NCBI GenBank assembly: GCA_013151635.1
Contig: JAADHV010000001.1
Span: 1 to 64,000 of the forward strand
Length of the DNA stretch: 64,000 nucleotides
Origin: Deltaproteobacteria bacterium
Lineage (GTDB): Bacteria > Desulfobacterota > Desulfobacteria > Desulfobacterales > Desulfobacteraceae
Reading direction: 5' to 3'
Part shown: positions 1 to 64,000 of the stretch, in pieces
How positions within the stretch are numbered: position 1 is the first letter of the stretch
How the letters are laid out: each line of letters opens with the position of its first letter
Translations under genes and position numbers: made by a program
Notes under the pieces: model-generated
The model's database searches: none
What the model saw: only the letters and a program-made list of their open reading frames with translations
What the model was told of the DNA's origin: nothing

Positions 1-355
1 TTAAGGGGCCTGCAGCACTTGACACCAAAAAGAAGACTAAAAGTTTTTTTAAGCTTTTTAATGAATCCAGAAAAAAGGAAAGAATAAAAATCACCAGCCA
101 CAGCCCTGCTGCTCCCATGTCAAAATATCTTCCCCATTCATGGATAACGGTCTTAAACAGCCAATGGTTTCTAAACGGCCAGGACCGGGTCTGTTCATCA
201 AAAAAATGAGAAACCCACCAGACATCAAACCCGCTGTATTCAAATATTATCCCTGTTAAAAGCAGGAACAAGGGAAGAATTATCATCAAGGATAAATGCC
301 ACGGCCGGTTTGCATTAAAAATTTTATTTATCTGAATTTTATTTTTTATTACCAT
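1..355 (-). CDS. PAP2-family membrane phosphatase, N-terminal part (runs off the window)
   Basis: Reading the reverse strand from the ATG at 355 gives 118 open codons that continue past base 1, so only the N-terminus is here. It has a short basic start, a hydrophobic segment at about residues 18-35 (LMIILPLFLLLTG), then the polar stretch FEYSGFDVWW and DEQTRSWPF, and a second hydrophobic helix at about 82-100. This layout is typical of PAP2-like inner-membrane phosphatases that act on lipid phosphates or diphosphates. The catalytic motifs (KX6RP, PSGH, SRX5HXXXD) would lie outside the window, so the family call rests on the N-terminus alone. I see no clear ribosome binding site. It is divergent from the dehydrogenase gene at 569. 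Confidence 0.6.
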   Translation of the reverse strand, partial: MVIKNKIQINKIFNANRPWHLSLMIILPLFLLLTGIIFEYSGFDVWWVSHFFDEQTRSWPFRNHWLFKTVIHEWGRYFDMGAAGLWLVIFILSFFLDSLKSLKKLLVFFLVSSAAGPL

Positions 356-568
356 GTATTTACATATTTTGCCGGTTATATATCGAGGGCAAAGATAGCA
401 TTGCCATTATTAAGAAACAATGAAAAAATTAAGACAGCATTCAGACATGCGATTGCCCCGGAACTTAGGGGCCGTTATTTATAAATGTATCGGCTCAAAT
501 ATTGATTAACTTTTTAAAAACTGTCATTAATGGGATAAATAAAAAATTTTACGGAGATTTGATTCAGT

Positions 569-1441
569 ATTGAACCTGGAAAAACCATTGTCGGGTTTAT
601 AGGGCTTGGAGTCATGGGCCGGAGCATGGCAGGTCATATTTTAAATGCCGGATATAAACTGCATGTCTACACCCGTACAAAAAATAAGGCAGAAGATATT
701 ATTTTAAAAGGAGGTGTATGGGAAGGCACAATAGCCGAACTTAGTGCTAAAAGTGATATTATTATTACGATTGTGGGGTTTCCAGCTGATGTTGAAGAAG
801 TCTACCTGGGCCGGGATGGTATTTTAAACCATGCAGCAAAAGGCAGTGTTGTGATAGATATGACCACATCCAGCCCTGACCTTGCCATTGAAATTTATAA
901 TCAATCAAAAGGAAAAAATATTGAATCTCTTGATGCGCCGGTTTCGGGCGGGGATCTTGGCGCTAAAAACGCCAGTCTTTCCATAATGGTGGGCGGGGAT
1001 AAAAAGATTTTTGATAAAATGATGCCGCTTTTTAAGGTCATGGGTGAAAATATTGTATTCCAGGGCAAAGCCGGGGCAGGACAGCACACTAAAATGGCAA
1101 ACCAGATTGCCATTGCAGCCGGAATGGTAGGCGTGTGTGAGTCTCTTGCCTATGCTGAAAAGTCAGGTCTTGATCCTGAAACCGTACTCAAGAGCATTGG
1201 CAAGGGTGCAGCTGGTTCCTGGTCATTGAACAACCTTGGTCCCAGGATGATTGCCAAAAATTTTGAGCCGGGGTTTTATATCAAGCATTTTATTAAGGAC
1301 ATGAACATAGCCGTTACCAGTTCAAGACATCTGGGACTTAAAACCCCGGGACTTGACCTTGCCTTGTCCCTGTATAAAGAAATGGCAAAAATGGGTCTTG
1401 AGAACAATGGAACCCAGGGGTTGTTTAAATTGTTTATTTGA
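569..1441 (+). CDS. 3-hydroxyisobutyrate dehydrogenase-family NAD(P)-dependent reductase, apparent ATT start
   Basis: Member of the beta-hydroxyacid dehydrogenase family (3-hydroxyisobutyrate, tartronate semialdehyde and related reductases). The Rossmann motif GFIGLGVMG starts at base 593. The DVMVS-like substrate signature appears as DAPVSGG, and the catalytic-lysine block as GAGQHTKMANQ. The first ATG (614) would cut off the nucleotide-binding loop, so translation must begin upstream, but the frame back to the TGA at 560 contains no ATG, GTG or TTG. An ATT at 569 gives EPGKTIVGFIGLGVMG, the usual start of such proteins, with GGAG at 553-556. Alternatively one A is missing in the A-run at 580-584, which would join a TTG at 570 to the frame. 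The C-terminus is complete. The specific substrate cannot be told. Confidence 0.85.
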   Translation: MEPGKTIVGFIGLGVMGRSMAGHILNAGYKLHVYTRTKNKAEDIILKGGVWEGTIAELSAKSDIIITIVGFPADVEEVYLGRDGILNHAAKGSVVIDMTTSSPDLAIEIYNQSKGKNIESLDAPVSGGDLGAKNASLSIMVGGDKKIFDKMMPLFKVMGENIVFQGKAGAGQHTKMANQIAIAAGMVGVCESLAYAEKSGLDPETVLKSIGKGAAGSWSLNNLGPRMIAKNFEPGFYIKHFIKDMNIAVTSSRHLGLKTPGLDLALSLYKEMAKMGLENNGTQGLFKLFI

Positions 1442-1461
1442 AGGGACCCCGGTTTATGGGT

Positions 1462-2088
1462 TTATTTTGTGCCAAAAATTTTATCTCCTGCATCACCCAG
1501 ACCCGGTAATATATAGCCAGCTTCATTGAGACACTCATCAACGCCGGCAACATAAATATCCACATCAGGGTGTTTTTTTTTGACTTTTGCAATTCCCTCG
1601 GGTGCAGCCACAAGAAAAAGGCCTTTAATGGTTTTGCAGCCAGCCTTTTTCAAAAGATCAATGGTGGCAATAAGGGTCCCCCCGGTTGCCAGCATGGGGT
1701 CAAGTATCAAAGCGATTCTCTGTTCCATGGAGCTGGCTGTTTTGATATAATATTGTACTGGTTTCAAGGTCTGCTCATTCCTGTAAAATCCTACTACGCT
1801 GACCTTGGCTGACGGTATCAGGTCAAACACGCCGTCCATCATTCCAAGACCGGCCCTTAAAATGGGAACGATGGTAATTTTTTTCCCTTTAATTTTTTCG
1901 ACTTCAACTTTTCCTGCCCAACCTTCGATTACCTTTTTTTCCATGATAAGGTCTTTTGTGGCTTCATAGGTTAAAAGCCTTGCAACTTCAGAAGCAAGGT
2001 CCCTGAAGTCTTTTGTGCTGATGTCTTTTTGGCGCATTAATCCTAATTTATGTTTTATGAGAGGATGATCCTCGACAAATACCGTCAT
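1462..2088 (-). CDS. upp: Uracil phosphoribosyltransferase
   Basis: Makes UMP from uracil and PRPP in pyrimidine salvage; cytosolic. The 208-residue product has the family's usual length. It carries the conserved segments [12 protein letters not shown] and VGFYRNE, the PRPP-binding loop [10 protein letters not shown], and the C-terminal uracil-binding region PGLGDAGD. I chose the ATG at 2088 because AAAGGAGG lies a few bases upstream; an in-frame ATG 42 bases further up has no such site and adds non-conserved residues. The gene is convergent with the dehydrogenase gene ending at 1441, with only 20 bases between them, and divergent from priA. Confidence 0.97.
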
Positions 2089-2220
2089 GGTGCCTCCTTT
2101 TTTCCAATCGTTTCCCTTAAAGGACCCCAAAATGTCACTTTAAAAATTATTAGAATCAGTCATGCTCGTCAAGTAAATTAAGTCTTAAGGTAAGTCTTAT
2201 ATTGAATTATTTTTTTTTTT

Positions 2221-4674
2221 ATGCACAATAGTGGAATGATTCAAACTCCTTTTATATCGGTTGCCGTAACACTTCCTGTAATGAAACCATATACTTATAG
2301 CATGCCAGAGCATTTAAGGGAATTTTGTTCTCCCGGTATGAGAGTGCTTGTACCCTTCGGCAAAAGACGGGTTACAGGATACATTCTTTCCGGGCAGGAA
2401 AGCTGTAAAGGATTTAAAGCAAAAAAGATCCTTGATGTATTGGATGATTATCCTTTGTTTCCTGAGCATGAAATATCTTTTTTTAAATGGATTTCAGATT
2501 ATTATATTCATCCACTTGGAGATGTGATTAAGACTGCCCTTCCTTCCGGACTCGACCGCCATGATGTTTCCTGCGTCTTTGTTACAGATAAGGGGCAGGA
2601 TGGCCTGAATAAAGGCCATCTTGCACCAGGGGAGGAACAGGTGCTTGAATTTGTTTTAAAACGCCAGTCCTGCACCCTTAAACAAGTTTTGAAAAATAGC
2701 AGGAATGCATCTGTCAATGCCCTTGTGCGCAGGATGGAAAAGCAGGATTTAATAACGGTTTCAGCTGTATTAAAAAAAGACGGGGCAAAGATAAAAAAAG
2801 AAAAATTTATTCTTCCGGGTGACGGGCCGAAATCAGTCATCCGCATGTCAAAAAAAAGGCTGAAGCTTCTTTGCCTGGTAAAAGAGAAAAAAGAGATTTC
2901 ACTTACAGGCTTGAAAAAGGACATCCCCACTGCACCTGCATTGATAAAACCACTTGCCAAAGCCGGATATATAAAGATAATTCAACGCCAGGTTTTCAGG
3001 GACCCTTTAGGAGACCCCGTGGAAAGCGATACTCCGCCTGAACTGACTCTGGAACAAAAAAAAGTGGTAAAGCAGGTGCAGGCAGGTATTAACAGCGGAT
3101 TTTGTCCGTATCTCCTGTCCGGTATCACAGGTTCCGGCAAGACAGAAGTATATATGCGCCTTGTCATGGATGTTATAAACAAAGGTAAAAATGCCATTGT
3201 GCTGGTGCCGGAAATTTCTTTGATTTCCCAGACGGAAAGGCGGTTCAGGGCAAGGTTTGGTGAAAAGATAGCCGTGATTCATTCTTCTTTGTCCAAAGGC
3301 GAGCGTATAGACCAGTGGAGAAAAATTGCTTTAAAGAAAGTCGGCATAGTCATCGGGGCCAGGTCTGCTGTTTTTGCACCGTTTGACAATATCGGGATCA
3401 TCATCGTGGATGAGGAACATGATACTTCTTATAAACAGGAGACAGGCTTAAGATACAATGCAAGAGATCTTGCCGTTGTCCGGGGAAAAATGAATAACTG
3501 CCCGGTGATTTTAGGATCTGCTACCCCTTCCCTGCAATCCTTTCAGAATGTTGTCTTAAAACGCTTTAAGGAATTAAAACTTGAAACACGCATCAACCGC
3601 CATCCATTGCCCAAGATAACCCTTGTGGACCTGAAAAAATATAAAGATGCCAGAGGGTATGACAGGATAATAACCCCTGAACTTTCAAAAGAGATTAGAG
3701 CCTGCCTTGATCAAGGCAACCAGGCATTGATATTTTTAAACAGGCGGGGATTTGCCACATTCCCGGTGTGCAGGGAATGTGGCAAATCCCTTTTGTGTAA
3801 ACATTGCGATATAACCATGACCCTTCATAAAGGCCGGAATGTTTATCAATGCCATCTTTGCGGGTATGAAAGGCCGGTCAACACTAAATGCCCGGAATGC
3901 GGCTCGTCAAAAATTCAGCCGCTGGGATTTGGTACGGAAAAGATAGAAGCCATGATGAAAGCCATGTTCCCGGATGCAAGGCTTGCCAGGATGGACCAGG
4001 ATTCGACATCAAAGAAAGGAGCCGCTATAAAAATTTTAAAGAGTATCAGGAACCGGAATGTGGATATTATTGTGGGAACCCAGATGCTGGCCAAAGGCCA
4101 TGATTTTCCATCCATCACCCTGGTTGGTGTGATTTGCGCGGATCTTTCATTGAGCATTCCTGATTTCAGGGCAGGGGAGCGGACCTTTCAGCTCCTTGCC
4201 CAGGTTGCAGGCCGTGCAGGAAGAGGTGACACTATGGGAAAAGTGATTATGCAGACCTATAACCCGGAACATTTTATTATTGAGGCGGCTAAAAAACAGG
4301 ATTTTTTTAAGTTTTTTCAAAACGAGGCACCGTTTAGAAAAGCATTGATGTATCCGCCCTTCTCGCGGATGATCCAATTGAAAATTTCAGGTGATAATTT
4401 TGCCAGGGTAAAAGCCTTTGCATTTAATATTGCAAATGTTCTAAAGGCCATGCTTGAAAATGAGAAAAAACAAGGGAATGCAGTTGATATTTTAGGTCCT
4501 ATTGAGTCACCCATTCAAAAGATTTCTTCACGGTTCAGGTGGCAGATTCTTGTTAAAAGTCCTTCTTCATCACAGGTTAACCGCCTGGTGAAATTCACCA
4601 TGGATCATCCTTCAGTAACGCAGAAATCAGGAATCCGGGTGATTGTGGATGTTGACCCTTATTCTCTGATGTAG
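2221..4674 (+). CDS. priA: Primosomal protein N' (replication restart helicase PriA)
   Basis: PriA is a 3'-5' DNA helicase that recognises stalled forks and reloads the replisome. Visible domains in order are an N-terminal 3'-DNA-binding domain (about residues 10-110), Walker A GITGSGKT near residue 301, Walker B DEEH near 397, and the cysteine-rich zinc-binding insertion with eight Cys (CRECGKSLLCKHC ... CHLCGY ... CPECG) at about 517-565. The helicase C-terminal motif follows (QVAGRAGRG). At 817 residues it is slightly longer than E. coli PriA. The start is uncertain: the ATG at 2221 follows a T-run without a ribosome site, and an ATG at 2236 is equally possible. Confidence 0.97.
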   Translation: MHNSGMIQTPFISVAVTLPVMKPYTYSMPEHLREFCSPGMRVLVPFGKRRVTGYILSGQESCKGFKAKKILDVLDDYPLFPEHEISFFKWISDYYIHPLGDVIKTALPSGLDRHDVSCVFVTDKGQDGLNKGHLAPGEEQVLEFVLKRQSCTLKQVLKNSRNASVNALVRRMEKQDLITVSAVLKKDGAKIKKEKFILPGDGPKSVIRMSKKRLKLLCLVKEKKEISLTGLKKDIPTAPALIKPLAKAGYIKIIQRQVFRDPLGDPVESDTPPELTLEQKKVVKQVQAGINSGFCPYLLSGITGSGKTEVYMRLVMDVINKGKNAIVLVPEISLISQTERRFRARFGEKIAVIHSSLSKGERIDQWRKIALKKVGIVIGARSAVFAPFDNIGIIIVDEEHDTSYKQETGLRYNARDLAVVRGKMNNCPVILGSATPSLQSFQNVVLKRFKELKLETRINRHPLPKITLVDLKKYKDARGYDRIITPELSKEIRACLDQGNQALIFLNRRGFATFPVCRECGKSLLCKHCDITMTLHKGRNVYQCHLCGYERPVNTKCPECGSSKIQPLGFGTEKIEAMMKAMFPDARLARMDQDSTSKKGAAIKILKSIRNRNVDIIVGTQMLAKGHDFPSITLVGVICADLSLSIPDFRAGERTFQLLAQVAGRAGRGDTMGKVIMQTYNPEHFIIEAAKKQDFFKFFQNEAPFRKALMYPPFSRMIQLKISGDNFARVKAFAFNIANVLKAMLENEKKQGNAVDILGPIESPIQKISSRFRWQILVKSPSSSQVNRLVKFTMDHPSVTQKSGIRVIVDVDPYSLM

Positions 4675-4675
4675 C

Positions 4676-4712
4676 GCGGGCTAAGGAAAAGAAAAATTTT
4701 CCCCCGGCCCGC
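4676..4712. terminator. Bidirectional terminator-like hairpin between priA and the PilZ gene
   Basis: GCGGGC at 4676-4681 pairs with GCCCGC at 4707-4712. Inside, GGAAAA and TTTTCC pair again, so nearly the whole segment can fold. It lies between two convergent genes, where a shared terminator is expected. There is no long flanking U-run, so the termination role is inferred from position. Confidence 0.55.
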
Positions 4713-4740
4713 ACAAAGGTAAAACAACACCCGCCCTGCT

Positions 4741-5223
4741 CTACATATAGAGTTTGTTAAAAAACAAATAAGGCCCCAGATTGTCATAATGGTCATCTGA
4801 AGTGAATTCCGCACTGAGGTATTTGCCTTTTTTTGCTTTGACAACCACTTCTTTTTGTACAATTGACTGTTTTGCATCATCCAGGACAAATTCAAGAAAC
4901 AGCCTGAGTCCCGGCAGGATACTCTGCTCAATATTGGTTTTCAGCATAAGCCCCTTGCTGTTAAGTTTCTTAATGATCATTTTACCGCTGCATTTAATAC
5001 TGCCACTTGAGCGGAATGTGCCCAAAAGCTGTGTGTCCTGTGCAGGTTCGATTTTTTTTTCAAGGATAACCATGTAGGTATGCCCGCACCGGCACCGGCA
5101 CTTTACTTTGGTGTTCTGTCTTTTTATATTGTACCCTGAAAGCTGCATGCTTTTTTCCCGATTACACTCGGGGCAGGCCAACCGGGCTGTATCAAGACTG
5201 TCAATTAGAATTTTCTGTTCCAT
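4741..5223 (-). CDS. PilZ domain protein with N-terminal zinc-ribbon-like motif
   Basis: 160 residues. The N-terminus has CPEC at about 17-20 and CRCRCGH at about 42-48, looking like a small zinc ribbon. The rest (from about residue 65) reads as a PilZ-type beta barrel of the kind found in Desulfobacterota: FRSSGSIKCSG, KKLNSKGLMLKT, then LEFVLDD. PilZ domains bind cyclic di-GMP through RXXXR and D/NXSXXG. Here the RXXXR motif is not evident, so nucleotide binding is doubtful. The start is supported by AGGAG about 8 bases upstream of the ATG at 5223. Convergent with priA. The partner process (motility, exopolysaccharide) cannot be read from the neighbours. Confidence 0.7.
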   Translation of the reverse strand: MEQKILIDSLDTARLACPECNREKSMQLSGYNIKRQNTKVKCRCRCGHTYMVILEKKIEPAQDTQLLGTFRSSGSIKCSGKMIIKKLNSKGLMLKTNIEQSILPGLRLFLEFVLDDAKQSIVQKEVVVKAKKGKYLSAEFTSDDHYDNLGPYLFFNKLYM

Positions 5224-5461
5224 TTTAAACTCCTGTTTTTAAGTTTAAGCACGGGTTTTACAGATTGCCCTTGAATATTCACTAATTCATTTTTTATGCC
5301 AATAAGGAAAAATACTATTTGATACCATTGAATTTATTGTATATATTGAATATTATCCATATTTTATGATTAAATTATATATGAGTTGTATTTTTATTTC
5401 ACATGTGATATTTTTATTTAATTAAAACTGTTATATTTAATCACCTGATAAAGGCATTTTT

Positions 5462-6994
5462 ATGAACCGATCCAACCTTGAACTTTTTAAGGAACTCAAC
5501 CCTGGCGCTTTACAGAAGAAATTTTTAAACTCTTTATTGAAAATCCAGAATGTTCAAAGGGGATCCATATGGATAAAGAAAAATGATACATACCTTTGTA
5601 TTGAGGCTGCCGGTGCCGAGGCTGACCATATTAAGGGCGTTTCATTGGACGTCCTGCATCCAAGTATTGTGGGATGGGTGATTGAAAATAAAAAAATGAC
5701 CGTGGCGGAAACAAAAAGTGACCGGCGTCATTACAGGGAAGTAGAAGATAAATTTGACGTTAAAAGCAGCCTGATCCTTTGTTTTCCGCTTTTCTTCCGT
5801 GACAAAAAGGTTTATGGCGCTGTCCAGATTATTGATACCACCCCTGAAAAAACCAGCCTTAATCTTGATAAAGGGTACCTGGAACAGGTTCAAAACCTGG
5901 TCGATATCTGTTCCATTGCCTTGAGCAACGCCATCCTTTATTCCAATGAAAGGAAAAAGACCCGGAGCCTTAGAACTGCATTAAAAGAAGCAGGAAGCCA
6001 GAATGTTATAATCGGCCAAAGCCCCAAGTTCCAAAAATGTATTGACCTTGTAAAAAGCTATGCTGATACGGAATTTCATGTATTGATCACAGGTGACAGC
6101 GGTACCGGGAAAGAATTGATTGCAGAAAAAATCCATAAATCAAGTACTCGAAAGGATAAGCCTTTTTTAGTGCAGAATTGCAGTGCCATTCCTGAGACTC
6201 TTCTGGAAAGTGAATTGTTTGGATACAAAAAGGGGGCCTTTACCGGGGCGACCCGCGATAAGATGGGGCTTTTTGAGGCGGCAAACGGCGGAACCGTATT
6301 CCTGGACGAGATAGGGGACATGCCCATGAGTATCCAGGCAAGCCTTCTTCGGGTGGTTCAAAAAAATGAGATCAAGCCCCTGGGTGAAACCATGGCCCGG
6401 AATATTGATGTGAGGATAGTTGCAGCCACCAACAAGAATATCAAGCAGATGATTGCCGAAAACAGCTTCAGACAGGATCTTTTTTACCGGCTGTCCGTGC
6501 TGCCGGTCCATTTGCCGCCGTTAAAGGAAAGAAGAGAGGACATTCCACTCCTGGTAAAACATTTTCTTGAAAAAGAATCCTTAAAAGCCGGAACCATTGA
6601 GAAAAAGATTTCAACAGATGCCATGCAGTCCCTTGTGTCTTATTCCTGGCCCGGAAACATAAGGGAACTTGAAAATCTTATACGGTATCTCATGGTAACG
6701 GCGGAGGATGAATATATTGAACTTTTAAATATCCCTCTCCATGTACGGGACCGGAATACAAACATAGATCCTTTTGGCGAGCCGGGAACCGCCTCCGAAG
6801 ATGATGCTGATAATTTTATCATCAACCTTTGCAGCATGACCTGGCCCCAATTGGAAAAAGAGTATGTGATATCTCTTTTGAAAAAAAATAATTGGAATAT
6901 TACCTGGGCTGCCAAGGCGTCCGGTATTAACCGCTCCACCTTTGCATCAAGGATGAGAAAACTTGAAATCAAAAGGGAGCGCCAGAGTTATTAA
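5462..6994 (+). CDS. GAF-domain sigma-54-dependent transcriptional activator
   Basis: A 510-residue enhancer-binding protein. Residues about 15-165 form a GAF-type sensor domain. The AAA+ ATPase core has Walker A GDSGTGKE near 211, the sigma-54 contact loop GAFTGA near 258, Walker B (GGTVFLDEIGDMP) and the R-finger region (FRQDLFYRLSVLPVHLPPL). The C-terminus holds a Fis-type helix-turn-helix (about 470-505: NITWAAKASGINRSTFASRM). It has no receiver domain, so it is probably ligand-controlled rather than phosphorylated. It stands alone; its 238-base upstream region is very AT-rich with no obvious target site. Confidence 0.93.
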   Translation: MNRSNLELFKELNPGALQKKFLNSLLKIQNVQRGSIWIKKNDTYLCIEAAGAEADHIKGVSLDVLHPSIVGWVIENKKMTVAETKSDRRHYREVEDKFDVKSSLILCFPLFFRDKKVYGAVQIIDTTPEKTSLNLDKGYLEQVQNLVDICSIALSNAILYSNERKKTRSLRTALKEAGSQNVIIGQSPKFQKCIDLVKSYADTEFHVLITGDSGTGKELIAEKIHKSSTRKDKPFLVQNCSAIPETLLESELFGYKKGAFTGATRDKMGLFEAANGGTVFLDEIGDMPMSIQASLLRVVQKNEIKPLGETMARNIDVRIVAATNKNIKQMIAENSFRQDLFYRLSVLPVHLPPLKERREDIPLLVKHFLEKESLKAGTIEKKISTDAMQSLVSYSWPGNIRELENLIRYLMVTAEDEYIELLNIPLHVRDRNTNIDPFGEPGTASEDDADNFIINLCSMTWPQLEKEYVISLLKKNNWNITWAAKASGINRSTFASRMRKLEIKRERQSY

Positions 6995-7024
6995 TCCGGC
7001 AGTTCACGGACCATTGCTGACAGC

Positions 7025-7645
7025 TTACTTCTGAGTGTTGTGAAAATCACTGATAAATTGTGCCACGATTTTAGTCAGCCCTTTGTTCCAGCCGGATACA
7101 AGTTGAGCAGGCGTGGCCGATAAAATGGGTTCTTTTGAAAGATAGGTTTTGCCAAAGACTGCCTGGAAAGTATTTGTTGCTCTTTTTTCCAGGCTAAGCC
7201 TGATTGCAACTATGGCTCCTGGATTATTTCTGTCTTGAAAATTCCCGTAAAGCATTGTGATTTTTCCTGACAGCCGGTAGTCGATATCCTGCCTCATATC
7301 TGTTTGCGCAGGTTTGAAACAGGGTGTGGCAAAGAGACTTTCCATAATTTTTGCTGTGATAAGTTTTGCAGGGTAGCTTAAAAATTCATTATAATAATCA
7401 GTTTCATACTTGTTTTTACCGATGCGGTAAATAAAGGAATAAGAGTCAAAATCAGGGCTTATGAAGAACTCTTTGACAAGAAGTGTGCGCCCTTTATTGA
7501 TTTCAGCGCCGTTTGGAAACGGTAATTCAAGGTTTAAGTCAAAATAATTTTTTGTGACAGGCTCTTTTTGCAGTCCTGCACAACCGTAAAAGGTGTTCAG
7601 GAAAACCAGCAATCCTGTAAAAAAGATAATTGATTTATGCTGCAT
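7025..7645 (-). CDS. ABC-type transport auxiliary lipoprotein (PqiC/LbcL type)
   Basis: 206 residues beginning with a lipoprotein signal peptide (IIFFTGLLVFLNTFYGC, likely lipidated at the Cys near residue 22). The rest fits the periplasmic PqiC-like family that accompanies MCE-protein lipid transporters. The start overlaps the stop of the MCE-protein gene by one base (TGATG), so it is translationally coupled and is the last gene of the Mla-like operon. Expected at the inner leaflet of the outer membrane, receiving or handing over phospholipid. Family assignment rests on lipobox, size and context, because this family is poorly conserved in sequence. Confidence 0.75.
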   Translation of the reverse strand: MQHKSIIFFTGLLVFLNTFYGCAGLQKEPVTKNYFDLNLELPFPNGAEINKGRTLLVKEFFISPDFDSYSFIYRIGKNKYETDYYNEFLSYPAKLITAKIMESLFATPCFKPAQTDMRQDIDYRLSGKITMLYGNFQDRNNPGAIVAIRLSLEKRATNTFQAVFGKTYLSKEPILSATPAQLVSGWNKGLTKIVAQFISDFHNTQK

Positions 7646-8733
7646 CAGTTTTTTTTCTCCGTATTGGTTTTTCCCGGCGGTTTTTCAAAAAGCAGCCTGC
7701 CGGGATATTTTTTAATGTCTTTGCTCATTTGCTTTAAATTTTCAGAAGTGGTTTCAAGATTATCAATGATCAGCTTAATCTTGTCGGAATTGAGCCAGAC
7801 CATGTTCTCCAGAAGCCCCGAGGTTGAAGCAAGACTTTTCATCAGCCGGTCAAGACTGGCAGAAAGGCTGTCAATCCTGGGGGACAGGCGGTTTTCAAGG
7901 CCGGCAGTCATCTTCTTTGTGCTGTCAGCGGCTTTTTGAAAATCATTGACGGCCTTCAGCAATGGTGATTTTGATGATTCAACAATGGTTCTTAAATTTG
8001 AAAAAGAAGCCTGGGCATCATCAAGGAGATGTTTGACCTTGGCCGACCCGATTGCAGTGTTGATCTTTTTATTGGTGCTCTGGAGTTCTTTTAGCAATGA
8101 GGCAGCCAATTTGGAGATATTGTCAATATCAAAGTTATTGGCTTTCTGGTCAAGGGTTTTTAAAAGCTCCTCAATATCCAAGGTAATTCCTTTAATATTA
8201 ATGGCTGCAAGATTATCAAGAATCTGGTTGACGGCATCACCAAACTGTTTCATATTGCTTTGCCGGGACGGAATATAGATGTTTTCAGGTGACCAGGAGA
8301 TGTCAAGGGTATTGCCATGATCATTTGGCGAATAATCTGTTTCCAGATAAGCCACTCCTGTCAGGCCTTTAAATGAAAGCCGGACTGTAAGGCCGTCGTT
8401 GATGGCATTTTTGACCCTGGCTTTGGCAGATTCGCCTGTCTGCCCAAGGGACATGTCATCTTCAAGGGAGATGATTACAAGCACATAATCCGATTTTGCA
8501 TGATATACCCGGGCCGCGCTGGTTATGGTTTTAACAGTTCCGATTTTTATTCCCTTGTACTTAACTTCAGACCCGATAGTCAAGCCTTGTACGGATTCAT
8601 TAAAACAGGTTTCGGCAAGCAGTTCTTTTTTAAAAAATTTTCCTGCACCGAAAATAATTAAAAATGCTGCTCCAAGCCCAAAGGCAATGATGACAAACAG
8701 TCCTAGTTTAAAGAAATTAGCTTTTTGGGTCAT
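7645..8733 (-). CDS. MlaD-like MCE-domain protein
   Basis: Periplasmic lipid-binding subunit of an Mla-type transporter. One N-terminal transmembrane helix (about residues 9-30) is followed by an MCE domain (about 38-120) with the typical VQGLTIGSEVKYKGIKIG pattern. A long helical tail (about 155-345) is rich in heptad-like leucines, longer than in E. coli MlaD and more like Pqi/Yeb or mycobacterial forms that build a helical tunnel. It overlaps the ATPase gene by four bases (ATGA) and the lipoprotein gene by one. Direction of lipid flow cannot be read from sequence. Confidence 0.92.
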   Translation of the reverse strand: MTQKANFFKLGLFVIIAFGLGAAFLIIFGAGKFFKKELLAETCFNESVQGLTIGSEVKYKGIKIGTVKTITSAARVYHAKSDYVLVIISLEDDMSLGQTGESAKARVKNAINDGLTVRLSFKGLTGVAYLETDYSPNDHGNTLDISWSPENIYIPSRQSNMKQFGDAVNQILDNLAAINIKGITLDIEELLKTLDQKANNFDIDNISKLAASLLKELQSTNKKINTAIGSAKVKHLLDDAQASFSNLRTIVESSKSPLLKAVNDFQKAADSTKKMTAGLENRLSPRIDSLSASLDRLMKSLASTSGLLENMVWLNSDKIKLIIDNLETTSENLKQMSKDIKKYPGRLLFEKPPGKTNTEKKN

Positions 8734-9497
8734 TTTTCACCTTTCTTAATCGTCCGGTTAAAAAAATTATAGGCATCAGGGTTGGTCTGGTCATTTTTTA
8801 ATTGTTCCGGTGTTCCTGCTGCAATGATTCCCTTTGCATCCTTTTCAAGCATGATGATCCTGTCTGATATGGCATTAATACTTGCAAGCTCATGGGTAAC
8901 GATGACAAATGTAATCCCGAGGGAAGATGAAAGGTCTGTCACCAGATGATCGAGCCCGGCAGAGGTAACCGGGTCAAGCCCTGCTGATGGTTCATCAAGG
9001 AAAATAATGGATGGGTCAAGAGCCATGGCACGGGCCAGCGCAGCTCTTTTTTTCATGCCGCCGGACAGCTCGTCCGGCATGAGAAAGGCATTTTTTTCAA
9101 GGCCCACCAATTGCAGTTTTAAAAAGGCAATGTCTTCTAGAACGGGGTAAGGAAGGCTTGTAAATTCTTTTAAAGGAAGCATTATATTTTCCATCACCGT
9201 CATGGAGCCGAACAGGGCACCGCTCTGGAAAGCCACCCCGATTTTCTGCAGGATGCTTTTCTTCTCTTTTCTGTCTGACCGGGACAAATTTTCGCCCAGA
9301 ATAATAATATTTCCTGAAATCGGGGGTAAAAGCCCGATCATATGCTTGAGCAGCGTACTTTTGCCGCAGCCCGAACCGCCGATAATTACAAATATTTCGC
9401 CTTTTAATACCTCAAAATTGATATTTTCAATAACCGGTATATTATTGTATCCTGCAAAAAGGTTTTCTACTTTTATGGCTGCTTGATTCTGTTTCAT
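8730..9497 (-). CDS. MlaF-like ABC transporter ATPase
   Basis: 255-residue ABC ATPase that powers the MlaE/MlaD lipid transporter. Walker A GGSGCGKST is at about 37-45, the Q-loop within GVAFQSGALFGSMTV, signature LSGGMKKRAALARA at about 143-156, Walker B IIFLDEPSAGLDP, and a switch His in VTHEL. The QSGALFGSMTV stretch is characteristic of MlaF/Ttg2A proteins. The ATGA overlaps at both ends show tight translational coupling with the permease upstream and the MCE protein downstream. Confidence 0.95.
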   Translation of the reverse strand: MKQNQAAIKVENLFAGYNNIPVIENINFEVLKGEIFVIIGGSGCGKSTLLKHMIGLLPPISGNIIILGENLSRSDRKEKKSILQKIGVAFQSGALFGSMTVMENIMLPLKEFTSLPYPVLEDIAFLKLQLVGLEKNAFLMPDELSGGMKKRAALARAMALDPSIIFLDEPSAGLDPVTSAGLDHLVTDLSSSLGITFVIVTHELASINAISDRIIMLEKDAKGIIAAGTPEQLKNDQTNPDAYNFFNRTIKKGEK

Positions 9498-10618
9498 ATT
9501 CCAAGGCAGTAATAAATGATTGAAAAAATACCGTCAAAAAGTGCAATCAGTATGATAGCTGTGACAACAGCCCTTGTGGTTGACTCCCCGACCGCAGAAG
9601 GACCGCTGTTAGTCTGGTATCCCCGGATGCAGCCTGTTGCCGCAATTAAAATCCCGAATACAAAGCATTTTATAAGTCCCCCTGCAAAATCATTCCATGC
9701 CACAAACGAGACAATTTCATTGTAATAGGAGATAATGGGATAGCCCATGGATGTGATTACAATGGCACCGCCCAGCATGCCCATGAGGTTTGCAAATATG
9801 GTCAGTAAAGGGGTTATGACAGTTGAGGCAATTATCCTTGGTACGATCAGGAATTTAACAGGATCAAGCCCCATAACCGTTAACGCATCAATTTCTTCGT
9901 TAATCCGCATGGTGCCGATTTCAGCCGCAAATGCAGATGAAGATCTTCCGGCCAGTACAATGGCCGTCATTAGAGGGCCAAGTTCCCTTACCATTGCGAT
10001 TCCGATAAGATCAGCCACATAGAGCTCCGCCCCGAACATCTTCATGGGAATGGCTGCCTGAAAAGCCATGACAAGCCCGACAATAAAACTGATCAGTGCA
10101 ACAATGGGAAGAGCGTCAACCCCGGCCCGTTCAGCCACAAGAAATGTGTCTGTCCACCTTATTTTCTTTGGATGCAAAAAGCTCTGGATCAGGGCCCATG
10201 TGATTTCACCTGTGTAGGAGATAAACTCTTTAGTTTCATATAAAGCGTCTGAGAAACGTTTCCCCTTTGTTTCAACAAATGAAAGTTTTAAGGGGATCTG
10301 ATCTGAAAAGTCTTTTTCCCTTATATCCCTCACAAGGTTGACCAGGTTTGAATATTCATGCTTTATGTTGACAATGGAAATATTTTTAACCCCGCGGCTC
10401 ATGCAGAATCTTTCAAGGTGGCAGATAAAGGATGCCCCTGCCGTATCAAGATAGCTCACATTTTCAAGGTCAAGGACAAGGTTGGGACTGTTACAGAAAA
10501 TTTTTGGTGTGACAGCCTTCATGAGCCTTGAGGCCCCTTTGGCATCAAGTTTTCCTTTGACTGCGATAACAGCACCATTCTCGTCTTTTGAAAAATTGAA
10601 GTTCGGCAGGGGTTTCAT
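9494..10618 (-). CDS. MlaE-like permease with fused N-terminal STAS domain
   Basis: 374 residues. The first ~110 are a STAS domain (LVLDLENVSYLDTAGASFICHL), the kind of domain that is a separate protein, MlaB, in E. coli. The MlaE permease follows, with several membrane helices and the family signature GREFGPLMTA-like region seen here as VRELGPLMTAIVLAGRSSSAFAAEIG. The fusion fixes MlaB-like and MlaE-like parts in one chain, an arrangement known in other bacteria. First gene of the coupled Mla block; the dehydratase-like gene ends only 15 bases upstream, so it may belong to the same transcript. Confidence 0.92.
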   Translation of the reverse strand: MKPLPNFNFSKDENGAVIAVKGKLDAKGASRLMKAVTPKIFCNSPNLVLDLENVSYLDTAGASFICHLERFCMSRGVKNISIVNIKHEYSNLVNLVRDIREKDFSDQIPLKLSFVETKGKRFSDALYETKEFISYTGEITWALIQSFLHPKKIRWTDTFLVAERAGVDALPIVALISFIVGLVMAFQAAIPMKMFGAELYVADLIGIAMVRELGPLMTAIVLAGRSSSAFAAEIGTMRINEEIDALTVMGLDPVKFLIVPRIIASTVITPLLTIFANLMGMLGGAIVITSMGYPIISYYNEIVSFVAWNDFAGGLIKCFVFGILIAATGCIRGYQTNSGPSAVGESTTRAVVTAIILIALFDGIFSIIYYCLGI

Positions 10619-10633
10619 TTTATATTTTCAGCT

Positions 10634-11659
10634 TTACCTTAGGATAAAACCCTGTTTCAAGGGATCATCAGGATCAATTATAAATTCATGGACCCCTGTA
10701 AGGTAAGCACTGCCGGTTACCCTGGGGACAACAGCCCTGTAGTTTTTAACTTTTGTCTTTTCTGCAATCCTGCAGGTAAAGCCCGTGTTAATGATACTGT
10801 TAATTACAATGTCAACTCCAGGCTGCAGCTCATTTTTTTTATTAAGGATGGCAAGCCTTGCGCTCACCCCGGTCCCGGTTGGACTCCTGTCTACTTCCCC
10901 TTCGGCAAAAATACAGCAATGCCTTGAATGGACATTTTCAATGCCGGGAAAGTCTACAAAGATTGTCCCGTATAAAAAACTTAAGTCTTCTTCAAGAGGG
11001 TGAACTATGTTTTTTGAATCCATGATTGCGTTTTTGATCATCCGGCCTTTTTCCACAAGTTCGGGAAAATTTTCAGGCGTGCAGGAAAGCCCTAAATCAG
11101 AAGCATTTACAAAGGCATAAAATGCACCGCCAAATCCAAGGTCATAGCTGATCTTTCCAAGTCCCGGAACATCAACAACCGCATCAAGTACCGGTGCAAA
11201 AGAAGCAACGTTTTCAAATGTCACGGATTCGACCCGGTCGTTTTTCATATTGGGTATGGCCGTAACAAGTCCTGCCGGGGTATCAATTCTGATCTTCTGC
11301 CCGGCAGTTTTAATTTTAACCAGCCCTGTTTCAACAGCAATGGTTGTGATGGCGATTATGCCATGCCCGCACATGGTGGAGAACCCTTCGTTATGGATAA
11401 AAAGAATGCCGAAATCCGCATCTCTGGTCACAGGTTTTGTGACAAAACACCCGTACATGTCGGCATGGCCCCTGGGTTCAAACATCAGGATTTTCCTGAA
11501 ATGGTCCAAATGCTTTTTAGCATACCTTCTTTTTTCAAGAATTGTATTCCCCACAGGGTCGGGGACCCCTGAAGTGATCACCCTGAAGGGTTCTCCTGCA
11601 GTGTGGGCGTCAATGGTTTTTATTTTGGAATATCTATTTTGCGGTGTAAAATTTTTCAT
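10634..11659 (-). CDS. Proline racemase-family protein, likely trans-3-hydroxy-L-proline dehydratase
   Basis: 341 residues of the proline racemase fold. The first active-site cysteine is present (MCGHG, Cys97). The second catalytic position reads DRSPTGTG, with Thr261 in place of the Cys used by proline racemase and 4-hydroxyproline epimerase. A Cys/Thr pair is the known mark of trans-3-hydroxy-L-proline dehydratases, so I infer conversion of trans-3-hydroxy-L-proline to pyrroline-2-carboxylate. I start at the ATG at 11659; the longer frame would begin with a TTG at 11731 and adds 24 non-conserved residues. It directly precedes the Mla genes on the same strand with no obvious metabolic link. 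Confidence 0.85.
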   Translation of the reverse strand: MKNFTPQNRYSKIKTIDAHTAGEPFRVITSGVPDPVGNTILEKRRYAKKHLDHFRKILMFEPRGHADMYGCFVTKPVTRDADFGILFIHNEGFSTMCGHGIIAITTIAVETGLVKIKTAGQKIRIDTPAGLVTAIPNMKNDRVESVTFENVASFAPVLDAVVDVPGLGKISYDLGFGGAFYAFVNASDLGLSCTPENFPELVEKGRMIKNAIMDSKNIVHPLEEDLSFLYGTIFVDFPGIENVHSRHCCIFAEGEVDRSPTGTGVSARLAILNKKNELQPGVDIVINSIINTGFTCRIAEKTKVKNYRAVVPRVTGSAYLTGVHEFIIDPDDPLKQGFILR

Positions 11660-11737
11660 CTCCGTAATTCCTGTGATATCTATAAAAAGTTCAATATTGC
11701 CTGCTTGAATTTGTATATCATGCCTGGTCAATTGGTT

Positions 11738-11987
11738 TCAACGCCTGGTTTTCTTTCTGACTGCAAGCGCGACCCATTCATCCGTGTATTCTTCATGGAC
11801 AACAGCAGGCTGATTGTCTCTGCGTGCTGCAACTGCGTCATTTTGCCGCTTTTTTATAATACCTGAAAGAATCGTTGTTTCTGACCAGTCTTTTTAGATT
11901 AAAGGAAAAGAAAATATCACATATAAGCTCTTCTGTGAGAATTAAGTTTTCAGCGTCAAACCGGACAATAATTTTTTTGAATTTCAT
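11738..11987 (-). pseudogene. Possible remnant of a ribosomal protein L11 methyltransferase-like gene
   Basis: On the reverse strand an ATG at 11987 opens 49 codons ending at 11838. Its start (KKIIVRFDAENLILTEELI, then CDIFFSFNLK) recalls by eye the N-terminal domain of PrmA. A different frame from 11893 to 11738 then carries another protein-like stretch (VVHEEYTDEWVALAVRKK) with no start codon of its own. No ribosome site precedes the ATG; the strand reads AACCTCC there. This fits a frameshifted, truncated gene. The PrmA identity is from memory of the family pattern and is weak. This segment fills most of the gap between the dehydratase gene and the next plus-strand genes. Confidence 0.3.
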
Positions 11988-12079
11988 GGAGGTTAAGTCT
12001 TTCTTGTATTTTTAATAAAAAAAGATTATTTTTCATTATTAAATAATTGTCAAATTTAATTTTGCAAGCCGGAGGCTTA

Positions 12080-12235
12080 ATGACAGGAATACTTGTCAAA
12101 ACAACTACCTTCATCCATATTTTGCTTTTTGCTCCCTGTTTCCTGCTTGTAAAGCCGTTTGTTAAAATTTTAACCCCCGCAGATCAGGCTCAAAAGATTA
12201 TTCAGGCGGGCTTTGATAAAACAGCAATAGAATAA
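12080..12235 (+). CDS. Small hydrophobic protein of unknown function upstream of a histidine kinase
   Basis: 51 codons from the ATG at 12080, preceded by GGAGG at 12071-12075 with a 4-base gap. One hydrophobic segment (TTFIHILLFAPCFLLVKPF, about residues 8-26) could span the membrane, followed by a polar tail. It stops six bases before the kinase start at 12242, so it could be the leader gene of that transcript or help its translation, since the kinase itself has no clear ribosome site. I do not recognise the protein. It may also be the broken end of a larger gene. Confidence 0.4.
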   Translation: MTGILVKTTTFIHILLFAPCFLLVKPFVKILTPADQAQKIIQAGFDKTAIE

Positions 12236-12241
12236 ATACAA

Positions 12242-13933
12242 ATGCATTCAAAAAACAGTCTGCAAAAAAAATTACTCGGTTCAGTCTTTATTATTGTGAC
12301 CATACTCATTATCCTTGTGACTGTCCTTGTGACGTTTTTTGAGAAAAACAGGTTCCAGCGCATGGAGTTTGACAAAATATATTACGAAACCCATGCAATT
12401 AAAAAAAGAATAGGATACCTGATGTTCGGGTCAAATTTACGGTATTTGATGATTACCCTGTCTAATGCCAAATCAGCAAATCCATCCATCCTCTATTTTG
12501 TATTGACCAATTTGAAAGGTTCTGTTCTTGTCTCAGATGATGAAAACATGATTGGAAAGAATAAGATTGAGACCGTTACTTTAAGGGATATTGTCAAACC
12601 GGCCTTTGAAGTATCCCATGTTGAAATTATGGATAAAATTCCAAGCCGGTTCAGAATTTATTATTCCCAGTTAAATAAAGATATTTATGAAGGAAAAACA
12701 CTCAGGGCAAGGAAAAGTGAGGTGATTTTCGATACGTTCTGGGATATTACCTATCTTGATGAAAAACTGGGAACATTACGGGTTGGTTTTTCCAGACAGA
12801 CCCTTAAAAAACATTTGATTTTCCTGATTGGAGGGATGCTTGGTACAGGCTTTTTTGTCCTCATTGTGGCACTTGGATTGATTTTCCTTGTTGTTAAAAA
12901 AAGTCTTCAACCCATGGATAGCCTGCTTTCTCAATTGTCGGACCTGCATAATGCAGACAAGGATAAAACATTGAGAAATAAACTTGCCGAAATTGCCTGG
13001 GATAAATTTGATTCTGATATAGATGAGATTCAAAGGCTGAAAAATGCGTTTTCAAAAATACAGGATTTTTTTATTTTAAATTGGGACCAGCTTGAAAACC
13101 ATAGAAATAATCTTGAAAAAATGGTGGGTGAAAGAACCTTGGAACTCAATTCCTTAAACAAGGAACTGACCCGGCAGATTGAAGAGAGAAAAGAAATTGA
13201 AGCCAGGCTTTTAAAGGTTCAGAAACTTGAAGCCGTGAGTACCCTGGCCGGTGGCATTGCCCATGAATTCAATAATATTTTTATGGCCATTACAGGATAT
13301 GCTTCCCTTATTCAAAAGCAATCGGAAAAAGGCCATCCCAATGCAGTGAAGGCTGAAAAAATCAGAAATTTAATTGATGAGGGAGCACGGTCTATCAAAC
13401 AATTGCTTGGATTTGCAAGAAGCGGCAAATATGATCCCGGTCCGTTAAATATAAATGAAATTTTGAGGGTGAATCTTGATATGTTTAAGCGAACCCGGAA
13501 GGATATAAAGATTGTAACAAAGTATGCAAAAGACATCCCGGGCGTATTTGCAGACCGCTCCCAGATGGAACATATAATAATGAACCTTTTGCTGAATGCA
13601 TCTGAAGCAATGCCGGAAAATGGACGGATTACCGTGGAAACAAATAATATTGTGCTTGATAAGAAAAAGGTCGGTCCGGATAAACTCATGTCCGGCAGGT
13701 TTGTTCATTTTTCCATCCGGGATGAAGGCCATGGAATTAAAAAGGAAAATATCGAGCGGGTCTTTGATCCGTTTTTCACAACAAAGCCCATTGGCACCGG
13801 GACAGGACTTGGCCTGGCGTCAGTATATGGTATTGTCGATAACCATGATGGATTTACAACAATAGAAAGCATGGAAGGCAAGGGGACATTGTTCAATGTT
13901 TTTCTTCCAGCCATAGAAAAAGAAAATAAATAA
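12242..13933 (+). CDS. Membrane sensor histidine kinase
   Basis: 563 residues. Transmembrane helices at about 9-30 and 193-218 enclose a ~160-residue sensor region. A HAMP-like and coiled-coil linker follows (about 220-320), then a HisKA domain with the phospho-accepting His341 in GGIAHEFNN, and an HATPase domain with N-box (MNLLLNASEAMPE), G1 (DEGHGI) and G2 (GTGTGLGLASV) motifs. There is no receiver domain and no response regulator next to it, so its partner is elsewhere. The signal is unknown. Confidence 0.92.
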   Translation: MHSKNSLQKKLLGSVFIIVTILIILVTVLVTFFEKNRFQRMEFDKIYYETHAIKKRIGYLMFGSNLRYLMITLSNAKSANPSILYFVLTNLKGSVLVSDDENMIGKNKIETVTLRDIVKPAFEVSHVEIMDKIPSRFRIYYSQLNKDIYEGKTLRARKSEVIFDTFWDITYLDEKLGTLRVGFSRQTLKKHLIFLIGGMLGTGFFVLIVALGLIFLVVKKSLQPMDSLLSQLSDLHNADKDKTLRNKLAEIAWDKFDSDIDEIQRLKNAFSKIQDFFILNWDQLENHRNNLEKMVGERTLELNSLNKELTRQIEERKEIEARLLKVQKLEAVSTLAGGIAHEFNNIFMAITGYASLIQKQSEKGHPNAVKAEKIRNLIDEGARSIKQLLGFARSGKYDPGPLNINEILRVNLDMFKRTRKDIKIVTKYAKDIPGVFADRSQMEHIIMNLLLNASEAMPENGRITVETNNIVLDKKKVGPDKLMSGRFVHFSIRDEGHGIKKENIERVFDPFFTTKPIGTGTGLGLASVYGIVDNHDGFTTIESMEGKGTLFNVFLPAIEKENK

Positions 13934-13935
13934 AA

Positions 13936-14157
13936 ATGATCAATCCATATGAGAACCTTTATATTTATTATTTTGACGGAATCCTGCAGGTTGACAGGGC
14001 AATCCGGGATAATAAATCTTTTCTTGGAACATGGGTGGCTGCAAAAATGTCCGCATCATTGAAAGACGATGCTCCGACGGGATCTGGAACACTATTCTCG
14101 GAGCAAGAGTCTGATACTATAAACCTTGAAATAAAGATTTTCATGCAAAAAAATTGA
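13936..14157 (+). CDS. Small ORF of unknown function after the kinase
   Basis: 73 codons starting two bases after the kinase stop. The first ~33 residues (INPYENLYIYYFDG, then FLGTW) look like genuine protein and recall the start of some deltaproteobacterial proteins annotated as L11 methyltransferases. The remainder does not follow any family I know. The 3' end overlaps the convergent FliD-like gene by 17 bases. It may be a real small gene or the 5' stump of a lost one. Confidence 0.35.
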   Translation: MINPYENLYIYYFDGILQVDRAIRDNKSFLGTWVAAKMSASLKDDAPTGSGTLFSEQESDTINLEIKIFMQKN

Positions 14158-15538
14158 TAATGGATGAACTATTTGTTTTATAAATAGACTGGCGGTCGGT
14201 TCCATTGGCATCATAGTAAAGGATGCTGTTAAGGGCAAATACATAATTGTTTTCGCTTTTGCCATGAATGGTGTCTATGGCATCTGATATTTTTGTAAAA
14301 AAGCCGTCTGTCCCGGCAAGAGCATTATAAACCTTGCGCAATTGTCCTGATACAGCAGTTTTAAATCCATCTGTGATGTCAATGGTGCCGTTATTATTCA
14401 GTGTCAACCCGATAGATAGAAGATCGCTGTCAATGGTATTCTTATTTTCAAGGTTAACAAGGGGTGCCAGATCAGTGCGGACCGCTGTTGCATTGCCTGT
14501 ATTTTTATTTGTTTCTATTTTTAATGTCCTGTCCTGAATATTTATACTTGAAAGATTTTTAAAAAGCGTCGTTTTCAAGCTTGGACTTATCACACTTTCA
14601 TTATCATCAATCCAGGTGATTAATTTATTGTAGTCATTAATGATTTGTGTCAGTTCATCTGCCAGAGCAGTATAGCCCTGTTTTACATTAATCAGTAAAT
14701 TTTTGCCTGAATCAGTTGTCTCAAAAAGAGTGGCGCTGACCTTTCCTGGTACAATAGTGATATCGTTAGCATTTGACTGAACCTGAACTCCATCCAGCCG
14801 ATATTGATTCTGCTGGCCGAAATTCGTAATTTTATCAAGCCCCATTGTTTCTATCAAATTACCACTGGTGTCGGATAAGGAGAACAAGACGTCTTCCCCT
14901 GTTGAGTTGCTGCTGATTGTCAGGTATGAGACATTTTTATAGGTATTTTCCCTGTAGGGATTATAATCTCTTACTTTTTTATCGTGAAGCTCTGCTGTCA
15001 CATCAACACCAAGCCGGTTAATTGATCTTTCAATGCTTAACAGGACAGACCGGTTAGTTTCGGGCGCACCGATCTCATTATCAATATCAATTGATATGGC
15101 ATTGGAATCTGAACCGATTGTTAATGAATACGAATATGTCCCTGTCGCAAAATCAGTTGCATCATCGCTGTCAAGTCTCTTGCCTGTAGCCGTCCGTATT
15201 GTGGCAAGCCGGTCAACCTCAAGAGAATAATCCTTTTCATCTGCCTGGGATATGGCTTTGGCCAACAAGTGATCCTGATCTGATGTTTTCGCTGTTTTCA
15301 CCTGCCATGAGAAGGTATCGGATAAAAATGAGCTGGATGAAATCCTTGTATGAAAATATCCCAGTTTTGATCGTAAAGACGCCGCAACATCAGAAATCCT
15401 GCCTTGGTTGTCATATGACCGTGCAGAATAACTGGGTTCTTTATCAATATCAGGGGAAATTGCAGTCTGTAATCGACTAAGGGCTTCATAGGGGAAAGGG
15501 AAAGTGTCTACAGCTTTTTTTTCATTGATGGAATCCAT
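14141..15538 (-). CDS. FliD-like (flagellar hook-associated protein 2-like) protein
   Basis: 465 residues. The middle and C-terminal parts read like FliD: YSLEVDRLATIRTATGKRL, GTYSYSLTIG, RLDGVQVQSNANDITIVPG, then a helical C-terminal region with LRKVYNALAGTDGFF. FliD caps growing flagellar filaments and promotes flagellin assembly outside the cell. There is no cleavable signal peptide, as expected for a substrate of the flagellar export system. It is an orphan here, with no fliS, fliC or other flagellar gene nearby. The N-terminal ~90 residues are unusual. AAGGGGAG lies upstream of the start. Confidence 0.6.
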   Translation of the reverse strand: MDSINEKKAVDTFPFPYEALSRLQTAISPDIDKEPSYSARSYDNQGRISDVAASLRSKLGYFHTRISSSSFLSDTFSWQVKTAKTSDQDHLLAKAISQADEKDYSLEVDRLATIRTATGKRLDSDDATDFATGTYSYSLTIGSDSNAISIDIDNEIGAPETNRSVLLSIERSINRLGVDVTAELHDKKVRDYNPYRENTYKNVSYLTISSNSTGEDVLFSLSDTSGNLIETMGLDKITNFGQQNQYRLDGVQVQSNANDITIVPGKVSATLFETTDSGKNLLINVKQGYTALADELTQIINDYNKLITWIDDNESVISPSLKTTLFKNLSSINIQDRTLKIETNKNTGNATAVRTDLAPLVNLENKNTIDSDLLSIGLTLNNNGTIDITDGFKTAVSGQLRKVYNALAGTDGFFTKISDAIDTIHGKSENNYVFALNSILYYDANGTDRQSIYKTNSSSIINFFA

Positions 15539-15702
15539 CAGCGCTCCCCTTTAAAACATGATACCAAATGCTTTGTTAAAAAATACCATACCCTGGAATT
15601 TATAACAACCTGAAAAATCAAGGTCATATTTTAAAACCAATTTACACCGGGCCTGTTCCATCTATTAATAATATCCACTCCGGCAAATTTATATTTTACT
15701 CC

Positions 15703-15734
15703 TTCATGTTTTCTTCATGATGGCAATTTATACT
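15703..15734 (+). promoter_or_regulatory. Putative OmpR-family operator plus -10 box (copy 1 of a 30-bp identical block)
   Basis: TTCATG occurs at 15703 and again at 15714, an 11-bp-period direct repeat (TTCATG-N5-TTCATG). It is followed nine bases later by a -10-like TATACT at 15729-15734. The 30 bases from 15703 to 15732 are identical to 32368-32397. Direct repeats with an 11-bp period placed about 10 bp upstream of the -10 box are the layout of PhoB and PmrA (BasR) sites. It lies about 100 bases before the response-regulator gene at 15831, so autoregulation is likely. The cognate protein is inferred. Confidence 0.7.
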
Positions 15735-15830
15735 TTCTTTAAGTCAATTTTTTTAAAAAGCCTGTTGATAAGTTTTTTTTGGAATGGAGATAGAGGGCAC
15801 CCAACGACTTACGGCGTGAGCCTGAGGTAA

Positions 15831-16532
15831 ATGACAATGAGACTGCTGCTTGTTGAAGATGATAAAAAACTGGCCGGATATCTTAAAAAAGGGCTGATGG
15901 AAGAGCAATATGCTGTGGATCTTTTTCACGATGGCCTTGACGGGGAATATTGGGCTAAAGAGATCAGCTATGATCTGATTGTTTTAGATATTATGCTTCC
16001 CAATAAAGATGGTGTGGCCGTTTGTAAAGAAATACGGCACCAGGGAATTATTACGCCGATTCTCATGCTTACTGCAAAAGATACTACTGAAGATAAGGTG
16101 AAAGGACTTAATGTCGGCGCTGATGATTACCTGGCAAAACCGTTTTCCTTTGACGAACTTATAGCAAGAATTCGAGCGTTGCTGCGACGGTCCCAACAAT
16201 ATCATCCACAACAAAAAACGCAATTGTTGTGTGTGGGAGATCTGGAACTTGATCCCGTATCCCACATCGCCACCCGCGCAGGGAAAAGGATTACCCTGAC
16301 CGGAAAAGAATATGCCCTGCTGGAATATCTGATGCGGAATGCAGGAAGGATTGTAACAGAAACAAACATCATTGACCATGTCTGGGACATCCAGGCAGAG
16401 CAGCTTACCAATGTGGTCAACGTGTATATCCACTATCTGAGAAATAAAGTGGATAAGGGATTTGAGGTAAAACTGATTCACACCGTCCGGACTCTCGGAT
16501 ACGTGATGAAAGAGAATGACAGGGATGATTAA
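15831..16532 (+). CDS. OmpR-family response regulator
   Basis: 233 residues: receiver domain (acidic pocket EDD at 9-11, phospho-acceptor Asp53 in VLDIMLP, Lys in AKPFSF) and a C-terminal winged-helix DNA-binding domain ending VNVYIHYLRNKVDKGF and HTVRTLGYVM. It resembles CusR/PmrA-type regulators. GAGG at 15824 favours the second ATG (15837) slightly over the first. The gene overlaps the kinase gene by 17 bases, so the two are co-translated. The 11-bp direct repeat upstream is a plausible own binding site, and the same block stands before the envelope island at 32440. Confidence 0.95.
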   Translation: MTMRLLLVEDDKKLAGYLKKGLMEEQYAVDLFHDGLDGEYWAKEISYDLIVLDIMLPNKDGVAVCKEIRHQGIITPILMLTAKDTTEDKVKGLNVGADDYLAKPFSFDELIARIRALLRRSQQYHPQQKTQLLCVGDLELDPVSHIATRAGKRITLTGKEYALLEYLMRNAGRIVTETNIIDHVWDIQAEQLTNVVNVYIHYLRNKVDKGFEVKLIHTVRTLGYVMKENDRDD

Positions 16533-17991
16533 ATCCGTTCGCCTGAAGCTTACTTTCTGGTATATCGGGTCAATCACTTCCTTGCTTCTGCTGTTTGGCC
16601 TCATTGTGTATTTTAGTCTAAAGACCATTTTAAATGGCAATCTTGATAAGTTGCTTTATAATGGCGGAAAAATTTTAGAGAGGTCTTTTTCCGAATATAT
16701 GCTGCAACATGCAGATGATCCCCATAGCCTTTACACTATTGAGGCTGGGGAAAAAACATTTTTTATTGACAATATTGACAATGAAGCACGGGAAAATTTT
16801 TTTGTGGATACTGTGTATATCCAGCTCCTGACATTTCCCAAGGCAGAGAAGATATCGTACTCCATTATTGCCAGAACATCGTCCCTTAAAAATCGTTTGC
16901 TGCCACTTTCACCTTATGCCTATAAGTCTTGCATGAGCCATACATCCTTTTTTGAAACGCTTCCCCATCTGTTTTCATTTCCGGTAAGAATGATTTCCCT
17001 GCCAGTGTATGACAAGGATAACCACTCGTATATTTTGCAGATAGCTCTGTCTATGCAACATGTCAATAACACTTTAGAGGAGCTGTTTTTTGTGTTCTGT
17101 GTGTCTTTCCCCCTTGTATTGATCGTGGTCGCCGGCATAGGGCATGTTTTCATGAAACAGGCCTTTTCTCCGATCCGGCGCATGGTTGCCGTGACTCGAA
17201 ATATTACATCGGAAGACCTGTCTCTCAGACTTGACCCGGTTGACAGCCATGATGAAATCGGTGAATTGGCCGATACATTAAATGCCATGATTGACCGCCT
17301 GGAACAATCATTTCAACAAATGACTCAATTTTCCGGAGATGTCTCCCACGAATTAAAAACCCCTCTGGCCCAGCTCAAATGCAATGCTGAGATTGCCTTG
17401 CGAAAGCCCAGAACGTCCGGGGAATACCAGCAGGCCTTACGGAACACAATTGAAGACACGGATCAACTTCAGACGATCATTGACGATCTGTTGTTCCTGA
17501 CAAAAATAGATTCTAAAAGCTGGTCGTCTTCATTCATAACTGTGGCTTTGCATGAGGTCTTTCTGGATGTGTTTGAAACAATGTACGGGCTTGTTCAACA
17601 AAAACGTCTGGCAATTAAATTTGAAACAATGGACGCAGTCCTGATACCCGGTGACAGGGGGTTGCTCAGGCGAATGTTCATCAACCTGATTTCAAACGCC
17701 ATCCAATACACCCCGTCCGGCGGAGTAATTGTGTTGTCATTGCGCAAAGCGGGTCACCAGGCTGTTTTAACAATTACCGATTCCGGTATCGGCATCCCTG
17801 AAGCAGCGTTACCGCATATTTTCGATCGATTATACCGGGTCGATCCGTCCAGGTCCAATGATACCGGCGGATCAGGCCTGGGATTGGCCATTGTAGACAC
17901 TATTGTCGCCCGCCATAATGGAAAAATTTTAGTCAACAGTACGCCGGGACATGGGACAATATTTCAAGTCTCTTTTCCCTGCTTTCAATAA
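16516..17991 (+). CDS. Sensor histidine kinase partner of the OmpR-type regulator
   Basis: 491 residues. An N-terminal helix (about 20-42) and a second one (about 192-215) bracket a ~150-residue periplasmic domain. HAMP (about 216-268), HisKA with His278 in SGDVSHELKTPL, and an HATPase domain with GIGIPEAALPHIFDR and GGSGLGLAIV follow. The layout matches the CusS/PmrB class. The start overlaps the regulator gene; a second ATG at 16525 is possible. What it senses is not visible. The neighbouring PiT genes point to phosphate, the CusS-like form to metals. Confidence 0.93.
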   Translation: MTGMIKSVRLKLTFWYIGSITSLLLLFGLIVYFSLKTILNGNLDKLLYNGGKILERSFSEYMLQHADDPHSLYTIEAGEKTFFIDNIDNEARENFFVDTVYIQLLTFPKAEKISYSIIARTSSLKNRLLPLSPYAYKSCMSHTSFFETLPHLFSFPVRMISLPVYDKDNHSYILQIALSMQHVNNTLEELFFVFCVSFPLVLIVVAGIGHVFMKQAFSPIRRMVAVTRNITSEDLSLRLDPVDSHDEIGELADTLNAMIDRLEQSFQQMTQFSGDVSHELKTPLAQLKCNAEIALRKPRTSGEYQQALRNTIEDTDQLQTIIDDLLFLTKIDSKSWSSSFITVALHEVFLDVFETMYGLVQQKRLAIKFETMDAVLIPGDRGLLRRMFINLISNAIQYTPSGGVIVLSLRKAGHQAVLTITDSGIGIPEAALPHIFDRLYRVDPSRSNDTGGSGLGLAIVDTIVARHNGKILVNSTPGHGTIFQVSFPCFQ

Positions 17992-18109
17992 AAATTAGAG
18001 AATTGCGCCTGAACCGGACTGATTTTGACCTTCTTGAGTTTGGCCAATCCCAATGCCAGCCGTTATGCAGTATCAAAAAATTGATAAACTCAAAATCCGG
18101 GTAAGGTGA

Positions 18110-19153
18110 TTACTGGAAAACGACCTGCTGGAACACATTCTGCACAAAGAAAAGAAAGATAAAACTGATAACACAGGCAATCAAAGGGGTTATTACCCAG
18201 CCTAAAGAGATACCACCGACGATACGCCAGCGGATATTGCGTCCGCCCTTCAAAATCCCCATGCCTAATACAGCTCCCACTATTGCCTGCGAGCTGGAGA
18301 CAGGAACCAGGGGGATTGCAGGGAGACCGTGATTGAGCAAAAAAGTTTCCAGCGCCTGTGAAGAAAAAAGGAAAAGAACAATCGAATGGGACCAGACGGC
18401 AACCAGTGCCATGACAGGGGAAAGTTTAAAGATTCCATCCCCCACAGTTTCCATCACCCGCCTTGAATAAGTAAAAACACCAACACCGACAGCCAGACCC
18501 CCTAACAAAAAAAGCTGCTGCGTTGAAGTAAAATGGAAGGTGCCAAAAAAGGTAATGTCTTTAAAAGGACAAACAGGTAAAAAGACACCGACAACATTGG
18601 AAATATTATTTGCACCAAGGGAGTAAGAACCGAATATCCCGGCGATAATAAGCCCCAAACGCGTCAGTCTATCCAGCTTGAAAAGATGCATATTGTATCT
18701 ATTGATTATCAGCTTGGCCAGTTTATAAAAAAAGACGGCGAAGATTGCAGACAAAATGGGGCAAGCCACCCAGGTAAGCATGATTTTAAAAAGTGCAGCC
18801 TTATCAGTTACGGAACCGGAAAAAAGATTCCACCCGACAATTGCTCCGACGATTGCCTGGGAAGTTGAAACCGGATATTTAGCAAGGGTCATCAGATATA
18901 CACTGAGCGCTGCAGACAGCGCCACTACAAAGGCGCCCGCAATGGCATCAACTGCCCCGAGTTTGCCCAGAGTCTGGGAAGCCCCTGCTCCGCTGATAAC
19001 AGCACCTAGAAGGATAAAGATACTACAGCAGATAGCAGCGGTACGAAATCGAACCATATGCGATCCAACCGCTGTTCCAAAAACATTTGATGCATCATTT
19101 GCCCCAAGGGACCAACCAAGAAAAAGGCCACTGGATAAAAAAAATATGAACAT
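18110..19153 (-). CDS. PiT-family inorganic phosphate transporter
   Basis: 347-residue polytopic membrane protein with the duplicated PiT signature: GANDASNVFGTAVG near residue 18 and GANNISNVVGVF in the second half, and two copies of the S-(S/T)-SQAIVGA motif (PVSTSQAIVGAIVGW and PVSSSQAIVGAVLG). PiT proteins co-transport phosphate, often as a metal-phosphate complex, with protons or sodium. It lies nine bases after the DUF47 gene in the same operon and is convergent with the kinase gene. Confidence 0.95.
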   Translation of the reverse strand: MFIFFLSSGLFLGWSLGANDASNVFGTAVGSHMVRFRTAAICCSIFILLGAVISGAGASQTLGKLGAVDAIAGAFVVALSAALSVYLMTLAKYPVSTSQAIVGAIVGWNLFSGSVTDKAALFKIMLTWVACPILSAIFAVFFYKLAKLIINRYNMHLFKLDRLTRLGLIIAGIFGSYSLGANNISNVVGVFLPVCPFKDITFFGTFHFTSTQQLFLLGGLAVGVGVFTYSRRVMETVGDGIFKLSPVMALVAVWSHSIVLFLFSSQALETFLLNHGLPAIPLVPVSSSQAIVGAVLGMGILKGGRNIRWRIVGGISLGWVITPLIACVISFIFLFFVQNVFQQVVFQ

Positions 19154-19162
19154 ACAACTATC

Positions 19163-19816
19163 CTATAGCGAACGTTTTATAACGTAAATAGCCAGGCTGT
19201 CCGTAACATCTTCCGCCTGGTTTGCAATATCCTCTATGTGGAGAACAAGATCACGCAGTTGCATCTGCTCACACAGAGAAAGGTCATCACATTGAAAAAT
19301 TTTCATCTGAAGTTGTGTGGCAATTTTATCTGCCGCACTTTCCCAGAAAGACACTTTATGCATATGATCTGCGACCGAATTTATATCCTTAAAATATGCT
19401 CTTACCGACAGAGTCGTGGCTTCTACCGCTTTTACGACTAATTCGACAAGATTTTGAAGGTCCTGAAAAAAAAAATCTTTAATTTCAGGACCTTCAATCT
19501 GAAGACGCCACATTGCTCCTTTAAATTTTCCTAAAAGCGAATCCATATTTTCAATCATTCTGAGCACATCGCCCCGTGATTCTGGGATCAGGGTTCGCCG
19601 GTAAACCAGATCTTCAATGGATCGGCGCAATGTATCAGCGGTATGTTCAGTTCCCACTATCTGATCCAGCAAACGACCAAATGAATCAAGGTCACAGGAT
19701 AGATAAAATTCGATTCCCTGGTTAAATAGAAGCCCGGATTCACTGACCTGATCGAGAAAATCATCGATCTCTTTTTCAATTCCGGTTTTATTTTCAAATA
19801 TTTTCAAATATGACAT
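19163..19816 (-). CDS. DUF47/PhoU-like accessory protein of the PiT transporter
   Basis: 217-residue, all-helical cytosolic protein of the DUF47 (TIGR00153, distant PhoU) family. The conserved E/D-rich metal-binding type motifs appear as EHTADTLRRSIED and HIEDIANQAEDVTDSLAIYVIK. Such proteins are regularly paired with PiT transporters and modulate them. AAGGA lies upstream of the start at 19816. It is the first gene of a two-gene operon with the transporter. Confidence 0.93.
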   Translation of the reverse strand: MSYLKIFENKTGIEKEIDDFLDQVSESGLLFNQGIEFYLSCDLDSFGRLLDQIVGTEHTADTLRRSIEDLVYRRTLIPESRGDVLRMIENMDSLLGKFKGAMWRLQIEGPEIKDFFFQDLQNLVELVVKAVEATTLSVRAYFKDINSVADHMHKVSFWESAADKIATQLQMKIFQCDDLSLCEQMQLRDLVLHIEDIANQAEDVTDSLAIYVIKRSL

Positions 19817-19993
19817 TTGGCTGTCCTTTCATGAATTTAAGAATAACCGCAGACACACAATATGCAAAAATAGCGCGAGGACAACAATACAATAAATCCT
19901 TGAAAGCATTTTACAGCGTGCCATGGTTTTTGTTTTTATTAAAAAAAGGGTATGGACTACCTTCTGGTCACTGATGATATCCTGAGCAACATT

Positions 19994-21466
19994 TTATTTT
20001 TGCCGATGCCTTCGAAAAATTTGAATAACCGGCGGAATGAGCAGCAGCAGGATAATCAGCCATAAGATGATTCCCTGGGGACGATCAAAAAATATAGCAT
20101 AGTTTCCATTCCCCATGATCATGGCTTGAGAAAATCCTGTTTCGGCAATTGGCCCGAGAATCAGACCCAGAATCAATGCACCAAGTGAAAATCCGGTTTT
20201 CTGCAGGATAACCGCACCTATGCCGCATAACAGAGCAACAAAAATATCCAGCAGACTGTTATTCATGGCATAGGAACCAAGAATGGAAAACAGGCAAACC
20301 ACGGGAATAAGCAGTTCAGTGGGAGTAAAGGCTATACGGGCAAAATAAGGTGACATATAGAGCCCTATGACAAGAAAAATCAGGTTGGCAAGAAATAGCG
20401 ACAGGATAAAGCCATAGGTCATCACCCCGTATTTAGTGAATAGTTCGGGTCCTGGAATAAGACCATGGACAAGAAGTCCGCCAAGCAAGGCTGCTGCAAC
20501 ACTGTTTCCAGGGATGCCCAGGGTAAGTGTAGGGATAAGAGAACCGCCCACACAGCCGTTATTTCCAGCTTCTGCGGCAGCTACACCTTCGGGATTGCCC
20601 TTGCCGAAAAGTTTCTTGTTTTTTGAGTGCTGCCTGGCAAAATTATAAGATAAAAAGGCGGCTATGGTTGCCCCTTCCCCTGGAAGGAGGCCGACAATTG
20701 TCCCTGTAGCAGATCCTATAGCGATAAATTTCTTCAGGCCTTTTGGAAATGGTTCCCGCTTAATTTTTTTCATAGTGGATGGTTCGAAAATAATACTTTT
20801 TGTTCCTGTCAGTTCAAGCATCTGAGATATGGAAAACATGCCGATCAGTGCTGGAAGAAATGCAACTCCATCATAGAGGTCTGTCATATTCATAGTATAA
20901 CGCAGCATTCCCGAAATCGGGTCCGTGCCAATGAGGGCAATTATGAGGCCAAGTAATCCGGAGATAAGCGCCTTTATCAGTTTATTTTCATCATCCGCCA
21001 TGGAAACGATTCCCACCAGCCCGAGAATTGCCAGAAGAAAATATTCAGGCGGGCCAAAAATCAGCGCAAACTGCGCGAGTATCGGTGCAATCAGCAAAAG
21101 AATCAGCACCGAAAAAGTTCCGCCCACAAAGCTGGAGATGACCGAGACCTTCAAGGCCAGGCCGCCATGACCTTTCTGGCTCATGGGATAGCCTTCCAAT
21201 GCCGTGGCAACAGCTGCCGGCGTTCCGGGAGTCCGCAATAATATCGCTGGAATCGAACCGCCATACATGGCCCCGCAATAGACGCCCCCCATTAAAATCA
21301 GTCCTGTAAGCGGTTCCAGAGTGAAGGTCACCGGAATGAGCAGGGCAACAGCCATGGTGGCAGTAAGACCCGGCATTCCGCCCACAAACACCCCGGAAAC
21401 CGTACCGGCAAAAACGGCAAACAGGGACGTCGGTGTCATAAGAGATTGTAAAGCTTGAAAAATCAT
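19994..21466 (-). CDS. tctA: Tripartite tricarboxylate transporter large permease TctA
   Basis: 490 residues with about 11-12 membrane helices. The N-terminus carries the TctA signature GGMPGLTATMAVALLIPVT, and a second conserved block reads GNNGCVGGSLIPTLTLGIPG. TctA forms the transport channel of a secondary carrier driven by an ion gradient that takes substrate from the periplasmic protein TctC. Substrates in this family include citrate, other carboxylates and aromatic acids. It is the last gene of tctC-tctB-tctA. Confidence 0.95.
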   Translation of the reverse strand: MIFQALQSLMTPTSLFAVFAGTVSGVFVGGMPGLTATMAVALLIPVTFTLEPLTGLILMGGVYCGAMYGGSIPAILLRTPGTPAAVATALEGYPMSQKGHGGLALKVSVISSFVGGTFSVLILLLIAPILAQFALIFGPPEYFLLAILGLVGIVSMADDENKLIKALISGLLGLIIALIGTDPISGMLRYTMNMTDLYDGVAFLPALIGMFSISQMLELTGTKSIIFEPSTMKKIKREPFPKGLKKFIAIGSATGTIVGLLPGEGATIAAFLSYNFARQHSKNKKLFGKGNPEGVAAAEAGNNGCVGGSLIPTLTLGIPGNSVAAALLGGLLVHGLIPGPELFTKYGVMTYGFILSLFLANLIFLVIGLYMSPYFARIAFTPTELLIPVVCLFSILGSYAMNNSLLDIFVALLCGIGAVILQKTGFSLGALILGLILGPIAETGFSQAMIMGNGNYAIFFDRPQGIILWLIILLLLIPPVIQIFRRHRQK

Positions 21467-21544
21467 ACTTCTCTTTCCTTATATCATGTCATAGGATATG
21501 CAATAATTTATTATTTGCGGAAGGGCAGCCCCCCCCGCAAATAA

Positions 21545-22009
21545 TTAGAATAGCGAACTCTCAGGCAGAGGTACACCCAGCAGCTTGGCAAATACAATAT
21601 AAACAAACAGCAGCACCCCAACAGCAGTGAGAGCTATCAATATTTTTTTTCTTGCCCCCAGAACCACCATTGTGACAGGCAAAAAAAGTGCTGAGGCCAA
21701 GTAAAAGCCCAATGGTTCAAGAAGCAGCGAGTAAACAAACATTAGAATAAGTAGAGACCAGAACCTGACAGGAGCAGCTGCCAGATCCAATTTTTTGTTC
21801 TCTTCTGTACTTTTGCTTTTCAGCCGCAGCAAGATTGCCAGCAAACAAAGTCCACCAAAGCAGATTGCCAGGAAGCGTACATATGCCGCTGTGGAATTCT
21901 GTACAACTTCAGGAAAATTCATCGTACTTTTGTACAACAAAATGGCAATCAGCAGAAACATGCTGAGAGATAATAATTCAGCTAATCGTTTTGTCATTTT
22001 TTTTACCAC
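21545..22009 (-). CDS. tctB: Tripartite tricarboxylate transporter small permease TctB
   Basis: 154 residues with four predicted membrane helices (about 11-26, 42-60, 80-110, 125-145), matching TctB in size and pattern. It overlaps the end of the tctC gene by 7 bases, so it is probably translationally coupled, and lies 78 bases upstream of tctA. Small-permease sequences are weakly conserved, so position is a large part of the evidence. Confidence 0.88.
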   Translation of the reverse strand: MVKKMTKRLAELLSLSMFLLIAILLYKSTMNFPEVVQNSTAAYVRFLAICFGGLCLLAILLRLKSKSTEENKKLDLAAAPVRFWSLLILMFVYSLLLEPLGFYLASALFLPVTMVVLGARKKILIALTAVGVLLFVYIVFAKLLGVPLPESSLF

Positions 22010-22947
22010 GGTGTTGAATCAAAAAATTTCTGGATTTCCGCCTGAAGCCCGACAAGATAATCGTGGTATTCCTTTCCCTTCATATGTTTAAGAATAATCA
22101 CGTCTTTTTTGCAGGCGGCAATAAACTCAGGATCATTCATAACGTCTTCTAAAAGCTTATCAAGTTTTTTGGCTGTATCTTCCGGCACTCCCTTTGGGGT
22201 GACAAAACCTCGGGTGGCTGTCATATCCACAGGATAACCAAGTTCTTCAGCAGTCGGGAGATCCGGAAGAATATAGGATCGTTTTGAATCCAATAATGCA
22301 ATGATATGTGCGGTTCCAGCTTTGTGCTGGGCATGAAGCTGTGTAATATTCATGAAAGAACCATCCACATGACCTCCCAGAATGAGAGCCTTTTGCTCTG
22401 TAGAACCCTTTGTCGGCAAAAGATTAAATTTTGCTCCGGTAAGGTTCTCGAATTTCTTAGCCGCCACAAAATCATCGGAACCGATCCCGTTAACAGCAAC
22501 AGTGAGTTTTTTTGTTCTGGCTGCATCAATAAACTCCTTGAGATTCTTAAACGGACTGTTTTTGGGAACAGCAATAATCAATGGGTCCTTTCCCATATTT
22601 CCCATGACGTGAAAATCGTCCAGGGTGTAACGTGCCCGTTTGGAAACAATGTGGGCAACAATCTGAGGGGTAAACATCATACCAATTGTATACCCGTCGG
22701 GTTTTGAATTCGCAATTTCTTCAAAACCTTTCTGGCCACCTGACCCCGGCACATTTTTAATGACAAAATTAGCACCTTTCATGTGCCTCTTAGCTGCATT
22801 GATAAACAGCCTTGCCGAAGTATCTGTGGAGCCTCCCGCCTTGGAGGGAACGATAATTTTAATCGTTTTGGCCGGGTAACCAGCCAGAGCCAATCCTGTA
22901 AAGGCAAAGAACAGAATCGTTGCAAGTAATAGAAATTTTCGCATCAT
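22003..22947 (-). CDS. tctC: Tripartite tricarboxylate transporter substrate-binding protein TctC
   Basis: 314-residue periplasmic binding protein of the Bug/TctC family. The signal peptide (RKFLLLATILFFAFTGLALA) is followed by YPAKTIKIIVPSKAGGSTDTSAR, the family's typical start. I chose the ATG at 22947 because AAGGAG stands just upstream; the longer frame to 23016 adds residues that do not look like a signal peptide. The 5' side carries a -24/-12 type promoter and two palindromes, suggesting sigma-54 control by the neighbouring regulator. The substrate cannot be named; the binding pocket of Bug proteins generally takes carboxylates. Confidence 0.93.
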   Translation of the reverse strand: MMRKFLLLATILFFAFTGLALAGYPAKTIKIIVPSKAGGSTDTSARLFINAAKRHMKGANFVIKNVPGSGGQKGFEEIANSKPDGYTIGMMFTPQIVAHIVSKRARYTLDDFHVMGNMGKDPLIIAVPKNSPFKNLKEFIDAARTKKLTVAVNGIGSDDFVAAKKFENLTGAKFNLLPTKGSTEQKALILGGHVDGSFMNITQLHAQHKAGTAHIIALLDSKRSYILPDLPTAEELGYPVDMTATRGFVTPKGVPEDTAKKLDKLLEDVMNDPEFIAACKKDVIILKHMKGKEYHDYLVGLQAEIQKFFDSTPW

Positions 22948-23061
22948 TTTCTCCTTAATATAGTGTTGGTTTTGTGCCAATATGGCAGCGCCTGCACTGC
23001 TCCTTTCAGCTGGCAAGCCCGGGAAACGGTATCACAATCATGCTTCCTGCCTATTTATCAA

Positions 23062-23077
23062 TTCAATTTCTGTGCCA
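23062..23077 (-). promoter_or_regulatory. Sigma-54 (-24/-12) promoter candidate for tctCBA
   Basis: On the reverse strand the segment reads TGGCAC-AGAAA-TTGAA, close to the consensus TGGCAC-N5-TTGCA. The -24 GG and the 10-base spacing to the -12 position are right; the -12 C is replaced by A. It lies about 115 bases before the tctC start, and about 85 bases beyond it are two palindromic sites, the distance usual for enhancer sites. Confidence 0.5.
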
Positions 23078-23153
23078 TCTTGAAAAATGAGTAATAAGCC
23101 CGGGAACAAAGCTTATCCGCATGCAGGTCTAACAATAAGGCAAAAAGGTATAA

Positions 23154-23191
23154 TGTGTCATTCATGACACATTCAGGTCATGGATGACACG
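23154..23191 (-). promoter_or_regulatory. Two tandem palindromic enhancer-type sites upstream of tctC
   Basis: Site 1 (23154-23171) is a perfect palindrome of two 8-base arms, TGTGTCAT and ATGACACA, with a 2-base centre. Site 2 (23174-23191) repeats the core GTCAT-N2-ATGAC. The centres are 20 bases apart, about two helical turns, as for paired upstream activating sites of sigma-54 activators such as DctD. The sites sit between the tct operon and the stop of the sigma-54 regulator gene. Confidence 0.65.
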
Positions 23192-23211
23192 TTACAGGGG
23201 AGAAAAAAGAT

Positions 23212-24558
23212 TTATCGTTTCAGTCCGAATTTCTGCATGCGCAGGTAAAGGCGTTTTCGGGGGATGCAAAGCATTTCTGCGGTTTTTTCAATTTTTCCAT
23301 CATTCAAGGCAAGCGCCTCTGTAATAATTTTTTTTTCATATTGTTGTACAAGTTTATCAAAACCAAGCTCAAAGGGAAGCTGATCCAGGGATTTATCACC
23401 GGAACCTGGTTTTGCAAGATCAAGGTCAAGGCCAAGGACCAGTTGCTGAGCCACATTCCGAAGCTCTCGAATATTGCCGGGCCAGAAATAATTATCCAGC
23501 CTATGCCGGGTTTCCCTGGTAATTTTTGGTTCCGGTCGCTGGAAGCGCTCAAGCAGTATCGATATAAAATATTGAAGAATCAACTGGATATCCTCTCTTC
23601 GGTTGCGTAAAGGAGGTATGGGAACTCTGGCAACATTAAGCCGGTAAAATAAATCCTCACGAAAAGTGCCCCTGCGAACAGCTTCCCGCAAATCAACCTT
23701 GGAGGCCGCAACTACTCTGAAATCTACGGAGATCATCTGATTGCCGCCCACACGCTCGATAACTCTCTCTTGCAGAGTCCTGAGAAGCTTTATCTGAATT
23801 TCCAGCGGCATTGATTCAATCTCATCAAGAAACAGGGTGCCACCCTGGGCACATTCGATCTTGCCGATATGTCTTCTGGAGGCATTGGTAAAAGCTCCGC
23901 GTTCATGGCCAAAAAGCTCGGACTCGACAAGATTTGGCGAAATCGCGCCACAATTTAAGGGGACAAATGAGCCGGGACAGCGATGTCCCAGATCGTGGAG
24001 GCAATTAGCAGCCAGTTCCTTTCCCACTCCGGTTTCTCCAATAAGCAGAACATCCACATCTATGACTGCCAGTGAAACCAGAATACGGCGAAGTTCCTGA
24101 ACAGCCGGAGAATTACCAAGAATTCTGGACTCAATATCGGTATCGGTTTCCAGACGAAGTTTTAAAGATCGATTTTCCAGACACAGTCTTCGGGTTTCCA
24201 GGGCACGCCTGGCCACATCAAGGAGGTATTCAGGAGGCGCAACTTTTTCTAAAAAATCATAGGCCCCGGCCCGTATCGCTTCAATAGCCATTGGAACATC
24301 ACCATGTCCTGTCAGGATAACAACAGGTATTCCGGAGGCTATTTTCTGGATCTCTCCAAGCAGTTGCAGACCATCCATACCCGGCATTTTTACATCGGTA
24401 ATAACAGCTCCCATCCAATCTTTCCGGATATGCGGCAACAGTTCATGAGCAGAGTTGAATGTTTTTATCGAATAGCCTTCAAGCTCAAATGTCTGCCGAC
24501 AGGCATGAAGGATTTCCGCTTCATCATCAACGAGATATATTTCACCAATTGGAATCAT
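23212..24558 (-). CDS. Sigma-54-dependent response regulator (DctD/PgtA-like)
   Basis: 448 residues: receiver domain with acidic DDE at 11-13 and phospho-acceptor Asp55 (ITDVKMPG), AAA+ domain with Walker A GETGVGKE (174-181), and Fis-type helix-turn-helix at the end (KIEKTAEMLCIPRKRLYLRM). The sigma-54 contact loop reads GAFTNA (221-226) where GAFTGA is standard. It overlaps the kinase gene by 17 bases. By context it should bind the two palindromes just beyond its stop and activate tctCBA. Confidence 0.93.
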   Translation of the reverse strand: MIPIGEIYLVDDEAEILHACRQTFELEGYSIKTFNSAHELLPHIRKDWMGAVITDVKMPGMDGLQLLGEIQKIASGIPVVILTGHGDVPMAIEAIRAGAYDFLEKVAPPEYLLDVARRALETRRLCLENRSLKLRLETDTDIESRILGNSPAVQELRRILVSLAVIDVDVLLIGETGVGKELAANCLHDLGHRCPGSFVPLNCGAISPNLVESELFGHERGAFTNASRRHIGKIECAQGGTLFLDEIESMPLEIQIKLLRTLQERVIERVGGNQMISVDFRVVAASKVDLREAVRRGTFREDLFYRLNVARVPIPPLRNRREDIQLILQYFISILLERFQRPEPKITRETRHRLDNYFWPGNIRELRNVAQQLVLGLDLDLAKPGSGDKSLDQLPFELGFDKLVQQYEKKIITEALALNDGKIEKTAEMLCIPRKRLYLRMQKFGLKR

Positions 24559-26950
24559 GAGCTACCCTTATTACTTTTGGAAGAGAAATGAAAAAGTGTG
24601 TCCAACCTCCTTTTTCTTTGCCTGCAACAATTGTGCCGTCAAAACCCTTGATAATATTATATGAGATTGAAAGCCCAAGGCCAAGCCCCTGGCCAACCTC
24701 TTTGGTGGTAAAGAAAGGATCAAAGATTGCATCATAATTATTGGAATCTATACCGGGACCATTATCAAGAACACCGATAATCACGTTCTCATGCGAAGCA
24801 TTTATTTTGATGATGACATCCCTTTCATTGGCCGGATTTTCACTCACGGCATCAATGGCATTACCGATGATATTTACAAAAACCTGCTCAAGCCTTATTG
24901 CATCGCCTTTAACGGTTATCGGTGTCTCAGGGTATTTTTTCACAAGATGAACCCCCGTCTTTTCAAGTTTAGCCATCACCAGTGCCAGGGCCTGTTCCAT
25001 TACCGGAACAACATCAACCAGGGCAAAATGATCTCCCTGCCAGCGGGCAAAAGTTTTCAAGTGACTGATCATCTTGGCCATTCGCTCTATCAGTTCTCCC
25101 ATTTTCTGGAGATTCTCCTCATGAACCTCAATTCTGCCTCTTTCCAGCAACTTGCGTGCATTATGCAGATAGTATCGTATTGCAGATAAAGGCTGATTCA
25201 TTTCATGAGCAATACCGGCAGCAAGCTGACCAAGGGCAGACAGTTTGCCCGCCTGAACCAGAACATTCTGGGTCTTATGCCTCTTCTTGATCTCCTGCCG
25301 CAGCTTTAAGTTAATCCGGCTCAAATGCTCGGTCTTTTCCCGGACCCTTTTTCTAAGTAACTGCTGAGCATGCTCGCGTTCGGTGACATCATGTACCGTT
25401 ATCATCAGACTTGTCTGTTTTCTCTGATGGACCTTGCGAATAGACAGATCGATAGGGAAAGTTGAGCCATCGCTTCTCAGTCCTGTAAAAGTATACAGCA
25501 CATAACTTTCCATGTCCGTTTCAAGCACTGAATCACAGGCATTGGCAAAGGCCGTTCGATTTTCTTCAACTACAATAGAGTATAAAGAACGGCCTACCAT
25601 GATTTCGCTATCTGTCAAAAAAAGTGCCGCGGCCATGGGATTAAAAAAATGGATGGCTCCATCAAGATTGGCAATGACCAGACCAACGGCTGCATTATCA
25701 ATAATCGCCTGGGCATTGGCCTCTTCAACGTTCAGTGCCGTATCTTTAAAAACCCGTAATGCTACAGCCATCTGTCCTATCTCATCACGACCGGCTTTTG
25801 GCACTTCATAGGATAGATCGCCGGCGGCAATGGCCCCCATACTTCTGCTCAAGGCAGCAAGGCGTGCAACAATACTGCCCCGCACATAAAACCACAAAAC
25901 AGAAATGGCAATCGCAAGGCTTAAAGAAACCATGGCCAACAGGAGTAATCTGGCCCGCTCGAGTGTTTTTCTGGCGCGGGTCACGGCTTCAAGGGTTTCT
26001 TCCTGGGTCTTGGAAACTATTTCATCAATGAGACGGCGTAGCCTGTTAACGTAGACACTGTTTTTGCGGAGAGTCGCCTGCTCTTTTATGGCGCCTTCAA
26101 TAATATCTGTCTTGATGGAGAAAACAGACTGATTTCCTTCTGCCAATAAAAAAATTTCAAGAAAAACCTGTTTTAAGGTGAACAAGCTGGCATCAGCACT
26201 TAACTCATTAATATCAATCCGTAAAAATGCAATTGCATCGTTTGACAGAGCTGCCAGACTGTTTATCTGTCCCAGACTGCTTGATGTTGAGGCCTGAGCC
26301 ATGAGGCTGACAAGGAGCACACCGTTGGATCGTATTTTTTCAATGGTTTCCTTGAAATGCCTGTTTGCCTGAAGCCTTGCAGGGGAGAGAGTCTGATCAC
26401 GCCGTTTAACAGCATCAATGAGTTTTTCAAGCTCAGCATCGAGATTGTAGGCGTAATCCTGATTCAACGGATCAATCTCGCTGATCAGGTCTGCATAGAG
26501 CCAGCGCAGGCCCTCTGTCATCTTGTTAAGTTGTTTTTGCAGTTCCAGACGTCTGGCCACCATCTGTTGCAGATCGATGAGATTTTTTTTCAGTTTGCCG
26601 GCAAGCTTTGCCACCTCTGCCCTGAAATCGGTGGTAGCGTTATCCATCAATTTGATTTGCCTGTTAAGTCGTACCAGCAGTTTATCTATATCACTCTGTA
26701 TTGTCATACGAGCATTATCATCACCTGTAGCAAGCAGGCGCGGCGCAACTGCAATAATTTCACCACCAATTTCCGCAAATTCGACTACCTGGACTATTTC
26801 AGGAATATATCTTTCAGTGATTGACTTAACCAGGCTGCTGGAATGTTCAAAAATCAGCAGGGCCATCACTCCTACAAGAAGAGTTATCCCGGCAATTGCA
26901 CCGAAGGCAATAAGTAACCGGGCCCATATTCCCACACGCAGATCCTTCAT
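24542..26950 (-). CDS. DctB/PgtB-like sensor histidine kinase with large periplasmic domain and PAS
   Basis: About 802 residues. One helix at about 8-35 and one near 335-360 enclose a ~300-residue helical periplasmic domain, which would face the solute-binding partner. HAMP, PAS (about 415-540), then HisKA with the His in GIAHEMNQPL (residue ~582) and HATPase with GQGLGLGLSI follow. AGAGGA stands 8 bases before the ATG at 26950; an ATG at 26974 overlapping the upstream stop (ATGA) is the alternative. It is the middle gene of binding protein, kinase, regulator, the order of components expected of a PgtCBA-type system. Confidence 0.93.
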   Translation of the reverse strand: MKDLRVGIWARLLIAFGAIAGITLLVGVMALLIFEHSSSLVKSITERYIPEIVQVVEFAEIGGEIIAVAPRLLATGDDNARMTIQSDIDKLLVRLNRQIKLMDNATTDFRAEVAKLAGKLKKNLIDLQQMVARRLELQKQLNKMTEGLRWLYADLISEIDPLNQDYAYNLDAELEKLIDAVKRRDQTLSPARLQANRHFKETIEKIRSNGVLLVSLMAQASTSSSLGQINSLAALSNDAIAFLRIDINELSADASLFTLKQVFLEIFLLAEGNQSVFSIKTDIIEGAIKEQATLRKNSVYVNRLRRLIDEIVSKTQEETLEAVTRARKTLERARLLLLAMVSLSLAIAISVLWFYVRGSIVARLAALSRSMGAIAAGDLSYEVPKAGRDEIGQMAVALRVFKDTALNVEEANAQAIIDNAAVGLVIANLDGAIHFFNPMAAALFLTDSEIMVGRSLYSIVVEENRTAFANACDSVLETDMESYVLYTFTGLRSDGSTFPIDLSIRKVHQRKQTSLMITVHDVTEREHAQQLLRKRVREKTEHLSRINLKLRQEIKKRHKTQNVLVQAGKLSALGQLAAGIAHEMNQPLSAIRYYLHNARKLLERGRIEVHEENLQKMGELIERMAKMISHLKTFARWQGDHFALVDVVPVMEQALALVMAKLEKTGVHLVKKYPETPITVKGDAIRLEQVFVNIIGNAIDAVSENPANERDVIIKINASHENVIIGVLDNGPGIDSNNYDAIFDPFFTTKEVGQGLGLGLSISYNIIKGFDGTIVAGKEKGGWTHFFISLPKVIRVAHDSNW

Positions 26951-26970
26951 TAGCCAATTCCTCTTAAGCC

Positions 26971-28389
26971 TCATTCATGTATTACAGGCATGGTTTCCCA
27001 TGCTCTATCCAAAAAATTATTGGCCTGTTTCAATTGTCTGGAAACAAAATCGTCCCAATTCTGAAGCACCCGCCTTTTTTTTTCGCCATTGCCGCCAGAA
27101 CCCAATAAAGTATTAAGATCTCTGTCAACACTCTGTTCAGAGGATATGGGGATCGTACAAAGAGAGTCTAGGACGTTTTCTTTAACTATTGATTGATATT
27201 CCCCTTCATTGGTAAAAGATTTTTCAAATTTGATCAAACTCTTCCAGATTCGACGTCGCTCAAGCAGTCTGTAGGTGATCAATTGATCGAACATACTATT
27301 GACAATATTATAACGAGTTCGGGATAATTCTATATCATAAGGATAAATTTTATTCTGATTGATCAAGTGTAAAAGTTCCGGCAGATTACTGCCATCCAGG
27401 TTATAAACATCCGTCAGGATCGGTAACCGGCTCAAAGTGGGCAAAAGAAGAATTTTCTGGCCGGCTGGTGAGAGTACAAAATCGAGAAATTTCAATGCCG
27501 CTTCCAAATTAGTACCATTTTTTAATAAGCCAATACCGGCAGGTACAAGCATAATTGGTTCACCATATCGGAAGTCGATATTTTTATGAATGCATATTTG
27601 CCCCTGAGCAAGAAAATCAATAACAAGCCCTACACCGAACCTGCCATCAACAATGCCTTCCGGAACGCTGAAGCTCCGGGCTGTAACTGTGGAAAAATTT
27701 CCAGCTATTTTTAACAAATAGCGCCACCCCTCCTGCCAACCCATGCCTTGTAAGATACTCTCCACAATCAGATGTGTCGTCCCTGATCGGGATGGTGTTG
27801 ACATTGCCATATGACCATAGTAAGAGGAATCGGCCAGCGACTGCCAGCTAGTCGGTGCCTGGAGACCGTTTTCATGCAGATAACTGTTATTCCACATATA
27901 GCCTACACTGGATAATGCAAAGCTGTAGAAATAACCTTTATGATCATAGAGGTTTACCCCCTTGATCTCCAGCGCGGGATACTTTAATTTATATTCTGAT
28001 CGTTTTAACTTGTTTGAAAGTTGCAACACCTCAAAGGCATCGGTTGAGGATGACCAGAACAGATCAAATTTTCTGACATTACCGCGTTCTATCTCCGATA
28101 GGGCAGCAGTCGTCTTTTTATTGAGGACTTGAATTTGAATAGCAGGATAGAGCTTTTCAAAGCGGCTGATAAAAGGTTTATAGAACTCCGGAGGAAAGGA
28201 AGTGATGATCGCCAGCCGCTCTTTTATGGCTGTCTCGGCAGAAGCAATCGTCTCATTAACTCTTACGTTCTCTTCACTGACTCCGATATCTTTAAACGTG
28301 CCGGAGAATGCATCACACAACTCCAGACCATTTAAAAAAGAACAAAGGCAAAAAACCATTACCAGCTTCAACAGCAGATATTTAGCCAT
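26971..28389 (-). CDS. PgtC-like extracellular solute-binding protein acting in signalling
   Basis: 472 residues from the ATG at 28389, chosen for GGAGG five bases upstream. A hydrophobic signal segment (LLLKLVMVFCLCSFLNG) is followed by a family-1/Fe-type periplasmic binding fold (ITSFPPEFYKPFISRFEKLYPAIQIQVLNKTT, written here in parts: ITSFPPEFYKPF, FEKLYPAIQIQVLN). Downstream are FDLFWSSSTDAFEVL and SRSGTTHLIVESIL. No ABC permease or ATPase lies nearby. Instead it heads an operon with a kinase and a sigma-54 regulator, as PgtC does for phosphoglycerate uptake control. I infer it presents a ligand to the kinase. A ~60-residue C-terminal extension goes beyond the usual fold. Confidence 0.82.
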   Translation of the reverse strand: MAKYLLLKLVMVFCLCSFLNGLELCDAFSGTFKDIGVSEENVRVNETIASAETAIKERLAIITSFPPEFYKPFISRFEKLYPAIQIQVLNKKTTAALSEIERGNVRKFDLFWSSSTDAFEVLQLSNKLKRSEYKLKYPALEIKGVNLYDHKGYFYSFALSSVGYMWNNSYLHENGLQAPTSWQSLADSSYYGHMAMSTPSRSGTTHLIVESILQGMGWQEGWRYLLKIAGNFSTVTARSFSVPEGIVDGRFGVGLVIDFLAQGQICIHKNIDFRYGEPIMLVPAGIGLLKNGTNLEAALKFLDFVLSPAGQKILLLPTLSRLPILTDVYNLDGSNLPELLHLINQNKIYPYDIELSRTRYNIVNSMFDQLITYRLLERRRIWKSLIKFEKSFTNEGEYQSIVKENVLDSLCTIPISSEQSVDRDLNTLLGSGGNGEKKRRVLQNWDDFVSRQLKQANNFLDRAWETMPVIHE

Positions 28390-28910
28390 GCAAGCCTCCA
28401 TGTTTCTTCCCAAGCTTCAATATCGAATAGCTTTATAAAAAGTAACTTGTTTTTAGGATAGTAACTTACTTTTTGTCAACCAAAATAAAAGAAATATTCA
28501 AAAACCGGAATTTGAATACGCTTGACAGTGCTTTGACCGGGAACAGAAAGGTATCTTCATACTTGGGAGTTACCCGCCTACCGGTATAGTTGATCCCCCC
28601 CCCGGCTGTTGTGATAATGTACATGGGGATGGGGCTACACTTTACCATCCCAGGTGTGGAGAATAGCGTTAAACCTGAGTAAAAAAATACATCTAAAATT
28701 AATTTATATAAAGAACATTGCAAGCAAAGGCAGTATCAGCGATGAGCTATGTTTTTCCGGAGAGTGGTGTTTCATATAAAAGATTAGAGAATTTTAATTT
28801 CTCTCTAATGTCAGTTTAAGGTTTCCTTTGTATATTCAATGGTAACAAAGAGGGCGTAACAGGTAGCAGTAAGCGGTATCGCCGTCACTATTAAATTAAG
28901 GAGAAGATGT
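28390..28910. other. Intergenic region with paired AGTAACTT repeats and a hairpin
   Basis: No gene is supported in these 521 bases. AGTAACTT occurs at 28441-28448 and 28460-28467, 19 bases apart, in the promoter region of the pgtC-like gene, and could be an operator. ATTAGAGA (28783-28790) pairs with TCTCTAAT (28802-28809) as a short hairpin about 100 bases before the TSP3 gene. A reverse-strand frame at 28466-28723 has no family resemblance and no ribosome site. Confidence 0.4.
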
Positions 28911-29546
28911 ATGAGGTATCAAATTCGTAGTATGAGTATTGTATTCACTGTTATCGTTATTTTGCTGATCGGGCATCCTGTTTCATCGTTTGCCGGGCAG
29001 ACAGACAGCGATAAGGATGGGATTCCGGACATGGCCGAACAAGTTCTGGGAACCAACCCGAACAATCCGGATACAGATGGCGATGGTATCGGTGATGTGG
29101 CGGATACAGCCCCTGTATTTGCCAAAAATCCAATTGTCAATACCTCCACGCAAAAGGGGTTTAAAATTGTAAAGGCCCTGGCAGAAAATAATTTTGATCC
29201 TGTGGCAAAAAAAGATACGAATGATCATCTGGAAATCACATTGAAAAATATTTCCGGTGCTGATTTATCAGGGTTTGAGTGTTATTACACCATTCGTGAT
29301 ATCAAGACAAATAAACAGGAAGGGTATTTTGTCAAACTTTCAACTCTTGTTATGAAAAATAACCAGTCTGCTACGGTTCATTTTGATAATAAAAAGGGCC
29401 TGAATCATTTTGGTGAAAATGAGAACAGCATCTATCACAGAAGCGAGAACGCTAAACTTTTTAAATTGATGATGAGTGTGCCGGGATATGCGCCTGTAAC
29501 GGTTCAAATCAAAAAAGATAAGGGCGGCACTGAAGAAGCAGACTAA
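28911..29546 (+). CDS. Exported protein with thrombospondin type 3 calcium-binding repeats
   Basis: 211 residues. The signal peptide (VIVILLIGHPVSSFAG) is cleaved near residue 29. Two TSP3-type repeats rich in DxDxDG follow: DSDKDGIPDMAEQVLG and DTDGDGIGDVAD, which bind calcium. The remaining ~130 residues form a beta-rich domain I do not recognise (ITLKNISGADLSGFECYYTIRD). GGAGAAG lies before the start. It is 27 bases upstream of an ABC transporter ATPase, and all four genes point the same way, so it may be the transporter's substrate or periplasmic partner. Confidence 0.75.
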   Translation: MRYQIRSMSIVFTVIVILLIGHPVSSFAGQTDSDKDGIPDMAEQVLGTNPNNPDTDGDGIGDVADTAPVFAKNPIVNTSTQKGFKIVKALAENNFDPVAKKDTNDHLEITLKNISGADLSGFECYYTIRDIKTNKQEGYFVKLSTLVMKNNQSATVHFDNKKGLNHFGENENSIYHRSENAKLFKLMMSVPGYAPVTVQIKKDKGGTEEAD

Positions 29547-29573
29547 TTATTATACCATGACAGGAGAAAAAAT

Positions 29574-30311
29574 ATGGACCAACATCATGATTTTCTGATT
29601 GTAACCGATGGATTAACCAAAAAATATAACACAGTCCCTGCACTGGATAATTTGAATTTGCAGGTGTCACGCGGAGAAGTATTCGGATTTCTCGGTCATA
29701 ATGGTGCGGGAAAAACAACGACCGTGAATATCCTGACCTCACTTTTGGTTCCGACATCCGGAAGGGCATCCATCTGCGGGTTTGATGTCCAGGCCGAGAG
29801 TAAACAAGCCAGGGGAAAAATCGGCTATCTGCCGGAGAATGTTAAATTCTATGAAGATCTGACCGCCTATGAAAACCTTGAGTTCTTTGCCAGGCTATCC
29901 GGGGTGAAACACCCGGCAGAAAAAATCAGCAAGGTCCTGGCTTTTTTAGATTTTCCAGGGATTGAGAACAAAAAACTCGGTGAATTTTCAAAAGGCATGC
30001 GCCAGCGGATTGGTATTGCCCAGGCAATTATCCATGAACCAGAGGTACTCTTCCTAGATGAGCCGACCTCCGGTCTTGATCCAATGGGTATTAAACATCT
30101 TCGAGAAGTAATCCTCAGGCTCAACAGGGAAAAAGGGATGACAATCTTTATGAATACCCATCTCCTGTCTGAGGTTGCCAGGACGTGCACCACTATTGGC
30201 GTACTAAACCACGGGCGATTGGTTTATAAAGATTCGCTGGAAAACACCCTGAAAACCTTTACGGATGATGTGTCGCTGGAAACCATTTACCTGGATACTT
30301 TATCTGAATAA
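29574..30311 (+). CDS. ABC transporter ATPase (NosF/CcmA-like export type)
   Basis: 245 residues. Walker A GHNGAGKTT at about 42-50, signature FSKGMRQRIGIAQA, Walker B VLFLDEPTSGLDP and the switch His in NTHLLSE. It belongs to the group that serves ABC-2 type exporters such as NosFY. GGAG stands before the start. It is followed after 9 bases by the first permease gene. The nos context (NosD, NosL, NosZ) is absent, so nitrous-oxide reductase assembly is not implied. Confidence 0.93.
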   Translation: MDQHHDFLIVTDGLTKKYNTVPALDNLNLQVSRGEVFGFLGHNGAGKTTTVNILTSLLVPTSGRASICGFDVQAESKQARGKIGYLPENVKFYEDLTAYENLEFFARLSGVKHPAEKISKVLAFLDFPGIENKKLGEFSKGMRQRIGIAQAIIHEPEVLFLDEPTSGLDPMGIKHLREVILRLNREKGMTIFMNTHLLSEVARTCTTIGVLNHGRLVYKDSLENTLKTFTDDVSLETIYLDTLSE

Positions 30312-30320
30312 GGAGACGGT

Positions 30321-31238
30321 ATGTTTTTCACTATACAGACGATTGCCCGGCATGAATTCCTGGCACTCCGAAAACAAAAAACCTTTACTCTGCTGTTATG
30401 TGTTTTTCTTGTCATGACATTGTTTTCCACCTATATCGGATGGTCCACGAGGCATACGATCCTCAGCATTTATGATGAAACGGTCAAGCAGATGGCAGCC
30501 GGAGGTATTACAGAGATCCCGGTGAATCCGTTCCTGGCGGCGCCCGCTCTTTCGGTTTTGAAAAATATGGTGGTGTATGTCCTGCTAATTGGAACTTTAT
30601 TGTCAATTATTGTTGGCCATAGCGCATTTGCCAGAGAACGGCGGGCAGGGGTAGTAAAAATTCTTTTTTCCAAACCATTCAGCCGAACCGTATTCGTGTT
30701 GGGGAAAATGGCCGGAATCCTGTTCGTTTTAGCATTGGTCATGGCAGCGTCATTTATTATCAGCCTGTTATCAGTGAGCCTGATTTCATCACGCCTGTTA
30801 TCAATGGCGGAAACTTTCAGGCTGTTTGTGTTTTACGGGGTTTCCCTGGAATACGTTCTGGGTTTTGCCATGCTGGGTTTTTTGTTTTCCATTACCGCCA
30901 AAAGTGAATCACTGGCTCTTCTGATCCCTGTGATGATCTGGGTTTTAATTAATTTTGTGATGCCGCAGTTAAGTTCTGCCCTGGATCCGGCATCGCTGTT
31001 AAATCCAACAAGTATCCGGGCAGTGTTGCCGCAAAGCCATTTTTTTACAACAATCCGGACTGTAATCGCACCGGTTTCGATTTCAGAAAGCTACAAGCTT
31101 ATGGGGCAGACACTGCTTGAAAGCGATAACTATGTCTTTCCTGTCTGGTCGTCAATCATTTTTTTGGTTATCCTGGTGGCCTGCTGTGTCCATGCCATCA
31201 AAAAATTTAATGTGTGTGAAAAGGAGATCACTGAATAA
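30321..31238 (+). CDS. ABC-2 type permease, first subunit (NosY-like)
   Basis: 305 residues with about six membrane helices, beginning with the characteristic IARHEFLALRKQKTF and a large extracytoplasmic loop between helices 1 and 2. Around residue 105 it has ARERRAGVVKILFSKPFSR, the cytoplasmic coupling segment of this family. AAGGAG precedes the start. Together with the next gene it would form a heterodimeric pore energised by the ATPase upstream. Confidence 0.88.
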   Translation: MFFTIQTIARHEFLALRKQKTFTLLLCVFLVMTLFSTYIGWSTRHTILSIYDETVKQMAAGGITEIPVNPFLAAPALSVLKNMVVYVLLIGTLLSIIVGHSAFARERRAGVVKILFSKPFSRTVFVLGKMAGILFVLALVMAASFIISLLSVSLISSRLLSMAETFRLFVFYGVSLEYVLGFAMLGFLFSITAKSESLALLIPVMIWVLINFVMPQLSSALDPASLLNPTSIRAVLPQSHFFTTIRTVIAPVSISESYKLMGQTLLESDNYVFPVWSSIIFLVILVACCVHAIKKFNVCEKEITE

Positions 31239-31242
31239 TATC

Positions 31243-32214
31243 ATGCAACATATGCTTACAATTGCTAAAAAAGAATATCTTGATTCAATGAAAAGCCAGC
31301 TCTTTCTCGTCTTGCTGGCCTTTCTGCTGCTGCTTACCGCAACATCAATTGTGGTGGCATCTTTTGATTTCCAGAACAAACTGGCCGAATACAACCAGGC
31401 GCTTCAAACCCTCAAGGCGCTTGGAAAGAATCCCGATGTATCGGCTCCCCGGTTTTTTCCCTTAAAGATGCTCAGAGGCACTGTTAATTATCTCGAAATT
31501 ATTGGTGCCATTATTGGCATTATTCTTGGCTACATCAGCATTGCAAAAGAAAAAGGGAAGAATACTCTTCAACTCCTTTTGACTAGACCGATTGGCCGAT
31601 ATGACATTGTTTCGGGAAAGGTACTCGGTAATAGCATACTGATTTTTTCTGTCCTGGCTGTTACCGCAGTGACCATATACCTGATCATGTGGAGTGTCGG
31701 TGGCGTGCAAATCTCAACGCCGGAGCTTATCAAGCTTGGATTGGTTATTCTGGCGTCACATTTTTATGTTATGTTTTTTTTCTGCATGGCTTCCTTCCTG
31801 GCCCTCAAATTTTCTTCCCTCCCAAATGCCCTGATTTTCAGTGTTGTCATCTGGCTTACCTTTGTTTTGCTTATTCCGCAGATTGGAGACACCATGGACC
31901 CGGACAATCAGATTCCCGGGGGATTCTTTAAAAGTATGCAGGTGACCAAAATCCAGGAGAAAAATATTCTGACAAAATTCCAGACATACGAAACCATCAG
32001 AAATGCTCTTGAAGAATCGTCAGTGACTAAACATTATGAACGTTTGAGCTTTGCCCTTCTGGGAATAAAAGATCTCTATAATAATAAAAATCTTGGTATG
32101 ATTTTTCAGGACAAATGGCCGGACGTCTTATGGCTTGCAGTTTTTTTTCTGATGGCGCTTTTGGGGGAATATTTCCTGCTCGCCCGGAATGCGCGGATTC
32201 TGCACAATAGATAG
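31243..32214 (+). CDS. ABC-2 type permease, second subunit (NosY-like)
   Basis: 323 residues from the ATG at 31243, paralogous to the gene before it: IAKKEYLDSMKSQLFL at the start, coupling segment AKEKGKNTLQLLLTRPIGRYDIV, about six helices. The frame is open upstream inside the preceding gene, but that extension is out of context. An ATG at 31252 is another possible start. Last gene of the TSP3-ABC operon; no clear terminator follows before the operator at 32368. Confidence 0.88.
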   Translation: MQHMLTIAKKEYLDSMKSQLFLVLLAFLLLLTATSIVVASFDFQNKLAEYNQALQTLKALGKNPDVSAPRFFPLKMLRGTVNYLEIIGAIIGIILGYISIAKEKGKNTLQLLLTRPIGRYDIVSGKVLGNSILIFSVLAVTAVTIYLIMWSVGGVQISTPELIKLGLVILASHFYVMFFFCMASFLALKFSSLPNALIFSVVIWLTFVLLIPQIGDTMDPDNQIPGGFFKSMQVTKIQEKNILTKFQTYETIRNALEESSVTKHYERLSFALLGIKDLYNNKNLGMIFQDKWPDVLWLAVFFLMALLGEYFLLARNARILHNR

Positions 32215-32367
32215 TGAAAAAATTTTAATCAGTATGTAACTTTGTTTCATTTTATTCGATTCAAGGGATAGTTTTGCCCTGCTGCGGGTTTTGATGCCTT
32301 GTTCGGTGGGAATATTCTGTGGTCAGGGCTTCTGAGTTGAATAAAAAGCTGATTTAAACTCTCCACG

Positions 32368-32399
32368 TTCATGTTTTCTTCATGATGGCAATTTATAAT
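32368..32399 (+). promoter_or_regulatory. Putative OmpR-family operator plus -10 box (copy 2), promoter of the envelope island
   Basis: Bases 32368-32397 are identical to 15703-15732, including the TTCATG-N5-TTCATG direct repeat. Nine bases after the second half-site is TATAAT (32394-32399), a perfect -10 box. There is no -35 consensus at the proper distance, as is usual for promoters that depend on an OmpR-family activator. Transcription would start near 32406, about 34 bases before the first gene. Confidence 0.75.
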
Positions 32400-32439
32400 A
32401 TCAGAAAATGGCTGCAAAATATTTACAACAGGAAAGAAT

Positions 32440-32844
32440 ATGAAGGTTAATAATTCAATTTTGCACGCATGGGTTGACAGCGTTACCGAGGTGCAGTTTT
32501 TTGAGCGTTTGATTTTTACACTTACCCGTGCGTTTCAGAAGTCCCGGTTTGTGCTCCATAGTATCGGAAAGTCGAGGCGGTTATGGCAGGTTCACTTCCG
32601 GAAAGAATATGTCCGGACTCAACTGGCTGGCCGTCAGGGTAATTGCGCCCAATGCGGCACTTGCTGCAACCTGCTTTTTACCTGCCCCATGCTGACAAAA
32701 CAGGGCCGCTGTTTTGCTTATGGCACCTGCCGGCCCCAGGCCTGCAAGGTATTTCCTATAAACCAGCGGGATATTGATGAAATAAAGCTTTGCGGCGGTC
32801 AGTGCGGATATTATTTCAATAAAGAAGACTCATCGATAGCCTGA
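32440..32844 (+). CDS. YkgJ-family cysteine cluster protein
   Basis: 134 residues. The C-terminal half holds the cysteine cluster [15 protein letters not shown] ... [16 protein letters not shown], the YkgJ/UPF0153 pattern thought to bind zinc or an iron-sulfur cluster. The N-terminal half is basic and helical. AGGAAAG lies before the ATG. It is the first gene after the shared operator and 19 bases before the dedA gene. The biochemical role of the family is not established. Confidence 0.8.
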
Positions 32845-32863
32845 TAATAAAGGGGATATAAAT

Positions 32864-33490
32864 ATGTTTCACCAATTGGTCGGCTGGCTTACAAGTACTG
32901 TTGGTCAGTGGGGATATCCGGGCATTGTGATACTCATGGCCCTGGAGTCTTCGTTTTTTCCGTTCCCAAGTGAGGTGGTGATCCCTCCTGCGGCTTATCT
33001 TGCTGCCGGTGGCAAAATGGATATCGGGATGATTATTCTCTGTGGCACATTAGGGAGCCTTGCCGGGGCGGTTTTCAACTATTGGCTGGCTTTGAAATTC
33101 GGCAGGCCGTTTTTTGAAAAATACGGGCGGTATCTGCTTATCAGCCCCCGGTCGCTGGAAAAAGCAGACCGTTTTTTTGAAAGGCACGGGCATATCAGCA
33201 CATTTATCGGCCGCCTGTTACCAGGTATCCGCCAGTATATTTCGCTGCCTGCGGGCCTTGCCCGGATGAATGCATTCGCTTTTTGTGCGGCCACCATTCT
33301 TGGCGCCGGCGCATGGGTGATGGTGCTGTCCGCCATGGGCTACTGGTTTGGCCGTAATGAGCAACTGGTTTTGCAGAACCTGCACTTTTTTACCCTGGCC
33401 CTAGTCATCGGATGTGCTGCTTTGCTGGTCATCTATCGGGTCATTCGAAAAAAGCGTTTACCCAAAGCATTGCAACAGGAAAAAAAATAA
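32864..33490 (+). CDS. DedA-family membrane protein
   Basis: 208 residues with four to five membrane helices. The DedA (SNARE-associated/VTT) signatures are present: [20 protein letters not shown] near the start, [20 protein letters not shown], and [22 protein letters not shown] with the functionally required arginines. Some DedA proteins (UptA) flip undecaprenyl phosphate, others affect phosphatidylethanolamine or antimicrobial peptide resistance. It overlaps the PAP2 gene by one base (TAATG), which suggests the two proteins work together. Confidence 0.93.
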
Positions 33491-34092
33491 TGGGAATGGA
33501 TTTGAATATAAAATTTTTTCAGTGGATTCATGCCGGTGCAGGAACACGCCCGCTTGTGGATGGCACAGCTGTTCTTTTAGCCGAAGGCGGTCCGTATCTG
33601 GTAGCGGTTTTGTTTGTGGTGTTATGGTTTTTTGTGGCAAAAAATAAAAAAATATTTCTTCTGGAAGCAACCGGGGCCATTATCATTGGCTTGGTCTTCA
33701 ACCAGTTGATCGGCTTTTTTTATTTTCATCCCCGACCTTACATGACAGGTCTTTGCACACCACTTTTTCCCCATGGCCCGGAAACTTCTTTCCCCAGCGA
33801 TCATGCCACATTAATGTTCAGTGCTGCATTTTATCTTATCTTTGCCAGGAAATTTGCCGTTTTTGGCCTACCGCTCCTGGCGGCTGCTGTCCTGACCGCC
33901 TGGGCCCGGGTGTACAGCGGTATACATTTCCCCTTTGACATGGCAGCAAGTGTTGTCGTCGCACTGGTGAGTGTTGGATGGATGCGCCTGCTTGCCGAAT
34001 GCCTCCTGCCGTTTAATGAACAACTGGCCATGCTCATCGATCAATTGACAGGCATTATAACCCGGATGTTTGGCCTCGGTGTAAAACGGTAA
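33490..34092 (+). CDS. PAP2-family phosphatase, BcrC-like undecaprenyl-diphosphatase candidate
   Basis: 200 residues from the ATG at 33490, which overlaps the dedA stop; a second ATG at 33496 is also possible. The three PAP2 motifs are visible: HPRPY, PSDHAT with the proton-donor His, and ARVYSGIHFPFD with the nucleophile His. Spacing and the PSDH form are those of BcrC, which dephosphorylates undecaprenyl diphosphate on the outer face of the inner membrane. Substrate specificity is inferred. Confidence 0.88.
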   Translation: MGMDLNIKFFQWIHAGAGTRPLVDGTAVLLAEGGPYLVAVLFVVLWFFVAKNKKIFLLEATGAIIIGLVFNQLIGFFYFHPRPYMTGLCTPLFPHGPETSFPSDHATLMFSAAFYLIFARKFAVFGLPLLAAAVLTAWARVYSGIHFPFDMAASVVVALVSVGWMRLLAECLLPFNEQLAMLIDQLTGIITRMFGLGVKR

Positions 34093-34140
34093 GCCAGAGT
34101 ACTGACATTAAAATTTTATATCACTTAAGGAAGTGGAAAA

Positions 34141-34686
34141 ATGAAAACAAAACGATCTAAAATAATATTAATTTTTTTCATAATTTTTAATTTTGCCTTT
34201 TCGATTACAGCTTATGCGGGCGATGATATTGAACTTGCAGGCAATATCCTGCAAATTGTCATTCCTGCCACAGCAGGAAGCGTGGCCTTATACAAAGGGG
34301 ATAAGCAGGGAATCATTCAATTTTCCAAATCCTTATTAACGACTCTTGGTGCGACATACGCTTTAAAATACACTGTTAATGAAAAGCGCCCTAATGGGGG
34401 CTCTCACGGGTTCCCTTCCGGTCATACATCAGCGGCATTTTCCGGGGCTTCATTTTTGCAGAAGCGTTATGGCTGGGAATATGGCATTCCTGCATATGTC
34501 GGGGCATCGTTTGTCGGCTGGAGCCGTATAGAATCAAATGAACATTATTGGCAGGATGTCCTGGCAGGCGCTGCAATAGGAGTGATCAGCACATATATTT
34601 TTACTGATGCATACAAAAAAGGCATTGTTGCAACCCCTTTGATAGGGAAAAAAACAATCGGCCTGCAACTGAGCCTTGCATTTTAA
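34141..34686 (+). CDS. PAP2-family phosphatase with signal peptide
   Basis: 181 residues. The N-terminal hydrophobic segment (IILIFFIIFNFAFSITAYAG) looks like a cleavable signal. Catalytic motifs: KYTVNEKRPNGG, PSGHTSAAF and SRIESNEHYWQDV. It is of the compact, possibly periplasmic or outer-membrane type related to lipid A phosphatases and PgpB-like proteins. AAGGAAG lies before the ATG. 36 bases separate it from the next gene, another phosphatase fusion. Confidence 0.88.
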   Translation: MKTKRSKIILIFFIIFNFAFSITAYAGDDIELAGNILQIVIPATAGSVALYKGDKQGIIQFSKSLLTTLGATYALKYTVNEKRPNGGSHGFPSGHTSAAFSGASFLQKRYGWEYGIPAYVGASFVGWSRIESNEHYWQDVLAGAAIGVISTYIFTDAYKKGIVATPLIGKKTIGLQLSLAF

Positions 34687-34722
34687 AAACTTATTTAGTC
34701 TCAGGGCAATAAAGCATACAAA

Positions 34723-36696
34723 ATGATCCATATGTTTCACATCAGTGACTTACTTGTTTTTATCACCCGCCATATGATTCTTGCCTATGGAGCGGTCTTT
34801 TTGATTTCACTTTCCGAATCCCTGGCCCTGGTCGGTTTGATTGTTCCAGGTACTGTGATCATGTTCGGTATTGGAGCGATTGTATCCACGGGCAGCCTGA
34901 AACTTTTGTATGTATTGCTGCTGGCCGGTGCCGGTGCCATTGCCGGCGACGGTATATCCTACTGGCTGGGTCGCCATTACAAAGAAGAACTGCGGCGGAT
35001 ATGGCCGTTTTCCCGTTATTCTAATTTGCTGAAGAAAGGGGAATCATTTTTTATGCGTCATGGCGGCAAAAGTGTTTTGTTCGGCCGTTTTGTCGGCCCG
35101 GTACGTCCGGTTATACCGGTGGTTGCAGGGATGCTGGGGATGAGCCCCCTTAACTTCACTGTTGTCAATGTTTTATCCGCCATAGGCTGGGCCCTTGTCT
35201 ATATCCTGCCCGGAGTTTTTTTTGGAGCATCCCTGGCCGTAGCCGGCGCAGTCAGCACCCGCCTGGCCGTGCTTGTTTTCATCCTCCTTGCTGTCATATG
35301 GGCTTTTGTCTGGCTTGGCCGCAGACTGGTATTGCTTATACAGCATCAAGGCCCGGCCCGGTTCGTTGTCCTGCAGGGCGAGGGGCTTTTCCTTGGCTTT
35401 TTAGCCCTGATGGCTTTTATGGCTGGATGGGGCTTTTTAGGTGTTTTACAGGACATGCTGGCTAAAGACCCGCTGGTACTGGCAGACCAGGCTGTTTATC
35501 ATTTTTTCCAGTCCCTTCGAACCCCGTGGGCAGAGTATGTTTTTGTAGGAATAACGGAATTGGGTGATTTTTTTGTCAATGCCTGGCTGTCCGGTGCAAT
35601 CCTTCTGGTGCTGCTTTGTAAACGGCGCTGGCGCACAGCAGTTTTCTGGACCTTGACCATGGCCGGCGGTATCGGTGGTGTTCAATTGCTGAAATACTTG
35701 ATTCATTTACCCCGCCCGGGGATTGTCTACATCCCGGGTTCCGGATTCCCCAGCAGCCATACAGCCATGACGGTGATTCTATATGGATTTCTTGCGATTA
35801 TTCTTGCCCGCGGGCTTTCCACCACATTGAGCTGGTGCCTGTTTGTCAGTGTTTTTTTGATTTCTTTTGCTGTTGCAACCTCACATCTTTACCTTGGTAT
35901 TCACTGGTTTTCAGATGTCATGGGTGGATTTTTCATCGGCATATGCTGGACTGCCCTGCTGGGAATTGCTTATTTAAAAACACCGGAAGAGGGCGTTCCC
36001 CGGCGGCTTTTAGGGGTTGTAACTATACTTGTGGTCGTGGTGGCAGGCGGCTGGCATCTGAGTATGCGTCATAAAAAAGATTTTGCATTTTATGCCCCTG
36101 TCCATCATATGCAGTCCATGTCAATGGCAACATGGAAAAAAGGCGGCTGGCGCAGTCTTCCCACCTGGCGGATTGACATGGCCGGCGAGATAGAACACCC
36201 CCTGACTATCCAGTGGGCCGGATCAATTGACGGACTTTCCCGGTATCTATCCGCCAGGGGATGGCATCACCCGCCGCTGATAGGCCTGAAAACTTTTCTG
36301 GAAATGTTCTCACCTGATACACCGGTTGAAAATTTGCCTGTTTTACCCCATCTTCATAACGGTCTGGTTGACCGCCTGCGCCTGGTTCGCCAGGATAAAG
36401 ATACCCGCCTGGTGCTGCGCATGTGGCCTTCTGATGTCAAAATTACGGACACCAATACCCCGTTGTTTGTCGGAGAAATCGAGCGGCAGCGCCGCCAGCA
36501 CCTTGCCGCCTTGATAACGGTTGCTCGAAGCACGAAAGAGGATCAAAGTTCTCTATCGTCGCTGGAGAATAAACTTTCGAATCAACTGGCTGTAAAACCG
36601 GTTTACCGAACTGAAAATAAGATTCAAAAAGATGGTGATCACCATCCGTTACCCTGGCAGGGCCGGGTGCTGCTCTTATGGAGGAAGGTGAAATAA
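34723..36696 (+). CDS. DedA-PAP2-LssY fusion protein
   Basis: 657 residues with three parts in one chain: a DedA domain (about 1-205: SLSESLALVGLIVPGTVIMFG, in which VPGT replaces FPSE; GRFVGPVRPVIPVVAGM), a PAP2 phosphatase domain (about 230-420: LPRPG near 330, PSSHT near 343, SHLYLGIHWFSD near 387), and an LssY C-terminal domain (about 450-640). This fusion type is known from other bacteria. It puts a putative lipid-phosphate flippase and a lipid phosphatase in one polypeptide. The stop overlaps the next start (TAATG). Confidence 0.9.
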   Translation: MIHMFHISDLLVFITRHMILAYGAVFLISLSESLALVGLIVPGTVIMFGIGAIVSTGSLKLLYVLLLAGAGAIAGDGISYWLGRHYKEELRRIWPFSRYSNLLKKGESFFMRHGGKSVLFGRFVGPVRPVIPVVAGMLGMSPLNFTVVNVLSAIGWALVYILPGVFFGASLAVAGAVSTRLAVLVFILLAVIWAFVWLGRRLVLLIQHQGPARFVVLQGEGLFLGFLALMAFMAGWGFLGVLQDMLAKDPLVLADQAVYHFFQSLRTPWAEYVFVGITELGDFFVNAWLSGAILLVLLCKRRWRTAVFWTLTMAGGIGGVQLLKYLIHLPRPGIVYIPGSGFPSSHTAMTVILYGFLAIILARGLSTTLSWCLFVSVFLISFAVATSHLYLGIHWFSDVMGGFFIGICWTALLGIAYLKTPEEGVPRRLLGVVTILVVVVAGGWHLSMRHKKDFAFYAPVHHMQSMSMATWKKGGWRSLPTWRIDMAGEIEHPLTIQWAGSIDGLSRYLSARGWHHPPLIGLKTFLEMFSPDTPVENLPVLPHLHNGLVDRLRLVRQDKDTRLVLRMWPSDVKITDTNTPLFVGEIERQRRQHLAALITVARSTKEDQSSLSSLENKLSNQLAVKPVYRTENKIQKDGDHHPLPWQGRVLLLWRKVK

Positions 36697-37289
36697 TGCT
36701 TTTGCCCCCGGGCGAGGTGGTACAATGGATATTTCTTTATAAATATTACATTTTATTCCCGGTTATGGTTGTTGAAGGGCCTGTTGTGACCATCATTGCC
36801 GGCATGTTTATTTCATCAGGGCATCTGGATGGCCTTGTTTCCTATATGATACTGGTTGCTGGCGATCTTGCCGGAGACAGCCTTTATTATGCAATCGGCC
36901 ACAGGGCGGGTAAAAAAATTATTTTAAAAAAATGGGGGTTGATATTTGGATTGACAAAGCAAAGAATCGGAAAATTTGAAACATTTTTTCACTCTCACAA
37001 AGCAAAGACATTATTGATAGGAAAATGGTCGCATGCCATGGGCGTTCCGGTCCTGGTAGCGGCCGGCCTGGCCAGGGTTCCGTACGGGGAATTCTTAGGA
37101 ATCAGCTGTCTGGCTACCCTGCCCAAAACTCTGGTGCTTCTGCTGGTTGGTTACTATTTTGGAAAAAGCTATGAAAAGATAGCAACATACCTGGGTTATA
37201 CAGCGTCAGTCACCGTTGCCGTAGTTTTATTGCTTGTTTTTTATATTGTAATAAAAATAATTTATCAAAAAGTTTTCAACAGGAATTAA
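36696..37289 (+). CDS. DedA-like (VTT-domain) membrane protein
   Basis: 197 residues from the ATG at 36696, preceded by GGAGG and overlapping the stop of the fusion gene. The short DedA form: VEGPVVTIIAGMFISSGHL, AGDLAGDSLYYAIGHRAGKK, and KWSHAMGVPVLVAAGLARVPYGEF, where the usual GRF..PGxR is changed to GKWSHAMG. The change at the arginine motif suggests a divergent function. It is the third DedA domain in 4.5 kb. Confidence 0.85.
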   Translation: MLLPPGEVVQWIFLYKYYILFPVMVVEGPVVTIIAGMFISSGHLDGLVSYMILVAGDLAGDSLYYAIGHRAGKKIILKKWGLIFGLTKQRIGKFETFFHSHKAKTLLIGKWSHAMGVPVLVAAGLARVPYGEFLGISCLATLPKTLVLLLVGYYFGKSYEKIATYLGYTASVTVAVVLLLVFYIVIKIIYQKVFNRN

Positions 37290-37296
37290 ATTTACC

Positions 37297-38475
37297 ATGA
37301 AAATACTTATCGCTGCGGATACTTATTATCCGCACGTAAACGGTGCGTCCTATTTTGCCCGGCGTCTGGCTTATTATCTTCACCGCCGAGGTCACCATAT
37401 CCGGGTCATCGCACCCTCCAGGGGATTTTGTAATGAAGTTTTTGAACAAGATGAGGTGAATGTCACAGGTGTTCGATCAATGCCTGCCCTGGTATACAAA
37501 AATTTTCGTTTTTCACCGCGGATGATTCAGGGGCGGGCAGTCCAAAATGCTGTTCTTTCATGGAACCCTGACATCGTTCATGTGCAGAGCCATTTTTTTA
37601 TCTGCAAACAAGTAGTTAAAACAGCAAAAAAAATGGGGTTGCCTACAATCGTTACAAACCATTTTATGCCCGAGAACCTGATCCATTATTTCCCATTGCC
37701 TGGTTTTGCAAAGCAATGGTTAAAAGCGTGGGGGTGGAAACAACTGGCCAATGTTTTTAAAGATGCTGACATTGTTACAACGCCAACCAGGACAGCCGCA
37801 CAATTACTCGATAAAATAGGGTTGAACAAGGAGGTCCTTGCTGTTTCCTGCGGTATTGATTTAGATAGGTTCCACCCATTAAAAGGAAACGGGCACTTAA
37901 AATTAAAATATAAGATCCCGGAAGATAAAAAAATATTGTTATATGTGGGCCGGCTTGATAAAGAAAAGAATATTGATCTTATCCTGCATGGATTTTCACA
38001 GGTAGCCCATTTACTGGATCTGCATCTGGTCATTGCCGGTAAGGGGGCCGAAGAAAAAAATTTGAAACAACTTGTTCATGAGTCAGGTTTGGGTGCAAGG
38101 GCGACCTTTACAGGGTTTGTACCTGATGAGCAATTACCAGGGCTTTATGCGGCAGCCCAATGTTTTATTATCGCGGGGACTGCTGAACTTCAAAGCATTG
38201 TGACAATGGAGGCCATGGCCTCCGAACTGCCAGTTATAGCTGCCCGTGCCATGGCCCTTCCCGAGCTGGTTCAGCATGGAGTAACCGGCTGTCTTTTTGA
38301 GCCAGGCGATGAAACAGGTATTGCAGATTGTCTCACCAATGTATTTCAGAACGAAACATCCAGGAAGGAAATGGGCAAAGCCAGCTTATTGGCTATTGAA
38401 AAGCATGATATTAGAAAAATAATAAATCAGTTTGAGAGGATTTATCAAAAATTGCTTTGTGACTATGGCAAATAA
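37297..38475 (+). CDS. GT4-family glycosyltransferase
   Basis: 392 residues with two Rossmann domains. The N-terminus has ADTYYPHVNGASYFARRLAYYL, typical of lipid glycosyltransferases such as PimA or diacylglycerol glucosyltransferases. The C-terminal donor site has YVGRLDKEKNIDLIL and the EX7E-like region E(L)QSIVTMEAMASELPVIA. The enzyme is cytosolic and membrane-associated. Lying between DedA-type genes and a phosphoesterase, it probably modifies a membrane lipid. Seven bases separate it from the gene before. Confidence 0.9.
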   Translation: MKILIAADTYYPHVNGASYFARRLAYYLHRRGHHIRVIAPSRGFCNEVFEQDEVNVTGVRSMPALVYKNFRFSPRMIQGRAVQNAVLSWNPDIVHVQSHFFICKQVVKTAKKMGLPTIVTNHFMPENLIHYFPLPGFAKQWLKAWGWKQLANVFKDADIVTTPTRTAAQLLDKIGLNKEVLAVSCGIDLDRFHPLKGNGHLKLKYKIPEDKKILLYVGRLDKEKNIDLILHGFSQVAHLLDLHLVIAGKGAEEKNLKQLVHESGLGARATFTGFVPDEQLPGLYAAAQCFIIAGTAELQSIVTMEAMASELPVIAARAMALPELVQHGVTGCLFEPGDETGIADCLTNVFQNETSRKEMGKASLLAIEKHDIRKIINQFERIYQKLLCDYGK

Positions 38476-38486
38476 GGGGAATCAAG

Positions 38487-39518
38487 ATGATACGGATACT
38501 GAAAGCGTCATTTAAAATTTTTAAAACCCACTTTAGAAACCACCCTGTTGCAATGGGTATTTTCATGTTTTGTGCCTTCCTTTTGATCGGTATTGAGGTA
38601 TGGTTCTTTTTTGCAGCGCCACCTGCTAAAAACTGGCTTTCCCAAAATTTGCAGAACATCAAAAATACTAATTATGATAATTATGCATTTGCAGTTTTCG
38701 GGGACAATAAAAACAGTCATGCAACCTTTCCGGAACTGCTCCGGGAAGTAAGCGCTGACAAAGAGCTTAGCTTTGCAATTGATATTGGTGACATGGTGTT
38801 TGACGGTGAGATGGAAAAATACCGTTATTTTTTCAGGCAGGTTCACAAAAACATGAAAATCCCTTTACTGACAGCCATTGGCAATCATGAACTGCATGAA
38901 AAAGGCCGGGGGCTTTATTATGATTTGTTCGGGCCGTTTTATTATTCCTTCAAGGTCGGCCGGGATTATTTTATTGTTATTGATGATGCAAATGAAAAAG
39001 GACTGGATCAATGGCAGCAAAACTGGCTTGAAAAAGAGTTGCAGAAAGCGGCTGATTATTCACACCGGTTTGTTTTCATGCATGTGCCGCTGTTTGATCC
39101 CAGGGGTGCAGGGCACCACCATTGCCTGCCGGCTGAAGTGGCACATCCTCTCCTTGATCTGTTTAAAAAATATAAAGTCAGCCATGTTTTTGCGTCCCAT
39201 ATTCATTCTTATTACACTGGAGACTGGGAGGGAATTCCCTACACCATTACCGGGGGTGCAGGCGGGGAACTCGTAGGTAAGAACCCGGACCATGATTTTT
39301 TTCATTACCTGAAAGTCAGTGTAAAAGATTCAGAAGTCAAAATATCGGTCATGCCGATAAAAACCCCTGACTTCGAGTGGCTCGACCGTATCGGTTCAAT
39401 GGCATGGATTTATTTTTATGCACTCATTCGCCTGCATGGCGTTGAGATTGCCATACTCCTTTTGATGGCCTATGCCCTGGCCGTAGCGTTTGAAATAAAA
39501 GGACCGGATAAATATTGA
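38487..39518 (+). CDS. Membrane-anchored calcineurin-like metallophosphoesterase
   Basis: 343 residues. A helix near 25-45 and one near 308-330 flank a metallophosphoesterase domain with FAVFGDNKNS, DIGDMVFDGE, GNHE, FMHVPLFDP and SHIHSYY, the ordered metal-ligand blocks of the calcineurin fold. The first block has GDN where GDxH is more usual, and GHxH is SHIH. The catalytic domain most likely faces the periplasm. Next to a GT4 enzyme it recalls the PlcP-Agt pair of phosphate-starvation lipid remodelling, although PlcP itself is soluble and shorter. Confidence 0.87.
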   Translation: MIRILKASFKIFKTHFRNHPVAMGIFMFCAFLLIGIEVWFFFAAPPAKNWLSQNLQNIKNTNYDNYAFAVFGDNKNSHATFPELLREVSADKELSFAIDIGDMVFDGEMEKYRYFFRQVHKNMKIPLLTAIGNHELHEKGRGLYYDLFGPFYYSFKVGRDYFIVIDDANEKGLDQWQQNWLEKELQKAADYSHRFVFMHVPLFDPRGAGHHHCLPAEVAHPLLDLFKKYKVSHVFASHIHSYYTGDWEGIPYTITGGAGGELVGKNPDHDFFHYLKVSVKDSEVKISVMPIKTPDFEWLDRIGSMAWIYFYALIRLHGVEIAILLLMAYALAVAFEIKGPDKY

Positions 39519-39568
39519 TAAATGATTTCTTGCCCCTTATCAAAAAATGGTGGTATGAAGATGGTGAA

Positions 39569-40252
39569 ATGAAGATTCTAATTGTTGATGATGAGCAATC
39601 CCTGCTGGATCAACTCAGGCGCGCTTTTGAGAGCCAGCGGTATATGGTTGATACGGCAGCGGATGGTGAAAAAGCTTTGGACAAGCTGTTTGAGGTGCCT
39701 TTTGATCTGGTTATCCTGGATATCATGATGCCAAAACGGGACGGGTTGTCCGTATTAAAAGAAATCAGGCAGGCAGGTATGTCAACGCCTGTGCTTATGC
39801 TCACAGCCAGGGTCGAAATCGATGATAAAATAGAGGGCCTTGATCTGGGTGCTGATGACTACCTTGCCAAGCCGTTTTCGCTTGATGAGCTTTTAGCCCG
39901 TGCCCGTGCCCTGCTGAGAAGGGCCGGGGGGCAGCCCGATTCCCTCCTGGTATTTAAAGATCTGCATCTTGATACGGCCAGCCGGGAAGTGACCAAAGGG
40001 GGCAGCCTCGTGGAATTGACTGCCAGGGAATTTTCCATACTTGAGTTTCTCCTGTATAACAAAAACAGGGCTGTATCGCGTTTCAACCTGGCTGAACATG
40101 TTTGGGGAGATAACTTTGACCCTTTCAGCATGTCCAATTTCATGGATGTTCATATTAAAAACCTGCGCCGTAAAATCGGGGATTCCGGCCGGGGAAGAAT
40201 CATCCATACCATTCGCGGGGTGGGATATATCATCCGGGACAAGAATAAATGA
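39569..40252 (+). CDS. OmpR-family response regulator of the envelope island
   Basis: 227 residues from the ATG at 39569; the longer frame would start with TTG inside the preceding gene and adds 18 non-conserved residues. Receiver with DDE at 7-9, phospho-acceptor Asp51 (VILDIMMP) and Lys in AKPFSL; winged helix ending VHIKNLRRKIGD and HTIRGVGYI. It is coupled to the kinase gene by ATGA. It is similar in type to the regulator at 15831 but clearly a different protein. Confidence 0.94.
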   Translation: MKILIVDDEQSLLDQLRRAFESQRYMVDTAADGEKALDKLFEVPFDLVILDIMMPKRDGLSVLKEIRQAGMSTPVLMLTARVEIDDKIEGLDLGADDYLAKPFSLDELLARARALLRRAGGQPDSLLVFKDLHLDTASREVTKGGSLVELTAREFSILEFLLYNKNRAVSRFNLAEHVWGDNFDPFSMSNFMDVHIKNLRRKIGDSGRGRIIHTIRGVGYIIRDKNK

Positions 40253-41664
40253 ATGTTCGTCAGAAAATCACCCTGTTAATCACAGCAGCGGGTTTTTTAT
40301 CCAGCCTGGTATTTTCCTGTATCATATCATGGGAGATGTTTGAACAGCCATTTCGCATTATTGATACCGAACTGAACGCGGTTTCTCAAAGGACGGCCGT
40401 TATTGTTTCGAAAAAAGAGGCCTTCTGGAAAAAAGGGAACAAGATTCCGCACGATTCTTTTTTTGCAGGTGATGAGCACTATTGGCTGAAAATTTATGAT
40501 CAGACCGGTGAAACGTTGATTTACCAGTCCCGTCTGGCTGAATTGATAAAAATTACGGAACCGGCCCTGAATTCCAGTACAACTGTCAGCGTGATTATTC
40601 CAAAGAATAAAATCAATTTAAGGCAGGACCGCAAAAACGAGGTCACCTTCCGGGTGAGGAGTACCAGGGTTTCATTTGAAGGAAAGACATTCCGTGTCTG
40701 TGCAGGCCGTCCCATGGAAAAACTCGAAGAAGAACTATGGGATGTCTTGATTGGAATAATCAGCGGCCTTGTTTTTTCAGTGCTGGTGCTGATGGCGATC
40801 AGCTATTTTGTTGCCGGCATCATCTTAAAACCTGTCAGGCTTATGAATGACCAGGCAAAGGATATTTCAGAAAAACATCTTAACAGGCGGATACCGGCAA
40901 ATGATGGCCCGGACGAATTCAATACACTGGCCCGGACACTCAACCGTGTGTTTGAGCGGCTTGAGTATGCTTTTGTGCAGCAAAAGCAGTTGCTTGCAGA
41001 TGCGTCACATGAATTAAAAACCCCTTTGACCATGATGCGGCTGGCACTGGAGGCAAGACATTTAGCCCCTGGTGAAACCAATCCCGGCCTGAACGGGGAA
41101 GATTCTGTATGGCTGACAGAGCAGGTGCTGCGAATGGAAAGGCTTGTAAAAAATCTCCTGAACCTGTCTTCACTTGAAATCAAAGACACCATAAAAAAAG
41201 ACCCTGTTGACGTGGCAGATCTTCTGGCTTCGTTAACACAGGATTATCGTCTCCTCGCTGATTCAGGCGGGATTAATTTAGAGGTTTGTTTGCCCCGGAA
41301 CCTCCCGGTAAAGGGAGATGCACATAAATTAAGCCGTGCGTTTTCAAATATACTGGATAACGCCGTCAAATATAATTTTAAAGGCGGGAAAATCAAAGTG
41401 GATGGAGATCTGTACGAAGGTGGTCTAACAATAAGGGTCGGCAATACCGGACCAGGAGTTGCCGAAAGTGAAACCGGCAAAGTATTTGACCAGTTTTACC
41501 GGGTGGAACAGTCCCGCTCGCTTCAACACGGGGGAGCAGGTCTGGGGCTTGCCATTGCCAAGCGAATAATTGAGCTTCATCATGGGAAAGTAAAATTTGA
41601 GAGCAAACCTGAAACCTGGACACAGGTATCGGTTTTTTTGCCCCGGTCTGATGAAACAAGTTAA
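40249..41664 (+). CDS. Sensor histidine kinase of the envelope island
   Basis: 471 residues. The first helix at about 8-28 and second near 165-190 enclose a ~135-residue periplasmic domain. HAMP, HisKA with His254 in ADASHELKTPLTMMRL, HATPase with N-box FSNILDNAVKYN and GGAGLGLAIAKRI. It overlaps the regulator stop by four bases (ATGA). It is the last plus-strand gene of the island; the downstream phosphoesterase gene is convergent. Confidence 0.93.
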   Translation: MNVRQKITLLITAAGFLSSLVFSCIISWEMFEQPFRIIDTELNAVSQRTAVIVSKKEAFWKKGNKIPHDSFFAGDEHYWLKIYDQTGETLIYQSRLAELIKITEPALNSSTTVSVIIPKNKINLRQDRKNEVTFRVRSTRVSFEGKTFRVCAGRPMEKLEEELWDVLIGIISGLVFSVLVLMAISYFVAGIILKPVRLMNDQAKDISEKHLNRRIPANDGPDEFNTLARTLNRVFERLEYAFVQQKQLLADASHELKTPLTMMRLALEARHLAPGETNPGLNGEDSVWLTEQVLRMERLVKNLLNLSSLEIKDTIKKDPVDVADLLASLTQDYRLLADSGGINLEVCLPRNLPVKGDAHKLSRAFSNILDNAVKYNFKGGKIKVDGDLYEGGLTIRVGNTGPGVAESETGKVFDQFYRVEQSRSLQHGGAGLGLAIAKRIIELHHGKVKFESKPETWTQVSVFLPRSDETS

Positions 41665-41686
41665 AATGAAAAACAAGAGGGAGAAA

Positions 41687-42724
41687 TCACCCGGTTTTAT
41701 TTTTTAAAATTCTTATTTTTTCCAATCTTTTAACAATTTGATCCCATTTTAAAAAAATAAGATAAGTAAGCAGGTAAAATAAAAATATTAACAGGATTGT
41801 ATCAATAAAATAATTTGCAAAAAAAGAGTAAATATATATCCAGGTATCATGCAGACACCTGTCAACTAATTCAAAATCAGGGCTTTTTAATTTAACAACA
41901 TCAAAGTTGATTTTCGAGTTTGAAATATTAATTTTGATATAGTGATAAAAATAATGTTCCGGATCAGAACCTGCCAATTCAGCACCACCACCTCCTGTGA
42001 TTATATAAGGTGTTTTGCCCCAGGTACCTTTATAATACCCGTGAATATGGGAAGTAAAAAGCATAGTTACATTATTTTGATCAAATAAATCATTTAGTTT
42101 TTTTGCAAATTTTAAATCCTTTAAACTATGCCCTTGTTTATAATTTCCTTTTCTGGGGTCATAAAGAGGAACATGCATGAAAACAAAGCGTTGCTTATAA
42201 TTTTTACTGATTTTCAATTGGCTCTTTAGCCAGTCAAACTGTTCATCATCAAGATTTTTTTCATTTGCATCATCTAATATAATAAAATAGCTGTCGCCTA
42301 CATAAAAATAATAATAAAATTTACCAAATATGTCGTAATAAGTGGCCCTGCCCTTTTCTCTTGCTTCGTGGTTTCCAAAAACCGTAAGTAATGGCTTAGT
42401 GAAGTCTTTAATTTGATGTAAAAAAAAATTAAATTTTTCATTTTCTCCTTCATAGACCAAATCTCCGTCATCTATGGCAAAAAGGATATTGTCCTTGTTT
42501 ATTTTAGAGACTAGATTATCAAAGGTCTTTGCAGAATTTTTATTGTCTCCGAAAACAGCAAATGAAAAATTAGTTTTTGAGTGGTTTATTTTTTGTAATT
42601 GATGATAATTCCGGTCAGAAACGTCCGGGGAAGTTAAGATCGAATGAATTTTTACCCCGGTTGCAAAGAGTAAAATTAATCCGAATAAGGTTAGAGCATA
42701 TTTGTTAAATGTTTTGATTTTCAT
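41687..42724 (-). CDS. Second membrane calcineurin-like metallophosphoesterase, AT-rich paralogue
   Basis: 345 residues, the same architecture and nearly the same length as the product at 38487. Shared blocks are FAVFGDNKNS, GNHE, YYDIFG, DDANEK, RFVFMHVPLYDPR and SHIHGYY. A helix lies near each end. Codon use is much more AT-rich, full of AAA, AAT and TTA, and the protein is rich in Lys, Asn and Tyr, unlike its neighbours. It may have arrived by transfer from an AT-rich relative rather than by local duplication. Expected in the inner membrane facing the periplasm. Confidence 0.87.
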   Translation of the reverse strand: MKIKTFNKYALTLFGLILLFATGVKIHSILTSPDVSDRNYHQLQKINHSKTNFSFAVFGDNKNSAKTFDNLVSKINKDNILFAIDDGDLVYEGENEKFNFFLHQIKDFTKPLLTVFGNHEAREKGRATYYDIFGKFYYYFYVGDSYFIILDDANEKNLDDEQFDWLKSQLKISKNYKQRFVFMHVPLYDPRKGNYKQGHSLKDLKFAKKLNDLFDQNNVTMLFTSHIHGYYKGTWGKTPYIITGGGGAELAGSDPEHYFYHYIKINISNSKINFDVVKLKSPDFELVDRCLHDTWIYIYSFFANYFIDTILLIFLFYLLTYLIFLKWDQIVKRLEKIRILKNKTG

Positions 42725-42807
42725 ATTTTAGTCTCTTATCATTCAATAGTATTAACAACATTTTGTCAATTTATTTTATCGAGCAGAAGTGTTATACAGA
42801 CAGTGAA

Positions 42808-44082
42808 ATGGAAAATAAAAAAAAACAATTATCGTTAAGGAAACAGGTTTTCCAGGGGAATATATTAGCTTTTGGCCTGGTCAGCTTTTTTACCGATCTT
42901 TCAACCGAGATGATTTATCCGCTTTTACCTGTTTTTTTCAGCGGATTTGTGTCCACGGCTGCCGTGGCAATATATATCGGTTTTATGGAGGGTTTGTCTG
43001 AGAGTACGGCCAGCCTGCTAAAGTTTTACACAGGCCGTCTCAGCGACAGGCTTGAACGTCGCAAACCCCTTGCCCTGGCCGGTTATGCGATCTCCAGCAC
43101 CATCCGGCCTTTTACTGCCATTGCCTCGGCAGGATGGCAGGTTGTGGCCTTTCGCGTATTTGACCGTATCGGGAAAGGCATCCGGACAGCACCGCGTGAT
43201 GCATTGCTATCTGAATCAGTCACCAGGAATGTCCGGGGACGGGCGTTCAGCTTTCATCGATTGATGGATCATGCCGGTGCAGTTGCCGGGCCGCTGGTGG
43301 CAGCAGGCTTTTTATACCTGATGCTGGGTCGCGGCATATTGTGGCATTACGGGAATCATGCGGCAACTCCTGCGGAGATGGAGGCATTGCGCTGGCTGTT
43401 TGCCCTGGCTGCCCTCCCGGGGCTTGCGGCAACCATTGTTTTGTGGCGGTTGATCCGGGAAACCCCTTGCCCGTCCAGGGCAGGGAATGTATCTAAAACC
43501 GGCCTTTCCAACCGGAAGTCCGGACTTCCCACGAGGTTTTTCATTTTTCTTATGGCAGTGGTATTGTTCACCCTTGGCAACAGTTCTGACCTGTTTTTAA
43601 TTTTTTATGCCCAGACCCGGTTCGGGCTTGGCCTTGGCTGGGTGATTGCCCTGTGGATACTGCTGCACCTGTCAAAAATTGTTTTCAGCATGCCAGGCGG
43701 TCATCTTGCGGACAGGATGGGGCGCAAGCCGGCCATTATTACAGGATGGGTCATTTATGCGGCGGTTTATATAATGATGCCTTTTGCTGCGCATTTCAAG
43801 GTGGTTTGTGTGCTGTTCCTTTTTTATGGCATTTATTACGGGATGACAGAAGGAGCCGAACGTGCCCTGGTGGCTGATTTTGTAACGGCAGGAAGCCTGG
43901 GAAAGGCGTATGGATGGTATCATTCCGCTGTTGGTTTTGCCACTCTTCCGGCAAGCCTGCTGTTTGGTGTTTTCTGGGCCGGGTTTGGCGCCAGGTCGGC
44001 TTTTTTTATCGGTGCCGCACTTGCGGCAGGGGCAGTACTGGTTTTTGCCTTTGGTTTGCCCGCCGGAAAGATGCAGGATTGA
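42808..44082 (+). CDS. MFS transporter
   Basis: 424 residues from the ATG at 42808; the frame is open upstream to a TTG at 42763, but that region lies in the intergenic space. About twelve membrane helices, with the MFS motif A-like loops GRLSDRLERRKPLALAG and GHLADRMGRKPAIITG in the two halves, and DRIGKGIRTAPRDALLS, the signature of a group of uncharacterised MFS proteins. Substrate unknown. It stands at the border between the envelope island and the glutaryl-CoA cluster. Confidence 0.9.
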   Translation: MENKKKQLSLRKQVFQGNILAFGLVSFFTDLSTEMIYPLLPVFFSGFVSTAAVAIYIGFMEGLSESTASLLKFYTGRLSDRLERRKPLALAGYAISSTIRPFTAIASAGWQVVAFRVFDRIGKGIRTAPRDALLSESVTRNVRGRAFSFHRLMDHAGAVAGPLVAAGFLYLMLGRGILWHYGNHAATPAEMEALRWLFALAALPGLAATIVLWRLIRETPCPSRAGNVSKTGLSNRKSGLPTRFFIFLMAVVLFTLGNSSDLFLIFYAQTRFGLGLGWVIALWILLHLSKIVFSMPGGHLADRMGRKPAIITGWVIYAAVYIMMPFAAHFKVVCVLFLFYGIYYGMTEGAERALVADFVTAGSLGKAYGWYHSAVGFATLPASLLFGVFWAGFGARSAFFIGAALAAGAVLVFAFGLPAGKMQD

Positions 44083-44148
44083 TTTTTTAAGTGTCTGAAT
44101 GCACTGCCAGGGGATCTCATAAATATTTTCAAAGGTTGCCCGGGCGCT

Positions 44149-44535
44149 TTATTCTTCCTCCCGTTCTTCCAATACTTCCTTTAAAACAGTCAAGGCTGTG
44201 TTTGCAGCCGGGACACCGCCGTAAATACTGGTCTGGAAAATTACTTCTGCAATCTCTTCTTTTGTGCATCCGACATTCAGGGCAGCATGGGTGTGAAGCT
44301 TTAACTCTTCGGGTTTGGAAAGAACAGTTAAAGCGGCCACTGTAACAAGCTGTCTTGTCTGGTGGGGAATTTTTTCCCTGGAATACATCTTGCCCGTAAT
44401 ATAGAGCGACATGTCTTTTGCAAGATCTTTGTCAAAATGCCGCCACAGGTTGTAAGGCTTTTCTTCTTCTTTAACCGTGGAAAAATAAAGTTTTGCTGTT
44501 TTTGCTGTTTTTTTTACGATTTCTTTCGAGTCCAC
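44149..44535 (-). CDS. Carboxymuconolactone decarboxylase-family protein
   Basis: 128 residues of the CMD/AhpD fold: PHQTRQLVTVAALTVL, then LKLHTHAALNVGCTKEEIAEVIFQTSIYGGVPAANTAL in pieces (LKLHTHAALNVG, EEIAEVIFQTSIYGG). The CXXC pair of AhpD peroxidases is absent; the His of the CMD type (HTH) is present, so it is more likely a lactone or CoA-ester-related enzyme. AGGAGG stands before the ATG. Last gene of the glutaconate/glutaryl-CoA operon, separated from the dehydrogenase gene by a long hairpin. Confidence 0.85.
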   Translation of the reverse strand: MDSKEIVKKTAKTAKLYFSTVKEEEKPYNLWRHFDKDLAKDMSLYITGKMYSREKIPHQTRQLVTVAALTVLSKPEELKLHTHAALNVGCTKEEIAEVIFQTSIYGGVPAANTALTVLKEVLEEREEE

Positions 44536-44557
44536 ATTCGCCTCCTTTTATGCGTAA

Positions 44558-44628
44558 TGGGATATGAGTTTTGAAAAGTGAGGATTGAGAAAATATTATG
44601 TTTCTCACATTCCAACCCTCATATCCCA
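44558..44628 (-). terminator. Long hairpin between the acyl-CoA dehydrogenase and CMD genes
   Basis: TGGGATATGAG (44558-44568) pairs perfectly with CTCATATCCCA (44618-44628). Inside, GAGAAA and TTTCTC extend the pairing, so most of the 102-base gap folds. On the reverse strand it follows the dehydrogenase stop. It could attenuate transcription into the last gene or stabilise the upstream mRNA. Confidence 0.5.
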
Positions 44629-44636
44629 CATTTTAT

Positions 44637-45800
44637 TTATCTGTTGGCTTTTCTAAATCCGAGCTGGTCCAGTGCAATGATCCATTTGCAGATATTGGCA
44701 GAGCCTTCAACCATGGAATAGGTGGGGGCATCCCTGTAGTATCTGGCAACAGGATATTCTGTCGAGTATCCGTAGGCGCCAAGGATTCTCATGGCATAGT
44801 TGGAGCATTTTGTCGCAACTTCCCCGGCAAGGTATTTGGCCATGGCCACATCAAGACCATTGTTGAGTTTGCCATTATCTTTAGCACAGGCGGCTTTATA
44901 TGTCACAAGGCGGGCTGCTTCGATTTCAGCCGTCATCTGGGCTATCATATCCTGGTTCATCTGGAATTCACCGATCTTTTTGCCGAATTGTTTTCTTTCG
45001 TTGCAGTATTTTGTTGCCACGTCAAGACAGGCCTGGGCAAGGCCCACGCCACCGGCTGCGGCAGACAGTCTTGTCTGGTTCAAAGATGAGAAGACAATTT
45101 TTGCACCGTCCCCTGGTTTGCCTAAGATATTCTCCTTGGGAACTTTAACATTATCAAGGAAAACTTCTCCTGTGGGTGAGGAGTGGGAACCTAGTTTGTC
45201 AAGCCCGGAGGTTTTAATCCCGTCAAAATTTTTGGGCTCAATCACAAAGGCGGAAAGTCCCTTGGAACCGGCAGCCTTGTCAGTATAAGCATAGCAGATA
45301 AGGACATCGGCAACATTGGCATTGGAAATCCAGGTTTTTGAACCGTTCAGGAGCCAGTGGTCTCCTTTGTCCTCGGCTGTTGAGGCCATGGCCATGACAT
45401 CCGAGCCTGCATCAGACTCTGTAATACCGAACCCGCCGATATATTCGGCCGTGCAAAGTTTTTCTATATATTTTTTTTTGATTTCTTCATTGCCATATCT
45501 GAAGATGGTATAGGCGCATCCCAGAACCTGCATGTTGACCTGGACTCTCAAGGAAGAAGAGACCTTTGCAAGTTCTTCTGTTATGATCATTGCAGCCATG
45601 AATCCCATGTCTTCTCCACCGTATTCTTCAGGGATAACCGTGCCGAAAAACCCCAGTTCACCAAGGGGCCTCATGACCTCGTCAATGGGAAGGTAGTGCT
45701 TTTCATCCCATTCATCTGCATTGGGCTCGATCTGTTTTTTTGCAAAATTCCTGATTTCTTTCTGGAGCATTTGAAGCTCTTTTGATAATTGAAAATCCAT
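44637..45800 (-). CDS. Acyl-CoA dehydrogenase, likely non-decarboxylating glutaryl-CoA dehydrogenase
   Basis: 387-residue flavoprotein from the ATG at 45800, which has AGGAGG upstream. Acyl-CoA dehydrogenase landmarks: GGFGITESDAGSD, WISNA, RKQFGKKIGEFQ, and the catalytic Glu365 in MVEGSANI. The residue before the catalytic Glu is Val364, where decarboxylating glutaryl-CoA dehydrogenases carry Tyr. Loss of that Tyr is a reported feature of the non-decarboxylating enzyme of Desulfococcus. The neighbours (glutaconyl-CoA decarboxylase subunits, glutaconate CoA-transferase) fit an enzyme that makes glutaconyl-CoA. Electrons would go to an electron-transfer flavoprotein. Confidence 0.85.
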   Translation of the reverse strand: MDFQLSKELQMLQKEIRNFAKKQIEPNADEWDEKHYLPIDEVMRPLGELGFFGTVIPEEYGGEDMGFMAAMIITEELAKVSSSLRVQVNMQVLGCAYTIFRYGNEEIKKKYIEKLCTAEYIGGFGITESDAGSDVMAMASTAEDKGDHWLLNGSKTWISNANVADVLICYAYTDKAAGSKGLSAFVIEPKNFDGIKTSGLDKLGSHSSPTGEVFLDNVKVPKENILGKPGDGAKIVFSSLNQTRLSAAAGGVGLAQACLDVATKYCNERKQFGKKIGEFQMNQDMIAQMTAEIEAARLVTYKAACAKDNGKLNNGLDVAMAKYLAGEVATKCSNYAMRILGAYGYSTEYPVARYYRDAPTYSMVEGSANICKWIIALDQLGFRKANR

Positions 45801-45816
45801 TGTTCCTCCTACATGG

Positions 45817-46599
45817 TTAAAATTTACCAGTGCCCAGTCCCATTGCTTTGGAAAAAGATTTTGAAGCACTGGTCAGTATATTAATACAATTTGAAAGATG
45901 ATCCTTTTGTTTGAGCCTGATTTCAGGTATGGCAAGGCTCAGGCTTGCCAGGATCTGTCCTTTATAATTAAAAACAGGGGCACTCAAAGAGCCTAAACCC
46001 GGGGTTCTTTCCCCGAGGCTTAAGGCGTATCCCTGTTCCTTTATCTTGTATAACTCTTTAAACAGCTTGCCAGGCTGGATAATGGTGTTGCCGGTGACCG
46101 GTGTGATTTCTGTTGTTTTAAAATAATTGTCCTGGAATTCTTCTGTGGAAAACGCAAGCAGGCATTTTGCCGATGCCCCGGCATATAGCGGGGACTGGTT
46201 GCCAATTGGCATGCCGGCCTTCAGCACTTTAGGTGACTCAATATTGTCAATACAGATGCGAAGGTTTTTTTCAATGATGTTCAAATGTACAGTTTCATGG
46301 GTGGCACTTGCCACTTCTTCCATGAATTTATGCCCGATACGGATGAGATCATTGGATGAGTTCAGGTTTTCAAGAAACCTGTAGAAAATATTTCCAATAA
46401 AATACTGCCGGTTTTTGGGGTTCTGCCTTACAAATTCATAGGATTTGAGAACCTGTAGAATCCTTTGAACCGTTGCAGGACTGAAACCAAGTTCAGTGCT
46501 TAATTCCCTGATACCCCATGACGGTTTGATGTCCTGGAATTTGAGCATGATCTCCAGGGCTTTTTCAATGGAGTTGAGTTTTTGTGTGTCTTTGGTCAT
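45817..46599 (-). CDS. IclR-family transcriptional regulator
   Basis: 260 residues: N-terminal winged helix (about 8-70: KPSWGIRELSTELGFSPATVQRILQVL) and a C-terminal IclR effector domain (LVxGERTPGLGSLSAPVFN region). It lies inside the catabolic operon between the CoA-transferase and dehydrogenase genes, 11 bases after the first and 16 before the second, so it probably controls its own operon. The two palindromic sites upstream of the CoA-transferase gene are candidate operators. The ligand is likely an acid or CoA ester of the pathway. Confidence 0.92.
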   Translation of the reverse strand: MTKDTQKLNSIEKALEIMLKFQDIKPSWGIRELSTELGFSPATVQRILQVLKSYEFVRQNPKNRQYFIGNIFYRFLENLNSSNDLIRIGHKFMEEVASATHETVHLNIIEKNLRICIDNIESPKVLKAGMPIGNQSPLYAGASAKCLLAFSTEEFQDNYFKTTEITPVTGNTIIQPGKLFKELYKIKEQGYALSLGERTPGLGSLSAPVFNYKGQILASLSLAIPEIRLKQKDHLSNCINILTSASKSFSKAMGLGTGKF

Positions 46600-46610
46600 T
46601 TTTAGCCGCC

Positions 46611-47375
46611 TTAATTGAGTATCAGTTTTTCAGGGTCTGTTTTTTCCCTTAAAATTTTAAGTTCTTCGTCTTTGGGGATAATGGTTTGCCTGGCTTTTGA
46701 AATATCGATATCAAAGCTGATATGCTCCTTTATGGTTTCAGGATCAATCCCGGGGTAGAATTCTTGTAAAAACATTTTTTTTGTCCGGGATTCAAACCCC
46801 ATGATGCCCATATCCGTGATCACGGCACAAGGCCCCTGGGGGTTAAGGCCCTGTTTTTCCCGGCTGTTTTCCCCTGCGAGCCATCCGGGACTTGTGATAT
46901 AGGGCAGGGTGTGAACAAATTTTCTCTTTTCAAGTTTCATGAATATGATATTGGTATTTACAAACGAAGCCACATCACACGCCCCGCCACTGCCCGGGAA
47001 CCTTGCTTTAATATCACCATACTCACCGATCATGGTTGAGTTCAGGTTTCCAAAAGGGTCAATCTGGGCTGCACCGATAATCCCCACAATATTGGCCCCG
47101 GTTTTTTTATTCTGCATGAATGAAAAAGAGTCAACCAGAGAGCAAAAGGCCTGGGCCCCATACATCACCCTTGAGTCGGAAACTGCAAGGGGCAGTTTTT
47201 CAAGTTTTGAATCAATAGCCCCTGTTTCAAAAAAGATCACGCAATCCGGTGCATAAATATGCTTGGCAGCAACAGCAGCCAGCATGGATATCCCGGTGCC
47301 GCAAAAAACGATATCATGATTTTTAATTTTTCTTGCTGCACAAAGCACCATGATTTCTTTTAAGGTGTAATCCAT
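46611..47375 (-). CDS. gctB: CoA-transferase subunit B (glutaconate CoA-transferase type)
   Basis: 254 residues of the family I CoA-transferase beta subunit. FCGTGISMLAAVAAK, GIIGAAQIDPFGNLNSTMIGEYG in pieces (GAAQIDPFGNLNST), and the ending typical of GctB. In glutaconate CoA-transferase the CoA-accepting glutamate lies in the B chain; the ETGAID segment (residues ~50-55) may hold it. The start overlaps the stop of the A-subunit gene by one base (TGATG), so the subunits are made in equal amount. Confidence 0.85.
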   Translation of the reverse strand: MDYTLKEIMVLCAARKIKNHDIVFCGTGISMLAAVAAKHIYAPDCVIFFETGAIDSKLEKLPLAVSDSRVMYGAQAFCSLVDSFSFMQNKKTGANIVGIIGAAQIDPFGNLNSTMIGEYGDIKARFPGSGGACDVASFVNTNIIFMKLEKRKFVHTLPYITSPGWLAGENSREKQGLNPQGPCAVITDMGIMGFESRTKKMFLQEFYPGIDPETIKEHISFDIDISKARQTIIPKDEELKILREKTDPEKLILN

Positions 47376-48364
47376 CAGTTTCTTTTTATCCTGTCGGAAT
47401 ATCCGGTTTCCGGGTCTGCCTTGATCTGTTCAAGGCGGTTACCGCAGGCTTTTTCAATAAATTCTGCATGATCCTTTGTGCCTAAAATAAAATCTTTGAT
47501 ATAAAGGTTAAAACGCTCCTGGCTGGAAGCAATAGAACGATATAGATCTAAAAATTGTGCGTCGTAATCATAAAGCCCGTAACAGGCTGTGGGATAAGCA
47601 CCAAAGGGGATATGCACTACCGCATCCACGCAGAATGACGGCAGCTGATTGTTCCCCGGATCATGGTTGAGCAATCCTGGATTAAGCAGTTCATCACAGG
47701 TCACAATGACGGACTTGGATGCTTTTGCCTGTTCAATATCGGAAAAGGTCAGTCCATTGATCCTTGTCGTTCCTGTGGTGTCGGCCCGCTGGGCATGAAT
47801 AATGGTAACATCCGGGTTAATGGCCGGGACCAGAACGATTTTTTCCGGGGCGGTTTTTTTTGAAAAAGGGTTATCCATCACCACCAGTTTTTTGCTGCTG
47901 AGTCTGCTATTGTTTTTTCTTGTTTCAATGTCAAACCCCCATTTGTTGATGATATCGGTCCCAAGACAGGATGTGGTGGGAAGGAAAGGGACACCCATGG
48001 CACCAGCCAGGAACCGCAGGGCCATCTGGAAATTCGTGTAATCTTCAACCATGATTTTATTGTTAATGACCTGCCTTTTAAAACAAAAACAGGTCGGGGC
48101 AAACCTGCCGTTTCCCGAATAGGCAATTTCGGCTTTTGATATGCAGCCCGCACCCACAAGTTCGTCAAATCCCTGGCCGTTTGAATGAATATAAATGTGA
48201 AGTTCGCAAATCCCCTGGCGGATGATTTCGTGGATAGCGGCCATGGGATTGCGGCTCAGCGTAAATCCACCGATGGTGATATGATCTGCGTGTGTAACAT
48301 ACCGGCGGATGGCCTGGTCAAGGGCCATTACTTTTGTATCAGTTTTTATAGTTCCCATTGTCAT
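47375..48364 (-). CDS. gctA: CoA-transferase subunit A (glutaconate CoA-transferase type)
   Basis: 329 residues, the size of GctA. Start region: DQAIRRYVTHADHITIGGFTLSRNPMAAIHEIIRQG in parts (ITIGGFTLSRNPMAA). Later VDDYTNFQMALRFLAGAMGVPFLP-type sequence and HAQRADTTGTTRI, conserved in this subunit. It would activate a dicarboxylic acid such as glutaconate or glutarate with CoA from acetyl-CoA. First gene of the minus-strand operon, with two palindromic operators in its upstream region. Exact acid unknown. Confidence 0.85.
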   Translation of the reverse strand: MTMGTIKTDTKVMALDQAIRRYVTHADHITIGGFTLSRNPMAAIHEIIRQGICELHIYIHSNGQGFDELVGAGCISKAEIAYSGNGRFAPTCFCFKRQVINNKIMVEDYTNFQMALRFLAGAMGVPFLPTTSCLGTDIINKWGFDIETRKNNSRLSSKKLVVMDNPFSKKTAPEKIVLVPAINPDVTIIHAQRADTTGTTRINGLTFSDIEQAKASKSVIVTCDELLNPGLLNHDPGNNQLPSFCVDAVVHIPFGAYPTACYGLYDYDAQFLDLYRSIASSQERFNLYIKDFILGTKDHAEFIEKACGNRLEQIKADPETGYSDRIKRN

Positions 48365-48378
48365 AAAATGTTCTATAT

Positions 48379-48413
48379 ATTAAAACATTGTTTCATACTA
48401 TGATTGAAACATA
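48379..48413 (-). promoter_or_regulatory. Putative IclR operator 1 upstream of gctA
   Basis: The segment holds GTTTCA (48390-48395) and its complement TGAAAC (48405-48410) and begins with TTAAAACATTGTTT. It lies 15-49 bases before the gctA start. A near copy is found at 48507. The two copies together suggest a palindromic core TTTCATA-N-TATGAAA. Assignment to the IclR protein is by context. Confidence 0.5.
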
Positions 48414-48506
48414 AACTAAAATTTGATACGATTGTCAAGAAGAAAGTTAAAACATAGCTGAAAAATAGCTTGACAAAGACAGCAAATTATTTCATCTTTA
48501 AAGAAT

Positions 48507-48538
48507 ATTAAAACACTGTTTTATGATATGAAACAGTG
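48507..48538 (-). promoter_or_regulatory. Putative IclR operator 2 upstream of gctA
   Basis: CACTGTTT (48514-48521) and AAACAGTG (48531-48538) form a perfect 8-base inverted repeat with a 9-base centre containing TATGATATG. The left part, TTAAAACACTGTTT, matches operator 1 apart from one base. The 337-base gap from 48365 to 48701 holds these two sites and no gene. Confidence 0.5.
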
Positions 48539-48701
48539 GGGTAAAAAAGGCTGTCCAACAGGTATTTTATTGAATTTAAGGATAGTTCAACTGGATAAAG
48601 GGTTGTTTAAAGAAGAAAATGAACAAGTTCATATCATGCAGAGGGCATAAACAATTGATGCCCTCTGCAGATACAAAATCTGGTGTCCAGGATATCGGCG
48701 G

Positions 48702-48917
48702 TTACTCGATCATGAGAAGAAGTTGTTTGGCGGCTACTTTATCATCCACTTTCACCTGGATTTGTTTTACCTTGCCGTCAGCTGTTGAAACAATGGGGTT
48801 TTCCATTTTCATGGCTTCAAGGACCAAAAGTTCCTGTCCCTCAACTACATCATCGCCTTCTTTAACATTCACCTGGAAAATTGTGCCGGGCATGGGACTC
48901 AATATTTCTGTGCTCAT
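48702..48917 (-). CDS. Biotin carrier protein of a decarboxylase (GcdC-like biotinyl domain)
   Basis: 71 residues, a bare biotinyl domain: ILSPMPGTIFQVNVKEGD at the start and EAMKMEN with the biotin-accepting Lys. It begins at the ATG at 48917, six bases after AAAGGAG. In glutaconyl-CoA decarboxylase the carrier shuttles CO2 from the carboxyltransferase GcdA to the sodium-pumping subunit. It lies divergent from gcdA, 198 bases away. The usual Ala-Pro-rich linker of GcdC is missing, so the carrier is a stand-alone domain. Confidence 0.9.
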   Translation of the reverse strand: MSTEILSPMPGTIFQVNVKEGDDVVEGQELLVLEAMKMENPIVSTADGKVKQIQVKVDDKVAAKQLLLMIE

Positions 48918-49115
48918 TTTCATCTCCTTTGTTCAAAACATATTGGATTTTTTTCTTGCCGCAAAAAGATTTTTTCTTAAACAAGATCATTTTGGTCTAT
49001 ACTTAAAGAAAAGTTTAAAGTCAAGTAGAGCAGGATTTTACGATAAGCGGTCGGGTCTCTTTGATAAAGGGGAAACTGACCTGAATATATTAATTTATTG
49101 TACCGGGAGTGGAGC

Positions 49116-50849
49116 ATGAGACAATATTTTGAAAAAATGGAACAATTTGGTAAGGAACTTAATAAAGGGCAGATATTAAGTTCTGAAGAAAATGTAAAAA
49201 ACATCAAGGAGGTAGAAGCCGGGATTGATGTTGAAGTAGAAAAAGTAAAAAATGCAGGACTGCCCACAGAAAAAATTAATGCAAGAGGTGTGATGACCGT
49301 ATGGCAACGGCTTGAATACCTGATTGATCCGGGAACCTGGAATCCTCTTCACACTCTTTTTAACCCGGAAGATAATGTTGAAGGCACCACAAATGTCATT
49401 GACGGGCTTGCCAAAATTTCCGGGAAATGGTGTGTGGTTGCCGGATTTGACAATAAAGTCATGGCAGGGGCCTGGCTTCCGGGGCAGCCTGAAAATATTT
49501 TCAGGGCCACCAATCTTTCCAAGCGCCTGAATATTCCCCTGGTCTGGCTGGTCAACTGCAGCGGGGTAAAATTGACGGAGCAGGAAAAGTTTTATGCCAA
49601 CAGGAGGGGAAGCGGCACTACTTTTTACCGCCATGCAGAACTGGAGCAGATGGGGATACCCATCCTGGCCGGTATCTATGGAACAAACCCGGCCGGCGGC
49701 GGGTACCAGGGCATCAGCCCGACCATTCTTTTTGCACACAAGGACTGCAATATTGCCGTGGGTGGCGGCGGTATTTTAAGCGGGATGTCTCCAAAAGGAT
49801 ATTTTGATATAGAAGGCGCGGAACAACTGATTTCAGCTGCAAAACAATACAAGGCCAAACCGCCAGGATCAGTGGATATCCATTATGACGAAACCGGTTT
49901 TTTCAGGTATGTTTATGAAGAAGAAAAAGGCGTTCTTGACGGGCTTAAAGATTATATGAAGGATATGCCGGCGTATAATCCCAAATTTTTCAGGGTTGCC
50001 CAACCCAAAGCCCCAAGGTTCCCGGCAGAAGATCTCTACCGCCTCATACCCCATAACCAGAAACAGATTTATAATTTTAAAGAAATCGTAGCCCGCCTGG
50101 TGGACGGCAGTGAACACATGGAATTCAAGCCTGACTACGGACCTGAAATTTACACCGGCCTTGTAAAGATGGATGGATATCTTGTGGGCATTATCGGCAA
50201 CAACCAGGGCTGGCTGGGTGAAGATTATCCCGAGTATGCAGATTACGGTGGAATCGGCGGAAAACTTTATCGCCAGGGCCTGATTAAAATGAATGAATTT
50301 GTGACTTTCTGCGGCCGTGACAGAATCCCCTTGATCTGGTTCCAGGATACATCCGGCATTGACGTGGGGGATATCGCTGAAAAAGCAGAACTTCTCGGAC
50401 TTGGACAGTCCCTGATCTACTCCATCCAGCAAACCGATGTGCCCATGACATTGATCACTTTGAGAAAAGGAACTGCAGCAGCCCATTACGTCATGGGCGG
50501 CCCCACCGCCAACCGTCACAACGCTTTCACCCTGGGTATCGGTACAACGGAAATTTATGTTATGCATGGTGAAACAGCAGCAGCAGCAAGTTTTTCAAGG
50601 CGGCTTGTTAAAGAAAAAGATGCCGGCCGCCCTCTTGAGCCTGTTATTGAGAAAATGAATAAATTGGCCCAGGAATACCATGATAACTCAAGACCGGCCT
50701 ATTGCGCTAAATATGGAATGGTGGATGAAGTGGTCAAGATGGGTTCTTTGCGGGACTATTTAAAAGCCTTTGCCGGTGCTGCCTACCAGAACCCGAAATC
50801 CATCTGCCCGCAGCATCATTTGATTACCCCCAGGGTTATCAGAGGATAA
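49116..50849 (+). CDS. gcdA: Glutaconyl-CoA decarboxylase alpha subunit (carboxyltransferase)
   Basis: 577 residues from the ATG at 49116, which follows GGAGTGGAG; the frame is open to a TTG at 49098. The two crotonase-like carboxyltransferase halves are seen: the N half with WLVNCSGVKLTEQEKFYANRRG in parts and GTNPAGGGYQG, the C half with WFQDTSGIDVGD, RKGTAAAHYVMGGP and LGIGTTEIYVMHGETAA in parts. These match GcdA. It transfers the carboxyl of glutaconyl-CoA to biotin, yielding crotonyl-CoA. The membrane subunit GcdB and the small subunit GcdD are not in this window. Confidence 0.93.
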   Translation: MRQYFEKMEQFGKELNKGQILSSEENVKNIKEVEAGIDVEVEKVKNAGLPTEKINARGVMTVWQRLEYLIDPGTWNPLHTLFNPEDNVEGTTNVIDGLAKISGKWCVVAGFDNKVMAGAWLPGQPENIFRATNLSKRLNIPLVWLVNCSGVKLTEQEKFYANRRGSGTTFYRHAELEQMGIPILAGIYGTNPAGGGYQGISPTILFAHKDCNIAVGGGGILSGMSPKGYFDIEGAEQLISAAKQYKAKPPGSVDIHYDETGFFRYVYEEEKGVLDGLKDYMKDMPAYNPKFFRVAQPKAPRFPAEDLYRLIPHNQKQIYNFKEIVARLVDGSEHMEFKPDYGPEIYTGLVKMDGYLVGIIGNNQGWLGEDYPEYADYGGIGGKLYRQGLIKMNEFVTFCGRDRIPLIWFQDTSGIDVGDIAEKAELLGLGQSLIYSIQQTDVPMTLITLRKGTAAAHYVMGGPTANRHNAFTLGIGTTEIYVMHGETAAAASFSRRLVKEKDAGRPLEPVIEKMNKLAQEYHDNSRPAYCAKYGMVDEVVKMGSLRDYLKAFAGAAYQNPKSICPQHHLITPRVIRG

Positions 50850-50884
50850 AGCATTTTATAAAAATTATTAACCGGGAGGCGAAT

Positions 50885-51655
50885 ATGGCAGAACCTGAAT
50901 TTATAAAAATTGAAAACAATGGCCAGGTTGCCAGGATCATTCTTGACCGGCCCAGGCACAATGTCCTGGATATTCCCATGATGCGGGAACTCAACGCCGG
51001 GCTTGAGAAGATCGCAGCAGATGATAAACTCAAATGTGTCGTGATTACGGGCGAGGGCAGAAGTTTTTGCGCCGGCGTGGAAGTGGCAGATCATCGACCG
51101 GATAATGTTGATCAAATGGTGGCAACCTTTAACCGGATTTTTGAACTGATCAACATGATTGACATCCCGGTTATTGCCGGTGTAAACGGTGCATGCTTAG
51201 GGGGAGGCATGGAAGTTGCCATTGCCTGTGATATTGTGATTGCATCGGAAAAAGCCATATTCGGTCAGCCTGAAATCAAACTGGGCTTTTTCCCGCCCTA
51301 TGCCGCCTTAAGGCTCCCCGAGCTTGTGGGCACTGCCAAAGCCATTGAAATTGTCACCACCGGCCAGAATTATTCTGCTGAGGAATCCAAAGACCTTGGA
51401 TTTGTTTCCAAGGTGGCATCCGAGGATGGGTTAAAGCAAGCAATTGACAAGACCGTCAAGCAGATTGCCATGGCAAGCCCCTTGATTATAAGACTCAATA
51501 AGCGCGCGGTAAAGCGCCATATCGGAACCAGTTTTTTCCAGGGTGTTGATCTGATCAGCAATTATTTTCTTAAAACCTTGATGAAAACAGAAGATACCCT
51601 TGAAGGTATTGCAAGTTTTGAGGAACGAAGAAAGCCTGTCTGGAAAAATAAGTAA
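50885..51655 (+). CDS. Enoyl-CoA hydratase-family protein resembling dienoyl-CoA hydratase (Dch/BamR)
   Basis: 256-residue crotonase-fold enzyme. Oxyanion-hole segments FCAGVEV and GACLGGGMEVA; both acid/base glutamates of hydratases are kept (GGGMEV and QPEIKLG). The stretches FCAGVEVADHRPDNVDQM and FGQPEIKLGFFPPYAA recall cyclohexa-1,5-diene-1-carbonyl-CoA hydratase of anaerobic benzoyl-CoA degradation more than classic crotonase. In this cluster a plain crotonyl-CoA hydratase would also make sense. GGGAGG is upstream of the start, and the gene is 35 bases after gcdA, so the two are cotranscribed. A strong terminator follows. Confidence 0.85.
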   Translation: MAEPEFIKIENNGQVARIILDRPRHNVLDIPMMRELNAGLEKIAADDKLKCVVITGEGRSFCAGVEVADHRPDNVDQMVATFNRIFELINMIDIPVIAGVNGACLGGGMEVAIACDIVIASEKAIFGQPEIKLGFFPPYAALRLPELVGTAKAIEIVTTGQNYSAEESKDLGFVSKVASEDGLKQAIDKTVKQIAMASPLIIRLNKRAVKRHIGTSFFQGVDLISNYFLKTLMKTEDTLEGIASFEERRKPVWKNK

Positions 51656-51678
51656 GACAAAGAAAAATCACTCCGATT

Positions 51679-51720
51679 CCCGTTGGCAAGGGTTAATCAG
51701 CCCCTTGCCAACCGGGTTTT
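51679..51720 (+). terminator. Rho-independent terminator after gcdA-hydratase
   Basis: GTTGGCAAGGG (51682-51692) pairs perfectly with CCCTTGCCAAC (51702-51712), extended by flanking C and G bases, and is followed by TTTT. It lies 27 bases after the hydratase stop, so it ends that operon. Confidence 0.9.
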
Positions 51721-51807
51721 CCCGAGCATTATTCTCTATTGGAACCCCTTGCTTTAAAAGTCATTTGCATTATTCCTTATTCTTATAAATTAAACCTGAA
51801 CGAATCA

Positions 51808-51869
51808 GGCTATTTTATACCGTAATCCAAAATGGCCTTGACTATTTTGGATTACGGTATAAAATAGCC
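51808..51869 (+). repeat. 26-bp perfect inverted repeat directly upstream of the ATPase gene
   Basis: Bases 51808-51833 are the exact reverse complement of 51844-51869, with a 10-base loop between. The arms start with GGCTATTTTATACCG. The right arm ends two bases before the ATG at 51872, so in the mRNA the whole ribosome-binding region would be locked in a 26-bp stem. It has no trailing T-run, so it is not an ordinary terminator. Confidence 0.95.
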
Positions 51870-51871
51870 AC

Positions 51872-52996
51872 ATGAGGTATCTATATAAAAATATCCTTAA
51901 GGATCTGACACGGAAAATGGTTTTTATCGGGGGCCCAAGGCAGGTAGGCAAGACAACCCTGGCAAAAAATATTCTGGAGCAGGCATATCCGTCAGGAAAA
52001 TATTTTAACTGGGATTACAATGAGGACAGGCAGGATCTGCTGGCCGCAAAATGGCTTGATGATGACGGCCTTATTATTTTTGACGAACTCCACAAATACA
52101 GGGATTGGAAAAACTGGATCAAAGGGATCTACGATACCAATGAAGGGGCAGTCCAATTTCTTGTAACCGGATCAGCAAGACTTGATATATACAGGCGCGG
52201 TGGAGATTCCCTTTTAGGGCGGTATCATTATTGGCGGCTTCACCCCTTTGGATTTGATGAATGCCCCGGGAATATGACGCCAAAAGAGGTATTGAAGCGG
52301 CTGATGACGGTTGGCGGATTTCCGGAACCGTTTCTGGACGGTGATGAACGCGAAGCAAGACGATGGAGGAGAGAACGGTTTGACAGGGTGTTAAAAGAGG
52401 ACATCAGGGATTTGGAATCCATCCGGCACATTTCCCTGCTTGATCTGTTTATCCATCAACTTAGAACCTGCGTGGGCAGCCTTATTGTCATGTCAAATAT
52501 TGCAGGGGAGATCCAGGTATCCCCCAAAACCGCTAAAAACTGGCTTGATCTTCTGGAAAGGATGTATCTTGTATTTGCTGTACGGCCTTACACCAAAAAT
52601 CTGCCAAGGGCAGTGATAAAACCGCCAAAAATCTATTTTTATGACAATGGGGATGTCATGGGAGATGAAGGTGCCGTATTTGAAAACCTTGTGGCAACCC
52701 AGCTTCTAAAAAAAAATCATTTTAGGGAAGACAGGGACGGATACAGGTATGAACTCAGGTATATCCGTGATAAGGAAGGCCGGGAGGTGGACTTTGTCAT
52801 CTTAAAAGAAGGGATTATTGAAGAACTGATTGAAGTAAAATTTTCAGATGACAGAATATCAAAGCATTTAAAATATTATGCAGACAAATTAAGCCCCCGG
52901 AAAGCAACCCAGATCGTTGCAAAGTTAAAAAGACCGTATTCCAGCGGCAGGATGACCGTGGTTGACCCTGCCGCATATTTCATGCCCGGCCTTTAA
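51872..52996 (+). CDS. AAA-family ATPase with DUF4143 domain
   Basis: 374 residues. Walker A GGPRQVGKTTLA near residue 20, Walker B DGLIIFDELHK near 72, sensor region FLVTGSARLDIYRRGGDSLLGRY, and the C-terminal DUF4143 part (about 190-340) with FYDNGDVMGDEGAVFENLVATQLL in parts and EVDFVILKEG, a PD-(D/E)XK-like nuclease fold. These proteins are common in anaerobes and archaea, often as isolated or mobile genes, with no settled function. The ribosome site lies inside the hairpin stem. The product is a complete member of the family. Confidence 0.9.
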   Translation: MRYLYKNILKDLTRKMVFIGGPRQVGKTTLAKNILEQAYPSGKYFNWDYNEDRQDLLAAKWLDDDGLIIFDELHKYRDWKNWIKGIYDTNEGAVQFLVTGSARLDIYRRGGDSLLGRYHYWRLHPFGFDECPGNMTPKEVLKRLMTVGGFPEPFLDGDEREARRWRRERFDRVLKEDIRDLESIRHISLLDLFIHQLRTCVGSLIVMSNIAGEIQVSPKTAKNWLDLLERMYLVFAVRPYTKNLPRAVIKPPKIYFYDNGDVMGDEGAVFENLVATQLLKKNHFREDRDGYRYELRYIRDKEGREVDFVILKEGIIEELIEVKFSDDRISKHLKYYADKLSPRKATQIVAKLKRPYSSGRMTVVDPAAYFMPGL

Positions 52997-53001
52997 CAAT
53001 T

Positions 53002-54075
53002 TTAATGGGAGTGGGCATGCTCTACAGGTTGCTTCAGGTTCAATGCCATATTAAAAATAATGAGCCCGCCAAGTATGGCTGCCGCAACTATCTGGATGCT
53101 CTCGGGAAAAATTTTGGATGCCTGCCCGACCACAGCACTTGCCTGCACACCCAGTGTGTCATAAACAAAGTCAAGAAAAAAGCCCATGGCAAGGGAAGTA
53201 ATGGAAATCATGGACAGGTAGATGGCAAGCGCCCTTGTATTGAAGATGTTTTTGACAATGTTTATAGTGGCGGCATTGGTGGCAGGGCCGGCCAGTAAAA
53301 ATACCAGTGCTGCGCCCGGGTTCAGCCCTTTGAGTATCAAGGCTGCGGCAATTGGTGTTGAGGATGTGGCACAGACATACATTGGAATTCCGGTAATAAG
53401 CATTACAAGCATGGATAAGAACCTGTGATCACTGGCCCAGACTGTCAGGTCATCCGGGAAATAGAAGGTAATGATACCTGCAATTAAAATCCCGATCATA
53501 AAGGGCTTTGCAATATCTGCCAGTAATTCGCCATAGGCGTATTTAATGCCGGTTATGAGTTTTGCAGGCAGGGTTAGATTGTCTTTTGGTGCAACTGCAC
53601 TATTTGATGCACACCCTCAGCCGCCGGCTGTTTTTATCGGTTCAGGCTTTATATTGGTTTTATCATTGCCCAGAAAGTTCTGGGCAATACCTGTGGAAAT
53701 TGCGGTAATAAACCCTGCAACAGGCCGGAGCAAAGTCATGATAGGGTCAAGCATGGCCCAGGAGATGGCAATTGAATCCACGCCGGATTCGGGTGTGGCA
53801 ATCATAAAGGATAAGGCGGCCCCGTCATTGGCCCCCTGTTTTTTCAGGCTTGTGGCAACGGGGACAACGCCACAGGAGCATAAGGGGATGGGGATGCCGA
53901 AGAGCGCAGCTAAAATGACCGATTTTATTTTACCTGTTCCAAGGTATTGTTTTATCTTGTCTGCTTTGAAAAATACGTAGAGAATCCCTGCAACAAAAAA
54001 TCCAAATAACATATAAATCGCTGAATCCAGGTAAATCTGCCATGATGCCTTTAAAATTTCATATATAATTGCCAT
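53002..54075 (-). CDS. SO_0444/YraQ-type permease, probable selenoprotein with in-frame UGA (Sec153)
   Basis: A single reading frame of 357 residues from the ATG at 54075 to 53002 is interrupted by one TGA at 53617-53619. The codons on both sides stay in the same frame without another stop (KTAGG-U-GCASNSAV ... LLADIAKPFMIG), and the two parts are the N- and C-halves of one COG0701 permease. The N half has the metal-type motif PLCSCG (Cys66, Cys68), the C half YVCATSSTP. The UGA sits in the linker where relatives have cysteine-rich sequence, giving a UGC redox pair. A SECIS-like hairpin follows the UGA. ArsR control suggests metal or metalloid export. Confidence 0.8.
53589..53600 (-). promoter_or_regulatory. 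Bacterial SECIS-like hairpin downstream of the in-frame UGA
   Basis: In the mRNA, GUGC-AGUU-GCAC starts 17 bases after the UGA; the four-base loop begins at base 21. A short stem whose loop has a G in its first two bases, placed 16-37 bases after the UGA, is the published bacterial SECIS pattern. The stem has only four to five pairs, so the support is moderate. Confidence 0.5.
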
Positions 54076-54095
54076 AGTGAATACTGCCTTAATTT

Positions 54096-54440
54096 TTAAT
54101 GTCTTACGTGGTCAAGACTCATTTTAATCAAAGAGACGACGTGGTCGTCATCAAGGGAGTAGTAAATTATTTTACCTTCCCGGCGGTTTTTTAAAATTTT
54201 CAATGTCCTTAAAATCCGAAGCTGGTGGGAAATGGCTGAATCTGTCTGGTTGCAGATAACAGCAATGTCACAAACACAATGTTCCTGATTTAAAAGCGCA
54301 AGAACTATTTTAAGTCTTGTGGGATCACTCAAGGCTTTAAAAATCTCAGCCATCTGCCCGACATTTTCCTGCCGGGGGATAGTTTTGATGGTTTCCATTA
54401 CTTTTTTTTCATTAATACATTTTTCGCCGCATATATCCAT
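54096..54440 (-). CDS. ArsR/SmtB-family metal-responsive repressor
   Basis: 114 residues. Winged helix with ALSDPTRLKIVLALL, the metal-binding type motif HCVCD at the end of helix 3, and recognition helix NQTDSAISHQLRIL. The N-terminus adds a CGEKC pair that could contribute ligands, as in CadC. GGGGTG precedes the ATG at 54440. It is followed after 20 bases by the permease gene, which it presumably controls, and has a canonical operator 14 bases upstream. Confidence 0.93.
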   Translation of the reverse strand: MDICGEKCINEKKVMETIKTIPRQENVGQMAEIFKALSDPTRLKIVLALLNQEHCVCDIAVICNQTDSAISHQLRILRTLKILKNRREGKIIYYSLDDDHVVSLIKMSLDHVRH

Positions 54441-54453
54441 TTAACACCCCTTC

Positions 54454-54473
54454 ATTTGAACAGTTGTTCAAAT
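54454..54473 (-). promoter_or_regulatory. ArsR/SmtB-type operator
   Basis: ATTTGAACA-GT-TGTTCAAAT is a perfect palindrome with 9-base arms and a 2-base centre. It matches the TGAACA-N2-TGTTCA core of SmtB, CadC and ZiaR sites. It lies just before the arsR start, so the repressor controls its own operon including the permease. Confidence 0.85.
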
Positions 54474-54516
54474 ATTAATTTGTTAATTATTTTTTGTCAA
54501 TAAAAAAATTATTTAT

Positions 54517-55620
54517 TTATTCCTTCAGGATTTTATTCATGACTTTTTGCGCATCCAGTATGGCAGTATAAATCAGGTTCGGATGCTTTTTTTCCTTGAT
54601 GATGCCATCTGAAGCGATTTCCATGTAAGAGGGGCTTATAGCACCGCCAAGAGCATAAATGCCGTTCTTGCCGGTTTCAAGATGATCGGAAAGCATGAGC
54701 AGACGCTCTCCTTCTCTGGCTATTTTACAGATCGCCCCTGTGCAGGTGATCTGCTGAAGATTCAGCTTATCAAAAATAGCGGAAGGGCCGTGGGTGCCGA
54801 TACAGGCAATAACATTTTTCATGGGAAAGCTCATTCCCTGGTACAGGTATAAATCATCTCCAAGGCCGGAAGATGTGGCCTGATGGATATAAAGCCTGTC
54901 AATTCCGTCAGCATCGACCTCACCTATTTTTGGTATGGCTTTTTGCAAAATTTTAATATGCCCGCCCAAAAGAACTTCCTCCCCCAGGTCCCGTGCCGTG
55001 TCTTTGTTGATTTCAAATGTTTCTTTAATGTGTGCCCAATAGACAGACGTGTCATCTCCCACAGCTTCCCGTTTGATTTTGGAAAGGGAAGAGACAACAT
55101 CTGCTGCTGCATTGCCGCCACCGATCACAAGAACGTTAATGCCGATATAATCTTCACCGTTCTCAATGTTCCTGGCAACGGTTTTGGCTTCGCCGTATAT
55201 CCCGAGATCATTAGGAATATTGCTGCCAAATGCGAGTATGATGTTCCGGGTTAAATAAGACCCTTGATTTGTTTTCACGATATAGTCAGGGAAAGTTCCG
55301 TCGATTTCCTTGAATTCTTCATTAAAATGGATTTTAAGATCATTCCGGTCCATAACGGTTTGAGCCTGTTCTACATATTTTTCAACCGGAATTTTTTCAT
55401 CCGGCGGTTTGATTTCAAGGACAGGGAAAGGGTCTTTATAACTTTTGGGTATGGTGGGGTAAACTTTTTTCCCTCTGGGATAAGTGTCAATGATGCCTTG
55501 CATTGCATGGCTTCCCTTTTCGAGGATAACAAATGATTTTGACTGCTGTTTTGCAAGAAGCCCTGCAGCAATTCCCCCAGGGCCTGATCCGATAATGATC
55601 ATATCAAGTTTCAAAGGCAT
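54517..55620 (-). CDS. NAD(P)/FAD-dependent oxidoreductase (thioredoxin reductase/YpdA-like fold)
   Basis: 367 residues. FAD-binding IIIGSGPGGIAAGLLA at about 8-23, a second dinucleotide site VLVIGGGNAAADVVSSL near 165-180, and a C-terminal FAD segment GIYALGGAISPSYMEIA. There is no CXXC disulfide pair, so it is not a classic thioredoxin reductase; YpdA-like bacillithiol reductases and ferredoxin reductases have this form. It is on the same strand upstream of the arsR-permease genes, but the ArsR operator lies between, so it is probably a separate unit. Substrate unknown. Confidence 0.8.
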   Translation of the reverse strand: MPLKLDMIIIGSGPGGIAAGLLAKQQSKSFVILEKGSHAMQGIIDTYPRGKKVYPTIPKSYKDPFPVLEIKPPDEKIPVEKYVEQAQTVMDRNDLKIHFNEEFKEIDGTFPDYIVKTNQGSYLTRNIILAFGSNIPNDLGIYGEAKTVARNIENGEDYIGINVLVIGGGNAAADVVSSLSKIKREAVGDDTSVYWAHIKETFEINKDTARDLGEEVLLGGHIKILQKAIPKIGEVDADGIDRLYIHQATSSGLGDDLYLYQGMSFPMKNVIACIGTHGPSAIFDKLNLQQITCTGAICKIAREGERLLMLSDHLETGKNGIYALGGAISPSYMEIASDGIIKEKKHPNLIYTAILDAQKVMNKILKE

Positions 55621-55775
55621 TGTAACTGTTTCCTTAAGTTTAATTCATAAAATAATCTAAATTCAAATTATCATAACTGAATAAGTATTGTCCAGCCGGC
55701 AAAATCTTTCAAAGGGCGTTTTGTTATGATGAAGGGAAAATTCCTGTTCGGAAAAAAAGTCTTTGTAAAAGAAAT

Positions 55776-55813
55776 GCAGCCTGTTCAGCCAGGGTCGGGA
55801 CTGAACAGGCTGC
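55776..55813 (-). terminator. 13-bp perfect hairpin in a gene-free region
   Basis: GCAGCCTGTTCAG (55776-55788) is the exact reverse complement of 55801-55813, with a 12-base loop. On the reverse strand it is followed by ATTTCTTTT, so it could end a short transcript coming from about 55980. The 724-base space 55621-56344 has no supported gene; a reverse-strand frame at 55663-55959 runs through the hairpin and resembles nothing. Confidence 0.5.
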
Positions 55814-56040
55814 TGGATAATGCTTGCCAAGGAGATGGGGTTTGTTGGAGGCCAACAATTTCCTGTCATTATCCATGAGGGATTTTGGGGGTACTTATAT
55901 GTTTTGGCATAAGCTGTATCATCATGCATTTCGTGTCCGAAAAGCTTCTTGCCATCCAAATCTCAGTCAATGGTAAGTTTGATACTATAAATAGTAAGAG
56001 ATTGTCAACAATTTTTTTAAATAAATTAATATAGTAATCA

Positions 56041-56068
56041 TACTAACTCATACTAACTTATACTAACT
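56041..56068 (+). repeat. Three tandem TACTAACT repeats with 10-bp period
   Basis: TACTAACT stands at 56041, 56051 and 56061, exactly one helical turn apart. It lies in an AT-rich stretch about 280 bases before the thymidylate-synthase-like gene and could be a regulator-binding array or a simple-sequence expansion. Confidence 0.85.
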
Positions 56069-56344
56069 CTAAATTAAATTACCGGTTTTAAATTTGTTTT
56101 GTAAAGAATATTTGATGGCTGTTTAAAGGTAGACTCAAAGCACACTTATTGTATACAAAATGAATTATGCATGAGGACATCAATATGTTTCGGGTAAATC
56201 GTGAAGCTGTTGATTTTTTTCCCATGCCCATACAACATATGCAATTGTCATATCAGCCCTGATTATTTCGGTTGTCACAATTGCAAGAAAAGTATATATT
56301 TTAAAATATGATTTAAGAGATTAAAGGAAAATAAGGAGCAATCA

Positions 56345-57145
56345 ATGTTACAACCGTTGTTTATAAAGGCGACAAGTCTTTCGGATGCCTGGTTCCAGGC
56401 CCTTTACAGGTGTGTGGAGCAGGGCCGGTCTTTTACCATTGACCGGGGATCATTTGAAGGTCAGAAAAGGCTTGAATTTGATTTTATAACCATTCATATT
56501 ACCCATCCTTCAAGTGTTCCTTTGCTGCCAAAGGTAAACCCTTTACTAGGATTTCCCGACCCTGTGGAAGAAAACTATCTGGATGATTACCTGCCGTATC
56601 TTATGACTGGTGAGGAAAAAGAGGGAGAATCTTATACATACGGACAGCGGATTTGCAAATGTAATTTTGAATACCTGCCCGGTGATTATAAAAAATTAAC
56701 AGAAATCCTGGTACAGGAAAAAGAAATCTGGGAAGACAGGAATATTTTAATTGCAGAGAACGGGGAATATTTTGTGAACCAGATGGAATTGATGATCTGG
56801 ACCTATAAAAACAAGGGTAAAAGAAATAACCAGATGATTCTCCAGGTGGGCCAGCCTTCTGATATGGTCCTTCTTGACCCGCCGTGTCTTCGCCATATTG
56901 ATACACGGATCCAGGATGGAAAGCTTCATTTTTTTCCATATTTCAGATCATGGGATTTATTTGGCGGCTTTCCTGCAAACCTTGCCGGCATTGAAATGAT
57001 GAAGCAATATTGCGCAGAGCAGATCGGGGTGGAAAATGGTGAAATAATCGCATCTTCAAAAGGACTCCACATATATGATTATGTCTTTGAAATTGCCGAA
57101 GCCATCAGGGGCCGTTCAATGGATGAGTTCCGGGAAATGTTCTAG
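56345..57145 (+). CDS. Thymidylate synthase-superfamily protein, archaeal (methanogen) type
   Basis: 266 residues. The C-terminal half carries the thymidylate synthase landmarks: DPPCLRHID with the nucleophile Cys181, then YFRSWDLFGGFPANLAG and SKGLHIYDY, where the dUMP-binding Asn and Tyr-containing segments lie. The pattern is that of the short methanogen-type enzymes (TIGR03283) rather than E. coli ThyA. It could make dTMP with a folate or a related C1 carrier, or act on another pyrimidine nucleotide. AAGGAG is 8 bases before the ATG. No dihydrofolate reductase gene is adjacent. Confidence 0.8.
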   Translation: MLQPLFIKATSLSDAWFQALYRCVEQGRSFTIDRGSFEGQKRLEFDFITIHITHPSSVPLLPKVNPLLGFPDPVEENYLDDYLPYLMTGEEKEGESYTYGQRICKCNFEYLPGDYKKLTEILVQEKEIWEDRNILIAENGEYFVNQMELMIWTYKNKGKRNNQMILQVGQPSDMVLLDPPCLRHIDTRIQDGKLHFFPYFRSWDLFGGFPANLAGIEMMKQYCAEQIGVENGEIIASSKGLHIYDYVFEIAEAIRGRSMDEFREMF

Positions 57146-57333
57146 AAATCAATTTTTACAATCATTGATTCATCTATGCTTGTGATTACCCCTTTATAGC
57201 CTTTAAGGCAGTCATTAATTTTTGTGCTGCTGGTATCAACCTGGAGGGGCTGTTCACTAAAAAATGATCAAACAGCCTTAGGCCGTGATATGTCTTACAG
57301 GAAAGCATTTTATGAGTTTGGGAATTAAGGATT

Positions 57334-57603
57334 ATGGTTAAGATTAAATGGGAAATAAAATCATTTGCCAGTCTTGGTACTAATGAACTTTATGAGCTGC
57401 TGAAACTCAGGGTTGATGTATTTGTGGTGGAACAGAACTGCCCTTATCCCGAGATCGATGGCAGGGACAGGCATCCTGAAACACTTCATCTTATCGGAAA
57501 AAATGAAGAGGAGGAACTTGTGGCATACTTGAGAATCCTGCCGCCGGGTTTGAGCCAGTGTCCCAAAATTATATCAAGGATGGAGTCCTGCATATCGACA
57601 TGA
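57334..57603 (+). pseudogene. Truncated ElaA-like GNAT acetyltransferase
   Basis: 89 codons. Residues 1-80 match the start of ElaA-type acetyltransferases (ELYELLKLRVDVFVVEQNCPYPEIDGRD in parts, LVAYLRILPPGLS). Proteins of this family are about 150 residues; here the acetyl-CoA-binding part (GRGxG) is missing and the frame ends in an unrelated tail at TGA TAA. A second frame from about 57555 reads YIKDGVLHIDMIKK, similar to the end of small heat-shock proteins. The locus looks like a recombination scar and the protein is unlikely to work. Confidence 0.7.
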
Positions 57604-57734
57604 TAAAAAAAATAAAATCTAACAGCCCTGGCAGAAGTCTTCCAGTTTTGACCTGATTTGCCGGGTTAAATAATCTGTTTTTTTTATTTGGGGGACTGTT
57701 TATTATCCTTTCTTGCGGTTTGCCTGGTATTTTC

Positions 57735-58391
57735 CTATATTCCTGACAGGCCTAAAAAATTTGACCGGATCCGTTTCAAATGTTTGACCAAATGCTCTTT
57801 TCTTGCTTCTCCCACCTTTTTCGGGGTATTTGATTTCAGCAGGCAGGACAGGGACAAAAGATCTTCTTTAATTGACATGACCTCGATATTCCATTCATCA
57901 TTATGCATTTTTATCATGTTAAAATACCATAACCGAAAGGTTAAAGAATAGAGGCGGCCCGACATCTCAGTTAGAAACGGGTTGGCGGCTGCTTCATAAA
58001 AGAGCTGCTTGATTCCCATGTCCAGAGCAGCCAGGGCCTTGGGATCTTTATGATCAAATTGTCTGTCGCATTCAATGATAAGCTCATCCAGCCGGTTGAA
58101 ATGGAGTTTTGTAAACCGTTCCGCCGCCATGGAGCCTATCACGGCTTCAAGTTCAAGTCTTGCCTGGAAAACATTGGTGATGGTGTTAAGCTCCAGCTCC
58201 ATTACCAGTATGCCTGTGCGGGGTAAAATTTTTACCAGGTGTTCCCACTCAAGCCGGAACAGGACGGTGCGAAGCGGTGTCCTGCTTACACCGAATTCTT
58301 TTGCAAGTTCCTTTTCTTTTAACATGTGGCCGGGTTCATAGGTAAGGTAGATGATACGGTCTTTAAGCTTGTTGTAAATATTTATATTCAT
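57735..58391 (-). CDS. GntR-family (FCD-type) transcriptional regulator
   Basis: 218 residues: N-terminal winged helix (KLKDRIIYLTYEPGHMLKEKELAKEFGVSRTPLRTVLFRLE in parts; KELAKEFGVSRTPLR) and an all-helical FCD effector domain (about 80-210) whose Asp/His residues can bind a metal and a carboxylate ligand. Divergent from the amino-acid-oxidase-like gene at 58595, which it probably regulates together with itself through the two inverted copies of one 13-base site in the shared gap. Confidence 0.93.
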   Translation of the reverse strand: MNINIYNKLKDRIIYLTYEPGHMLKEKELAKEFGVSRTPLRTVLFRLEWEHLVKILPRTGILVMELELNTITNVFQARLELEAVIGSMAAERFTKLHFNRLDELIIECDRQFDHKDPKALAALDMGIKQLFYEAAANPFLTEMSGRLYSLTFRLWYFNMIKMHNDEWNIEVMSIKEDLLSLSCLLKSNTPKKVGEARKEHLVKHLKRIRSNFLGLSGI

Positions 58392-58432
58392 TAATTGGTG
58401 CTAAAGCCTGTAATATTATTATTCATGAGTGC

Positions 58433-58445
58433 TTTGTGGTATACT
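58433..58445 (-). promoter_or_regulatory. Putative GntR operator, copy near the regulator gene
   Basis: TTTGTGGTATACT, whose core GGTATAC resembles the TNGTATACNA sites of FCD-type regulators. It is 42 bases before the gntR start and is repeated in inverted orientation at 58547. Confidence 0.6.
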
Positions 58446-58546
58446 TTAATAATACATGTCTATATAATTTGCCTATAGGCTTGTCAAATAATATAAAATA
58501 TTTGGATTTTTTTGTATAAAAATATATTGACTTTTGATATTTTTAT

Positions 58547-58559
58547 AGTATACCACAAA
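58547..58559 (+). promoter_or_regulatory. Putative GntR operator, copy near the oxidase gene
   Basis: AGTATACCACAAA is the exact reverse complement of the site at 58433-58445. It is 35 bases before the oxidase start. Thus each divergent promoter has one copy facing its own gene. Confidence 0.6.
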
Positions 58560-58594
58560 AATATCAAAAACTTTTTTAAGTTGCAGGAGTGTTC

Positions 58595-59875
58595 ATGGAA
58601 ACTAAAAATATAAGGCAAGGTCTCTGGGCAGCCACAGCACCATCCAGGCCAGGGCTGACTTCTATGAAAGGAGATCATAAAACAGATATCGCAATTATCG
58701 GTGGCGGGTATACAGGCCTTTCTGCTGCCCTGCACCTGGCGAAAATGGGCGGGAAAAGCATTGTCCTTGAAGCCAATGATATAGGCCATGGCGGTGCGGG
58801 CCGCAATGTAGGGCTTGTTAACGCCGGACTCTGGCTTATGCCCGATGAACTGCTCAGGCTTGCCGGTCCTGAATATGGAGAAAAATTAATTGATGTTCTG
58901 GGTGACTCTCCTGACCTTGTATTTGAGTTGATTGAAGAACATGGGATTGAATGTGAGGCACTTCGAAACGGGACCCTTCACTGTGCAGATTCCAAAAGCG
59001 GATATAAAGCGCTTCGGCAAAGGGAAGCCCAATGGCTGAAACGCGGGGCGCCTGTTCGGTTTCTTGAGCGGGATGAGGCAGCTTCCATGACAGGCAGCAA
59101 CTCTTTTTGCGGGGCATTGCTTGATAAACGTGCCGGAACCATTCAACCCCTGGCCTATGCCTATGGACTTGCCAGGGCGGCATTAAAGGCCGGGGCAAAG
59201 ATGTACAACCATTCCCCTGTGGTTGGATTTGAAAAGACCAGGGATGGGTGGAAATTAAATACCCCGGCAGGAACTTTGACGGCAAACCGTGTTATCATTG
59301 CTGTCCATGCATATACAAGCCATGCATTTAAATCAAATACCAAGTCCATGGTGAAGATGAATTTTTTCCAGTTTGCAACGCAGCCACTTTCAAAGGATAT
59401 ATTAAAGACGGTATTGCCGCAGCACCAGGGCGCCTGGGATACAAATCTTATCTTGTCTTCCTATCGTCTGGATGCTGAAGGACGGCTCATCGTAGGCAGT
59501 GTAGGGACTGTTAAGGATTTTGCATATAATCTTCATGCAAACTGGGTAAAAAGGACGATTTTAAAAACATTTCCCCAGGTTGGAGAACCCAGTCTCGAAT
59601 ACGGATGGCATGGAAGATTTGCCATGAACACAAATCATATCCCAAGATTCCATCTTCCGGGTAAAAATATGGCAATGATTACAAGTTATAATGGCCGGGG
59701 TATCGGTCCTGGTACCGTGTTTGGCAAACTTCTGGCTGAATATGCCGCAGGGGGACCCCTGGAAAATATTCCTTTGCCGGTTACAAAAATTGATCCTATA
59801 CATACCCGCATCTTCTGGGGACTTTTTTATGAAACAGGAGCAAGACTGTATCATTTTTTCCAGCGGAGGGTTTAG
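58595..59875 (+). CDS. FAD-dependent amino acid/amine oxidase (DAO family, PuuB-like)
   Basis: 426 residues from the ATG at 58595, with GCAGGAG upstream; a GTG at 58589 is the longer option. FAD-binding motif IAIIGGGYTGLSAALHLA at about 32-49, the DAO motif GAGRNVGLVNAGLW, and C-terminal YNGRGIGPGTVFGKLLAEY. Such enzymes oxidise D-amino acids, glycine-like compounds or gamma-glutamyl amines, giving imine and reduced flavin. In an anaerobe the electron acceptor is probably a quinone or ferredoxin rather than oxygen. Divergent from a GntR gene, as usual for substrate-induced catabolism. Confidence 0.88.
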   Translation: METKNIRQGLWAATAPSRPGLTSMKGDHKTDIAIIGGGYTGLSAALHLAKMGGKSIVLEANDIGHGGAGRNVGLVNAGLWLMPDELLRLAGPEYGEKLIDVLGDSPDLVFELIEEHGIECEALRNGTLHCADSKSGYKALRQREAQWLKRGAPVRFLERDEAASMTGSNSFCGALLDKRAGTIQPLAYAYGLARAALKAGAKMYNHSPVVGFEKTRDGWKLNTPAGTLTANRVIIAVHAYTSHAFKSNTKSMVKMNFFQFATQPLSKDILKTVLPQHQGAWDTNLILSSYRLDAEGRLIVGSVGTVKDFAYNLHANWVKRTILKTFPQVGEPSLEYGWHGRFAMNTNHIPRFHLPGKNMAMITSYNGRGIGPGTVFGKLLAEYAAGGPLENIPLPVTKIDPIHTRIFWGLFYETGARLYHFFQRRV

Positions 59876-60055
59876 ACAAGACCCTGTTGCCTTTTGCCAG
59901 GTTAATTCGATTTTGCTTCTGCCCGGACTATTGCCTTAAAAAACACGGGAAAAGTTCTTTTGCATTGAAAAATATCTGCCCTGGTAATTCTATGCTGAAA
60001 AATTTTATAAAACTTGATATAGTGCTACAGATTTAAATCCTTTTTGGAGTTAATT

Positions 60056-62644
60056 TTGGAAGCATTAAACTGGTCTGCCATATATGGTATTTTTTCTTTT
60101 ATTGCAGCTTTGGTATCTGTATCAATTGCCATCTACCTGTTTCCGCACTGGAAAAATTACCCGGCAAGGGTGTTAATGTTTTTAATGGTTGCTGTTGGTA
60201 TATGGTCTTTTACCTATGGAATGGAGTTTATCAGTCCTGACCTGGTACTCAAAATCTGGTGGGTTAAAGCTGAGTATATCGGGGCCGTGTGGATTGGAAT
60301 GCTTCTTTTCTGTTTTGTTTTAGCGATGGCAGGAAAAAAACGCCTGGGGAAAAAAGGATATATGCTGTTAAGCATTGTTCCTTTGACGGTTATCATTCTT
60401 GTATTCACAAATAGCAATCATCATCTGATGTGGAGCCTGGCCTGGCTTGACCTGAGCGGAAGAGCTCCTGCTGTGGTTTATTCAAGAGAGGCAGGATTCT
60501 GGGTATTTATGGGTTTTTCTTATATTTTAATTCTTTTTGCAACCATTATTTTAATCCATTCCCTGATACATGCCAGGGGAATTTATCGAAAACAGCTGGT
60601 CACTGTGCTGGTTGGTGCCGGGTTCCCGTGGTTTGCCAATGCTCTGTATCTGTTTGGCTTTGAAGGACTAAGGCTGCTTGACCTGACCCCGGTTGCGTTT
60701 ACAATCAGCGGAATAGCTTTTTCATGGGGGTTGATGCGGTATCAGATGTTGAGCTTAATCCCTCTGGCCCATGAGACAGTGATAGAGAGCATGGGTGATC
60801 CTGTTATTGCACTTGATATGGATGATCAAATTCTGGATGTTAACAAAATTGCGCAGGATATATTTAAAATAAACAGGGTGATACCGGCGCGTAATGCCCT
60901 GAAAGATGTATTCCCTGTACTTTACGAAAAGGTTGTAAAGTACAGGGAAAAGAGCCCGGTTGAGGTTGAGACAGCCTTTGCTCTTGGAAAATTACTAAAA
61001 CAATGGAACCTGCGGCTTTTGCCCCTGGTTAACAGAAAAGAAAAACATATTGGATGGCTGGTTATCCTGAGGGATATTACAGATAGTAAAAATGCTGAAA
61101 ATGCATTGAAAGAAAGTGAAAGAATTCACAGGATAGTACTGGAAGCCTCTCCCAATCCAATTGTGTTTTATAATGATGTGGGCGAGGTGACTTATCTTAA
61201 CCCTGCCTTTACAAGGGTGTTTGGCTGGACCATGGATGAGCTTTGGGGCAAAAGGATTGATTTTCTCCCCAAAGAAAACTTAGCGGAAACAAAAGAAGTA
61301 TTGAAAAAAACAATTGATAATCCTGGCGGTAATTATGATTTTATTACCCGCAGGTATACAAAGGCCGGAGATATCCTTGATGTCAGCATCAATTCTGCAT
61401 TATACCGTGCAAAAGACGGGAGTGCTACGAGCATGGTTGTCAATTTTACCGATATTACAAAAATCAAGAGAGCTGAGCATGAGCTTGTAAATACAAAAAA
61501 TTATACCAGGAGCATTATTAACTCAATGCCATCAATTATCATCGGGGTGGATGACAAGGGAATAGTGACACAATGGAATACTGAAGCCCGGCAACTGACC
61601 GGAATTCCCGCAGATAAAGCCGAGGGAAGTGCACTCAAAGATGTGTTCCCAAAGCTTTCATGCCATATATCCAATGTAAGGCAGACCATAAAAAAACAAA
61701 AGGTCAGTTTAAAGATAGGGAATAAGTCGATCCTGGCGGATATTACGATCTATCCGATTCTATCCGGCAGCATTAATGGATCTGTCATCCGGGTGGATGA
61801 TATCAGTGAGCGGGCCAGGATTGAAGAAATGATGGTTCAATCTGAAAAAATGCTGTCGGTTGGCGGCCTTGCGGCGGGCATGGCCCATGAGATCAACAAT
61901 CCGCTTGCAGGTATACTTCAAAATATCCAGGTTATCCGTAACCGCTTGACCAAAGATCTGCCGGCAAACATAAAGACAGCCAGAGAGTGCGGGATTGATT
62001 TCGGGGATTTAAAGGTTTATATGGAAAAGAGAAATATTTTTTCCATGATGGAACTTGTGAATTCTTCCGGGCGCAGGGCAGCCCAGATTGTAGCAAATAT
62101 GCTTTCCTTCAGCCGGAAAAGCGATCGCCGAAAATCCACACATTACCTTCATGACATAATGGAATCCACCATTGAACTGGTTCAAAATGATTACAGCATG
62201 AAAAAACAATATGATTTTCGTTCCATTGAAATTATAAGGGAATACCGGGAAAATATTCCGCCGGTCCTTTGTGAGAGGGGAGAAATCCAACAGGTGTTTT
62301 TAAATATTTTGAAAAACGGGGCTGAAGCCATGACAGATTCCGGTATTTTGTCCCCAAGGTTTATTATACGTTATCTGCGGCAGGGAGATAACGTGGTTTT
62401 CAAGATAGAAGATAACGGCCCTGGTATTGAAAGGGAAATAAGAAAAAGAATATTTGAGCCATTTTTTACAACCAAGGATGTGGGTATCGGGACAGGACTT
62501 GGATTATCGGTTTCCTATTTTATTATTACTGAAAATCATAATGGGGCTTTAACGGTTGAATCAAGTCCTGGAAAGGGATCAACCTTTATTATAGAACTCC
62601 CGGTTAAACAGGTAAAAAATAAGCACTTTAGTTTTAAATTTTGA
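60056..62644 (+). CDS. 7TM-sensor histidine kinase with PAS domains
   Basis: 862 residues. It starts at TTG 60056, six bases after GGAG; a TTG at 60044 is the alternative. Seven membrane helices (about 5-220) form the HisKA_7TM sensor region. Three PAS-type modules follow (about 240-345, 360-475, 480-590: WTMDELWGKR, GVDDKGIVTQWN). HisKA has His611 in AAGMAHEINNPLAGILQN, and HATPase has GIGTGLGLSVSY. An insertion of about 50 residues between the His and the next helix contains a variable segment. No response regulator is adjacent. Confidence 0.93.
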   Translation: MEALNWSAIYGIFSFIAALVSVSIAIYLFPHWKNYPARVLMFLMVAVGIWSFTYGMEFISPDLVLKIWWVKAEYIGAVWIGMLLFCFVLAMAGKKRLGKKGYMLLSIVPLTVIILVFTNSNHHLMWSLAWLDLSGRAPAVVYSREAGFWVFMGFSYILILFATIILIHSLIHARGIYRKQLVTVLVGAGFPWFANALYLFGFEGLRLLDLTPVAFTISGIAFSWGLMRYQMLSLIPLAHETVIESMGDPVIALDMDDQILDVNKIAQDIFKINRVIPARNALKDVFPVLYEKVVKYREKSPVEVETAFALGKLLKQWNLRLLPLVNRKEKHIGWLVILRDITDSKNAENALKESERIHRIVLEASPNPIVFYNDVGEVTYLNPAFTRVFGWTMDELWGKRIDFLPKENLAETKEVLKKTIDNPGGNYDFITRRYTKAGDILDVSINSALYRAKDGSATSMVVNFTDITKIKRAEHELVNTKNYTRSIINSMPSIIIGVDDKGIVTQWNTEARQLTGIPADKAEGSALKDVFPKLSCHISNVRQTIKKQKVSLKIGNKSILADITIYPILSGSINGSVIRVDDISERARIEEMMVQSEKMLSVGGLAAGMAHEINNPLAGILQNIQVIRNRLTKDLPANIKTARECGIDFGDLKVYMEKRNIFSMMELVNSSGRRAAQIVANMLSFSRKSDRRKSTHYLHDIMESTIELVQNDYSMKKQYDFRSIEIIREYRENIPPVLCERGEIQQVFLNILKNGAEAMTDSGILSPRFIIRYLRQGDNVVFKIEDNGPGIEREIRKRIFEPFFTTKDVGIGTGLGLSVSYFIITENHNGALTVESSPGKGSTFIIELPVKQVKNKHFSFKF

Positions 62645-62760
62645 TTCCAAAACAGGGTAGGTATGGTTTTATCGGAATTAACCTGGTTCCTGCGATACAG
62701 TAGTGAATAAACTGGCCGTAAGTGTGCGAAGCCTGTAGATATACCTGAAAAGAGAAGGAG

Positions 62761-62973
62761 CTTCATTCACTAAACTGGTAAATGAAGATACCCAATAGGG
62801 CAGGCCTCAAATCCAATAGTCAAAGGCTGGGATTTGAATCAACATAACCTGAAGGTCACGCGTAAACCAACTCAGGGAGATGAACAGGATCAGGCACCGA
62901 TGGATCATGGCTGCGTATGTCCCAAAGCCCCAGATGCCGCAAAATCATTTCTACGTGTGACCTTTAGGTTATG
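62761..62973 (+). ncRNA. Unidentified structured non-coding region
   Basis: No gene is supported from 62645 to 63054. Three nested or consecutive pairings are visible: CTTCATT/AATGAAG (62761-62787), TCAAATCC/GGATTTGA (62807-62837), and a 22-base pair of arms at 62843-62864 and 62952-62973 enclosing 87 bases. The two mismatches between the long arms become G-U pairs on the plus strand and C-A mismatches on the other, favouring a plus-strand RNA. Some purine-rich tracts recall group II intron domain I, but I find no intron-encoded protein or domain V. A miniature inverted-repeat element is the other option. Confidence 0.4.
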
Positions 62974-63054
62974 ATTTCAATTATCTTCGATAAAACTTAT
63001 GACTTTCTGATCAACGACAATTATTTTTTTTCTGGCCTAAGCTCGGTAAATCAA

Positions 63055-64000
63055 TTAATGAACTTTTACAGATACAAATTTTCCATTTATAATTTCCATC
63101 TCCTGGTAAGTACCGAAAACTTCACCAATTTTAGAAAATTCTATATCTGTAGCGCCGACATAATCAATCTCGCCGCCTTTGGCTAGAATTTCCAGCCCTT
63201 TTTTGAGTTCTCCGGCGAAAATTTTCACACCGGGAGCGTTGGCAACACTCATGACATGTTTCTGGATGCTGGTTTTATCCGCTGAATTACCGGCCTGGGC
63301 CGCTAGTATAATCAAAGCGGCTGCATCATAGGACCCACCCCTGAATGGACCATCAGTTGCAATCCCGGCTGATGTGGCAATTTTTTTCCATTTTTTTGTT
63401 GCCACACTCTCACCACCCGGCATGGTACCAAAGGAGCCGTTCAAGTCTTTACCCAGATCTTTGGTCAATGCAGAACCAATCATACCATCAGCAAAAATAA
63501 ACCGGCTGAATGCTCCCGAGTCCAAAGAAGCTTGAACAATGCCCTTGCCCCCCTGGTCAAGATAACCAAACACGACCAGGTCCTTGGCACCGGAGGCAGA
63601 TAAGGCTGCTACATCTGCTGAGTAATCAGCCTTGCCGTCTTCATGTGCAGCGGTCATTAAAATTTTGCCGCCTAGTTTTTTATAGGCCTTGCCAAATGAT
63701 TCAGACAACCCCTTGCCATAGTCATTATTGGTATAAGTCAGGGCAACCTTTTTAATCCCTTTGTTAATGGTTATCTTGGCTAAGACCTGGCCCTGCCTGG
63801 CATCTGAAGGCGCAGTTCTAAAGAAATATCCATTGTCCTTAATCATAGACAAAGCAGGAGAGGTAGCTGATGATGAGATGGTGGTGATCCCATTGGGAGC
63901 AGATACATTGTTTACCACCGCAGTAGTCGCTCCAGAGCAGCTGGGGCCCACAATTGCGACTACCTTTTCGGAACTGATGAGTCTCTCAGCCGCAGCGGTC
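63055..64000 (-). CDS. LivK-type periplasmic branched-chain amino acid-binding protein, 5' end outside the window
   Basis: Open from beyond base 64000, with the C-terminal ~314 residues here. At the window end it reads AERLISSEKVVAIVGPSCSGATTAV, the hallmark of type I periplasmic binding proteins of the Leu/Ile/Val family. Later blocks are VALTYTNNDYGKGLSESF and DLVVFGYLDQGGKGIVQ. The N-terminal signal peptide is missing only because of the window border. It binds an amino acid or similar small solute for an ABC transporter whose other genes are not seen. The GTG at 63951 is inside the gene and is not its start. Confidence 0.9.
   Translation of the reverse strand, partial: TAAAERLISSEKVVAIVGPSCSGATTAVVNNVSAPNGITTISSSATSPALSMIKDNGYFFRTAPSDARQGQVLAKITINKGIKKVALTYTNNDYGKGLSESFGKAYKKLGGKILMTAAHEDGKADYSADVAALSASGAKDLVVFGYLDQGGKGIVQASLDSGAFSRFIFADGMIGSALTKDLGKDLNGSFGTMPGGESVATKKWKKIATSAGIATDGPFRGGSYDAAALIILAAQAGNSADKTSIQKHVMSVANAPGVKIFAGELKKGLEILAKGGEIDYVGATDIEFSKIGEVFGTYQEMEIINGKFVSVKVH

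Follow-up and report, generated by a model that had tools for sequence, protein, structure and literature searches.

A UGA codon very probably read as selenocysteine in the linker of an SO_0444-family permease from a Desulfobacteraceae bacterium

Main finding

A permease gene of the SO_0444 family in a Desulfobacteraceae genome contains one in-frame UGA, at codon 153, which very probably specifies selenocysteine (Sec). The gene lies in the window, that is, the stretch of 64,000 nucleotides analysed here (contig JAADHV010000001.1, positions 1 to 64,000). The Sec reading draws on the open frame, the family to which the protein belongs, the exchange of Sec and Cys codons among relatives, the selection acting on the gene, a downstream hairpin, the Sec machinery of the genome and the operon neighbour.

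The permease gene and its in-frame UGA codon

The permease ORF is encoded on the minus strand, starting with an ATG at 54075 and closing with a stop codon that ends at 53002, and comprises 357 residues when the TGA is translated. The sequence-only reading had described two same-frame halves parted by one TGA, and this description holds, the TGA at codon 153 being the sole in-frame stop inside the frame. The following features of the gene are referred to below.

53002..54075, minus strand: SO_0444-family (Pfam ArsP_1) permease gene, 357 residues with UGA as a residue (from the frame, PF03773 and NF033936)
53617..53619, minus strand: in-frame UGA, codon 153, very probably read as selenocysteine; the linker site, motif G-G-U-G-C (from the frame and the clade)
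53872..53880, minus strand: codons 66-68, the conserved C-S-C of PLCSC; the first codon is TGC here and UGA elsewhere (site 66) (from the alignment)
53371..53373, minus strand: codon 235, the invariant Cys of the second half, motif YVCA (from the alignment)

On the whole permease frame, PF03773 (ArsP_1) scored 161.8 bits, above its gathering score, and NF033936 (SO_0444 family Cu/Zn efflux transporter) scored 376.8 bits over residues 11-340, above the NCBIfam cut-off of 300. ArsP proteins, which are methylarsenite permeases, share PF03773 with the window permease, whereas the curated equivalog match of the window permease is to the Cu/Zn branch and its neighbour resembles SmtB and cadmium-operon repressors. 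SaoE, a member of a selenocysteine-assisted organometal system, is also homologous, with its model NF040736 giving 174.8 bits on the permease, well under the curated cut-off of 325. The closest named relatives are metagenome-assembled genomes (MAGs) titled Desulfobacula.

The C-S-C of PLCSC (U counted as C) is invariant in 41 aligned members, and Cys 235 is a possible partner ligand. The predicted model of the permease has a mean pLDDT of 84.6, with residues 148-161, in the linker, under 50. A PDB sequence search with the permease yielded no convincing relative (the best match, at E 0.021, was a leucine-rich repeat) and Foldseek with the predicted model had no hit at E ≤0.001, which left the protein without an assigned fold. 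Rfam at gathering thresholds had no match anywhere in the window, and PADLOC gave none.

Exchange of Sec and Cys at codon 153

Relatives were gathered from 38 loci on named contigs and from loci in further genomes. For the tree and the stop counts, 144 of 159 distinct sequences were kept, the window included, 11 having been dropped for identities below 36% and four (L076, L077, L136 and L201) for lengths below 280 residues; column 66 and the linker were masked in the tree. The window falls in a 49-row clade with an SH-aLRT of 100 (quick method). In this clade, the window included, codon 153 is TGA in 40 members, TGT in five and TGC in four, and nothing else. Homologues thus carry either Cys or an in-frame UGA at residue 153, as a Sec reading predicts, and the earlier claim that U-G-C stands where relatives carry Cys is borne out. 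Cys or UGA at the same codon of homologues, one of the marks by which bacterial selenoproteins are recognized, is therefore found here. The Cys forms are scattered through the clade (L049/L052; L061 and L074; L063; L075/L078/L180/L181), and the linker state changes at least eight times on the whole 144-sequence tree, a count that does not separate gains from losses.

The internal stops of the 144 sequences comprise 70 TGA, no TAA and no TAG, and 69 of the 70 TGA codons occupy one of two sites, the PLCSC Cys in 22 cases and the linker in 47. The remaining one, at residue 302 of L088, is at neither site and lies in a stretch beyond the match; since that stretch no longer resembles the family, this TGA looks like a frameshift artefact. 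Among the short sequences dropped, the distant homologue L136 (genome G383, 38% identity) has an internal TAA. A few genomes were flagged differently at different stages: G457 has one TGA in one search, and one TGA plus one TAA over a longer match; G452 and G466 were flagged with two TGA codons each, and their fetched loci (L173 and L184) have one each inside the gene; G429 was flagged with one, and its fetched locus (L162) has none inside the gene.

The Cys two residues after U is absent in two of the 40 UGA-bearing clade members (L057 and L064), so the second motif residue is not universal. Outside the window's clade, a linker UGA occurs in the context GCGU in L028, L040, L080 and L081; further contexts are SUGG (L173 and L174), TUA (L039 and L253) and GGUGC (L254).

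A SECIS-like hairpin downstream of the UGA

A hairpin beginning 17 bases past the UGA and carrying a G in its loop had been pointed out from the sequence, and it is indeed present (53600..53589).

53589..53600, minus strand: SECIS-like hairpin GUGC-AGUU-GCAC, with the loop G at base 22 after the UGA (weak alone, kept in the family)

Taken by itself, the window hairpin has four pairs, folding z values of -0.42 to -0.76 over three stretches and a synonymous-codon p of 0.098; the support that it lends is weak for the window sequence alone and comes from the family. When a hairpin is defined by a G within the first two loop bases, 19 to 25 bases after the UGA, one with a 3- or 4-base loop is found in 46 of 48 distinct linker-UGA sequences (L076 being counted among them), and L028 and L039 form one only with a 5-base loop. 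The mean score of the 48 was 15.67 versus 7.04 for synonymous recodings, with none of 500 recoded sets scoring as high, although only part of the single sequences reached p ≤0.05 in this test. Eleven hand-picked Cys-form controls scored 4.45 versus 4.10 (191 of 500 as high) and hence showed no excess; related sequences in these comparisons are not independent.

The stem-loop GUGC-AGUU-GCAC is shared by the window and many of its Desulfobacula relatives. Elsewhere the letters of the stem vary and the pairing is kept, as in CACCUGC-GGU-GCAGGUG, CGCCUGC-GGU-GCAGGCG and GGAUGC-AGGU-GCAUCC, and also in GGAUAC-AGUU-GUAUCC and GCCGGGG-GUU-CCCCGGC, with pair changes on both sides of the stem. Shuffling of the stem arms gave 0 of 2000 for both linker sets, which is supportive only, as the registers had been chosen for pairing. 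The hairpin is kept across the linker-UGA family beyond the needs of the protein, and a loop-G hairpin closely downstream, another mark of bacterial selenoproteins, is found at the level of the family. Among the Cys forms, a stem still scores in L049 and L052, where the loop has six bases, and L074 retains the AGUU hairpin; such remnants are as expected of a recent change to Cys.

Selenocysteine machinery

A search of the window genome for the sel genes found the complete set, namely selA (530.1 bits, above cut-off), selB (356.8 bits, cut-off 242.25), selD (347.5 bits, cut-off 125) and tRNA-Sec, or selC (76.5 bits, gathering 47, anticodon tca). The tRNA-Sec model is not specific alone, passing its cut-off in five of 14 control genomes, and selA was detected in two of the 14. 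As to selB, it scored above cut-off in 52 of 58 UGA-bearing genomes and in 21 of 22 Cys-form genomes; being present in both, it is compatible with Sec and not discriminating. The six UGA-bearing genomes without selB above cut-off (G427, G439, G470, G473, G593 and G580) are assemblies of 110 to 1270 contigs, three of them less than 82% complete, whereas the completeness ratings of G473, G580 and G593 are 93 to 100%. Cys-form genomes such as G448, G425, G458 and G423 keep selB, so the Cys form there is not tied to the loss of selB.

The selD of the window genome (G000:C2:34729-35658, L215) is itself a UGA gene, with an in-frame TGA in the context CGUAAK, and a different contig carries a further selD-like match, partial and with a TGA (G000:C32:40694-41146, L217).

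In summary of the above, the Sec reading proposed from the sequence gains support from the Cys/UGA column, the family-level hairpin and the complete sel set. UGA is generally a leaky stop codon, and readthrough with another amino acid such as Trp, or a regulated termination point at codon 153, was considered as an alternative. We regard this as very improbable, given that the residues replacing UGA in the clade are solely Cys and never Trp, and that the codon is accompanied by a SECIS-like hairpin and a complete sel machinery. Nor does a reassignment of TGA seem likely: when all six frames of the 64 kb were scanned for a TGA with at least 60 stop-free codons to either side and a Cys no more than four residues away, two places emerged, the permease and position 43875. 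The TGA at 43875 lies in another frame, inside the ORF at 42763-44082 on the plus strand, and looks like a chance occurrence.

Selection on both sides of the UGA

Compared with eight close relatives, dN/dS was 0.07 to 0.21 after the UGA and 0.07 to 0.13 before it, the latter being computable for seven of the eight. When nine relatives were pooled, pN/pS was 0.17 for residues 1-152, 0.51 for the linker residues 154-168, 0.23 for residues 169-192 and 0.21 for residues 193-357. The codons downstream of the UGA are under purifying selection. The linker segment 154-168 appears loosely constrained, and its low pLDDT suggests the same.

These values bear on the possibility that the UGA is a nonsense mutation or a sequencing error in an ordinary Cys permease. 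The assembly is fragmented (136 contigs) and the branch leading to the window, with a length of 0.17, is longer than those of most of its nearest neighbours, both of which could be taken to favour such an error. However, selection persists past the UGA, and UGA, never TAA or TAG, occupies the same codon in 40 of the 49 clade members across many assemblies, some of them in a single contig (G415 and G449, for example). As a general explanation, mutation or error is already excluded by the shared UGA, and we consider it extremely improbable for the window permease.

Termination at codon 153 followed by restart at an internal ATG, giving two half-transporters, could appeal to the in-frame ATG at 53499 and to the invariant Cys motif in each half (66-68; 235). 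We consider it extremely improbable, as no Shine-Dalgarno-like stretch was seen by eye just upstream of that ATG (in agreement with the sequence-only reading, which had found it to lack a ribosome site). A start there would also leave residues 169-192 untranslated even though they are constrained like the rest, which argues against an internal start, and clade members with a codon other than UGA at 153 all have Cys. Pseudogene, split gene and Trp readthrough were rejected on the shared UGA/Cys column, the downstream selection, the hairpin and the sel genes. Genes of this kind may nevertheless risk annotation as two fragments or as a pseudogene.

A second Sec position in a catalogued selenoprotein family

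Table 1 of a 2026 review lists the SO_0444 family Cu/Zn efflux transporter (NF033936) as a UxC selenoprotein with one Sec, represented by WP_014809615.1 and with GenBank annotation as the source of the entry; the review places the family among transporter-related selenoproteins, mostly implicated in metal/metalloid resistance (PMC13188914). The novelty that had been suggested for this permease family is thus wrong at the family level. The U-G-C at residues 153-155 of the window permease agrees with the listed 'one Sec, UxC', and so does PLUSC (U-S-C), the form that PLCSC takes in other family members with UGA at residue 66, its first Cys.

The position of Sec in the listed representative can be approached through genome G488. 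Of its second contig, 12 kb are 100% identical to plasmid NC_018026.1, which identifies G488 as Desulfomonile tiedjei DSM 6799. The proteins of this plasmid include a run from WP_014813301 onward, so WP_014809615 plausibly belongs to the accession run of the D. tiedjei genome. The sole strong family match in G488, at 2.10 of 6.50 Mb, has a single UGA at residue 66. From the accession order and this sole strong match, we infer that the listed representative carries its Sec at PLCSC and not in the linker. The window permease, scoring above the NF033936 cut-off, shares this family with the listed selenoprotein form, and both have one Sec with a Cys two residues on, whereas the D. tiedjei gene has its UGA at column 66 (PLUSC), where the window has TGC, its own UGA being in the linker at 153. 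The window permease would then represent a second Sec position in an already catalogued selenoprotein family. In the literature searched, subscription papers excepted, no description of the linker Sec site or of two-Sec forms was found; RefSeq may already contain such proteins.

Column 66 reads TGA in 22 of the 144 sequences and is a Cys codon in the remaining 122. UGA is found at site 66 only in 17 sequences, in the linker only in 42, at both sites in five and at neither in 80. In an order-wide search, 40 further loci had UGA at site 66 in 29 cases, in the linker in two and at neither in nine; these loci had been chosen as 31 flagged with TGA and nine without. Because sequences were chosen for their similarity to the window and in part for containing TGA, none of these counts represents a natural frequency. 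Site 66 changes at least ten times on the tree. The hairpin recurs here: after the site-66 UGA, the mean score was 15.95 versus 6.83 for recodings (n = 22), with 0 of 500 as high, and one of the 22 sequences (L188) has no such hairpin. Site-66 Cys controls, 30 drawn at random from 119, showed no excess (202 of 500 as high). The five distinct sequences with UGA at both sites (L039, L071, L072, L170 and L171) have a hairpin after each UGA and are apparently two-Sec transporters.

Taken together, at least two different candidate metal-ligand Cys residues, one in PLCSC and one in the linker, may each have been exchanged with Sec several times, with a few lineages using Sec at both; this view is tentative, and we hold it with a little less than even confidence. 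If it is true and the residues form a relay, the family would comprise metal pumps of the membrane in which selenium serves as a ligand in capture, in translocation or in both steps. Discussions of Sec usually concern soluble redox enzymes. In this family it would stand at two candidate metal-ligand positions in a membrane exporter, with Cys forms close on the tree, and such a natural Sec/Cys series would make the contribution of selenium to soft-metal transport directly testable.

Neighbouring genes and proposed function

Two genes upstream of the permease are relevant to its function.

54096..54440, minus strand: ArsR/SmtB-family repressor gene with CVCD and DxH(10)HxxH, 20 bases upstream of the permease
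54517..55620, minus strand: FAD-dependent oxidoreductase (Pyr_redox_3, partial YpdA similarity), upstream of the arsR-permease pair

The link of the permease to an ArsR regulator, also proposed by the sequence-only reading, holds: of 50 relatives, 38 have an ArsR-type gene upstream of the permease, and some of the others have too little flanking sequence. Within the clade, the repressor stands beside 36 of the 48 other members, with CxCD in all 36 and DxH(10)HxxH in 35 of them. We take CVCD and DxH(10)HxxH to mark the metal sites known as alpha-3 and alpha-5. The best PDB sequence matches of the window repressor include Lmo1102, SmtB, CzrA and cadmium efflux accessory (CadC) repressors.

SO_0444 of Shewanella oneidensis MR-1, which gives the family its name, is required under ZnSO4 or CuCl2 stress and likewise lies in an operon with a metal-responsive regulator (PMC3219624). 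That regulator is described there as ZntR-like, whereas the window regulator is ArsR/SmtB-like. In addition, a family member of Nitratiruptor is one of the genes that Cd and Cu strongly induce (PMC10092412). Soft-metal export is the best guess for the window permease on account of this Zn/Cu requirement, the Cd/Cu induction and the SmtB/CadC-like repressor, and by analogy a Cu/Zn (soft-metal) efflux activity is likely.

We propose that UGA 153 is decoded as Sec by SelB and tRNA-Sec, aided by the downstream hairpin, and that the product would be one 357-residue membrane protein, a selenoprotein form of the SO_0444-family soft-metal efflux permease. The SmtB/CadC-related repressor probably ceases to repress once levels of Zn, Cd, Pb or a comparable soft metal increase. 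The Sec-Gly-Cys in the flexible linker that joins the two halves would most likely be a high-affinity ligand pair for soft metals (or a redox pair), and this linker pair would load the core Cys-Ser-Cys motif. In its details, this transport mechanism has about even chances of being correct; the substrate, the membrane side and the hand-over step are what we infer, as is actual Sec insertion, which we hold to be very probable. A cytoplasmic linker is plausible, the charge of residues 134-172 (five K/R and three D/E) fitting that side only weakly.

A redox role of Sec-Gly-Cys is perhaps also conceivable, possibly in conjunction with the FAD-dependent oxidoreductase, which is a possible electron donor and candidate operon member. 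The YpdA model scored 73.4 bits on this protein against a cut-off of 339.9, and 12 of 50 relatives at over 70% identity also have the oxidoreductase upstream of their permease.
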